From contig JAEUMJ010000020.1 of NCBI GenBank assembly GCA_016792865.1, positions 1 through 34,646 of the forward strand: 34,646 nt of DNA, written 5' to 3'. This stretch comes from Hyphomicrobiales bacterium (GTDB lineage: Bacteria; Pseudomonadota; Alphaproteobacteria; Rhizobiales; Aestuariivirgaceae). Below the pieces are notes generated by a model that worked only from the letters and a program-made list of their open reading frames with translations, made no database searches and was not told where the DNA came from. This document shows, piece by piece, positions 1 through 34,646 of the stretch (position 1 is the stretch's first letter; every line of letters begins with the position of its first letter). The translations under genes were made by a program, and so were the position numbers.

Positions 1-161
1 GAAGTTGATCGCCGCGGCGGCAAGGACGATGGTGCGAACATCGCATGAAAGCTTGACGTGATCTGGGTTCATTTCCTGAACCAGACGATACGAGAGCATC
101 TCGGTGGAAGCAGAGGGACGATGACGAGGAAGTAACCAGGCTCGCTGCCACCATTGCAGCG
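1..161. other. Left-edge sequence, possible partial gene
   Basis: No complete gene is visible here. On the minus strand one frame is open from inside the CPBP gene through to the window edge, with ATG codons at 99 and 72; read from 72 it begins MNPDHVKLSCDV. This could be the start of a third gene in the minus-strand run. There is no well-placed Shine-Dalgarno sequence for either ATG. A plus-strand frame also enters from the left and stops at 46-48, so a plus-strand gene ending here is an equal alternative. I cannot assign a family. Confidence 0.2.
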
Positions 162-1040
162 TCAACCAGTCGGCTGCGAATGCTGAAGTCCTCGGGACCG
201 GATGTGACCGCGACGCCTGGCTGCAACCAGCATGATCGCTCCCGCCAGCGTACAGGCAAGGACCGCTAGGACCGATGCTTCAAGGCCGAAGGCACCGCCC
301 GTCAGCAACGCAGGCCCCTCGACGACAGGCTTGATGAGGCCCGGCTGATTGAACGCACCTGAGACGATGCCGGAAAACAAGCCTGATTGGGCGAAGTTCC
401 AGGCGAAGTGAAGGCCCATGCAGATCCAGAGGCGGCGGGTCACCAGATAGGCAGCAGCAAGCAACACGCCCGCCTCCATGGTGATGGCAAACGAACCCCA
501 CAAGGCCCCGTCCACCGGAGCATAGTGACTGAGGCCAAAGACAAGCGCCGAAACTGCCAGTGCGATCCAGCTTCCCAGCCAGTCCTCGACGATGCGGAAC
601 AGGCCGCCCCGCCACATCAGTTCTTCCAGCACGGCTGAGCTGAGCGCCATGGACAGGGCAGGCAGCGTGACCGACAGGGCGTTGATGCCCTCCACGCGGT
701 AGACGCCGAGCAGCATGAGGATGGACACAGTGAGGACGCAGAGCGCCGCACCGATCGCCAGGCCCGCGGCCAACTCCCGCCCCATGCCGGGCGTCGAAAG
801 CTCCTGCACGGGGCGCTGTTCGACCAGGCGCACGAAGACGACGTAGATCAGCAACCCCAGGAGGACCATCGCGATGGACGACGCCAGCGCCAACTCCGGT
901 CTGGCCTCGAACTGAATCCTGAATCCGTTGCTGATGCCAATGAGCAGGAAGAAGACCGGACCCAGGAGCGCGAGCCGGACCAACGGGACATTCAGCACGC
1001 GACGCCACAGCGGCTGGTCTCTTGGCGGCATGTCACGCAC
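162..1040 (-). CDS. CPBP family intramembrane metalloprotease
   Basis: This is a polytopic membrane protein of 292 residues with about seven to eight hydrophobic segments. It carries the three signatures of the CPBP (Abi/Rce1-type) family in order: EELMWRG (the EExxxR glutamates), FGLSH (FxxxH) and HFAWN (HxxxN), so the putative zinc or catalytic residues are intact. Family members cleave prenylated proteins or peptides, or act in bacteriocin self-immunity; the substrate here is unknown. The start is GTG at 1040, because GGAGG lies five bases upstream; the next ATG (1031) would be too far from it. The gene follows the S33 hydrolase gene after only 30 bp on the same strand, so the two are probably co-transcribed. 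I am confident of the family but not of a specific role. Confidence 0.88.
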   Translation of the reverse strand: MRDMPPRDQPLWRRVLNVPLVRLALLGPVFFLLIGISNGFRIQFEARPELALASSIAMVLLGLLIYVVFVRLVEQRPVQELSTPGMGRELAAGLAIGAALCVLTVSILMLLGVYRVEGINALSVTLPALSMALSSAVLEELMWRGGLFRIVEDWLGSWIALAVSALVFGLSHYAPVDGALWGSFAITMEAGVLLAAAYLVTRRLWICMGLHFAWNFAQSGLFSGIVSGAFNQPGLIKPVVEGPALLTGGAFGLEASVLAVLACTLAGAIMLVAARRRGHIRSRGLQHSQPTG

Positions 1041-1070
1041 GGTTGCCTCCAGCGGGGATAGGGACCGGGA

Positions 1071-3017
1071 TCACTTCGCAGCCTTGGCCCAGTCGGGGAT
1101 GTGGAATTCGACGGTGATGCTCTTGGGGCATTCATCCGACAGCTTGCGTTGCGGATTGTTGACGAAGGCCACGCCCATGTCGCTGACGCAGGGTTGATAC
1201 AGGATTGCGCCGTGACCGGCTTCGGGAATCATGAACACTTGCGCATTGCTGAGCTTTTCCACGGCGACCTTTGACCAGCTTGCCGGTGTCTGTGAATCGT
1301 AGAGCCCGCCAATGGAGAGGGTCGGGATGTCGCTCGTCACCGGGACTTGCCAGTTATCGCGTTGATGGTGCTTGAACGCGGTGCATGCCTGATACACGAA
1401 CTCGGCGAGCGGATCGTAGGCATCGCCAATGAAGGGATATTTCAGGCCCGCAGTGAACTTCCGGTAGCCGTCGAGGGAGTTGAACGGAATGTCCTCCTGG
1501 CAGGCATAGTTGAAAAGATAGAGGTTCTCGAAGAAGCCCAATTCGGAAGTTGCCACATCCCGCTGGATGATGCGGAACGAGCCTGCAAGCTCCGCGTCGG
1601 TCATGCTGTCAATCAGGGAGAGCAAGCGCTTGCCGTCTTCGCCCGCAGTGTGGGTCTTGACGAAGGCACTCAGGCTTTCCTTTGAGGGCGGGGTGTTCTG
1701 GAGCGCAACATAGTCGGCGGCCATCCTGTTCACCAGCGATGGGTCGCGCCCTTTCGCGGCGAGCAATGCCATCTCCAGTTCCGCGTCGAAGAGCGTTGCC
1801 ACCGGCCCGTAGTTGCTGGTTGCGTCGAGTTCATCACGGAGTTCCTCCATCACGTTCTGGTTCGAACGCTCGACCCGAGATGAAATGGCCGCATTGTCCG
1901 CAAGCGTGGTGATGAGGTCGCGTTGCCGCTTCGGCAGGCTGGCGGAAGCGGCAGAAATTTCGGCGTCGCCCGGCATTGGCATCACGAAATTGCGGCCCAC
2001 CAGCTTGTCCACCGTCGGCATGTCCTTGCCGCGATGGAGTTCATAGATGAACGCCGGGAGATAGGGCGTCATGGAGAGATTGCCGTACTTGGCATTGCGC
2101 TGATCGAAGGCCGCAAAGATCGTCATCGTATCGACAGGCTTGCCCTGGTGGATGATCTTTCCCGCCTTGGCCTTCTTCAATGTGTCGATGATGACCTTGT
2201 CGAGGTCGGGGAACGTCGCGTTGCAGGTCTGGTCCGCCTTGCACTGCTCGACCACATGCTCGATCGGTTCGTCCAGCTTGAGGCCGAAGGAATCGTACAG
2301 GCGCACCCATGGCGGGGCCACGCCGTCAATGATGACGGACCGCAGGCCATCGGGTGCCACACGCATCGTTTCAAGGGCAAGCTTCGTGCCGTAGGAAATG
2401 CCGTAGAGATTGTAGTTCTCATATCCGAGCGAGCGCGTGATGGTCCGCACGTCCTTCGCGTTCTCGTAGGTATTGTATTTTGCGATGTCGATGCCCGCGG
2501 CCTCGACTTCCTTCAGGCACTCCGTGACCACCCTGATCGTTTCGTCCGCCGGGGCATCCTTGTTCGCGACGCTGCTTGCGTTCTGGGCCAGCGCCTTGAA
2601 GCAGTTGACGGACTTTCCGGAAAGACCGGCAGACCTTTGATCGAAGAGAAGAATGTCGCGTGTCTTGCGGAAGGCCTCGAAGGTGCCGGCATAAAGCGGA
2701 ATCTGGGTGATCGCGCTGCCACCCGGCCCGCCCTGCAGGAACACGACAGGATCAGGCTCCGGATATTGCGACCACGCCTTCAATAGCGCGAATTTCAACG
2801 GGATTTTCTTGCCGTCCGGCTTGGCGTTGTCCTCAGGCACTTGCACGGTGCCGCACAGGACGGTCTTCCCTTCCACCTCATTGGCGGGCATTGGCCTCGG
2901 GCAGACAATCCGCGTGAACGGCATGGTGTCTGCCTGCGCGGACGTGAGGGAAGCGGGGTTATCTCCGGAAGTCCCTGCGAGTGTTGCGATCAGGGCAAGG
3001 ATCTGCGCTATGTCCAT
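1071..3017 (-). CDS. Exported alpha/beta hydrolase, S33 tripeptidyl/prolyl aminopeptidase type
   Basis: This large alpha/beta hydrolase (648 residues) resembles secreted S33 proline iminopeptidases and tripeptidyl aminopeptidases. Visible elements are an N-terminal hydrophobic stretch suggesting a signal peptide, an oxyanion-hole type GGPGGS motif, FDQRSAG, the nucleophile elbow GISYG (Ser about 208), and a C-terminal TAP-like region with GLYDSQTP (Asp about 574) and EAGHGA (His about 602). The catalytic triad is therefore complete. A long insert between the elbow and the C-terminal part acts as a lid in relatives. A TTG at 3032 is in frame, but I place the start at ATG 3017 because GAGGAA lies six to seven bases before it. 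The CPBP protease gene follows 30 bp downstream. Peptide versus ester substrate cannot be decided from sequence. Confidence 0.85.
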   Translation of the reverse strand: MDIAQILALIATLAGTSGDNPASLTSAQADTMPFTRIVCPRPMPANEVEGKTVLCGTVQVPEDNAKPDGKKIPLKFALLKAWSQYPEPDPVVFLQGGPGGSAITQIPLYAGTFEAFRKTRDILLFDQRSAGLSGKSVNCFKALAQNASSVANKDAPADETIRVVTECLKEVEAAGIDIAKYNTYENAKDVRTITRSLGYENYNLYGISYGTKLALETMRVAPDGLRSVIIDGVAPPWVRLYDSFGLKLDEPIEHVVEQCKADQTCNATFPDLDKVIIDTLKKAKAGKIIHQGKPVDTMTIFAAFDQRNAKYGNLSMTPYLPAFIYELHRGKDMPTVDKLVGRNFVMPMPGDAEISAASASLPKRQRDLITTLADNAAISSRVERSNQNVMEELRDELDATSNYGPVATLFDAELEMALLAAKGRDPSLVNRMAADYVALQNTPPSKESLSAFVKTHTAGEDGKRLLSLIDSMTDAELAGSFRIIQRDVATSELGFFENLYLFNYACQEDIPFNSLDGYRKFTAGLKYPFIGDAYDPLAEFVYQACTAFKHHQRDNWQVPVTSDIPTLSIGGLYDSQTPASWSKVAVEKLSNAQVFMIPEAGHGAILYQPCVSDMGVAFVNNPQRKLSDECPKSITVEFHIPDWAKAAK

Positions 3018-3138
3018 TGAACGTTTCCTCAATCCAACAATGCGGGAGGAGACGTTGTATGGGGGCAGACAGGCCCGTCAAATGAAAAGCGGTACCGATC
3101 AATGAGCCTGACTCATATGACGGAGCCGCTGATGTTGG

Positions 3139-4911
3139 TCAGGCAGAGAGCGGGACGGGCTTATCGTGCGGCTGCTTCAATGCCGCAACGCGTCGCAGCA
3201 ACTGCACCACGGACGAAAGATCCATCGGGTGGCCGGTGAAGTATCCTTGTGCCACGTCACAGCCGATCATCTTGAGAAGGCTGAGCTGCTCGGCATCCTC
3301 GACACCCTCCACCACAACCTTGTGGCCGAGGCCATGCGCCATATTGACGACCGCCATGACGATGGTGCGCGAATTGTGGCTTCTCACGATGTCCGAAATG
3401 AGCGACCGGTCGATCTTCAGGCTGTCATAGGGCAGCTTCATCAGCTGTGCGAGATTTGAATAGCCAGTGCCGAAGTCGTCGATCGCGATTTCGAAGCCTG
3501 CCGTGCGCAGGGCCGTGAGATGCTCGTTCGCCTTCTCGACATCGGTCATGGCGATGTTCTCGGTGACCTCCAGCTGGAAGTCCGCGGGCTGGACTCCCAG
3601 CGAGGCGACAAAGGCGATCAGGTTCCGCGCAAAGGCGTCGTCGGCAAACTGGGTGGGACAGACATTGACGGAAATGCGCTGTTGGAAACCCACGCTGCGG
3701 AGGAGCCGGATGTCGCTTGCAGCGATGAGCATGACCTCGCGCCCGATCCTGTCGAGCGCACCGATTGATCCCACGACAGGAAGGAATTGCGCCGGATAGA
3801 GGAGCCCGCGCGTGGGGTGCTGCCAGCGCACGAGGGCCTCCAGGCCGCAGACAGAGCCGTCTTTCAGCGAGATCTTCGGCTGGTAGTGGACCTCGAACTG
3901 CGAGCGTGCGATGGCGGCAGGGAAGTCGCGTTCCAGTTCGCCCTGGTCCATGACGCTCGACCGCATGGTGTCATCGAAGACGGCAAAGCGGCCCCGGCCC
4001 TGCTTTTTGGCCTCATACATCGCAAGATCGGCCCGCTTGATGATTTCAAGAGAGTCCTTCGGCTTCTCCTCGAAGCTCACGATGCCGACCGAAGCACCGA
4101 TCTGGATGCTCCTGTCTTCGATGAGGAAAGGCTCGCCGATCGTGTCTATGACCCTGGTGGCAAGTGCCGTGATCTCACTCTCACTGTGATCACCGATGAT
4201 AAGGGCCACGAATTCATCGCCGGCGAAACGGAAAAGCAGCCGGCATTCATTGCCGGAGATCTGGAGCTGGTCCGGCGTGAGGCAGTTGCGGAATTGCCCG
4301 GTGTCCATCTCAAGCCCCTGCACCAGCATGCGCTGGGCGGCCTTGCGCAGCAGCGTGTCGCCGACCTGATGGCCATAGATGTCATTGACCTGCTTGAAGC
4401 GGTCGAGATCGATGAACATCACATGGCCTGCCGTGGAGGGCAGGTTCTGGATGACTTCGTCCAGCACCGCGCGATTGGGAAGGCCCGTCACGCCGTCCTC
4501 GTAGGCGAGGGTGTTGATCTTGGCGACGTTGTCATTGAGACGGGCCACCATCTTCTTGAAGCTGTCAGCCAGCCCGCCCACCTCGCAATTGCAGTCCACG
4601 GTGATGAGCCTGTCGTAATCACCCTTGGCGATGGCTTCGGCTGTGACCTTGAGGTTCTCGATGGGGCGCGTGAGCTTTCCCGTCATCAGGTAGGTCACGG
4701 CGGAGGCAGCGGCGGTGGCAAGTGCAACGATCACGAGGCCAGAAACACCGATGTGGTGCGTGACGTGCTCGTCCTGGCTTTCGAGCCAGAAATAGACGAG
4801 CGCCGAAATGATGACGCATGCAGCGGCAATCATGATGGTGAAGCGCACGCGGAGACTGTTCAGGCCCCGCCCGAATGGCACGTTCTCGACCTGTATGATG
4901 TCGTCTCGCAT
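3139..4911 (-). CDS. HAMP-GGDEF-EAL cyclic-di-GMP synthase/phosphodiesterase
   Basis: This is an inner-membrane signalling protein of 590 residues. Two membrane segments (about 24-43 and 57-78) enclose only a short periplasmic piece and are followed by a HAMP linker starting LTRPIENL. The GGDEF domain has its signature as AGDEF (230-234), a variant found in active cyclases. No RxxD inhibitory site precedes it. Between the VGD helix and AGDEF there is an extra loop (about 200-222). The EAL domain is complete: EAL (358-360), SVNVCP, EVTEN, DDFGTG (478-483), LKID, VVEGVE and AQGYF are all present, so phosphodiesterase activity is expected. With almost no periplasmic domain, the signal may be membrane-based or reach it through the HAMP region. 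It could be bifunctional or mainly a phosphodiesterase. It is 106 bp or more from the hydrolase gene and probably a separate unit. Confidence 0.93.
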   Translation of the reverse strand: MRDDIIQVENVPFGRGLNSLRVRFTIMIAAACVIISALVYFWLESQDEHVTHHIGVSGLVIVALATAAASAVTYLMTGKLTRPIENLKVTAEAIAKGDYDRLITVDCNCEVGGLADSFKKMVARLNDNVAKINTLAYEDGVTGLPNRAVLDEVIQNLPSTAGHVMFIDLDRFKQVNDIYGHQVGDTLLRKAAQRMLVQGLEMDTGQFRNCLTPDQLQISGNECRLLFRFAGDEFVALIIGDHSESEITALATRVIDTIGEPFLIEDRSIQIGASVGIVSFEEKPKDSLEIIKRADLAMYEAKKQGRGRFAVFDDTMRSSVMDQGELERDFPAAIARSQFEVHYQPKISLKDGSVCGLEALVRWQHPTRGLLYPAQFLPVVGSIGALDRIGREVMLIAASDIRLLRSVGFQQRISVNVCPTQFADDAFARNLIAFVASLGVQPADFQLEVTENIAMTDVEKANEHLTALRTAGFEIAIDDFGTGYSNLAQLMKLPYDSLKIDRSLISDIVRSHNSRTIVMAVVNMAHGLGHKVVVEGVEDAEQLSLLKMIGCDVAQGYFTGHPMDLSSVVQLLRRVAALKQPHDKPVPLSA

Positions 4912-5167
4912 CGCGCGAATGCCCTGTGAAGCTGCCTGATCACCTAACGTCGTGCAGCAGCATTCTGCAAATCCATAAGGCCGGGATCGTTTCCAAATCG
5001 TGATGAACTATTGCCTTGCCCGCCAAAAAGTCGTGGTGCGCAAGTGAAGGTTTTGCAAGCAGGGAGCAAGGCCTGCACCTGCTTCACGTCACGTCCACCG
5101 TGTGCCGAAGGTGCGGTCATCGTGACATCGCCCTCGAAATGCGTTCCACCCCGGTGTGCGACTGCCT
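4912..5167. other. Intergenic region without a recognisable gene
   Basis: This stretch lies between the divergent GGDEF-EAL gene and the crcB promoter. Short open frames exist on both strands, but none has a ribosome binding site or resembles a known protein. It must hold the promoter of the GGDEF-EAL gene; I could not identify convincing -35/-10 boxes for it. Confidence 0.5.
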
Positions 5168-5196
5168 TTGACCGCCTTACTGATCTGCTCTAGTGT
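5168..5196 (+). promoter_or_regulatory. Predicted sigma-70 type promoter of crcB
   Basis: TTGACC (5168-5173) and TAGTGT (5191-5196) are separated by exactly 17 bases. This predicts a transcript start near 5203, a few bases before the fluoride aptamer begins, which is the geometry expected for a riboswitch leader. The -10 box is a weak match. Confidence 0.5.
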
Positions 5197-5210
5197 CGCG
5201 CACGTGTGAT

Positions 5211-5254
5211 GGGGATGGAGTCCCCCGACAACCGCCAAAAGGCTGATGGCTCCT
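5211..5254 (+). promoter_or_regulatory. Fluoride riboswitch (crcB motif) aptamer
   Basis: The segment fits the crcB RNA consensus. It has a first stem with the conserved GATGG loop (GGGGATGGAGTCCCC), then AACCGCC, a short loop, and the hallmark GGCTGATGGCTCCT. These are the conserved blocks that form the pseudoknotted fluoride-binding pocket. It lies about 110 bases before the fluoride channel gene, on the same strand, directly after a predicted promoter. The association of this RNA class with crcB is established; ligand binding here is inferred from sequence match. Confidence 0.92.
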
Positions 5255-5281
5255 GCCGGGTGCGTGAGTGCCGGTGGGAGC
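5249..5281 (+). promoter_or_regulatory. Putative expression-platform hairpin of the fluoride riboswitch
   Basis: GCTCCTGCCGG (5249-5259) can pair over 11 continuous positions, two of them G-U, with CCGGTGGGAGC (5271-5281), leaving an 11-base loop. The 5' arm uses the CTCCT end of the aptamer, so this hairpin and the folded aptamer exclude each other. A second alternative, CCGGTG (5271-5276) with CACCGG (5291-5296), would free the aptamer. No T-run follows, so control is not by a standard intrinsic terminator. Confidence 0.55.
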
Positions 5282-5320
5282 GCGTGCAATCACCGGCCAC
5301 GTTCCCGATCCCTGTGAACC

Positions 5321-5343
5321 GCCCGGCAGAGGCATGGCCGGGC
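5321..5343 (+). promoter_or_regulatory. Leader hairpin just upstream of the crcB ribosome binding site
   Basis: GCCCGGC (5321-5327) and GCCGGGC (5337-5343) form a perfect 7-bp stem with a 9-base loop. It ends about five bases before the GAGAGGAA ribosome binding site. There is no T-tract. It may be part of a translational switch, or simply leader structure. Confidence 0.45.
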
Positions 5344-5363
5344 CCATGAGAGGAAACTGAGAC

Positions 5364-5744
5364 GTGGCTTACTTGATCGTATTCCTGGGAGCAGGAGCAG
5401 GAGGCGCCTTGCGCCACGGCTTCAACGTGGCGGCAGCACGGGCGTTCGGCACCGGCTTTCCCTTCGGCACGCTGGGGGTGAACGTGCTGGGGTCGCTGCT
5501 GATGGGCCTGCTTGCCGGTTACTTCGCCTTCAAGGGGGATGCATCGCAGCATTGGCGCTTGCTGCTCACCACCGGCGTGCTTGGCGGGTTCACCACCTTT
5601 TCCGCCTTCTCGCTCGATGTTGCATTGCTGTGGGAGCGCGGCGACATGACCGGAACGATGATTTATCTCATCGGGTCGGTGGTGCTGTCGATCGGCGCCT
5701 TGTTTGCCGGACTCGTTCTGGTCCGTCAGCTTGCGGGCGGATGA
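5364..5744 (+). CDS. crcB: Fluoride channel CrcB/Fluc
   Basis: This 126-residue membrane protein has four hydrophobic helices, the usual size for a single-domain Fluc channel that works as an antiparallel dimer and exports toxic fluoride from the cytoplasm. Family motifs are all present: GAGAGGALRH near the N-terminus, GTLGVNVLGS with the conserved Asn, and the helix-break motif GGFTTFSAFS that lines the pore. The start is GTG at 5364, supported by AGGAA eight bases upstream. Its leader holds a fluoride riboswitch, so expression is expected to rise with intracellular fluoride. The stop lies one base from the stop of the convergent PAP2 gene, with no visible terminator between them. Confidence 0.96.
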   Translation: MAYLIVFLGAGAGGALRHGFNVAAARAFGTGFPFGTLGVNVLGSLLMGLLAGYFAFKGDASQHWRLLLTTGVLGGFTTFSAFSLDVALLWERGDMTGTMIYLIGSVVLSIGALFAGLVLVRQLAGG

Positions 5745-5745
5745 C

Positions 5746-6846
5746 TCAATCTGCCTTCAGGTCCGGCCTTGCCCAGTCGATGAGCTTGCCGGCCAGCCAC
5801 CAGCCGGCGACGGCAATGGCGGCCCCGGCATAGCCGTCGATGGCATAGTGCCAGGCGAGATGGACCGAACCCACAAGGATCAGGAAAGCAAAGGCGGACA
5901 GCAGGTAACCCAGCCAGCGCTTGCCGGATGCAAAGCCGAGAATGGCAAAGAGAACCGAGGTGCCGACGTGCATCGACGGCATGGCGGAAATGCCATTCAC
6001 CATGCCGGTTCCCGTTTCATAGGTTTTCCAGAGTTCATTCATCACGTTGAGTGACCAGATGGGATAGTGCCGGTTGGCTTCGGCCAGCCAGGCCATTGCA
6101 GGGGCATAGGGGTCCGGCCCCGGCAGGAGGCGGCCATAGAAGCACGGACCGACCGACGAGAAGATGGTGCCCAGTACACAGGTGCCCAGGAACCACGTCA
6201 GCGTGAAGCCCAGAAGGAAGTGCAGGCGCAGGCGTGTGTCCCGGCCTGAGAACCCCTGCCAGAACCACAGGCTGAACATCACGAAGAACCAGATGTTGTA
6301 ATTCACGTTCAGGATGAAGGTGAGCAGCGGAACATTCAGGAACGACAGGAGTTCATAGGGGTTATGGCCGAGATGTACGGTCTTGTCCCAGACGGCGAAC
6401 GAGCCGTCCCAGGAGAACGGGTGCGCAGATGGTATCGCCTTCTTGATGAAGGTGTAGCCCACCATGTAGGCGCTCATGAAAAGGAAGGCATGAACGGCGT
6501 TGCTGATGCGCATGGGGGAAAGATAATCGTTCAGAAGCTTGCGCCCCAGGGCGGCGGTCAGGCTGCCTTCGCCTCCGCTGCGCGCAAAACGGATGGCTTC
6601 GCCGAGAAGGCCGAGCAGGATCATCAGCACCAGGATCAGGAAGACCGGCCCGGTGAAGAGCTTCACCATCTGGAAATCGAGGGGCAAGTCCAGCACCCAG
6701 GCTTCGGCTGCGGCCGCGACCATGACAACGGCAGCGAAGGCATAGAGAAGGCCATGGCGACGGAACCCCGTCAGAACCGCCTCTGCCACTGCGGCGAGGC
6801 GCGGGACAGGCAGCGCGAGGCTGTTGCTGGACAGCGTATTGGACAT
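5746..6846 (-). CDS. PAP2 superfamily membrane phosphatase (possible lipid phosphatase/IPC synthase-like)
   Basis: This polytopic membrane protein (366 residues from the chosen start) has a C-terminal PAP2 (phosphatidic acid phosphatase type 2) core: AMPSMHVG gives the PSxH motif and SVHLAWHYAIDGY gives SxxHxxxxxD with the catalytic His and Asp. The N-terminal half adds several further membrane spans, as in the PAP2-like (inositolphosphorylceramide synthase-related) branch. It probably acts on a lipid phosphate or transfers a phospho-headgroup; the substrate is unknown. The frame stays open further upstream to 6990, but that extension is Pro/Gly-rich and runs up to the mbfA promoter. I therefore start at ATG 6846, although GGGGAGG is unusually close to it (one base). 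It diverges from mbfA and converges on crcB. Confidence 0.8.
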   Translation of the reverse strand: MSNTLSSNSLALPVPRLAAVAEAVLTGFRRHGLLYAFAAVVMVAAAAEAWVLDLPLDFQMVKLFTGPVFLILVLMILLGLLGEAIRFARSGGEGSLTAALGRKLLNDYLSPMRISNAVHAFLFMSAYMVGYTFIKKAIPSAHPFSWDGSFAVWDKTVHLGHNPYELLSFLNVPLLTFILNVNYNIWFFVMFSLWFWQGFSGRDTRLRLHFLLGFTLTWFLGTCVLGTIFSSVGPCFYGRLLPGPDPYAPAMAWLAEANRHYPIWSLNVMNELWKTYETGTGMVNGISAMPSMHVGTSVLFAILGFASGKRWLGYLLSAFAFLILVGSVHLAWHYAIDGYAGAAIAVAGWWLAGKLIDWARPDLKAD

Positions 6847-6983
6847 GCCTCCCCATACGTCAGGCCGCCTTAAGAGCGGTTTCTGAAACACGGTTAACGG
6901 ACCGTAGGGACGTGGGGGTGCATGAAAGAGGGGGACAGGAAAAAGCGGGCAACCGGCGGGGGCAGGGCCGGACCCGACTGATC

Positions 6984-7011
6984 TGGACAATTATTAGAAT
7001 CGTTCTAGAAA
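6984..7011 (+). promoter_or_regulatory. mbfA promoter with overlapping Irr-type iron control element
   Basis: TTAGAA-TCG-TTCTAG (6994-7008) is an inverted repeat with perfect 5-bp TAGAA/TTCTA arms. It resembles the iron control element bound by the rhizobial regulator Irr. It lies between a TGGACA -35 box (6984-6989) and a TAGAAA -10 box (7006-7011; 16-base spacer), overlapping the latter, so a bound protein would block transcription. Irr represses mbfA genes under low iron in Bradyrhizobium and Agrobacterium; the same is inferred here. The predicted start of transcription falls at about 7018, the mbfA ATG itself. Confidence 0.7.
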
Positions 7012-7017
7012 GTCGTC

Positions 7018-7974
7018 ATGAAAAGCTTTTCCGAACTCACCGAACAGGAAATCCTCGCCCTCGCCATTTCCAGCGAGGACGACGACGCCCGCGCCTACAT
7101 GGGCTTTGCCAATGCCCTGATGGAAACCTATCCGGCCTCCGCCAAGGTGTTCATCGAGATGGCCGAAGAGGAGCACGATCACCGCCGCGCCCTCACCGAG
7201 CTTTACCGCAAGAAATTCGGCGAGTTCATTCCGCTCATCCGCCGCAGCGACATCAATGGCTTTGTGCGCCACAAGCCGGCGTGGACACTGTCCAAGCTCG
7301 GCATCGAGGCCATGCGCCAGCGGGCCGAGGTGGTGGAACTTGAGAACTACCGTTTCTATACCCAGGCCGCCGAGCGCAGCACCGACCCGCAGGTGAAGAA
7401 GCTCCTCGAAACCCTTGCCATGGCCGAAAAGGGACATGAATCCCTTGCCGCGCGACTGGGCGAAAAGCACCTGACCGATGACGCGAAGGAATCCGAAAGC
7501 GAAGCGGAACGCCGCCTGTTCCTGTTGCAGGTGGTGCAGCCCGGCCTCGTCGGCCTGATGGACGGTTCGGTATCGACGCTTGCGCCACTCTTCGCAGCCG
7601 CCTTCGCAACGGGAGATACCTGGGAGACATTCCTGGTGGGAAGTGCCGCGTCCATCGGCGCGGGCATTTCCATGGGGCTCGCCGAGGGCCTGTCGGACGA
7701 TGGCAAGCTGACGGGGCGCGGGCATCCGCTGATCCGCGGCTCCGCCGCCGGCATCATGACGGCGGTGGGCGGCATGGGCCATGCGCTTCCCTATCTCATT
7801 CCTGATTTCACCATCGCGACCTGGGTCGCGATCGTCATCGTCTTCTGCGAACTCTGGGCGATCTCGTGGATACGCTACAAGTACATGGATACGCCCTTCC
7901 TCAAGGCGGCCTTCCAGATCGCGGTGGGTGGTTTCCTCGTTTTCCTGACGGGCATCCTGATCGGGAGTGCCTGA
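7018..7974 (+). CDS. mbfA: MbfA-type membrane-bound ferritin, iron exporter
   Basis: This 318-residue protein combines a rubrerythrin/ferritin-like N-terminal domain (about 1-150) with a C-terminal VIT1/CCC1-like membrane domain (about 170-318). The first domain supplies the di-iron type carboxylate and His ligands, for example EEEHDH and later AEKGHES. The second begins LVGLMDGSVSTLAPLF and has several membrane helices. This fusion defines MbfA, which exports iron from the cytoplasm and protects against iron and peroxide stress in rhizobia. No good Shine-Dalgarno sequence precedes ATG 7018; the message may be leaderless. The upstream Irr-like box suggests induction when iron is plentiful. 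It converges on the aminotransferase-dehydrogenase gene with a 33-bp gap. Confidence 0.94.
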   Translation: MKSFSELTEQEILALAISSEDDDARAYMGFANALMETYPASAKVFIEMAEEEHDHRRALTELYRKKFGEFIPLIRRSDINGFVRHKPAWTLSKLGIEAMRQRAEVVELENYRFYTQAAERSTDPQVKKLLETLAMAEKGHESLAARLGEKHLTDDAKESESEAERRLFLLQVVQPGLVGLMDGSVSTLAPLFAAAFATGDTWETFLVGSAASIGAGISMGLAEGLSDDGKLTGRGHPLIRGSAAGIMTAVGGMGHALPYLIPDFTIATWVAIVIVFCELWAISWIRYKYMDTPFLKAAFQIAVGGFLVFLTGILIGSA

Positions 7975-8007
7975 CCCCGCGCTTTTCCCGCACGGGCAAG
8001 CACAGGA

Positions 8008-10977
8008 TCAGTCCCCGTAGTACGGACCTTCAAGCCCAAGCGCACGCAGGCGGGTTTGCAGCATGTTCGAGGCCCTGAGCAGGGCAGCGCCGTGGCGGTC
8101 GATCTGGAGCTTCACCATGTCCGCCTGTGAGGTGGAAGACAGGGCCGCAAGGATGGCCGCCACCTCTTCCGCCAGGCCGCGCACGTCGGCGATGGCCTTG
8201 CTGTCGGCAACGGCAGCAACGAGATCGTTCCGCGTGACCTTGCCAACGCCGCTCACCGTGGAAGGTCCGGCATTCACATGGCCTGCGGGCAGGTCGCCCT
8301 TCAGGTTGTGCACGCGCTTGTACTGGATCACGTCGAAAATCTGATCGACGGCCTGCTTGGCACCTTCCACGCGGGAGACATGCTCGGTATCGGCAGCGGC
8401 ATGGGGCAGCAGTTCGATGCGGCCCTTGTATTTTCCTGCCAGCGGCAGGTAGGGCACAAGCGGGCCGGTGAGTTTCTTGCCGGACTTGAAAAGGTCGGCA
8501 TCGATGGCCGCATAGCGGACCTGGCCTGACTTCATCGCCTTGTCGAGCGCCTTCACGTCCACGCACTCGCCACGGTCGTAGTTGAGCAGGATGGCGCCGG
8601 GGTTCAGTTTCGAGAGCACCGAGGCGCCGATCACGCCCGCATTGGCAAAGGTCTTGGTGCGGGGATCGAGGGCACCGAGGCCGGTGTGCACGCTGATGAC
8701 ATCAGCGCCTGTCGCCGCATCTTCCGCCGTGGGGGCAAAGGTGAATCCTTCCGACTCGATCCACACCCGGTGGCGCGGGCGGGCGTGCACCTTCACATGC
8801 ATGCCGAAGCAGGCCGCAAGATGCGCCACTTCACGGCCGATGTTGCCATAGCCGATGATCCCCATGGTCTTGCCTTCCAGCTTTTCGGTGGGGAAGTCCT
8901 TCAGGTCCTTGCCGGTGTCGAAGCGCCCGGCGGCGGAACGCTTGTGCAGCGTTTCCACATCGAGGTCGGGCATCACCTTCAGCAGGGCCTTCATCGTCAT
9001 CTGCGCGGTGGCGCGGCTGTTGAAGCTCGGCGTGTTCATCAGTGGCGCGTCGCCTCCCGCGCCGTTGCCGCCGCCCCAGCAGGCGCACTGCATGTTGCCG
9101 GTGCCCGCGCCGATGCGAACGCCACCCAGCGGAAAGACTGCATCCTTCGGCAGGAAGGTGGCAGCGGCAATCACCGCGTCATACTGGCCCTTGCTGGTGA
9201 TGGGCAGGATTTCCGCCTCGGTCGAAAGGTCGGGCATGTAGAAGAAATGGATCTTGCCCGGTGCATAGGTCTTTTTCGCATTCTGCGGGCCGTCATGGAA
9301 CTCGCCGCCCCTGGCAATGACATGCGCCCGCACGGCGCTGGCATCGGGCTTCTTCTTCTTGTCGAAGCGCAGGCCCACAAGGTCGGCGATCAGCACCTTG
9401 TAGGCACGCGCCGGATCATCGACGCGGGGCAGTGCGGCAGCGGCCTTGGCCGCCGGAATCCGGTGGCCGAGCTTCTCCATCTCCTCCTCAAGCACCAGCG
9501 CCTTGGCGCGCAGGTAGGCATAGGAGAGGTTTTCCGCCAGCGCCGTGATGTCCTTCGTTTCGCGAATGCCGCCGATCCAGGCCCGGTAGTCACCGGGGGT
9601 GCCCGGGAAGGCGTTCACGTAACGGGCCACGTCAAGACCCGGCTCACGCTCGCCGTTGGGATGGGTGAGGCCCTCGACGCCCAGCAATTGCTTGGAGCGT
9701 GCGATGATGCGGGCATGGATGGCGGCATCCGTGATGTCGGCATCGTTGACGCGCAGGAGCGTGACGGCCGCGCCACGGCGTTCTGCTTCCGCCACGCCCA
9801 GCCGGAGAAGCGATTGCCCGGCGATCCATGCATCCAGAGCGGCACGGTTCGCCACCGAGCGGGCGTTCATCTTTTCCACCGGCCCGATCATCTTTGCCAC
9901 GCGCTGCAATCCGAAAGTGGTTTCAGCGAAGGCGAGTGTCGAGAAGGTGTTGATGACGCCACCCAGCATCTTGTCGGAGGAGGGATCATAGAAGGGGCCG
10001 ATGTTCACGCTGCGCTCACCTGAAAGCGGCTTCTTCTGGTCAAGCGGAGTCGCCAGCTTCAATTGGCGCGGGATGGCGGCAAGCGGGGACTTGGCATTGC
10101 GCTCGACCAGCGCAAGCGCCTGCGGCGTGAAGGAGATGACGAAGTAACCGGAAATGCCGCCGATGGCCTTCTGGAACGGCATGAAGAAGCAGCACTTCGC
10201 CGTCACCTTCCTCACCAGTTCGTCGCCCCACGGCATGGCACCGAGCAGAGAGGTGGCGTCGAGCATGGCGTGATGCTCCGCCGGATTGCTGTCGATCCAC
10301 GCCAGAAGGTTCTCGATTTCCTGCCGGGTGTAGGTGGTGGCCCCGGTCGTTTCGTGCCCCACGCCGAAGACCAGCTTCACGCCCTTGTCCTGCAAGAGGG
10401 CGGGAGAGGGAATGCTGCCTTCGCTTTCGGCAAAATGCAGGCGGCTTTCGTCACCCGCCTTCGACAGCCGCATCAGCTCGACGATCTGCGCCCCCCACGA
10501 TTGGCGGAAGAAGCCGCCGGCGGCTGCCGCTTCGCTCTCGGGGCGGGGCGTGTCGATGTAGATCTGCTGTGCCGCATCGGCACCGATCAGGTGAAGGGCG
10601 GCGACCGTGAAGCCGGAATGTCCACCCCCCAGGCCCACGGCCATGCGGTTGCTCTTGGGGAAGCCGAAATAGGAATGGATCTCCCGCATCATGTCGAGGA
10701 TGAACTTGTCGGCGGGGTAGCCGCGATGCATGGAGCGGCCGATCTCCGCCGCCGTGAACGGGCCGATATCCTTGCCGGTGTCATCGAGCTTGCGATAGTT
10801 CTGCTCCAGCCAATGCTCGAACTCGAAGCGCATGCGCCGGGCCTCGACCTCGTCGGCGGCATTGTCGGTGATGGGGCCAACGCCGAAGAACGGATTGCCG
10901 GTGCGGGCGGGCGGGCCTCCTGCCGTTGCGGCAAGGGCGGCGGCGTGCTGGCGCTTCAAGGTGGCGATGTCGGACAT
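8008..10977 (-). CDS. Fusion of SerC-like aminotransferase and SerA-like 2-hydroxyacid dehydrogenase
   Basis: One continuous 989-residue frame encodes two enzymes of the phosphorylated serine pathway type. Residues about 30-480 look like a class V aminotransferase of the SerC kind. LDATSLLG supplies the cofactor-binding Asp (240) and PFQKAIGG the probable PLP lysine (270). Residues about 525-885 look like a D-2-hydroxyacid dehydrogenase: RIGAGTGN, then NTPSFNSRATAQ, the Rossmann motif GYGNIG (709-714), NYDRGE with the catalytic Arg (802) and LPHAAADTEH with the catalytic His (859). The usual acid region reads AIDADLFKSG, so the normal DVFxxEP Glu is not obvious. The last 100 residues are helical and are not an ACT domain. 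SerA normally oxidises 3-phosphoglycerate and SerC aminates the product, so a coupled enzyme is plausible, but the substrate could differ. GGAAAGAG precedes the ATG. Confidence 0.85.
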   Translation of the reverse strand: MSDIATLKRQHAAALAATAGGPPARTGNPFFGVGPITDNAADEVEARRMRFEFEHWLEQNYRKLDDTGKDIGPFTAAEIGRSMHRGYPADKFILDMMREIHSYFGFPKSNRMAVGLGGGHSGFTVAALHLIGADAAQQIYIDTPRPESEAAAAGGFFRQSWGAQIVELMRLSKAGDESRLHFAESEGSIPSPALLQDKGVKLVFGVGHETTGATTYTRQEIENLLAWIDSNPAEHHAMLDATSLLGAMPWGDELVRKVTAKCCFFMPFQKAIGGISGYFVISFTPQALALVERNAKSPLAAIPRQLKLATPLDQKKPLSGERSVNIGPFYDPSSDKMLGGVINTFSTLAFAETTFGLQRVAKMIGPVEKMNARSVANRAALDAWIAGQSLLRLGVAEAERRGAAVTLLRVNDADITDAAIHARIIARSKQLLGVEGLTHPNGEREPGLDVARYVNAFPGTPGDYRAWIGGIRETKDITALAENLSYAYLRAKALVLEEEMEKLGHRIPAAKAAAALPRVDDPARAYKVLIADLVGLRFDKKKKPDASAVRAHVIARGGEFHDGPQNAKKTYAPGKIHFFYMPDLSTEAEILPITSKGQYDAVIAAATFLPKDAVFPLGGVRIGAGTGNMQCACWGGGNGAGGDAPLMNTPSFNSRATAQMTMKALLKVMPDLDVETLHKRSAAGRFDTGKDLKDFPTEKLEGKTMGIIGYGNIGREVAHLAACFGMHVKVHARPRHRVWIESEGFTFAPTAEDAATGADVISVHTGLGALDPRTKTFANAGVIGASVLSKLNPGAILLNYDRGECVDVKALDKAMKSGQVRYAAIDADLFKSGKKLTGPLVPYLPLAGKYKGRIELLPHAAADTEHVSRVEGAKQAVDQIFDVIQYKRVHNLKGDLPAGHVNAGPSTVSGVGKVTRNDLVAAVADSKAIADVRGLAEEVAAILAALSSTSQADMVKLQIDRHGAALLRASNMLQTRLRALGLEGPYYGD

Positions 10978-11126
10978 GGGTGCTCTTTCCGGGCTGGCCT
11001 GACGGCGATTGTTTCCTCGCCATCACTCCTGCTCAGTCTTTGCAGGGAGGGGCCGTCAGCAGCCGCCAACCTCACATCATTTTCCGACATGAGGCACGAT
11101 GACGAACGCCCATCAATGCCGACGGC

Positions 11127-12404
11127 TCAGGCGAGTGCATCCTTGATGCGGTAGTAGAGCATCGCCGCCGCCAGCAGCGGGGTGCGGATCGGGCCGCCGG
11201 GGAAGGGCAGGTGGCGGAAGCGGGCCAGCAGGTCGAAGCGCCCGGCGGTGCCGCGAATGGCCTCGGCCATGAGCTTTCCGTAGATCTGTGCCAGCGCCAC
11301 GCCCTGACCGGAATAGCCATGGGCATAGTAGGTGGTGGGCGAGAGGCGCCCGCAATCGGGAATGCGGTTCGAGGTGATGGCAATATAGCCGCCCCAGGCA
11401 TGCTCGATCTTCACGTCCGCCAGTTGCGGAAAGACGTTCAGCATGCGGGGCCGCATGTAGGCTCCGAGGTCGGACGGTTCCATGGTGGAGTAACTGGCGC
11501 GGCCTCCGAAGAGAAGGCGATGGTCGGGCGTGCGGCGGAAGTAATCGACGATGAAATTGCTGTCGGCCACGGCCTCGTTGTCGAGGATCAGGCTCCGGGC
11601 GCGGGCCTCGCCCAGGGGCTCGGTGGTGATGATGTAGCTTGTCACCGGCATGACCCGGCCATGCAGGGCAGGCACGGTCTTGCCCAGATAGGCATTGCCG
11701 CCGATCACCATGAAGCGGGCCGAGACCTTGCCGGTGGCGGTCCGCGCCCAGGGCGAGGGGCCGCTGTCCACATCCAGCACGCGGGAGTTTTCGTGAATGA
11801 CGGCCCCCGCCTTCACCGCCGCGGCGGCAAGGCCCTTGAGGTAGTTCAGCGTGTGGAAATGACCGGCGCGCGGCTCGCGCATGGCACCGTGATAGAGCGT
11901 GGAGCCGAGTTTCGACTGTAGCGATTGCTTGTCCAGCACCTCACAGCCTGAATAGCCGAGCGCCTCATACTCGTCCCGCCATTCCCGCAGCATGTCCATC
12001 TGCGTCGGCTTGGGGATGCAATGCAGGTAGCCCCACGTGAGGTTGCAGTCGATGCGGTGTTTGGCGATGCGGGCCTCGATCAGGTCTTTCGCTTCCTCGG
12101 CAATGTCGAAGCAGAGCCTTGCATCTGCCTTCGAGACCTGCGTCTCCAGCCGCGCCTGCCCCGGAGAGAAGCCCGTGCACACCTGCCCGCCGTTCCGGCC
12201 CGATGCGCCGGAGCCGATCTTCCCCGCTTCCAGCACCACCACCGACATGCCCGCTTCCGCCAGTTCGAGGGCCGCTGAAAGCCCGGTGAAGCCGCCGCCC
12301 ACCACGACCACATCAGCCGAGGTGTCGCCCGGAAGTGCCCCATAGGTGTCCTGCCGGTTGGCCGTGGCCTCGTAATAACTCAGGTTAATCAGCGATTTCT
12401 TCAT
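11127..12404 (-). CDS. puuB: FAD-dependent amine oxidase, gamma-glutamylputrescine oxidase-like (PuuB)
   Basis: This is a DAO-family flavoprotein of 425 residues. The N-terminal FAD-binding segment is VVVVGGGFTGLSAALELAEAG, followed by EAGKIGSGASGRNGGQV, the typical second signature of the PuuB/OrdL group. HGYSGQGVALAQIYGKLMAE near the C-terminus is the other conserved FAD contact. PuuB oxidises gamma-glutamylputrescine to the aldehyde. The frame is open to 12491, but homologues begin near MKKSLINLSYYE, so I start at ATG 12404. It is divergent from a PuuA-like glutamine synthetase with an 85-bp shared control region, which supports a polyamine or amine breakdown role. No PuuC or PuuD is in the window. 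Confidence 0.82.
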   Translation of the reverse strand: MKKSLINLSYYEATANRQDTYGALPGDTSADVVVVGGGFTGLSAALELAEAGMSVVVLEAGKIGSGASGRNGGQVCTGFSPGQARLETQVSKADARLCFDIAEEAKDLIEARIAKHRIDCNLTWGYLHCIPKPTQMDMLREWRDEYEALGYSGCEVLDKQSLQSKLGSTLYHGAMREPRAGHFHTLNYLKGLAAAAVKAGAVIHENSRVLDVDSGPSPWARTATGKVSARFMVIGGNAYLGKTVPALHGRVMPVTSYIITTEPLGEARARSLILDNEAVADSNFIVDYFRRTPDHRLLFGGRASYSTMEPSDLGAYMRPRMLNVFPQLADVKIEHAWGGYIAITSNRIPDCGRLSPTTYYAHGYSGQGVALAQIYGKLMAEAIRGTAGRFDLLARFRHLPFPGGPIRTPLLAAAMLYYRIKDALA

Positions 12405-12451
12405 GCTTTCAATGCTCTTCAGATGACCCCTTCCGGAACGCTCGGAAACAA

Positions 12452-12463
12452 GGCAATATTGCC
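12452..12463. promoter_or_regulatory. Perfect 12-bp palindrome between puuB-like and puuA-like genes
   Basis: GGCAATATTGCC is its own reverse complement. It sits in the 85-bp region shared by the divergent puuB-like and puuA-like genes, about 27 bases before the puuA ATG. Its position suits an operator controlling both genes. The regulator is not identified. Confidence 0.5.
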
Positions 12464-12489
12464 GAATATCAATAGCATAGCGATCAATC

Positions 12490-13839
12490 ATGAGTCACCC
12501 CAAGTTCGAGGAATACATCACAGGCAACCGGATCAGCGAGGTTGAGTGCCTTGTGGCCGACATGTCGGGCACGGCCCGCGGCAAGATCCTGCCCCCGAAG
12601 AAGTTCCTCAAGGGGCAGCGCAACCGCGGCCTCCGCATTCCCGAAGAAATCTTCACGCTCACCATCAATGGCCGTTACGTGCAGGACACCCAGGCGGTCT
12701 CCGACAGCGCCATCGACGTTTACATGGAGCCCGATGTCGATACGGTGCGCATGGTGCCGTGGTACACCGAACCCACCGCGCAGGTGATCTGCGATGTCTT
12801 CCACCTGAACGACGAGCCGGTATCGATCTCGCCGCGCCATGTGCTGCGCCGCGTCCTGCAGTTGTACAAGGACAAGGGCTGGCGCCCGGTCGTGGCGCCG
12901 GAGCTGGAATTCTATCTGGTGAAGCGCAATCCCGATGCCGACTATCCCCTCGAAGCGGCGGTGGGCCGTTCGGGCCGCAAGGAGCCGGGCGGACAGGCCT
13001 ACGGCATCGACGCCGCCAACGATTTCGATCCCATCGTGGAAGACATCTACGATTACTGCGAAGCCCAGGAACTGGACGTGGATACGCTCTCCCATGAAAG
13101 CGGCCCGGCCCAGCTCGAAATCAACTTCAACCACGGCGATCCGCTGGAACTGGCCGACCAGGTCTTCCTGTTCAAGCGCACGGTGCGCCAGGCGGCGCTG
13201 AAGCACGACATGTATGCCACCTTCATGGCAAAGCCCCATGCCAACGAGCCTGGCTCATCCATGCACATCCACCAGTCGGTGCTGGACTACCGCACGGGCA
13301 AGAACATCTTCTCCGGCAAGGATGGCAAGCCGTCGAAGTATTTCCTCAATCACATCGGCGGCCTGCAACGCTATCTCGCGGCGGCGCTGCCGCTGTGTGC
13401 GCCGAACGTGAACTCCTATCGCCGCCTCGTCCCGGATTCCGATGCGCCAACCAACGTGCACTGGGGCGTTGACAACCGCACCGTGAGCTTGCGCGTGCCG
13501 TCGTCCGACCCGGCAAACCTGCGGCTGGAAAACCGGGTGCCGGGAGCCGACGCAAATCCCTACCTCGCCTTCGCGGCGTCGCTGGCATGTGGCTACCTCG
13601 GCATGATCGAGCGCATCAAGCCCTCCGATCCCGTGGAAGGCTCGGCCTACCGCTATGCCCACACCCTGCCCATCAACCTCGACGAGGCCCTGGACAAGCT
13701 GAACTACACCAAGGCGCTGAAGCAGGTGCTGGGGGAGAAGTTCGTGGAAGCCTATCAAGATGTGAAGTTCGAGGAAATGCAGCACTTCCGCCGTGTCATC
13801 AGTTCCTGGGAGCGGGAATACCTTCTCCTCAACGTCTGA
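12490..13839 (+). CDS. puuA: Glutamine synthetase family protein, gamma-glutamylputrescine synthetase-like (PuuA)
   Basis: The protein (449 residues) has the glutamine synthetase fold. It begins with a short beta-grasp domain (LVADMSGTARGK) followed by the catalytic domain with APELEFYLV, the ligands around ESGPAQLEINF, MHIHQS, NSYRRLVP, and RLENRVPGADANPYLAFAA. The length and the PELEFY variant fit the PuuA/GlnA-like group that ligates glutamate to amines rather than ammonia assimilation GlnA. With the divergent PuuB-like oxidase it would perform the first two steps of gamma-glutamylated amine breakdown. An in-frame TAG lies four codons before the ATG, so the start cannot be much earlier. 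There is no clear Shine-Dalgarno sequence. The true amine substrate is inferred only. Confidence 0.85.
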   Translation: MSHPKFEEYITGNRISEVECLVADMSGTARGKILPPKKFLKGQRNRGLRIPEEIFTLTINGRYVQDTQAVSDSAIDVYMEPDVDTVRMVPWYTEPTAQVICDVFHLNDEPVSISPRHVLRRVLQLYKDKGWRPVVAPELEFYLVKRNPDADYPLEAAVGRSGRKEPGGQAYGIDAANDFDPIVEDIYDYCEAQELDVDTLSHESGPAQLEINFNHGDPLELADQVFLFKRTVRQAALKHDMYATFMAKPHANEPGSSMHIHQSVLDYRTGKNIFSGKDGKPSKYFLNHIGGLQRYLAAALPLCAPNVNSYRRLVPDSDAPTNVHWGVDNRTVSLRVPSSDPANLRLENRVPGADANPYLAFAASLACGYLGMIERIKPSDPVEGSAYRYAHTLPINLDEALDKLNYTKALKQVLGEKFVEAYQDVKFEEMQHFRRVISSWEREYLLLNV

Positions 13840-13888
13840 GTGTCATGCTATCTCTTTGATTCCCGGCATGGAGAGCAGGAGTTTTCGG

Positions 13889-15496
13889 ATGATGCGCAAG
13901 CTGATGCAGCGGTTGCTTCTCGCAGCGGGGCTGGTTTTCGCCGCCCCGCACCTGGCCGAGGCCGCTGCACCGGCATCAGCCGTCAGGTCCGCCGTTTCGG
14001 CCACGCTCAGCAGCGGCGACCGGATGCCCCTGCCCATCGAAAAGGTGCGGCAGGCGCTCACCGCCTTCTATGTCAAGAACAACGCCCAGCCCTACTGGGT
14101 GGGCACCAACCACATGCAGCAATTCCTGCAACGTTTGCAGAATGCCACGCTGGATGGCCTCGATCCGAATGCCTACCCGATCGACTCCCTCCGGCAGCTT
14201 GCCGCCAATGCGCAATCCGGTGGCGTTGCCGAAGGGGCTAAGGCCGAGCTTTACTTCTCTGCATTTTTCATCGCCTATGCCGCCGATCTCAAGATTGGCC
14301 GGGTGACGCCGCAGAAGGTTGATCCCAATCTTTTCCGCAATCGCAAGACCATCGATGCACTGCGCGTGCTATCGGAAATGCAGAAGCAACCGGATGCCGG
14401 AAAGGCACTCTCGCTTTTCGAGCCGCGCAGCAACCACTACCAGACGCTGAAGCGCATGCTCCGCGCCTACACGCGCGTCATCAACGACGGGCTGGATTGG
14501 CCGGTGATCGGGCAGGGCGACAGCCTGAAGCCCGGTGGCAATGATCCGCGCGTGCCCAACATCCGCCAGCTCCTCACCTTCACGGGCGACTATGAAGGGC
14601 CGGACAGCAACTCGACCAAGTATGATGCAGCGCTCTTCGAGGCAGTGAAGAAATTCCAGCTTCGCCACGGCCTTGAAGCCAAGGGCCTGCTCGGCAAGCA
14701 AACCGTGACGGCGATGAACATCAAGCCTGCCGAGCGGCAGCGCCAGATCATCCTGAACATGGAACGCTGGCGCTGGATGCCCGATAGCCTGGGCGACGAG
14801 CATTTCCTCGTCAACATCGCGGGCTTCGAACTGGAATGGGTGCAGGGTGAGGTTGAGCGCGAACGCATGGGCGTGGTTGTCGGCGCAGTTGCCACCCAAA
14901 CACCGGAGTTCTCGCACGAACTGGAGTATGTCGAACTCAATCCGACATGGACGGTGCCATACTCCATCGCCACCAAGGAAATGCTGCCGAAGCTCCGTGG
15001 CAACCCCTATGCCTACGCCGAGGATTTCGATGTCTTCGTGAACGGCAAGCTGGCCAACTGGAGCAATATCAACTGGGGCGCCTATGGCGCTGGCAACTTC
15101 CCCATCACCTTCCGCCAGAAACCCGGCCCCAGGAACGCGCTGGGCAAGGTGAAGTTCATGCTGCCCAATCCCTACAACATCTACCTCCACGACACGCCGG
15201 CCAAGGACAAGTTCGCGAATTCAACCCGTGCCTTCAGCCACGGCTGCATCCGTCTCTCGCGTCCCGCCGACCTTGCCTATGCCCTGCTGGGCGAGAAGGC
15301 GGGGATGAGCCGCGGGCTGATCGACAGCGTCTGGGCCACGCAGCAAACCAAGAGGATCGTGCTGCCGAAGAAGATCCCCATCCATATCGTGTATGCAACG
15401 GCCTTTGCCTCGCAGCGTGGCATCGAGTTCCGGACGGATGTCTATGGTCGCGACCGCAAGCTGGAGGCGGCCCTGTTCGGTCGCCCGGCAAGCTGA
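13889..15496 (+). CDS. Exported L,D-transpeptidase, YcbB/LdtD type
   Basis: This 535-residue exported enzyme makes 3-3 cross-links or attaches proteins in peptidoglycan. It has a signal peptide (RLLLAAGLVFAAPHLAEA), a YcbB-type scaffold region with LDGLDPNAYP, a peptidoglycan-binding helix bundle (KKFQLRHGLEAKG) and a C-terminal YkuD catalytic domain with SHGCIRLS, the nucleophile being Cys about 453. It is the usual size of the LdtD/YcbB group. An upstream frame extension overlaps the end of the glutamine synthetase gene, but AGGAG seven bases before ATG 13889 sets the start there. It lies 49 bp after the puuA-like gene on the same strand and may share its transcript, though the functions look unrelated. 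Its end converges on the SRPBCC gene. Confidence 0.92.
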   Translation: MMRKLMQRLLLAAGLVFAAPHLAEAAAPASAVRSAVSATLSSGDRMPLPIEKVRQALTAFYVKNNAQPYWVGTNHMQQFLQRLQNATLDGLDPNAYPIDSLRQLAANAQSGGVAEGAKAELYFSAFFIAYAADLKIGRVTPQKVDPNLFRNRKTIDALRVLSEMQKQPDAGKALSLFEPRSNHYQTLKRMLRAYTRVINDGLDWPVIGQGDSLKPGGNDPRVPNIRQLLTFTGDYEGPDSNSTKYDAALFEAVKKFQLRHGLEAKGLLGKQTVTAMNIKPAERQRQIILNMERWRWMPDSLGDEHFLVNIAGFELEWVQGEVERERMGVVVGAVATQTPEFSHELEYVELNPTWTVPYSIATKEMLPKLRGNPYAYAEDFDVFVNGKLANWSNINWGAYGAGNFPITFRQKPGPRNALGKVKFMLPNPYNIYLHDTPAKDKFANSTRAFSHGCIRLSRPADLAYALLGEKAGMSRGLIDSVWATQQTKRIVLPKKIPIHIVYATAFASQRGIEFRTDVYGRDRKLEAALFGRPAS

Positions 15497-15510
15497 ACGG
15501 CGGGCGGGCC

Positions 15511-16443
15511 TCAGCCCTTCTTCTTTTTCCCGAAGAAGTTTTTCTCCAGTTCCGCGAAGGCTCGCTGATACACGTTCTGTTCCGTGCGGGGAATGAGGAC
15601 GAGGTCATCCTGCGGTGACGCTTGCCAATCCCCCGTCCAGACGCCGAAGGTGGTGTTGTCGACGGTCACGGGCCAGAGGCGGGGGCCGGAGACATAGTTG
15701 ATCCACGGAATTTCGCATTTGGTGATGCGATAGCTGAAGCTGCGGGTGAGATCGCAGAGATGCAGCAGCTCTTCGTTGAGGTGTCCCTCGCCGAAGTAGA
15801 AGTCGCGCACCCCTGAAACCTTGTCCGCGCGCGCCTTCTTCAGCATGTGCATGCGGGTGATGTCGCCGTGCCATGCACCCATTCCGGCGAAATCGCGCAT
15901 GATGGCCCAGACCTGATCGACAGGGGCCTTGATGACCCGCGAGGTCCACACCTTGTTGGGCTGGCCGCCCTTCCAGCGTTCGGCCCCGGACGGTGCTTGC
16001 GGCTTGTCGCGCCTGATGAGGGCCGCAAGGCTCTTCAGGTTCGCGGTGAAAACCTCCTTCGAGATCAGCTTCTCATACTTGCCTTCATCGCCGGGGCCTT
16101 CGTCGAAGGTTGCCTCCCACTCCACGAAGGTCTGGTTGGACTGGGTCACCGGAAACAGGCGCAGGGTTGCGAGGTAGTTGCGCACCGGGAAGGCCGGCTT
16201 CTCGAAATTGTAGGTGAGGGCGCGCCGCGCATCGTCGAGCATCATCAGGCGTTCGCGGATGTGCCCGCCATCATGGGTGTGGAACGAGCGCACGCAGCCC
16301 ACGACATCCGCATCGAGGCCGCCTTCGATCTTCGACCGGGCAATGGCTGGCGCCCACTTCGGCAGGGAGTTGAAGTCGCGCACCTGCGGCCAGACGGATT
16401 CCACAGGGGCATTGATGATGATGCTGGCATAGGCGCGGGCCAT
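15511..16443 (-). CDS. Tandem SRPBCC (START-like) domain protein
   Basis: This 310-residue protein holds two copies of a SRPBCC/polyketide cyclase-like domain. Copy one spans about 1-150 (begins ARAYASIIINAPVESVWPQVRDF) and copy two about 165-300 (begins KVWTSRVIKAPVDQVWAIMRDF). The repeated x-V-W-x-x-x-R-D-F spacing shows an internal duplication. Members form a deep hydrophobic pocket that binds lipids, aromatics or polyketides, sometimes as enzymes. No catalytic motif can be named. GAGGAG six bases before the ATG supports the start. It is the last gene of the four-gene operon, 10 bp behind the TIM-barrel gene, so it probably acts on the same unknown compound. The C-terminus ends in a lysine-rich stretch. 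Confidence 0.85.
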   Translation of the reverse strand: MARAYASIIINAPVESVWPQVRDFNSLPKWAPAIARSKIEGGLDADVVGCVRSFHTHDGGHIRERLMMLDDARRALTYNFEKPAFPVRNYLATLRLFPVTQSNQTFVEWEATFDEGPGDEGKYEKLISKEVFTANLKSLAALIRRDKPQAPSGAERWKGGQPNKVWTSRVIKAPVDQVWAIMRDFAGMGAWHGDITRMHMLKKARADKVSGVRDFYFGEGHLNEELLHLCDLTRSFSYRITKCEIPWINYVSGPRLWPVTVDNTTFGVWTGDWQASPQDDLVLIPRTEQNVYQRAFAELEKNFFGKKKKG

Positions 16444-16453
16444 GTGGAACTCC

Positions 16454-17284
16454 TCAGAAGGTGATGGCTTTGAAGTCGCGGGTCTGCTGCGTCAGCGCCC
16501 GCTCGGTGGGAAGGCGTTCCATGGAACTTGCGCCATAGAAGCCATGAATGCCCTTGGTGTTGCGGAGGATGTAGGCCGCATCGTCGGGTGACGAGATCGG
16601 GCCGCCATGACACAGGATGATCACGTCCTTGCGCACCCGCCGCGCCGCATCGGCGATATCGGCAATGAGGGCAGGGCAATCCGCAAGCTTGAGCGCGGTT
16701 TCCGCTCCGATGTTGCCGCCGGTGGTAAGGCCCATGTGCGCAACGATGATGTCGGCACCGGCCTTGGTCATGGCGGTGGCCTCGTCGGGCGTGAAGACAT
16801 ATGGGGTGGTGAGCATGTCCTTGGCATTGGCCGCAGCCACGAGATCGACCTCAAGGCCGTAACCCATGCCCGTCTCTTCCAGGTTCTTGCGGAAGAGGCC
16901 GTCGAACAGGCCCACTGTGGGGAAATTCTGGATTCCGGCAAATCCGAGTGCCTTCAATTCATCGAGAAAGTGATCGCGGATCATGAAGGGATCGGTGCCG
17001 TTGACCCCCGCCAGCACCGGCGTGTGCCTGACGACCGGCAGAACCTCACGGGCCATTTCCTTCACGATCTCGTTGGCATTGCCATAGGCGAGAAGACCGG
17101 CAAGCGACCCCCGGCCTGCCATGCGATAGCGCCCGGAGTTGTAGATGACGATGAGGTCGATGCCGCCGGCTTCCTCGCAGCGGGCCGAAAGGCCGGTGCC
17201 GGCACCCCCGCCGATGATCGGCTTCTTCTGCCCGATCATGTCACGGAAGTGGGCGAGAAGGGCCTTGCGAGTTGGCTTGGTCAT
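16454..17284 (-). CDS. Phosphoenolpyruvate hydrolase-like TIM-barrel protein
   Basis: This 276-residue protein matches the TIM-barrel family named phosphoenolpyruvate hydrolase-like. It has [13 protein letters not shown] near the N-terminus, [44 protein letters not shown] and a C-terminal [14 protein letters not shown]. This domain forms the C-terminal half of the plant protein Tm-1, while the N-terminal half is the UPF0261 domain encoded by the gene just upstream. The ATG overlaps the stop of that gene by 4 bp (ATGA), which indicates translational coupling and likely a complex. The true reaction of the bacterial proteins is not established; the PEP hydrolase name derives from distant similarity. 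Confidence 0.85.
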
Positions 17285-18492
17285 GATGTCTCCTGGTTGA
17301 TCTCCCGGAACGCCGCGACGACAGCAGCGGCAAAGGCGGGATCATTGATGTTTGCGTCAAGCCTGATGAGCTTGCGCCGTGATGTGGGCCGGAAGGTTTT
17401 CTCGATCGCCGCAAAAAGGGCCGCATCGGCTTCGGGGTCGTGGAACGGCTTGCCCTCCGCATCGATGGCCGATACCCCACGCAACGGCAGGAAGAAGCGC
17501 ACCGGCCCTTCCATGCGGTTCAGGCGCTCGGCAATCCATGTGCCGATGGCGGCATTTTCTTCAGGTGTCGTGCGCATCAGTGTGACGAAGGGGTTGTGGA
17601 TGTAGAAGGTCCGGCCCTCGAACCGCGCGGGCACCGTATCGCGGGCGCCAAAGTTCACCATGTCGCAAGCGCCCACCGAACCGATGTAGGGAATGCGACG
17701 GCGGATGATGGCGCCGAAGCGGTCCTCGGTGCAGGGAAGAACGCCGCCGGACAGGAAATCTGCAACTTCCGTGGTCGTGATGTCGATTGCGGAGGTGAGG
17801 AGGCCGGAGTCGATCAGCTTCTCGAAACACTGCCCGCCCGTGCCGGTGGCATGAAACACGAAGCAGTCATGGGTCTGTTCCAGTTCGCTGCGAATCTGGG
17901 TGACGGCTTGTGTGGTGACGCCGAACATGGTGAGGCCGACGGCAGGCCGCGTCACGTCGGGCAGCGGAATGTCATTCAGCACCATGCCAGCGGCAGCATG
18001 GGCGGCATTGCCGATCACCTTGCGCGTCACGCTGTTGAGGCCGGCCACATCCGCCACCGCATGCATCATCATGATGTCGCTTGCCCCGACGAAGGGCGCG
18101 ACATTGCCGGAGGCAAGGGTTGAAACCATGATCTTGGGCAGCCCCACGGGCAATGCCCGCATGGCCGTGGTGACGATGGCGGTGTTGCCGGAACCGCCGA
18201 GGCCAAGCACCGCGCCCACGTCGCGCTGTTCCAGCAGGTAAAGGGTGAGGGCGGTGGCCATGGCCGAGACGGCCGCACCGCGATCGGTGAGGCCCAGCAC
18301 GGCGGGCGTGCCACCGGGATGATGGGCGGCCACATCGGCTGCGCTCACATCCGCATCTCCGGCGTGCGGCGTCGTCGAAACATCGACGAGCCTCGCCCGT
18401 GCCCCTGCGCCGCGGACAAGGTTTGCGGCATAATGCAGTTCCTCACCCTTCGTATCGAGGGTGCCGATCACATAGACCGTTCCGCTTGCCAT
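17281..18492 (-). CDS. Tm-1-like ATP-binding domain protein (UPF0261)
   Basis: This 403-residue protein belongs to the UPF0261/Tm-1-like family. The N-terminus reads [17 protein letters not shown], with the GTxDTKGEE signature that forms the nucleotide site. It is followed by the glycine-rich [16 protein letters not shown] and the conserved [18 protein letters not shown] and [16 protein letters not shown] blocks. In tomato, the fused homologue Tm-1 binds ATP and blocks tobamovirus replication; the native metabolic role in bacteria is unknown. The ATG lies three bases after the stop of the epimerase gene, and its own stop overlaps the next ATG. This order places it at the core of the operon. 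Full length, no defects seen. Confidence 0.87.
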
Positions 18493-18495
18493 TTC

Positions 18496-19344
18496 CTATC
18501 GCGCCTTGGCCCAACCAGTCTTCATGGTCTTGAGGCCATGCTTGTAAACTTCCTCCTTGTTGGGGAAGAAGTCACGCCACACCCGTGTCGCAGCCGCCAG
18601 GGCGGGAATGGCACGGCCGAAGGCCTCGATGGTCATCCAGCCATCATACTTGGCGGCCTTCAGGCCCTTGAAGGTTTCGGCCCAGGGCACATGGCCCTTG
18701 CCCGGCGTGCCACGGTCATTTTCAGAGATGTGGACGTGGATCATGTGCTTCCGGATGGTCTTGATGGCCGCGACGGGATCCTTCTCCTCGATGTTGCTGT
18801 GGAAGGTGTCATACATCGCCTTCACGTTGGGATGATCGACCTCATCGAGGTGATCGGAAAGCTGCTGCATGGTGTTGAGGAAGTAGCACTCGAAGCGATT
18901 GAGAGCTTCCACCGCGAAACGCACATTCCGTTTTGCCGCATGATCTCCGGCCCGCCGATGGAAGGCGACACCGCGCTTGCGTTCCTGCGCGGTCGCGCCG
19001 CCGCCGGTGAAATAGCCGATTTCGGAATGCATCGGCCCTGCCAGGATGCCAGCGCCGAGGGCGGCGGTGCAATCGACGGCCCACTTGGCGCGATCCAGCG
19101 CGGCGGCCTGTTGGGCCTTGTCCGGCGCCAAGGGGTTGTGCCCGGCGCCAAGTACACTCACGGTTGAGCGCTCCAGGCCGATCTTGTCGAGATGATCTCC
19201 CAGCCTGGCGTAGTGTTCTGGCGTTCCTTCGAAAAGCGGAAGCTCCACGCCGTCATAGCCTGCCTTCTTGAGGGCCTTGAAGATCGGCACATGCTCTTCC
19301 GTCACGTGGCCGGTCCACAGCAGCAGGTTAAATCCGTACTTCAT
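18496..19344 (-). CDS. Sugar epimerase/isomerase of the D-tagatose/D-psicose 3-epimerase type
   Basis: This xylose-isomerase-like TIM barrel (282 residues) has the marks of ketose 3-epimerases: EALNRFECYFLNT supplies the first metal Glu (146), MYDTFHSNIEE the Asp (179), HVHISENDRG the His (205), and TIEAFG the last Glu (240). Such enzymes move between C-3 epimers of ketoses such as tagatose, psicose or related acids using a divalent metal. The start is ATG 19344 because GGGAGGG lies a few bases upstream; the longer frame to 19461 crosses the control region. It is the first gene of the four-gene operon, so the pathway probably begins with a sugar-like substrate. The substrate itself is not evident. 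Confidence 0.84.
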   Translation of the reverse strand: MKYGFNLLLWTGHVTEEHVPIFKALKKAGYDGVELPLFEGTPEHYARLGDHLDKIGLERSTVSVLGAGHNPLAPDKAQQAAALDRAKWAVDCTAALGAGILAGPMHSEIGYFTGGGATAQERKRGVAFHRRAGDHAAKRNVRFAVEALNRFECYFLNTMQQLSDHLDEVDHPNVKAMYDTFHSNIEEKDPVAAIKTIRKHMIHVHISENDRGTPGKGHVPWAETFKGLKAAKYDGWMTIEAFGRAIPALAAATRVWRDFFPNKEEVYKHGLKTMKTGWAKAR

Positions 19345-19355
19345 ATTGCCCTCCC

Positions 19356-19373
19356 AAACTGATATAACAGTTT
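19356..19373. promoter_or_regulatory. Inverted repeat upstream of the epimerase operon
   Basis: AAACTG-ATATAA-CAGTTT forms perfect 6-bp arms around an A/T-only centre. It begins 12 bases before the epimerase ATG, in the region shared with the divergent DJ-1/PfpI gene. On the minus strand it includes TATAT-like sequence usable as a -10 box, so a protein bound here would overlap the promoter. The regulator is unknown. Confidence 0.45.
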
Positions 19374-19453
19374 TTGCACAATCAATGGCGGTGTCAATCG
19401 CGCATGTCGCGGTTTTCCAGCGCCACACGGAAACACATTGGGAGATCCGCGCC

Positions 19454-20209
19454 ATGAACAAGCCCCTTTCACCGACTCCGCTGCAAGCCGCTGCCTTTCA
19501 CCGCATGCAGCAGCTGATGACCCAATCACCTGTGCCGTCGATTTCGACCGAACTCCTGAGCACCGCCGATGGTGAGCTGAACCGCGAACTGAATGATTTC
19601 CTTTTCAGCCCGCCCGGCAACCGCGAGCTGCTCAAGGGCAAGAAGATTGCAATCTGCTGCTCGAACGGTGTGGAAGAAGTGGAGATCATGGGCGCAATGC
19701 GCTGGCTCAGCGAACATGGCGCAACGGTTCATGTCGTCTCGCCCCGCATCGGCGAATTCCCGCCGACGCTTGGGCTGCGTTTCCCCGAAATGGCCAAGAC
19801 CCATGTGCTCGCCATTCGCCTGATGGAGAATGCGGGCTGGATCAAGATCGACCGCTACATGGATGAGGCCAAGGTCTCGGATTACGACGCTCTCATCCTG
19901 CCCGGCGGCTGCTGGAATCCGGATGCGCTGCGCGCCGACAAGGATGCCCAGGCCTTCGTGCGCGACATGCACGCCTCCGGCAAGCCCACATGCGCCATTT
20001 GCCACGGCCAGTGGGTGATGATCAGCGCCCGCATCCTGAAGGGCAAGCGCGCCACGGCGGTCTGGAACATCCATATCGACCTGGAAAATGCCGGTGCCAC
20101 GGTGCTGGACGAACCCTGCGTGGTGGACGGCAACCTGATCACGGCGCGTTTCCCCTACGACCTGCCGCGCATGGTGGATGCGCTGGTGAAGCAGCTTGTG
20201 AAGGCCTGA
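19454..20209 (+). CDS. DJ-1/PfpI family protein
   Basis: This 251-residue protein has the class I glutamine amidotransferase-like fold of DJ-1/PfpI. The acidic residue of the nucleophile site is in NGVEEVE (about 74-75), YDALILPGGCWNPDALR forms the conserved turn, and the nucleophile elbow is AICHGQW with Cys183-His184. Relatives are chaperones, deglycases or cysteine proteases. It has about 60 extra N-terminal residues (PLQAAAFHRMQQL...) compared with the minimal family. ATG 19454 is preceded by GGGAG; the longer frame to 19268 would overlap the epimerase gene. It is transcribed away from the Tm-1-like operon and followed closely by regB, so it may be co-transcribed with either system's control. 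Confidence 0.87.
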   Translation: MNKPLSPTPLQAAAFHRMQQLMTQSPVPSISTELLSTADGELNRELNDFLFSPPGNRELLKGKKIAICCSNGVEEVEIMGAMRWLSEHGATVHVVSPRIGEFPPTLGLRFPEMAKTHVLAIRLMENAGWIKIDRYMDEAKVSDYDALILPGGCWNPDALRADKDAQAFVRDMHASGKPTCAICHGQWVMISARILKGKRATAVWNIHIDLENAGATVLDEPCVVDGNLITARFPYDLPRMVDALVKQLVKA

Positions 20210-20225
20210 CGACCGGGTGTAACAG

Positions 20226-20243
20226 CAGGGCGCTTTGGCCCTG
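20226..20243 (+). promoter_or_regulatory. Hairpin directly before the regB start
   Basis: CAGGGC (20226-20231) and GCCCTG (20238-20243) form a perfect 6-bp stem with a 6-base loop ending at the base before ATG 20244. It covers the only Shine-Dalgarno-like AGGG (20227-20230) for regB. It has no T-run, so it is not a standard terminator. Confidence 0.4.
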
Positions 20244-21587
20244 ATGACCGATACCCGCGAAATGTCCAATCCCGGCGCCAGCCTCCTGCGCCTGCGCACG
20301 CTTGTGCGCCTGCGCTGGCTGGCCGTGATCGGCCAGACCTTCGCCATCCTGTTTGTCGCGATTTTCCTGGGCTACCCCATGCCCATGGGGCCATGCTTTG
20401 CGATGATCGCGCTGTCGGCCTGGCTCAACATCTTCCTCACCATCCGCTGGCACGGCAGCCTGCTGCTCAGCCCCAAGATGGCGGGGCTGCTGCTGGCCTA
20501 CGACACGGCCCAGCTCGCGGCCCTGCTCTACCTGACGGGCGGGCTGCAGAATCCCTTCGCCTTCCTTTTCCTCGTGCCGGTCACCGTCTCGGCAACATCC
20601 CTGCCGCTCCGCTCCACGCTGGCGCTGGGGTCGATCAGCTTCGGATTTGCAACGGCCCTGGCCTTTTATCATCTGCCCCTGCCGTGGCCGCCGGGGCAGA
20701 CCCTGCAACTGCCGCCCAATTATCTGGTGGGGCTGTGGTTCTCCATTGTCTGCGGCACGGTCTTCGCGGCCATCTATGCCCGGCGCATTGCAGAGGAAGC
20801 GCGGCAGATGTCGGCGGCACTGGGAGCCACGGAAATCGTGCTGGCGCGGGAACAGCGCCTCTCCGCATTGGACGGCCTTGCCGCCGCTGCCGCCCACGAA
20901 CTGGGTACGCCGCTCGCGACGATCGCGCTCGTCGCCAAGGAATTGAAGCGCGAAATGCCGAAAGACTCGGCCCATGCCGAGGATATCGAGCTTCTCATCA
21001 GCCAGACCGCGCGATGCCGCGAAATCCTCAAGCGCCTGTCCAGCCGCGATCAGGCGTCGGATGAGGTCTATGGCCGCCTCAAGCTTTCGTCGCTGCTGGA
21101 AGACCTGGTATCACCACTGCGGGGGTCGGACGTGCAGATCGTCATCAATTGCAAGGCTGACGCGAAACATGCCTCCTCCCCGGAACCGGTACTGCGGCGG
21201 AATCCCGCGATTGCCTATGGTCTGGGCAATATTCTGGAGAATGCCATCGATTTTGCCAGCACGCTCGTGGTGGTCGATGCCACCTGGACCAAGGCGAATG
21301 TCCTCGTGACGGTGAGTGATGACGGCCCCGGCTTCGACCAGCAGATTTTCGACCGCCTGGGCGATCCCTACGTCACGACCCGGCCGGGTTACACCGAGGC
21401 GGCAGTGGCTGACGGCACGCACGAGGGCATGGGCCTTGGGCTTTTCATCGCCAAGACACTCCTGGAACGATCGGGTGCGACGGTGACGCTCACCAACCAG
21501 AAGCCACCCGCGCAGGGTGCGCGTGTCGTTATGGCATGGTCCCGCAGCGTGGTCGACCTGGCTTCGCCAACTGCGCAGCCCTCTTGA
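20244..21587 (+). CDS. regB: Redox-sensing histidine kinase RegB/ActS/PrrB
   Basis: This inner-membrane sensor kinase (447 residues) has six hydrophobic segments in its first half. The quinone-binding heptapeptide GGLQNPF (about 99-105) lies between spans, as in RegB. The H-box is AAAAHELGTPL (His 218), the redox-active cysteine is in TARCREIL (Cys 258), and the ATP domain has NILENAIDF and GMGLGLFIAKTLLE. RegB phosphorylates RegA when the quinone pool or environment is reduced, controlling respiration, carbon and nitrogen fixation genes. A TTG at 20235 is also possible since AGGG lies four bases before it; I prefer ATG 20244 but the start is uncertain. regA follows 37 bp downstream. Confidence 0.93.
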   Translation: MTDTREMSNPGASLLRLRTLVRLRWLAVIGQTFAILFVAIFLGYPMPMGPCFAMIALSAWLNIFLTIRWHGSLLLSPKMAGLLLAYDTAQLAALLYLTGGLQNPFAFLFLVPVTVSATSLPLRSTLALGSISFGFATALAFYHLPLPWPPGQTLQLPPNYLVGLWFSIVCGTVFAAIYARRIAEEARQMSAALGATEIVLAREQRLSALDGLAAAAAHELGTPLATIALVAKELKREMPKDSAHAEDIELLISQTARCREILKRLSSRDQASDEVYGRLKLSSLLEDLVSPLRGSDVQIVINCKADAKHASSPEPVLRRNPAIAYGLGNILENAIDFASTLVVVDATWTKANVLVTVSDDGPGFDQQIFDRLGDPYVTTRPGYTEAAVADGTHEGMGLGLFIAKTLLERSGATVTLTNQKPPAQGARVVMAWSRSVVDLASPTAQPS

Positions 21588-21624
21588 CCCAATCCGCATC
21601 AGGGGCCATTGACGTAATCCGATC

Positions 21625-22188
21625 ATGACTGAAACAGAGACCATTCCCGGCACAATCCCCGGCGACAAGACATTGCTTCTTGTGGACGACGACAAGCCGT
21701 TCCTCACGCGCCTTGGCCGCGCCATGGAGGCCCGTGGTTTCATAGTGCGCATCGCCGACACGGTTGCCGAGGGCATTGCCGAAGTGAAGCGCCAGGCTCC
21801 GGGTTATGCCGTGGTTGACCTGCGCCTCGCCGACGGCAATGGCCTTGATGTGATCGAAGCCCTGCACACCGCCCGTCCCGATGCCCGCGTCGTGGTGCTC
21901 ACGGGCTATGGCAATATCGCCACCGCCGTGACTGCGGTGAAGCTGGGTGCAATCGACTATCTTGCAAAGCCGGCGGATGCCGATGCGGTTTACGGTGCTC
22001 TTGTCTCCGATGACAAGGATCACCGCCAGGCGCTGCCGGAAAATCCCATGTCGGCAGACCGCGTTCGCTGGGAACACATCCAGCGTGTTTTCGAACTCTG
22101 CAACCGCAATGTCTCCGAAACGGCCCGCCGCCTCAACATGCACCGCAGGACACTGCAACGCATCCTCGCCAAGCGCGCCCCGAAGTAA
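21625..22188 (+). CDS. regA: Response regulator RegA/ActR/PrrA
   Basis: This 187-residue regulator has a receiver domain (LLLVDDDKPF acidic pocket, VVDLRLADG with phospho-Asp 65, VVVLTGYG with the switch Thr, and YLAKPADAD with the Lys) and a short linker. The C-terminal Fis-type helix-turn-helix is ISETARRLNMHRRTLQRIL-like, here NVSETARRLNMHRRTLQR. It is a typical small RegA family member with no AAA+ domain. It acts as the partner of the RegB kinase encoded immediately upstream and binds promoters of energy-metabolism genes. Its stop is six bases from the stop of the convergent mmcB gene. No strong Shine-Dalgarno sequence is visible. Confidence 0.95.
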   Translation: MTETETIPGTIPGDKTLLLVDDDKPFLTRLGRAMEARGFIVRIADTVAEGIAEVKRQAPGYAVVDLRLADGNGLDVIEALHTARPDARVVVLTGYGNIATAVTAVKLGAIDYLAKPADADAVYGALVSDDKDHRQALPENPMSADRVRWEHIQRVFELCNRNVSETARRLNMHRRTLQRILAKRAPK

Positions 22189-22194
22189 TCGCTT

Positions 22195-22650
22195 TCACGG
22201 GTCGTAAAGGCCGTGCAACCGCTGTGCGGCGACACGCCCGAATTGCAGGGTCACCGCCTTGCGACGCGAGGCATGGAGCGGGTGATCGGGGGTCACGCGC
22301 AGGATTTCCGCACCATACTGGTCTGCCACCACCAGCCCTGCCTCCTCCGGAATGATGGCCGCATCCATGGAGAGCGGAATTGCGAAGGAAAAACGGTCGC
22401 AGTACTCGCGGTACTCGTTCCATTTCTGGTCGGTCCTGTAGTCTTCAAGGCAGGACTTGATCTCGACGATCCAGATGAAGCCGTCGTGGCGCACGCCGAA
22501 AACGTCGGCGCGCCTGCCGCTCGCCAGGGAAAACTCGGTGACGACGGCAAAACCATGCTCTCGCATCAGGCGGCACACCCCGCGCTGGACCGCAAGTGCA
22601 GTCTCGGATTGCCGTCCATCGACGGGCAATATGGCGGGACTAGCCTCCAT
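22195..22650 (-). CDS. mmcB: MmcB family DNA repair protein
   Basis: This 151-residue protein has a PD-(D/E)xK nuclease-like core: RRADVFGV supplies Asp49 and WIVEIKS supplies Glu63 and Lys65, followed by EDYRTDQKW. It matches the MmcB family, named from a mitomycin-C-induced gene of Caulobacter controlled outside the SOS response. It likely acts on damaged DNA. ATG 22650 is preceded by GGAG at a four-base spacing; the frame is open further upstream but that part only shadows the transferase gene. The start overlaps the end of the hexapeptide transferase gene by 11 bp, so translation is probably coupled to it. Confidence 0.87.
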
Positions 22651-23290
22651 GCCGCTCCAGGAACTCCTCGATGGAAAGCCTGCGCATGTCGTCAACCGCC
22701 GCGGCGAGGCGGTCGTGCTCCCAATCCCACCAGGCAAGGGCAATGATCCGTGTACGGATGGATTCGGCGAAACGCCAGCGGAGTGTTGCGGCCGGAACCC
22801 CGGCGACGATGGCATAGGCCGGAACATCGTGCGTCACCACGGCACCCGCCGCAACGACAGCGCCATGGCCCACGCAAACTCCCGGCATCAGCACCGCGCC
22901 ATGGCCCACCCACACATCATGCCCGATCCTCACGCGACGGCTTTGGCGATGGCTGCGGAAATCCTTGTCGATCCTGGCACCGAGAAAATACTCGTTGGGG
23001 CGATAGGTGATCTTGTGTTGCGAGATCCGGTCGATGGGGTGTTCGAGCGCATTGAGGCGCGTGTTCGAGGCGATGGCGCAGAACTTGCCGATGTCGGTGT
23101 AGATGGCCTCGGCCCCGCGCTCGACATAGGAGTAGTCCCCAAGGCTGCATTCGGCCATCACCACCCGTTCCCCCACATCGGTGAATGGTCCCAGCTCGCA
23201 CGCCCGCAAGCTGGCGCTGGCGTGCACCCGCGGCGAGCCGTCACGGGTGGCTTTTGGCGAGTGCCGCCTGGGATGGCCTTCAGTGTCCAT
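22640..23290 (-). CDS. Left-handed beta-helix (hexapeptide) transferase, phosphonate-cluster type
   Basis: This 216-residue hexapeptide-repeat acyltransferase has [21 protein letters not shown], then [38 protein letters not shown] and a C-terminal [11 protein letters not shown]. These blocks match the DapH/DapD/GlmU-related proteins found in phosphonate (phn) gene clusters, related to xenobiotic acetyltransferases. The catalytic His is probably in ALEHPID. No other phn gene is in the window, so a phosphonate role is uncertain. The ATG at 23290 has no Shine-Dalgarno sequence and lies only 15 bp past the rpmB terminator, leaving no obvious promoter; a later GTG is an alternative start. It overlaps mmcB by 11 bp. 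Confidence 0.83.
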
Positions 23291-23304
23291 GTCGCGACAC
23301 TAAC

Positions 23305-23333
23305 AAAAAAGCCGCCCCTTGCGGAGCGGCTTT
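23305..23333 (-). terminator. Intrinsic terminator of rpmB
   Basis: Read on the minus strand, an 11-bp stem beginning AAAGCCGCTCC (one G-U pair) closes on a GCAA tetraloop and is followed by six T residues. It lies about 25 bases after the rpmB stop codon. This is a textbook strong terminator. Confidence 0.93.
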
Positions 23334-23355
23334 GTGATTCATCCGGAAGCCGGGA

Positions 23356-23652
23356 TCAGGCGGCCTTCTGGCCTTCCAGCTTCTTGGCGATGGCGCGCTT
23401 CAGCTTCAGGGCCTTGGCCGAGAGTTCATCGTTCTTGGCCTTGAGCAAATAGGCATCGAGACCGCCGCGGTGTTCGACCGACTTCAACGCATTGGCGCTG
23501 ATGCGGAACGAATAGGAGTTGCCAAGGGCTTCCGACATCAGCGTCACATCGCAGAGGTTCGGCATGAAACGGGTCTTGGTCTTGTTGTTGGCGTGGCTCA
23601 CCTGGTTGCCCGAAAGCCAACCCTTGCCCGTGAATTCACAGCGGCGCGACAT
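23356..23652 (-). CDS. rpmB: 50S ribosomal protein L28
   Basis: This 98-residue basic protein is the large ribosomal subunit protein L28. It begins [28 protein letters not shown], and continues with [14 protein letters not shown] and [19 protein letters not shown], the normal alphaproteobacterial form without the zinc-binding Cys pairs. GGAGAG lies four bases before the ATG. It has its own predicted promoter, a leader hairpin and an intrinsic terminator, so it is a single-gene unit. Confidence 0.97.
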
Positions 23653-23681
23653 GATACTCTCCGTAATCTCAACGTAAGAAA

Positions 23682-23703
23682 GCCGGAAACTCCCGTTTCC
23701 GGC
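23682..23703 (-). promoter_or_regulatory. Stable hairpin in the rpmB leader
   Basis: On the minus strand GCCGGAAAC-GGGA-GTTTCCGGC makes a perfect 9-bp stem with a GNRA-type loop, followed by TTTCTT. It lies between the predicted transcription start (about 23712) and the rpmB ATG. It could attenuate transcription, control translation of L28 or protect the 5' end. Confidence 0.6.
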
Positions 23704-23718
23704 ACGAATTTGAAAGGC

Positions 23719-23747
23719 TCCATAGCGAGGCGAGGGGGAGAGGTCAA
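23719..23747 (-). promoter_or_regulatory. Predicted rpmB promoter
   Basis: On the minus strand TTGACC (23747-23742) and TATGGA (23724-23719) are separated by exactly 17 bases. The predicted transcript starts near 23712, giving a leader of about 60 bases that begins just before the stable hairpin. Confidence 0.65.
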
Positions 23748-24337
23748 GCGATCAGCGCAGCTTGCCACCCGGTCCACTCCAGTGCCGGGCAGGGGGCTTC
23801 CCGAACACCATGGCGGGCGCAATAGGCCGGGACCGCCCGTCGTGCAAGGCCGGGGTGAGGTGTATCAGGTCAACGCGCGTCGCAAGTCTCATTATGGGAC
23901 AAGGGGTTAACGTCAACAGCTCAGGGTCGGTGCCTACAACGCCCCGCAAGCTGCCGTAGCTTGCCTTTCTTGTGTTTTCGGAGGACGCAGCCACTATGGA
24001 TGGCGTGAACAAAAAGGGAAAATCCACAGGATAGCGATTCGGTCACAGTCCGTTCCGCCGAGGAACGCTTTCTTAAAAAGATAACGACAATCAGACCCTT
24101 ATGCTTCACCTTCGCTTAAGTTTCCGCGGCAATTCTTAAGACCGAGGGGGCACGACAGGCGGTTTTGCGGGGTCTGGCGATCCGCCGGGCCTTTCCAAAT
24201 TTGTTCAAATACAGCCAATTCCAAAGGAACAAAACAGGAAGACGGCGACTTAACCGATTCGGGCGTGTTCCGTTCGCGCTTGAATCCAGATGTTAAGGCG
24301 CTGTGCCAAAAGCGGTCTGAAAACTTGCTGCTGCCAG
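23748..24337. other. Long intergenic region between rpmB and the helicase gene
   Basis: No convincing gene is seen in these 590 bp. Several short frames occur, the longest about 90 codons on the minus strand, but none has a ribosome binding site or known motif. The right half is richer in A/T than the neighbouring genes and contains a symmetrical cluster: CTTAAG (24115-24120), CCGCGG (24124-24129) and CTTAAG (24135-24140), with the two CTTAAG sites exactly 20 bp apart. This may be regulatory sequence for the helicase gene or hold an unrecognised small RNA. Confidence 0.4.
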
Positions 24338-24365
24338 TTGTCATTCGGGTGTGATGACCTAAATC
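24338..24365 (+). promoter_or_regulatory. Possible promoter of the helicase gene
   Basis: TTGTCA (24338-24343) and TAAATC (24360-24365) are 16 bases apart. The start of transcription would be around 24372, leaving a leader of only about five bases before ATG 24377, which fits the absence of a Shine-Dalgarno sequence. The -10 match is weak. Confidence 0.35.
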
Positions 24366-24376
24366 TTTGAACACAG

Positions 24377-27300
24377 ATGAACTCCTTCCGCGCCAGCCAG
24401 CGCAGCAGTCCCGTCACCGCTGTCCTTGGCCCCACCAATACAGGCAAGACCCACCTCGCCGTCGAACGCATGCTGGCCCATGGCGGCGGCATGATCGGCT
24501 TGCCGCTGCGGCTCCTGGCCCGCGAGATCTATGATCGCGTCCGGCTGCGGGCCGGCGATCATGCGGTGGCGCTGGTGACGGGGGAGGAAAAGATCATTCC
24601 CGCCCAACCCCGCTATTGGGTGTGCACGGTCGAAGCCATGCCTCCCGGCGTTGACGTGCCGTTTCTCGCCATCGATGAAATCCAGCTGGCCAACGATCTG
24701 GAACGGGGCCACATCTTCACCGACCGGATCCTGCACCGGCGGGGCATCGACGAAACCATGCTGCTCGGCGCCTCCACCATGCGGGGCATCCTGGAAAAGC
24801 TCCTGCCGCGCACCAATTTCGTCTCGCGCCCGCGTCTCTCAAAGCTCACCTATGCCGGGCAGAAGAAGCTCACGCGCCTGCCGCGCCGCTCGGCCATCGT
24901 CGCCTTCTCGGCGGAGATGGTCTACACCGTCGCCGAGTTGATCCGGCGGCAGCAGGGCGGTGCCGCCGTGGTGATGGGGGCCCTTTCGCCGCGCACGCGC
25001 AATGCCCAGGTCGCGCTCTACCAGTCAGGTGATGTGGACTATATTGTCGCCACGGATGCCATCGGCATGGGCCTCAACATGGATGTCGATCATGTGGCCT
25101 TCGCGTCCACCCGCAAGTTCGACGGCTTCCAGTTCCGCCACCTCACGCCCGCGGAACTGGGGCAGGTGGCCGGACGGGCAGGACGCTTCCTGAACGACGG
25201 TACCTTCGGCGTCTCAGGCGAGGCCGAGCCTTTCGAGCAGGAGGTGATCGACCGGCTGGAGAACCACCATTTCGATTCCGTGAAGGTCCTGCAATGGCGG
25301 AACCGGGAACTGGATTTCCGCACCCTCGACACGCTTCGCAAGAGCCTGGGCCACCTGCCGAAACAGGAGGGCCTGACCAGGGCCCAGAACGCCCCCGATG
25401 TTGAGGCGCTGGAGGCCGTCTGCCGCGATGAAAGCGTGCGCAGCCTCGTCGGCTCGGCGCAGGACGTGGAACGGGCCTGGGAGGCCTGCCAGATTCCCGA
25501 CTACCGGAACATCTCGCCTGCCGAACACGCCCACCTTGTGGGCCGGGTCATCACCTTTCTCCAGACCGGCAAGGGTTTCATCCCGGAGGACTGGTTCTCC
25601 CAGCAGCTTGCCCATTGCGACAACGTCGAAGGCGGCATCGACACGCTCTCCACCCGCATTTCCCACGTCCGGACCTGGACTTTCATCGCCAACCGCTCGG
25701 ATTGGCTGGAGGCCCCGCTGTACTGGCAGGGGCGGGCCAAGGAGATCGAGGACCGCCTTTCGGATGTCTTGCACGAACGCCTTACGCATCGTTTCATTGA
25801 CCGCAAAACCAGTGTATTGATGCGGCGGCTGGCCAAGAAGGAAGGTTTGATGTCGAGCGTTGAAGAAGATGGCGTGATTGCCGTGGAAGGTGAGGCAATC
25901 GGCAAGATCGCAGGTTTGAGTTTCGTGGCTGACCCTGCCGTTGCGGGGAGCGAGACCCGCTTGCTGAAGACCGCTGCGGTTCAGGCCCTGGCTGCCGAAG
26001 TGACGGCGCGGGCCAAATCGCTTTCGGCAACAGCGGATACGGAATTGAAGTTGTCACGCCTCGGCTTCATCGAGTGGCAGGGCCATCCGGTTGGCCGCCT
26101 GGTTGCCGCCGATGCCCGCTTCCGCCCGCGTGCCGAAGTGATTGCCGATGATGTGCTTCCGCCCGCCGACCGTGAATTGGTGCGGGAGCGGCTGCAGAAA
26201 TTCGCAGAGCGCCATATCGCCTCCCTCATCGAGCCACTGATGAAACTGGAAGAGGCGGAGGGTTTCGAGGGCCTGACGCGCGGCATTGCCTATCGTCTCG
26301 CCGAAAACCATGGCGTCCTGCCACGCGATGGCGTGGCGGAAGAGGTGAAGCAACTGGGCCAGGATGATCGTGCCAGATTGCGTGCGCTGGGTGTGCGTTT
26401 CGGTGCCTTCACCCTGTTCCTGCCTGCATTGTTGAAGCCTGCGGCCACGGATGTGCGCCTGCTTCTCTGGTGGCTGGAGCAACAGAAGCAGGGCACGGTG
26501 ACGGGTGACGTTCCGGCGGCCCCCGCGAACGGCCTGACCTCTGCCACCGCCGACACCAGCAAGCCCGAAGGCTTCTACCGCATGTGCGGCTACCGTCTGT
26601 GCGGGCCGCGCGCGGTGCGCGTCGACATGCTGGAGCGCCTGTCGGATCTCATTCGCGACCGCGTGTTCTGGAAGCCGCGCTTCCCGGAGGACGTGCGCCC
26701 GCAGGGTGCAGTTGAGGGCGGCGGCTTCACCATCGTGCCGGACATGATGTCGCTCGTCGGTTGCTCCGGCGAGGAGTTCGAAGCAATCCTGACGAGCCTG
26801 GGCTTCCGGGCACAGAAGAAGATGTTGCCCAAGCCAGCCACGCCCGGCGCGAAGGGTGCGCCCGCTGCAGTGGCGGAGGTTGTGGCTGTGGCGGTTGCGG
26901 AGGGCGCCGCGGACGTGCCGGAAGGTGCGGCGGCTGAAGCCCCTGTCGCTGCTGCGGCCGACGAAACTCCTGCCGTGGACGCCGCTGCCCCCGACGGGGC
27001 GGCTGAGGGTCCGGCGGCGGAAGCCGCGCCTGCCGCCGAGCCTGCCATTGCGCCTGTCGCCGCGCCTGAGGTGGAACTCGTCGAAACCAACGTCTGGTGG
27101 CCGGAAGGAATGGGGCCATTCCGCCAGCAGCGCCACAGGCCCGCCCATCGCGGCAACCGCCCGGAAAGCGCCGGCCCGGAAGGCACCCGCCAGGAGGGGG
27201 CAGGCGACGGCAAGCCGGAGGGCAAGCGCCACCATCGCCATGGCAAGGACCGCAATCAGGACGAACGCAACCGCGGCCCCCGTGGCAAGGGTGGCAAGCC

Positions 27301-27463
27301 CGGCGGCCCGCGACGGGACGAGCACCGTGATGACCGCCGGGATGACCGCCGCGACGACCGCAATCGCGACAAGGCGCCGCGCCGTGAACGTCCGGCGGAT
27401 CCCAACTCGCCCTTTGCCGTTCTCGGGGCGCTGAAGGCGCAATTCGAAAAGGAAAAAACCTGA
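24377..27463 (+). CDS. Suv3-like DEAD/DEAH-box RNA helicase with low-complexity tail
   Basis: This 1028-residue helicase resembles mitochondrial Suv3, an RNA helicase acting with RNA-degrading enzymes. Visible motifs are Walker A GPTNTGKT (18-25), DEIQ (100-103), the motif III-like LLGASTMRG, ATDAIGMGLNMD and QVAGRAGR (motif VI), followed by the Suv3-type C-terminal region. From about residue 816 the sequence turns low-complexity: first an Ala/Pro/Glu-rich stretch (to about 905), then a His/Arg/Asp/Gly-rich tail with repeated DDRRDDR-like units, ending in a short ordered-looking segment FAVLGALKAQFEKEK. The tail is probably disordered and RNA-binding. The gene order helicase, S4 protein, fdxA, carD recurs in Hyphomicrobiales. 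Its stop overlaps the start of the S4 gene. Confidence 0.9.
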   Translation: MNSFRASQRSSPVTAVLGPTNTGKTHLAVERMLAHGGGMIGLPLRLLAREIYDRVRLRAGDHAVALVTGEEKIIPAQPRYWVCTVEAMPPGVDVPFLAIDEIQLANDLERGHIFTDRILHRRGIDETMLLGASTMRGILEKLLPRTNFVSRPRLSKLTYAGQKKLTRLPRRSAIVAFSAEMVYTVAELIRRQQGGAAVVMGALSPRTRNAQVALYQSGDVDYIVATDAIGMGLNMDVDHVAFASTRKFDGFQFRHLTPAELGQVAGRAGRFLNDGTFGVSGEAEPFEQEVIDRLENHHFDSVKVLQWRNRELDFRTLDTLRKSLGHLPKQEGLTRAQNAPDVEALEAVCRDESVRSLVGSAQDVERAWEACQIPDYRNISPAEHAHLVGRVITFLQTGKGFIPEDWFSQQLAHCDNVEGGIDTLSTRISHVRTWTFIANRSDWLEAPLYWQGRAKEIEDRLSDVLHERLTHRFIDRKTSVLMRRLAKKEGLMSSVEEDGVIAVEGEAIGKIAGLSFVADPAVAGSETRLLKTAAVQALAAEVTARAKSLSATADTELKLSRLGFIEWQGHPVGRLVAADARFRPRAEVIADDVLPPADRELVRERLQKFAERHIASLIEPLMKLEEAEGFEGLTRGIAYRLAENHGVLPRDGVAEEVKQLGQDDRARLRALGVRFGAFTLFLPALLKPAATDVRLLLWWLEQQKQGTVTGDVPAAPANGLTSATADTSKPEGFYRMCGYRLCGPRAVRVDMLERLSDLIRDRVFWKPRFPEDVRPQGAVEGGGFTIVPDMMSLVGCSGEEFEAILTSLGFRAQKKMLPKPATPGAKGAPAAVAEVVAVAVAEGAADVPEGAAAEAPVAAAADETPAVDAAAPDGAAEGPAAEAAPAAEPAIAPVAAPEVELVETNVWWPEGMGPFRQQRHRPAHRGNRPESAGPEGTRQEGAGDGKPEGKRHHRHGKDRNQDERNRGPRGKGGKPGGPRRDEHRDDRRDDRRDDRNRDKAPRRERPADPNSPFAVLGALKAQFEKEKT

Positions 27464-27771
27464 GCCAGCGCATTGACAAGTGGTTGGTCTATGCCCGCTT
27501 CGTGAAACACCGCGCGGATGCCCAGGCCCTTGTCGATGGCGGCAACCTCAGGCTGAATCGCGTGCGGGTGGCGAAAGGTAGCCTTTGCGTGAAGCCCGGC
27601 GACCATCTCACCATTGCGCTTGCCGGCCGGGTGCGTGTGGTGAAGGTGCTGGGCGAGGCCGAACGCCGGGGGCCACCGGAGACCGCCCGCCGGCTCTATG
27701 AGGAGATCGGCGCGGAAACGCATGAGGGTGCGGCGCAAAAACAGGATGCAAGCCCGCCCCCTGTCTGCTAG
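27460..27771 (+). CDS. S4-domain RNA-binding protein (HslR-like), CTG start or frameshift product
   Basis: This 103-residue protein has an S4 RNA-binding domain: RIDKWLVYARFVKHRADAQALV, then GGNLRLNRVRVAKGS and VKPGDHLTI. It resembles Hsp15/HslR, which binds stalled 50S-nascent chain complexes. The domain needs the residues LSQRIDKW before the first TTG (27484), but no ATG, GTG or TTG precedes them in frame. A CTG at 27460 overlaps the helicase stop (CTGA) and has AAGGAA five bases upstream, so a rare CTG start is likely. The alternative is a -1 frameshift on the A6 run just before it, producing a helicase-S4 fusion. The C-terminal 25 residues are unstructured-looking. Confidence 0.8.
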   Translation: MSQRIDKWLVYARFVKHRADAQALVDGGNLRLNRVRVAKGSLCVKPGDHLTIALAGRVRVVKVLGEAERRGPPETARRLYEEIGAETHEGAAQKQDASPPPVC

Positions 27772-27808
27772 AGCGGCCCGCGGAAAAACCGAATATACAG
27801 GCGAATAG

Positions 27809-28144
27809 ATGACCTACATCGTCACTGAGAACTGCATCAAGTGCAAGTATATGGATTGCGTGGAAGTTTGTCCGGTGGACTGCTTCTACGAAGGCGAGAA
27901 CATGCTGGTCATCCACCCCGACGAATGCATCGATTGCGGCGTCTGCGAGCCGGAATGCCCCGCCGAGGCCATCAAGCCTGACACCGAGCCGGGTCTCGAA
28001 CAGTGGCTGAAGCTGAACACCGAATACGCCACAAAGTGGCCAAACATCACCGTGAAGCGCGATCCGCCCGCCGACGCCAAGGAGCAGGACGGCAAGCCCG
28101 GCAAGCTGGCGTTGTTCTCGCCCGAACCGGGGCAGGGCGACTGA
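27809..28144 (+). CDS. fdxA: Seven-iron ferredoxin FdxA
   Basis: This 111-residue ferredoxin carries one [3Fe-4S] and one [4Fe-4S] cluster. Cysteines are seen at 9, 12, 17, 21 and 25 ([20 protein letters not shown]) and at 40, 43, 46 and 50 ([11 protein letters not shown]), as in the FdxA/Azotobacter FdI group. It transfers electrons at low potential in the cytoplasm. It lies 37 bp after the S4 gene and before carD, a conserved order in alphaproteobacteria. AGGCGA precedes the ATG. Confidence 0.95.
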
Positions 28145-28277
28145 GCCGGATTGCGCTTTTCGAATAGTATCCGATTCCAGCGGGTTTTGGGCTGTTGCGC
28201 TGCAGCAGCGTTAACCATCTTCGTGGGCGAAGGGCAGAATTGCGCCGTACACGGAGCACTGTCGCTTTAATTTCCCT

Positions 28278-28358
28278 TAAAATTATGGTATGGGTACCCC
28301 ATGTAGACATCATGGGGAATGAAGCAGGAACATCCGGGCGGAACGCTCGGATTTTTTT
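28278..28358 (+). ncRNA. Candidate small RNA or attenuator leader upstream of carD
   Basis: A TAAAAT box (28278-28283) precedes a compact structured segment. ATGGG-TAC-CCCAT (28290-28302) and CCCCATG-TAGACAT-CATGGGG (28297-28317) are two perfect hairpins that share bases and so exclude each other. They are followed by an intrinsic terminator (28332-28358). Transcription from about 28290 would give an RNA of about 69 bases. No clear -35 box is seen. It is not a family I recognise. Confidence 0.5.
28332..28358 (+). terminator. Intrinsic terminator between fdxA and carD
   Basis: ATCCGGGC (28332-28339) pairs with GCTCGGAT (28345-28352) over 8 bp with one G-U pair and a 5-base loop, followed directly by seven T residues. 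It lies about 190 bases after the fdxA stop and about 80 before the carD start, so it may end fdxA messages, a small RNA, or attenuate carD. Confidence 0.85.
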
Positions 28359-28436
28359 GCGCCCATTCCCACGGGATTGCGCGAATGGCCGCTCTGCAAG
28401 GGCCGCTCCGCCAAGAACAGAAAAGGGTCAGGCAGT

Positions 28437-29309
28437 ATGGTTACAAAGAAGAAAACAGCCGCAAAAACAAAGGCAAAGCCTTCGGCCAAGGGCAAGTCCC
28501 CGGCCAAGTCCAAGGCTGCGGCCAAGCCCGCCGCCAAGGCCCACGCCAAGCCGGCACCGAAGGCAGCCGCCAAGCCGGCTGCCAAGGCAACCGCTCCCAA
28601 GGCTGCGCCCAAGGCTGCGGCCAAGACCGCTCATCCGCCCGTGAAGGCCGCCGCCGCCCACAAGCCCGCCGCCGCAACGGCAAAGCCTGCCGCTGCCCCG
28701 GCGGCGAAGCCCGTGGCCGCTGCCGCCAAGCCGGCGGCTCCGCCGGTGCCCGCCCCCAAGAAGATCGTCTTCAAGGTGGGCGAGCTTGTTGTTTATCCGG
28801 CCCACGGCGTGGGCAAGATTTCCAACATCGAGGAACAGGAAATCGCGGGCGTGAAGCTCGAACTCTACATCGTGGATTTCGAGAAGGAAAAGCTTCGCCT
28901 CAAGGTGCCGACCAATCGTGCCGAGCAGAAGGGCATGCGCCACCTCGCCGACCGGGTGATGATCGAAACCGCAATGAAGGTGATCCGTGGCCGCGCCCGC
29001 ATCAAGCGCACCATGTGGTCGCGCCGTGCGCAGGAGTATGATGCAAAGATCAACTCCGGCGACATGATTGCCGTGGCCGAAGTGATCCGCGACCTCTATC
29101 GCTCCGAGCGCCAGCCGGAACAGTCCTATTCCGAGCGCCAGCTTTTCGAACAGGCGCTGGCCCGCTTCGCCCGCGAGCTTGCAGCCGTGCGCAAGGTCGA
29201 TGAAGACCAGTGCGTCAAGGAACTTGAGGATTATCTCGCCCGCAACGCCAAGCGTGGTGCTGCGGCAGGCGAAAAGACCGACGACGAAGCTGCCGACGAA
29301 GCAGCATAA
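28437..29309 (+). CDS. carD: CarD/CdnL family RNA polymerase-binding regulator with histone H1-like tail
   Basis: This 290-residue protein has a CarD/CdnL core from about residue 110: VFKVGELVVYPAHGVGKI, then the RNA polymerase beta-subunit-binding Tudor-like domain, and a helical DNA-contacting domain with MWSRRAQEYDAKINSGD and RDLYRSERQPEQSYSERQLFEQAL. CarD proteins stabilise open promoter complexes, chiefly at rRNA promoters. The first 109 residues are almost only Ala, Lys, Pro and Thr, with many AAKPAAK-type units, very like histone H1 tails and bacterial H1-like proteins. Typical alphaproteobacterial CarD is about 170 residues, so this tail is an unusual extension. I start at ATG 28437 rather than the longer frame. 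It has a strong terminator downstream. Confidence 0.93.
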   Translation: MVTKKKTAAKTKAKPSAKGKSPAKSKAAAKPAAKAHAKPAPKAAAKPAAKATAPKAAPKAAAKTAHPPVKAAAAHKPAAATAKPAAAPAAKPVAAAAKPAAPPVPAPKKIVFKVGELVVYPAHGVGKISNIEEQEIAGVKLELYIVDFEKEKLRLKVPTNRAEQKGMRHLADRVMIETAMKVIRGRARIKRTMWSRRAQEYDAKINSGDMIAVAEVIRDLYRSERQPEQSYSERQLFEQALARFARELAAVRKVDEDQCVKELEDYLARNAKRGAAAGEKTDDEAADEAA

Positions 29310-29340
29310 TCTCCCAAATACGATCTCCTGCACATGTAAT

Positions 29341-29369
29341 GACACCGGGCCTCCACCCGGTGTCTTTTT
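29341..29369 (+). terminator. Intrinsic terminator of carD
   Basis: GACACCGGG (29341-29349) and CCCGGTGTC (29356-29364) form a perfect 9-bp stem with a 6-base loop, followed by five T residues. It begins about 30 bases after the carD stop. Confidence 0.94.
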
Positions 29370-29465
29370 CTTTCAGGATGTGGCTTGCCACTTTGGCGAC
29401 ATCTTTCTTGGTAATCACCCGCGCCAAGGGAAGACATCAACGGCAACCTCATGAAGGAAATCAGA

Positions 29466-29846
29466 ATGCTGAACAAAATCGCGATGGCTTCGGGCCTTGC
29501 GCTTCTATCGCTTGTGGCCGCTCCCCAGGCCTTCGCCTGGGACAAGATCGGCTCCAAGAACATCGGACACGGCGGCGACCGTGACGTGGCGATTGCCCAC
29601 GGGCTTGAACATCACCGACAGTTCCGCATGTGCGTGCGCGGCTCCGGCGTGCATGTGCGCGACCTCGACCTGCGCTTTGCCAACGGCGGCCATCAGGACA
29701 TTTCTGTCCAGAGCCATCTCGGCAACGGCGCCTGCACCCGCGTGGTGGACCTCAAGGGCAACGACCGCAACATCCGCAAGATTGCGGTCCGCTACGAGCG
29801 CCTCCGCAAGGGCAACAAGGCAACCGCCACCTTCTGGGCGCGCTGA
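29466..29846 (+). CDS. Small secreted or periplasmic protein of unknown function
   Basis: This 126-residue protein has a clear signal peptide (KIAMASGLALLSLVAAPQAFA, cleavage after AFA) and a mature part of about 102 basic and His-rich residues with two cysteines (FRMCVRG and GACTRV), which could form a disulfide. The alternating pattern of residues (VHVRDLDLRFANGG, QDISVQ) suggests a small beta-sheet protein. I recognise no family. The start is ATG 29466, because AAGGAA lies seven bases before it; the ATG at 29451 contains that same site. It stands alone after the carD terminator and converges on the RND pump gene with a 5-bp gap. Confidence 0.75.
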   Translation: MLNKIAMASGLALLSLVAAPQAFAWDKIGSKNIGHGGDRDVAIAHGLEHHRQFRMCVRGSGVHVRDLDLRFANGGHQDISVQSHLGNGACTRVVDLKGNDRNIRKIAVRYERLRKGNKATATFWAR

Positions 29847-29851
29847 ACCGC

Positions 29852-32800
29852 CTACTGCGCCGCAATCTTGATATGCTCGTCCTGCTTCGCCGGGACGGGC
29901 ATTTCTTCATCGGGTGATTGCTTGCCGTGGTTGCGGCCCATGAGGGTGTAAACGCAGGGCACCACGAAAAGCGTGAGCAGGGTGCCGAAGGTCATGCCGC
30001 CCACGATCACCCATCCGATCTGCATGCGGCTTTCGGCGCCCGCCCCCGTTGCGAGAACGAGCGGCACCGCACCCAGCACCATCGCTGCGGTCGTCATCAG
30101 GATCGGGCGGAGGCGAAGCACAGCGGCCTCGATCACGGCCTTGCGCCGGTCCATGCCTTCATCCTGCAAGCGGTTGCCGAACTCGACGATGAGGATGCCA
30201 TGCTTGGTGATGAGGCCGATCAGCGTCACAAGCCCGATCTGGGAATAGACATTGAGCGTGCCTCCCGACAGGTAGAGCGCGGCCAGGGCGCCCGTGAGCG
30301 ACAGCGGAACGCTGAGCATGATCATGACGGGGTCGCGGAAACTCTCGAACTGGGCCGACAGGACAAGATAGATGAAGGCGAGCGCCAGCAGGAAGATGAA
30401 CGCGATGTTCGAGCTGGAATCGCGGAACTCGCGTGATTGCCCGGTCAGGTCACTCACCACATTGTCGGGCAATGTGTCCTGGGCCGCCTGTTCAACGGCG
30501 GCAATCGCCTCGCCCAGGGTGAAGCCGGGGGCGAGATTGGCTTCGATGGTGACGGCACGGAGCTGGTTGAAGCGTTTCAATTCGCGCGGCGCCACGTTCT
30601 CCTTGTAGCTTACCACGCTGGATAGTTGCACCATGGTGCCGCCGGCACCGCGAACATAGATCTGCGAGAGAATATCGGGCGAGGCGCGCTGTTCCGGCGG
30701 CAGGGCCACGGTCACGTCGTACTGCTCGCCGTCGATCTCAAAGCGCGTGACGTTGCGGCCGCTCATCAGGGTTTCGAGCGTGCGCCCGATGACCGATACA
30801 TCCAGGCCGGCATCGGCCACGCGGGCGCGGTCGATATCAACCTCGACCTGGGGCTTGTTGAGGCGAAGGTCGGTGTCGAGGTCGGCAAAGCCCGGATTGT
30901 CCTTCAGCCTCTCCGCCAGCCGGTTGGCGATTGCGTTCAGGTCCTCGTAGGACGACGAGGATTGCAGCACGAACTGGAAAGGCTTGCCAAAGCCGCGTGC
31001 GCCAAGCGAAGGCGGATTGCTGGCCGAGGCCTGGATCCCCGGAATGGCACGCAGCTTCGGCAGGATCGATTGCACGATCTGCTGCTGGCTGCGATCCCGT
31101 TCCGACCAGTCCTGCAGGCGGCCAAAGGACAGGATGCGGGTGACATCTCCTGCGCCCACGATCACAAGGGCCGAGCGCAGTTCAGGCACGCCGTCCAGTA
31201 TGGTTTCGACATCCCGCGCGTAGCGTTGGGTATAGGCAAAGCTGGCACCTTCCGGTGCACTGCCGGACACCTGCACCGTGCCGCGGTCTTCCGTGGGCGA
31301 CAGTTCCGACTTCACTTGCGAGAAAAGCCAGTAGCCGCTGCCCGCGACGCAGACCGCAAGCGCCAGCACCAGCCAGCGCCCGGCGATGGCCGCGGAAAGG
31401 CCGGCACGATAGCCACGTTCAAGGAATTCCAGCACCCGCTCAACGGCACGCATCAGCACATTCGGCTTGTCGTTGTGCTTGAGGAGTTTCGAGCACATCA
31501 TGGGCGTCAGCGTGAGCGCGACAAATCCCGATACGACCACCGCGCCTGCAAGCGTGACCGCGAATTCAAGGAAGAGGCGGCCCGTGCGGCCCGGCGTGAA
31601 GGCGATGGGTGCGTAAACGGCGGCGAGCGTGAGGGTCATCGCCAGGATGGCGAAGGCAATTTCGCGTGCCCCCCGCAGGGCGGCATCGAAGGGCTTCATG
31701 CCTTCTTCGATATGGCGGAAGATGTTCTCCAGCATGACGATGGCGTCGTCGACAACCAGGCCGATGGCGAGCACGAAGGCAAGCAGGGTGAGGGTGTTCA
31801 CCGAAAGCCCGGCGAGATACATGAGCGCGAAGGCCGCAACCAGCGATACCGGAATGGTGACCACCGGAATGAGCGCGGCGCGGAAGGAGTGAAGGAAGAC
31901 CAGGATGATGAGCGTCACCAGAATCACCGCCTCGATGATGGTCTGGAAGACATTGTGGATGGACCGGTCAATGAAGACGGTGGAATCGAAGCCGACCTCC
32001 ACCGTGGTGCCTTCCGGAAGTGAAGCGTTGACGCGGGGAAGGACGGCATTGACGGCATTCGCCACATCCAGGGGATTGGCAACGGCCTGCTTCACGATGC
32101 CAAGCGAAATGGCGGCACTGCCTTCAAAGCGGCTTTCGCGCCGCACATCCGCCGTGGAAAGCTCCACCCTTGCCACATCGCCCAGCATCACCTGCAAGCC
32201 CCCGGCGTTCTTCAGCTTGATCTGCGAGAATTCCTCCGGCGTTCCAAGCGAAGTGCGGGACAGGACGGTGAATTCGCGCTCGGCGCCTTCGATGCGGCCC
32301 GCGGGGATTTCGGCATTCTGGGCGCGGATGGCGTTCTCCACGTCCTGCACCGTGAGGCCAAGCCCTGCGAGCTTCTGGTGATCGATCCAGATGCGCATGG
32401 CATAGGGGCGGTCGCCGTTGATGCTGACATCGGCGACACCATCGAGGTTCTTGAAGCGGTCGGCGATGAAGCGGTCCACATAATCCGTGAGTTCGAGCGC
32501 ATCCATCCGCGAGGATCGCACGATCAGGAAGATGATGGGCTGCGCATCGGCCTCAACCTTGGCGATGACCGGCTCCGTGATGTCATCGGGCAGGGAGCGT
32601 CGCACGCGGCTCACGCGGTCGCGCACGTCGCTGGTGGCAGAGTCGATTGCAACTCCGGCGCGGAAGCGGATGGTGATGCGGCTCGATTCCGAGCGCGAAG
32701 AGGATTCAATCGTGTCGATGCCTTCGATTCCGGCCAACGATCCTTCAAGAACCTGGGTGACCTGGCTCTCGACGATTTCGGCAGAGGCACCCGAGTAGTT

Positions 32801-32947
32801 CGTCGTGACCGAAACCTGCGGCTCGTCGATGTTCGGATATTCGCGGATGGTCAGGCGGCTGTAGGCCATGAGGCCGATCAGCACGAGGATGAGACTGAGA
32901 ACCGTGGCGAAGACCGGTCGGCGGATGCAAAGCTCTGGAAGGGACAT
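29852..32947 (-). CDS. RND multidrug efflux transporter, AcrB/MexB-like
   Basis: This 1031-residue inner-membrane transporter of the HAE1-RND type has 12 expected membrane helices: helix 1 at about 10-30, and the proton-relay region with AIGLVVDDAIVMLENI giving the two key Asp residues. The periplasmic domains are of normal size. It starts SLPELCIRRPVFATVLSLIL, a standard N-terminus, and the C-terminal half repeats the pattern (LIGLITKHGILIVEF). It exports drugs, detergents or metabolites using the proton gradient together with the adaptor gene immediately upstream (7-bp gap) and an outer-membrane channel that is not in the window. The substrate cannot be told from sequence. Confidence 0.95.
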   Translation of the reverse strand: MSLPELCIRRPVFATVLSLILVLIGLMAYSRLTIREYPNIDEPQVSVTTNYSGASAEIVESQVTQVLEGSLAGIEGIDTIESSSRSESSRITIRFRAGVAIDSATSDVRDRVSRVRRSLPDDITEPVIAKVEADAQPIIFLIVRSSRMDALELTDYVDRFIADRFKNLDGVADVSINGDRPYAMRIWIDHQKLAGLGLTVQDVENAIRAQNAEIPAGRIEGAEREFTVLSRTSLGTPEEFSQIKLKNAGGLQVMLGDVARVELSTADVRRESRFEGSAAISLGIVKQAVANPLDVANAVNAVLPRVNASLPEGTTVEVGFDSTVFIDRSIHNVFQTIIEAVILVTLIILVFLHSFRAALIPVVTIPVSLVAAFALMYLAGLSVNTLTLLAFVLAIGLVVDDAIVMLENIFRHIEEGMKPFDAALRGAREIAFAILAMTLTLAAVYAPIAFTPGRTGRLFLEFAVTLAGAVVVSGFVALTLTPMMCSKLLKHNDKPNVLMRAVERVLEFLERGYRAGLSAAIAGRWLVLALAVCVAGSGYWLFSQVKSELSPTEDRGTVQVSGSAPEGASFAYTQRYARDVETILDGVPELRSALVIVGAGDVTRILSFGRLQDWSERDRSQQQIVQSILPKLRAIPGIQASASNPPSLGARGFGKPFQFVLQSSSSYEDLNAIANRLAERLKDNPGFADLDTDLRLNKPQVEVDIDRARVADAGLDVSVIGRTLETLMSGRNVTRFEIDGEQYDVTVALPPEQRASPDILSQIYVRGAGGTMVQLSSVVSYKENVAPRELKRFNQLRAVTIEANLAPGFTLGEAIAAVEQAAQDTLPDNVVSDLTGQSREFRDSSSNIAFIFLLALAFIYLVLSAQFESFRDPVMIMLSVPLSLTGALAALYLSGGTLNVYSQIGLVTLIGLITKHGILIVEFGNRLQDEGMDRRKAVIEAAVLRLRPILMTTAAMVLGAVPLVLATGAGAESRMQIGWVIVGGMTFGTLLTLFVVPCVYTLMGRNHGKQSPDEEMPVPAKQDEHIKIAAQ

Positions 32948-32954
32948 GGCCGCG

Positions 32955-34118
32955 TCACTCCGTTGCCGAAGGTGCCGCCACCTTCACCGCTGCACCGTCG
33001 GCGAGGCGCGTGGCACCTGCCGAAACAACCTGCGTGCCGGCAGAAAGGCCGGAGGTGATTTCAACCCAGCCATCGCGGCGCTGGCCGGTGGTGACCACCT
33101 GCCGCTTCGCCTTGCCATCCTGCACGGAGAATATCACGCTGCTGTTGCCCTGCGGGACGATCGCCGCTTCCGAAACCGTCACGGCCTCGCGTCGTGCTCC
33201 CATCACCGAGGCCCGCACCAGCATTCCGGGGCGAAGGGCAAGGCCCGTGTTGTCCAGCGCGGCCTGGACCTGAAGGGCGCGGCCATTGACATCGACAACC
33301 GGGCTGATGGCGGTGATGGTGGCCACGAAGCCCTTGCCCGGAACGGCGTCGGCGGTGACATCCACTGACTGTCCAACGGCCAGCGTGGTGAAATAGCGTT
33401 CAGGCACGGCGAAGGTGACCTTCAGGGACGTGATCTGGTCCAGCGACACCAGCGGCATGCCGGCAGTCACGAACGCCCCCACGGAAACCTGGCGGAAGCC
33501 GAGGGCACCATCGAAGGGCGCACGCACGGTGAGGCGGTTCACCTTCTCGGTGGCGAGATCCTTGGCGCTTTGTGCCTGATCCAGTTCGGCCTTCGACTGG
33601 TCGAGATTGCTCTGCGCCACGGTGTTGTTGCGGGCCAGGGTGCGGTTGCGCTCATGGTTGGTCTGGGCAAGGCGAAGACGCGCGTCGGCATCTCTCATTT
33701 CCGCTTCCAGCAATGCGCCATCGAGACGGAACAGCTCATCTCCGGCCTTGACGGTTGCGCCATCGCGGGCCGAAACGGCCACAATCCGCCCCGCCGTATC
33801 GGCAGCAACGACGACCGACTCCTGCGCGGCCAGGCTGCCGATCACTGCAATGCTGTCCTGAAGGGTTTGAAGCCTGGCCTCTGCCACCTCAACCGGTGCA
33901 GGCCCGCGATTGCCGCCCGCCCCGCCTCGCCCCGCTCCGGGCTTCAGGGCCGCGCCTGCGCCCTTATCGGCAGGAGCGGTGGCGGCAGATGCGCCGAGGC
34001 CCGGCACATGGGAGCGCAGCCAGCCATAGGCGCCGTTCCATGCACCTGTGGCCTGCAGGCCCATGCCCGCCAGCACAGCCACTGCGATGAGGCCCAGAAC
34101 GACTCGTCTCTTCGCCAT
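32955..34118 (-). CDS. RND efflux periplasmic adaptor (MFP subunit)
   Basis: This 387-residue membrane fusion protein has an N-terminal membrane anchor (VVLGLIAVAVLAGMG), a Gly/Ala/Pro-rich linker, then the lipoyl-like segments QESVVVAADTAGRIVAVSARDGATVKAGD and RAPFDGALGFRQVSVGAFVTAG flanking a coiled-coil hairpin (about 130-190), a beta-barrel domain and a membrane-proximal domain. This is the order found in AcrA/MexA-type adaptors. AAGGAA sits six bases before the ATG. It is the first gene of a two-gene operon with the pump. No TetR-type regulator gene adjoins it; two small palindromes upstream are the only visible control elements. Confidence 0.93.
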   Translation of the reverse strand: MAKRRVVLGLIAVAVLAGMGLQATGAWNGAYGWLRSHVPGLGASAATAPADKGAGAALKPGAGRGGAGGNRGPAPVEVAEARLQTLQDSIAVIGSLAAQESVVVAADTAGRIVAVSARDGATVKAGDELFRLDGALLEAEMRDADARLRLAQTNHERNRTLARNNTVAQSNLDQSKAELDQAQSAKDLATEKVNRLTVRAPFDGALGFRQVSVGAFVTAGMPLVSLDQITSLKVTFAVPERYFTTLAVGQSVDVTADAVPGKGFVATITAISPVVDVNGRALQVQAALDNTGLALRPGMLVRASVMGARREAVTVSEAAIVPQGNSSVIFSVQDGKAKRQVVTTGQRRDGWVEITSGLSAGTQVVSAGATRLADGAAVKVAAPSATE

Positions 34119-34191
34119 GAAACTTTCCTTGCAATTCGATCAAGGACGGAAGGCCGACAGTTTTCCGTCGCCCGGTACAATTCATCTTTCA

Positions 34192-34209
34192 GTGATCACC
34201 CGCAATTGC
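34192..34209. promoter_or_regulatory. Two adjacent palindromes upstream of the RND efflux operon
   Basis: GTGATCAC (34192-34199) and GCAATTGC (34202-34209) are two perfect 8-bp palindromes whose centres are 10 bp apart, one helical turn. They lie about 75-90 bases before the adaptor ATG in a 125-bp intergenic region. They could be an operator or part of the promoter; no -10 box was convincing. Confidence 0.35.
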
Positions 34210-34243
34210 AAATGACAATGAGGTAACCGGGGTTGCGCGTCCC

Positions 34244-34646
34244 TCAATGGCCATCGGCAGAAAAATGCTGGTAATCCTTGCTTGATTTCCAGTTGCCGCC
34301 CCAGGACCAGCCCTTTGCCTCGAACGCCTTGGTGATCGCGCTCCTGGCGGTGATGAGGCCGGGTGCGGCATGGGCGGCCTCGCGTTCTTCCGGCGTGTCG
34401 AGATCCTCTCCGGCGGGTGGCGAGGTCTTGCCCTTCCTTACGAAAGGATTGGTGCGCGGGTTCACATCAATGGCAAGACCGGTGGCGTGTGACGACAGGC
34501 GAGACGAGCCCGATGCCTGGCGGCAATTGTAACCAGAGGTATTGTTGGCAGCCATCGATGCGTCATCATCGCCGTCATGGGCGTCGATGAGTTCCATTTT
34601 CTCGATGGCGAAACTCCTGTCCTGATAAAGCTGCACGAAGATTTCC
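34244..34646 (-). CDS. M15 family D-alanyl-D-alanine carboxypeptidase-like protein, 5' end cut by window
   Basis: The C-terminal 134 residues of a peptidase M15 (VanY-like) domain are present. DDDASMAANNTSGYNCR, SSHATGLAIDVNPRTNP with the zinc-binding His and Asp, and WGGNWKSSKDYQHF with the second zinc His are all visible. Such enzymes trim peptidoglycan peptides in the periplasm. The frame stays open to the right edge with no start having a ribosome binding site; a GTG at 34636 is probably internal. The gene therefore continues beyond the window. It is 125 bp upstream of the RND adaptor gene on the same strand. Confidence 0.88.
   Translation of the reverse strand, partial: EIFVQLYQDRSFAIEKMELIDAHDGDDDASMAANNTSGYNCRQASGSSRLSSHATGLAIDVNPRTNPFVRKGKTSPPAGEDLDTPEEREAAHAAPGLITARSAITKAFEAKGWSWGGNWKSSKDYQHFSADGH

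Follow-up and report, generated by a model that had tools for sequence, protein, structure and literature searches.

Proteins that join PGDH and PSAT in a single chain have been described in oomycetes, brown algae and Thecamonas (PMC2705460; PMC5715807). As described in these sources, PGDH precedes PSAT in the stramenopile and Thecamonas fusions, the stramenopile PSAT is of the SerC_2 type, the PGDH half of the eukaryotic proteins clusters with animal PGDH, and PSAT is encoded nowhere else in P. infestans (PMC2705460; PMC5715807). The bacterial fusion analyzed here likewise unites members of these two superfamilies in a single polypeptide, but in the reverse order, and its source genome possesses normal serC and serA genes besides. 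None of the papers listed by literature searches deals with this bacterial transaminase-dehydrogenase fusion family.

The fused gene is located in a 34,646-nucleotide stretch of Hyphomicrobiales DNA (the window) as a single unbroken open reading frame of 989 codons plus stop at positions 8008-10977 of the minus strand, with an ATG start at 10977 and the stop codon at 8010-8008. The matching frame of the plus strand over 8008-10977 contains stop codons and is not open; all features given below lie on the minus strand. Residues 1-512 (9442-10977) form a class V (SerC-type) PLP aminotransferase half, residues 521-903 (8269-9417) a D-2-hydroxyacid dehydrogenase half, and residues 904-989 (8011-8268) a helical tail, which is missing in dehydrogenase-only forms (~390-400 amino acids) and in one fused copy (locus L098). 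Fused homologues with 58-90% identity were found in alpha-, beta- and gammaproteobacteria; GTDB genomes yielded 26 loci, 23 of which contain a complete or near-complete fused copy. For 11 distinct ortholog pairs, dN/dS ranged from 0.034 to 0.106 in the aminotransferase half and from 0.035 to 0.135 in the dehydrogenase half, and both halves are thus under strong purifying selection. Since fused homologues occur in three classes and selection on both halves is strong, the gene is not a sequencing artefact. The original prediction, that one 989-codon frame joins a SerC-like aminotransferase to a SerA-like dehydrogenase, is therefore confirmed; the two reservations attached to it, a frame or sequence error and a domain without kinship to SerA or SerC, do not apply, both domains being of SerC and SerA ancestry.

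The aminotransferase half shares the class V fold, the PLP residues and a His-Arg pair with SerC_2-type TIGR01365 proteins and E. coli SerC, but is ~140 residues longer. Its best solved fold match is the SerC of M. tuberculosis, and the scores of the fused protein against the SerC models TIGR01365 (37.8 bits, cut-off 448.2) and PRK03080.1-2 (48.3 bits, cut-off 477) were below the cut-offs. The PLP Schiff-base lysine, which had been predicted to be kept, is K270 (10168-10170); it lines up with QK in E. coli SerC and is invariant in all 40 aligned fused rows, on which all counts out of 40 are based. The PLP residues D240, W161, N343 and T344 are likewise invariant (40/40) and align with E. coli SerC. 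H84-R85 (10723-10728; 40/40) aligns with a His-Arg pair of PSAT, described in PMC6043687 as contacting the phosphate group of phosphoserine, both in the genome's own SerC and in E. coli SerC, where the counterpart reads SHRG. The other part of the phosphate site of PSAT is not clearly kept relative to SerC: the second His-Arg pair (H396-R397 of AtPSAT1) is without a clear counterpart in the alignments, and R452 (40/40) lies nearby. By our reading, the genome's own SerC_2 has Tyr-Arg at the AtPSAT1 H396-R397 place. A phylogeny of each domain placed the aminotransferase half in its own clade (100/100 support), apart from three SerC_2-like rows, and the dehydrogenase half in its own clade apart from SerA; both halves are distant from the SerC and SerA of the source genome.

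The dehydrogenase half has the D-2-hydroxyacid dehydrogenase fold of SerA (the SERA subfamily of 2HADHs). Its best NCBIfam model is TIGR01327 (SerA/PGDH), against which the fused protein reached 82 bits (cut-off 454), and the PdxB model (62.8 bits, cut-off 434) and PRK15409 (GHRB; 46.6 bits, cut-off 492) were likewise not satisfied. A family-profile search of structures returned the PGDH-named 3gg9 and 9jcm at the top, and the top Foldseek match was the PGDH-named 1wwk, with CtBP also ranking near the top by fold; 5tx7, the PDB entry that best matched the single sequence, was not the best with the family profile. That PGDH-named entries stay among the best matches of this half is an observation against a non-serine reading. 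No ACT domain was detected in a Pfam scan up to E = 1, as had been predicted.

The predicted Rossmann motif is present as GYGNIG at residues 709-714 (8836-8853), and the catalytic Arg and His, common to SerA and the fused half, are retained as R802 (8572-8574) and H859 (8401-8403), both in 40/40 rows and in 18/18 rows of a second alignment (A4), 8 of whose 18 rows are dehydrogenase-only. The catalytic Glu is absent: ADLFKSGK aligns against VFEVEP/VFPTEP, so that AIDADLFKSG sits at the usual catalytic-Glu place as originally proposed, and the loop that bears this Glu in other 2HADHs carries D826-A-D828 (8494-8502), both Asp being present in 40/40 rows. An active SERA type IIIK enzyme is described as likewise lacking the catalytic Glu, and some Glu-less 2HADHs as active (PMC6303947). 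D828, D863 or E804 may be candidates for its place; with the Glu gone, the putative reductase might work slowly or catalyze another kind of reaction. A CxC Gly-rich insertion had also been claimed. The Cys pair is real (C631-A-C633, 9079-9087), but both Cys occur in only 4/40 rows and are not a family feature, and the Gly-rich stretch is hardly an insertion, since by a visual count on the alignment the GxG-to-NTP interval comprises 28 residues versus 23 in the genome's own SerA, i.e. only ~5 residues more.

Further departures from SerA concern phosphate and cofactor binding. An Arg-Ser motif in the β3-α3 loop is given as the phosphate motif of SERA and is also found in PdxB (PMC6303947). The motif is found in 0/40 fused rows, and the aligned place reads IRSAT in the genome's own SerA and LRSRT in E. 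coli SerA; A604-A605 (9163-9168) occupies it in the window protein, with Ala-Ala in 35, Thr-Ala in 3 and Val-Ala in 2 of the 40 rows. The Asn-Lys motif of the same loop, described as a GHRC feature (PMC6303947), is also absent, its place being taken by AAAT in the window protein. When hhalign aligns the half to the genome's own SerA, R621, invariant in 40/40 rows, falls opposite the Arg of RAGIGVDN. At the place of the NAD-selecting Asp in the βB-αD loop of SerA, all 40 rows have Ala-Arg (A732-R733, 8779-8784), and in A4 residue 732 is Ala in 16 rows and Ser in 2, while residue 733 is Arg in all 18. The resulting cofactor loop reads ARPRH(R/K) and is similar to NARRHHKE in GhrB of E. coli, an enzyme described as preferring NADPH (PMC6303947). 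Judged from these two residues, NADPH is the probable cofactor. As almost all wild-type oxidising 2HADHs are described as using only NAD+ (PMC6303947), an NADP-type loop speaks for reduction. Despite the similar loop, the fused protein differs from GhrB-type NADPH glyoxylate/hydroxypyruvate reductases in its low model score, the missing catalytic Glu and the fusion to a transaminase. W634 (40/40) and W739 (39/40) are conserved as well; the alignment to 5tx7 spans only chain residues 90-263, and the two GHRC pocket Trp residues are 135 and 288 of that structure.

The original prediction had assigned the two domains to serine synthesis, with possible channelling of 3-phosphohydroxypyruvate, and had suggested a search for separate serA and serC genes. 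Both are present in the source genome above the cut-offs (serC, 647.6 bits; serA, 572 bits), side by side on a contig other than that of the fused gene. Canonical serC and serA were each found above cut-off in 34 of the 36 other family-bearing genomes searched. Together with scores far below the cut-offs and the lack of the Arg-Ser motif and the NAD Asp in 40/40 rows, these separate genes cast doubt on a role in serine synthesis. Both the make-up of the active sites and the existence of dedicated serine genes suggest that the protein does something other than make serine, and of the two options first considered, serine synthesis with channelling of 3-phosphohydroxypyruvate is ranked as less likely than a different substrate.

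We consider it an even chance that the protein is a bifunctional accessory enzyme standing apart from housekeeping serine synthesis, which converts an amino acid by transamination into a 2-oxo acid and then reduces the latter to a 2-hydroxy acid; this estimate covers substrates other than those of the rival readings, serine breakdown being a special case that is counted apart. The SerC-type half would take over the amino group of its amino acid substrate, whose side chain is probably anionic, and the dehydrogenase half would reduce the resulting 2-oxo acid, probably with NADPH. The 2-oxo acid may be handed between the tethered active sites or just be held at high local concentration, and the net conversion of amino acid to 2-hydroxy acid would be reversible in principle. 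The use of NADPH, the direction of the reaction, the coupling of the halves and the substrate are inferred. The order of the domains, aminotransferase then dehydrogenase, runs opposite to the pathway, as originally noted, and fits such reductive work, but it is weak evidence.

Several other readings were weighed against this transaminase-reductase. A second serine-pathway enzyme, i.e. a channelling PGDH and PSAT that would interconvert 3-phosphoglycerate, 3-phosphohydroxypyruvate and phosphoserine both ways, would agree with PGDH being the best NCBIfam model, with the PGDH-named structures that top the profile and Foldseek searches, with the SerC-like fold of the aminotransferase half, the retained PSAT His-Arg pair and the pairing of R621, and with the occurrence of PGDH-PSAT fusions in stramenopiles. 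We nevertheless regard it as unlikely, given the replaced Arg-Ser motif and NAD Asp, the absent catalytic Glu, the scores far below the equivalog cut-offs and the separate serA and serC of family-bearing genomes. Breakdown of serine via hydroxypyruvate to D-glycerate, supplying glycerate kinase, appears improbable. The NADP-type loop is like that of GhrB, 5tx7 belongs to the hydroxypyruvate-reducing GHRC group as described in PMC6303947, and at locus L037 a glycerate 2-kinase gene follows 70 bases downstream on the same strand; however, this kinase was found at only 1 of the 46 loci mapped, whose flanks are of unequal length, and the closely related locus L034 has a tRNA-Arg gene downstream instead. 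Moreover, the GHRC Asn-Lys motif is missing, 5tx7 is not the top match with the family profile, and the SerC-type His-Arg pair points to a substrate whose side chain is anionic.

A PdxF-PdxB pair for vitamin B6, combining 4-phosphoerythronate dehydrogenase with 4-phosphohydroxythreonine aminotransferase, is very improbable. The source genome has pdxJ above the cut-off and no PdxB above the cut-off, SerC is described as doubling as PdxF in E. coli (PMC9997740), and an aminotransferase that is optional beside a dehydrogenase core would be consistent with such a pair. Against this, PdxB bears both elements missing here, Arg-Ser and the NAD Asp, Sinorhizobium meliloti is described as using the unrelated PdxR for the step (PMC9997740), and of 398 genomes sampled from the phylum only 8, the source genome among them, carry the family. 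It is also most improbable that the dehydrogenase half is non-redox, serving as a regulator or scaffold as CtBP partly does, with the protein in effect an aminotransferase or sensor. The missing Glu and the CtBP matches point that way, but R802 and H859 are invariant in both alignments, the dehydrogenase persists alone, and Glu-less 2HADHs can be active, as noted above.

The dehydrogenase-only form occurs in seven genomes of the source genus, and a search of these genomes for a relative of the transaminase half found none (7/7). Because the reductase also occurs without the transaminase, it looks like the core function, and the halves need not share one substrate. No recurring immediate neighbor gene was found outside the genus at the mapped loci except in close pairs, which counts against the transaminase-reductase reading. 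Within one genus, fused and dehydrogenase-alone forms both adjoin the same iron-exporter gene; if the transaminase-reductase reading holds, gain or loss of coupling is therefore directly testable.

Taken together, and at a probability just short of even, we tentatively propose an undescribed kind of bacterial enzyme: a tethered NADPH transaminase-reductase that would convert one amino acid to its 2-hydroxy acid outside the serine pathway, comprising a SerC-like and a 2HADH subfamily, both new, the latter with an acid-base site rebuilt so that Asp-828 or Asp-863 would stand in for the Glu. Among the plasmid records listed, the sole annotation of fused members with a listed gene is NAD(P)-dependent oxidoreductase, which hides the whole aminotransferase. 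If the fused protein were read as SerC-SerA instead, pathway tools would call serine synthesis, probably wrongly. If the transaminase-reductase reading is true, the family would provide a short, naturally occurring path by which an amino acid becomes a 2-hydroxy acid.

The reading of a SerC-like aminotransferase and a SerA-like dehydrogenase in one frame was borne out: the fused gene runs for 989 codons from ATG to stop at 8008-10977 on the minus strand of the window. Pfam placed the NAD domain of 2-hydroxyacid dehydrogenases (2HADH; PF02826) at residues 675-826. The NCBIfam matches, to SerC models in the aminotransferase half (TIGR01365, 37.8 bits against a cut-off of 448.2) and to PGDH-like and other 2HADH models in the dehydrogenase half (TIGR01327, 82 bits against 454), were all far below their cut-offs. 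In profile comparisons, the aminotransferase half aligned with SerC of the same genome over residues 4-372 of its 375 (probability 96.1), and the dehydrogenase half with SerA of the same genome over residues 22-315 of the 416-residue sequence used (probability 98.8).

Of 26 loci that came from a scan of GTDB genomes, 25 are family members; the other, L044, was rejected, as it matches just one stretch of the dehydrogenase half, with 32% identity. The fused frame was complete or almost complete in 23 of the 25, the frame of L042 is cut off by the contig end, and L043 holds a dehydrogenase-only gene. Best-segment identities were 58-90% across alpha-, beta- (Nitrosomonas) and gammaproteobacteria (Oceanospirillaceae and an Osedax symbiont). 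In a set of the 61 genomes closest to that of the window, its own included, 37 matched at E 1e-60, 35 of them belonging to its genus of 37 genomes, while a phylum-wide sample gave matches in 8 of 398 genomes, own included. The plasmid collection contained 31 records with at least 80% of the fused protein at one place. A query with only the aminotransferase half matched 42 records; identity was 60-80% in 36 of them and 22-27% in the other 6 (five of these six annotated as phosphoserine trans- or aminotransferase), and given this split the family is discrete in that collection. For 11 distinct ortholog pairs, in some of which synonymous change is close to saturation, dN/dS was 0.034-0.106 in the aminotransferase half, 0.035-0.135 in the dehydrogenase half and 0.026-0.28 in the tail. 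The fused protein is real and conserved.

A dehydrogenase-only form occurs in seven genomes of the genus (G003, G013, G014, G015, G021, G023 and G033; 82-100% complete), and with the aminotransferase half as query nothing was found in any of the seven. Frames with the aminotransferase half and no complete dehydrogenase half are rarer: a tandem copy in L019 and L087 and, in Ensifer adhaerens, a 582 aa frame that stops early in the dehydrogenase half. The core thus seems to be the dehydrogenase, with the transaminase as an added function. In L019 (from GTDB) and L087 (from G004), in the same arrangement, a gap of 53 bases separates the fused gene from the fast-evolving tandem aminotransferase copy of 610 aa downstream of it (L019:11015-12844, plus strand; L087:2912-4741, minus strand). 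This aminotransferase-only paralogue retains the PLP lysine and the His-Arg pair, and its very long branch in the aminotransferase tree (1.06) suggests a new function.

The neighbouring genes do not name a pathway for the family. In part of the mapped loci, from the genus and close kin, a gene for the iron exporter MbfA adjoins the family gene or is separated from it by one small ORF, next to the fused form in the window, L020, L036, L039, L040, L088 and L098 and to the dehydrogenase-only form in L043, L082, L083, L084 and L086. The window's copy (7018-7971, plus strand; 511.4 bits, cut-off 450) is convergent with the fused gene. In other genus members the family gene lies elsewhere, for example next to an M20 peptidase gene in L089, L092, L094, L096 and L097. 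A glycerate 2-kinase gene 70 bases downstream of the family gene in L037 is a single case among the mapped loci, and in a close relative of L037 that position is taken by a tRNA gene; the GcvT/sarcosine-oxidase-like gene upstream in Paracoccus aminovorans is likewise a single case. The FAD oxidoreductase gene upstream of the fused gene in the window (same strand, 152 bases) adjoins the family gene elsewhere only in L039.

Two Nitrosomonas loci (L028:3989-5410 and L030:11021-12448, both plus strand) carry a gene for an unnamed 474-476 aa protein 44 bases after the fused gene on the same strand; for the L030 protein, neither Pfam (at E 1e-4) nor NCBIfam (at E 1e-6) gave a match. In three genus genomes (L080:5083-9164, L081:5059-9139 and L085:6762-11186), a tatC-serS-surE run is followed by the dehydrogenase-only gene, with gaps after surE of 6, 6 and -1 bases, respectively. 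Within the window, a divergent pair at 11130-13836 encodes an FAD-dependent oxidase (minus) and a glutamine-synthetase-like protein (plus), resembling a putative system for amine gamma-glutamylation and oxidation, with models below cut-off. A PEP_hydrolase-like gene adjoins a UPF0261 gene at 16457-18492 (minus), and 24377-27460 (plus) encodes a protein of 1028 aa whose N-terminus is that of a Suv3-type helicase; past residue 271, Pfam gave no match at E 0.001.

The original prediction had offered a serine-pathway fusion or a different substrate. Separate serC and serA genes, proposed as a check, were both found above cut-off in the window's genome, adjacent on contig C191. Among 36 family-bearing genomes searched besides the window's own, out of 42 found, serC was over cut-off in 34 (exceptions G013 and G023), as was serA (exceptions G023 and G033). 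Long branches divide the family from SerA and five further dehydrogenases of the window's genome in the dehydrogenase tree (60 rows, support 96/92) and from three SerC_2-like rows in the aminotransferase tree (46 rows, support 100/100), the deeper order in both being unsure because of long outgroup branches. Relatedness to SerC and SerA stands, and the fused protein is not part of the housekeeping serine pathway.

PGDH-PSAT fusions have been published from eukaryotes (PMC2705460; PMC5715807). PGDH precedes PSAT there, and the PSAT half is of SerC_2 type. Based on its reverse order and different active-site features, we take the bacterial family to be a probable independent fusion of divergent relatives. 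A literature search, with most subscription papers outside its reach, listed no description of it. We rate it as a new pairing of known superfamilies, both halves apparently being new subfamilies.

In an alignment of 40 fused homologues, K270, D240, W161, N343, T344 and the pair H84-R85, all aligned with E. coli SerC, are identical throughout, as are R802 and H859 of the dehydrogenase half; the PLP lysine and the catalytic Arg and His are kept as predicted. In AtPSAT1, two His-Arg pairs, one of them matching H84-R85, are described as binding the phosphate of phosphoserine (PMC6043687); that one is kept in the fused family, whereas the other has no clear counterpart. The catalytic Glu is indeed gone from its usual loop, which is remodelled and holds two invariant Asp (D826 and D828); E804 and D863 are likewise invariant, and according to the account in PMC6303947 a 2HADH may be active even if it lacks this Glu.

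The same account gives SERA and PDXB an Arg-Ser motif, the Arg of which contacts phosphate in structures of SERA, together with an Asp associated with NAD (PMC6303947, 2HADH knowledgebase). In the 40 rows, the Arg-Ser position reads Ala-Ala (35), Thr-Ala (3) or Val-Ala (2), and the NAD-type Asp is replaced by Ala-Arg in all; the resulting loop, ARPRHR in the window's protein, resembles NARRHHKE of E. coli GhrB, described as favouring NADPH (PMC6303947). Other results speak the other way, for a PGDH-like dehydrogenase half: PGDH is its best NCBIfam model, PGDH-named chains top both the PDB profile search and Foldseek, and hhalign places R621 on an Arg of SerA. Judged from sequence, the fused protein is nevertheless most likely a transaminase tethered to a 2-oxo acid reductase, which would convert an amino acid to a 2-hydroxy acid, probably with NADPH in the reductase step; the retained His-Arg pair favours a substrate amino acid with an anionic side chain.
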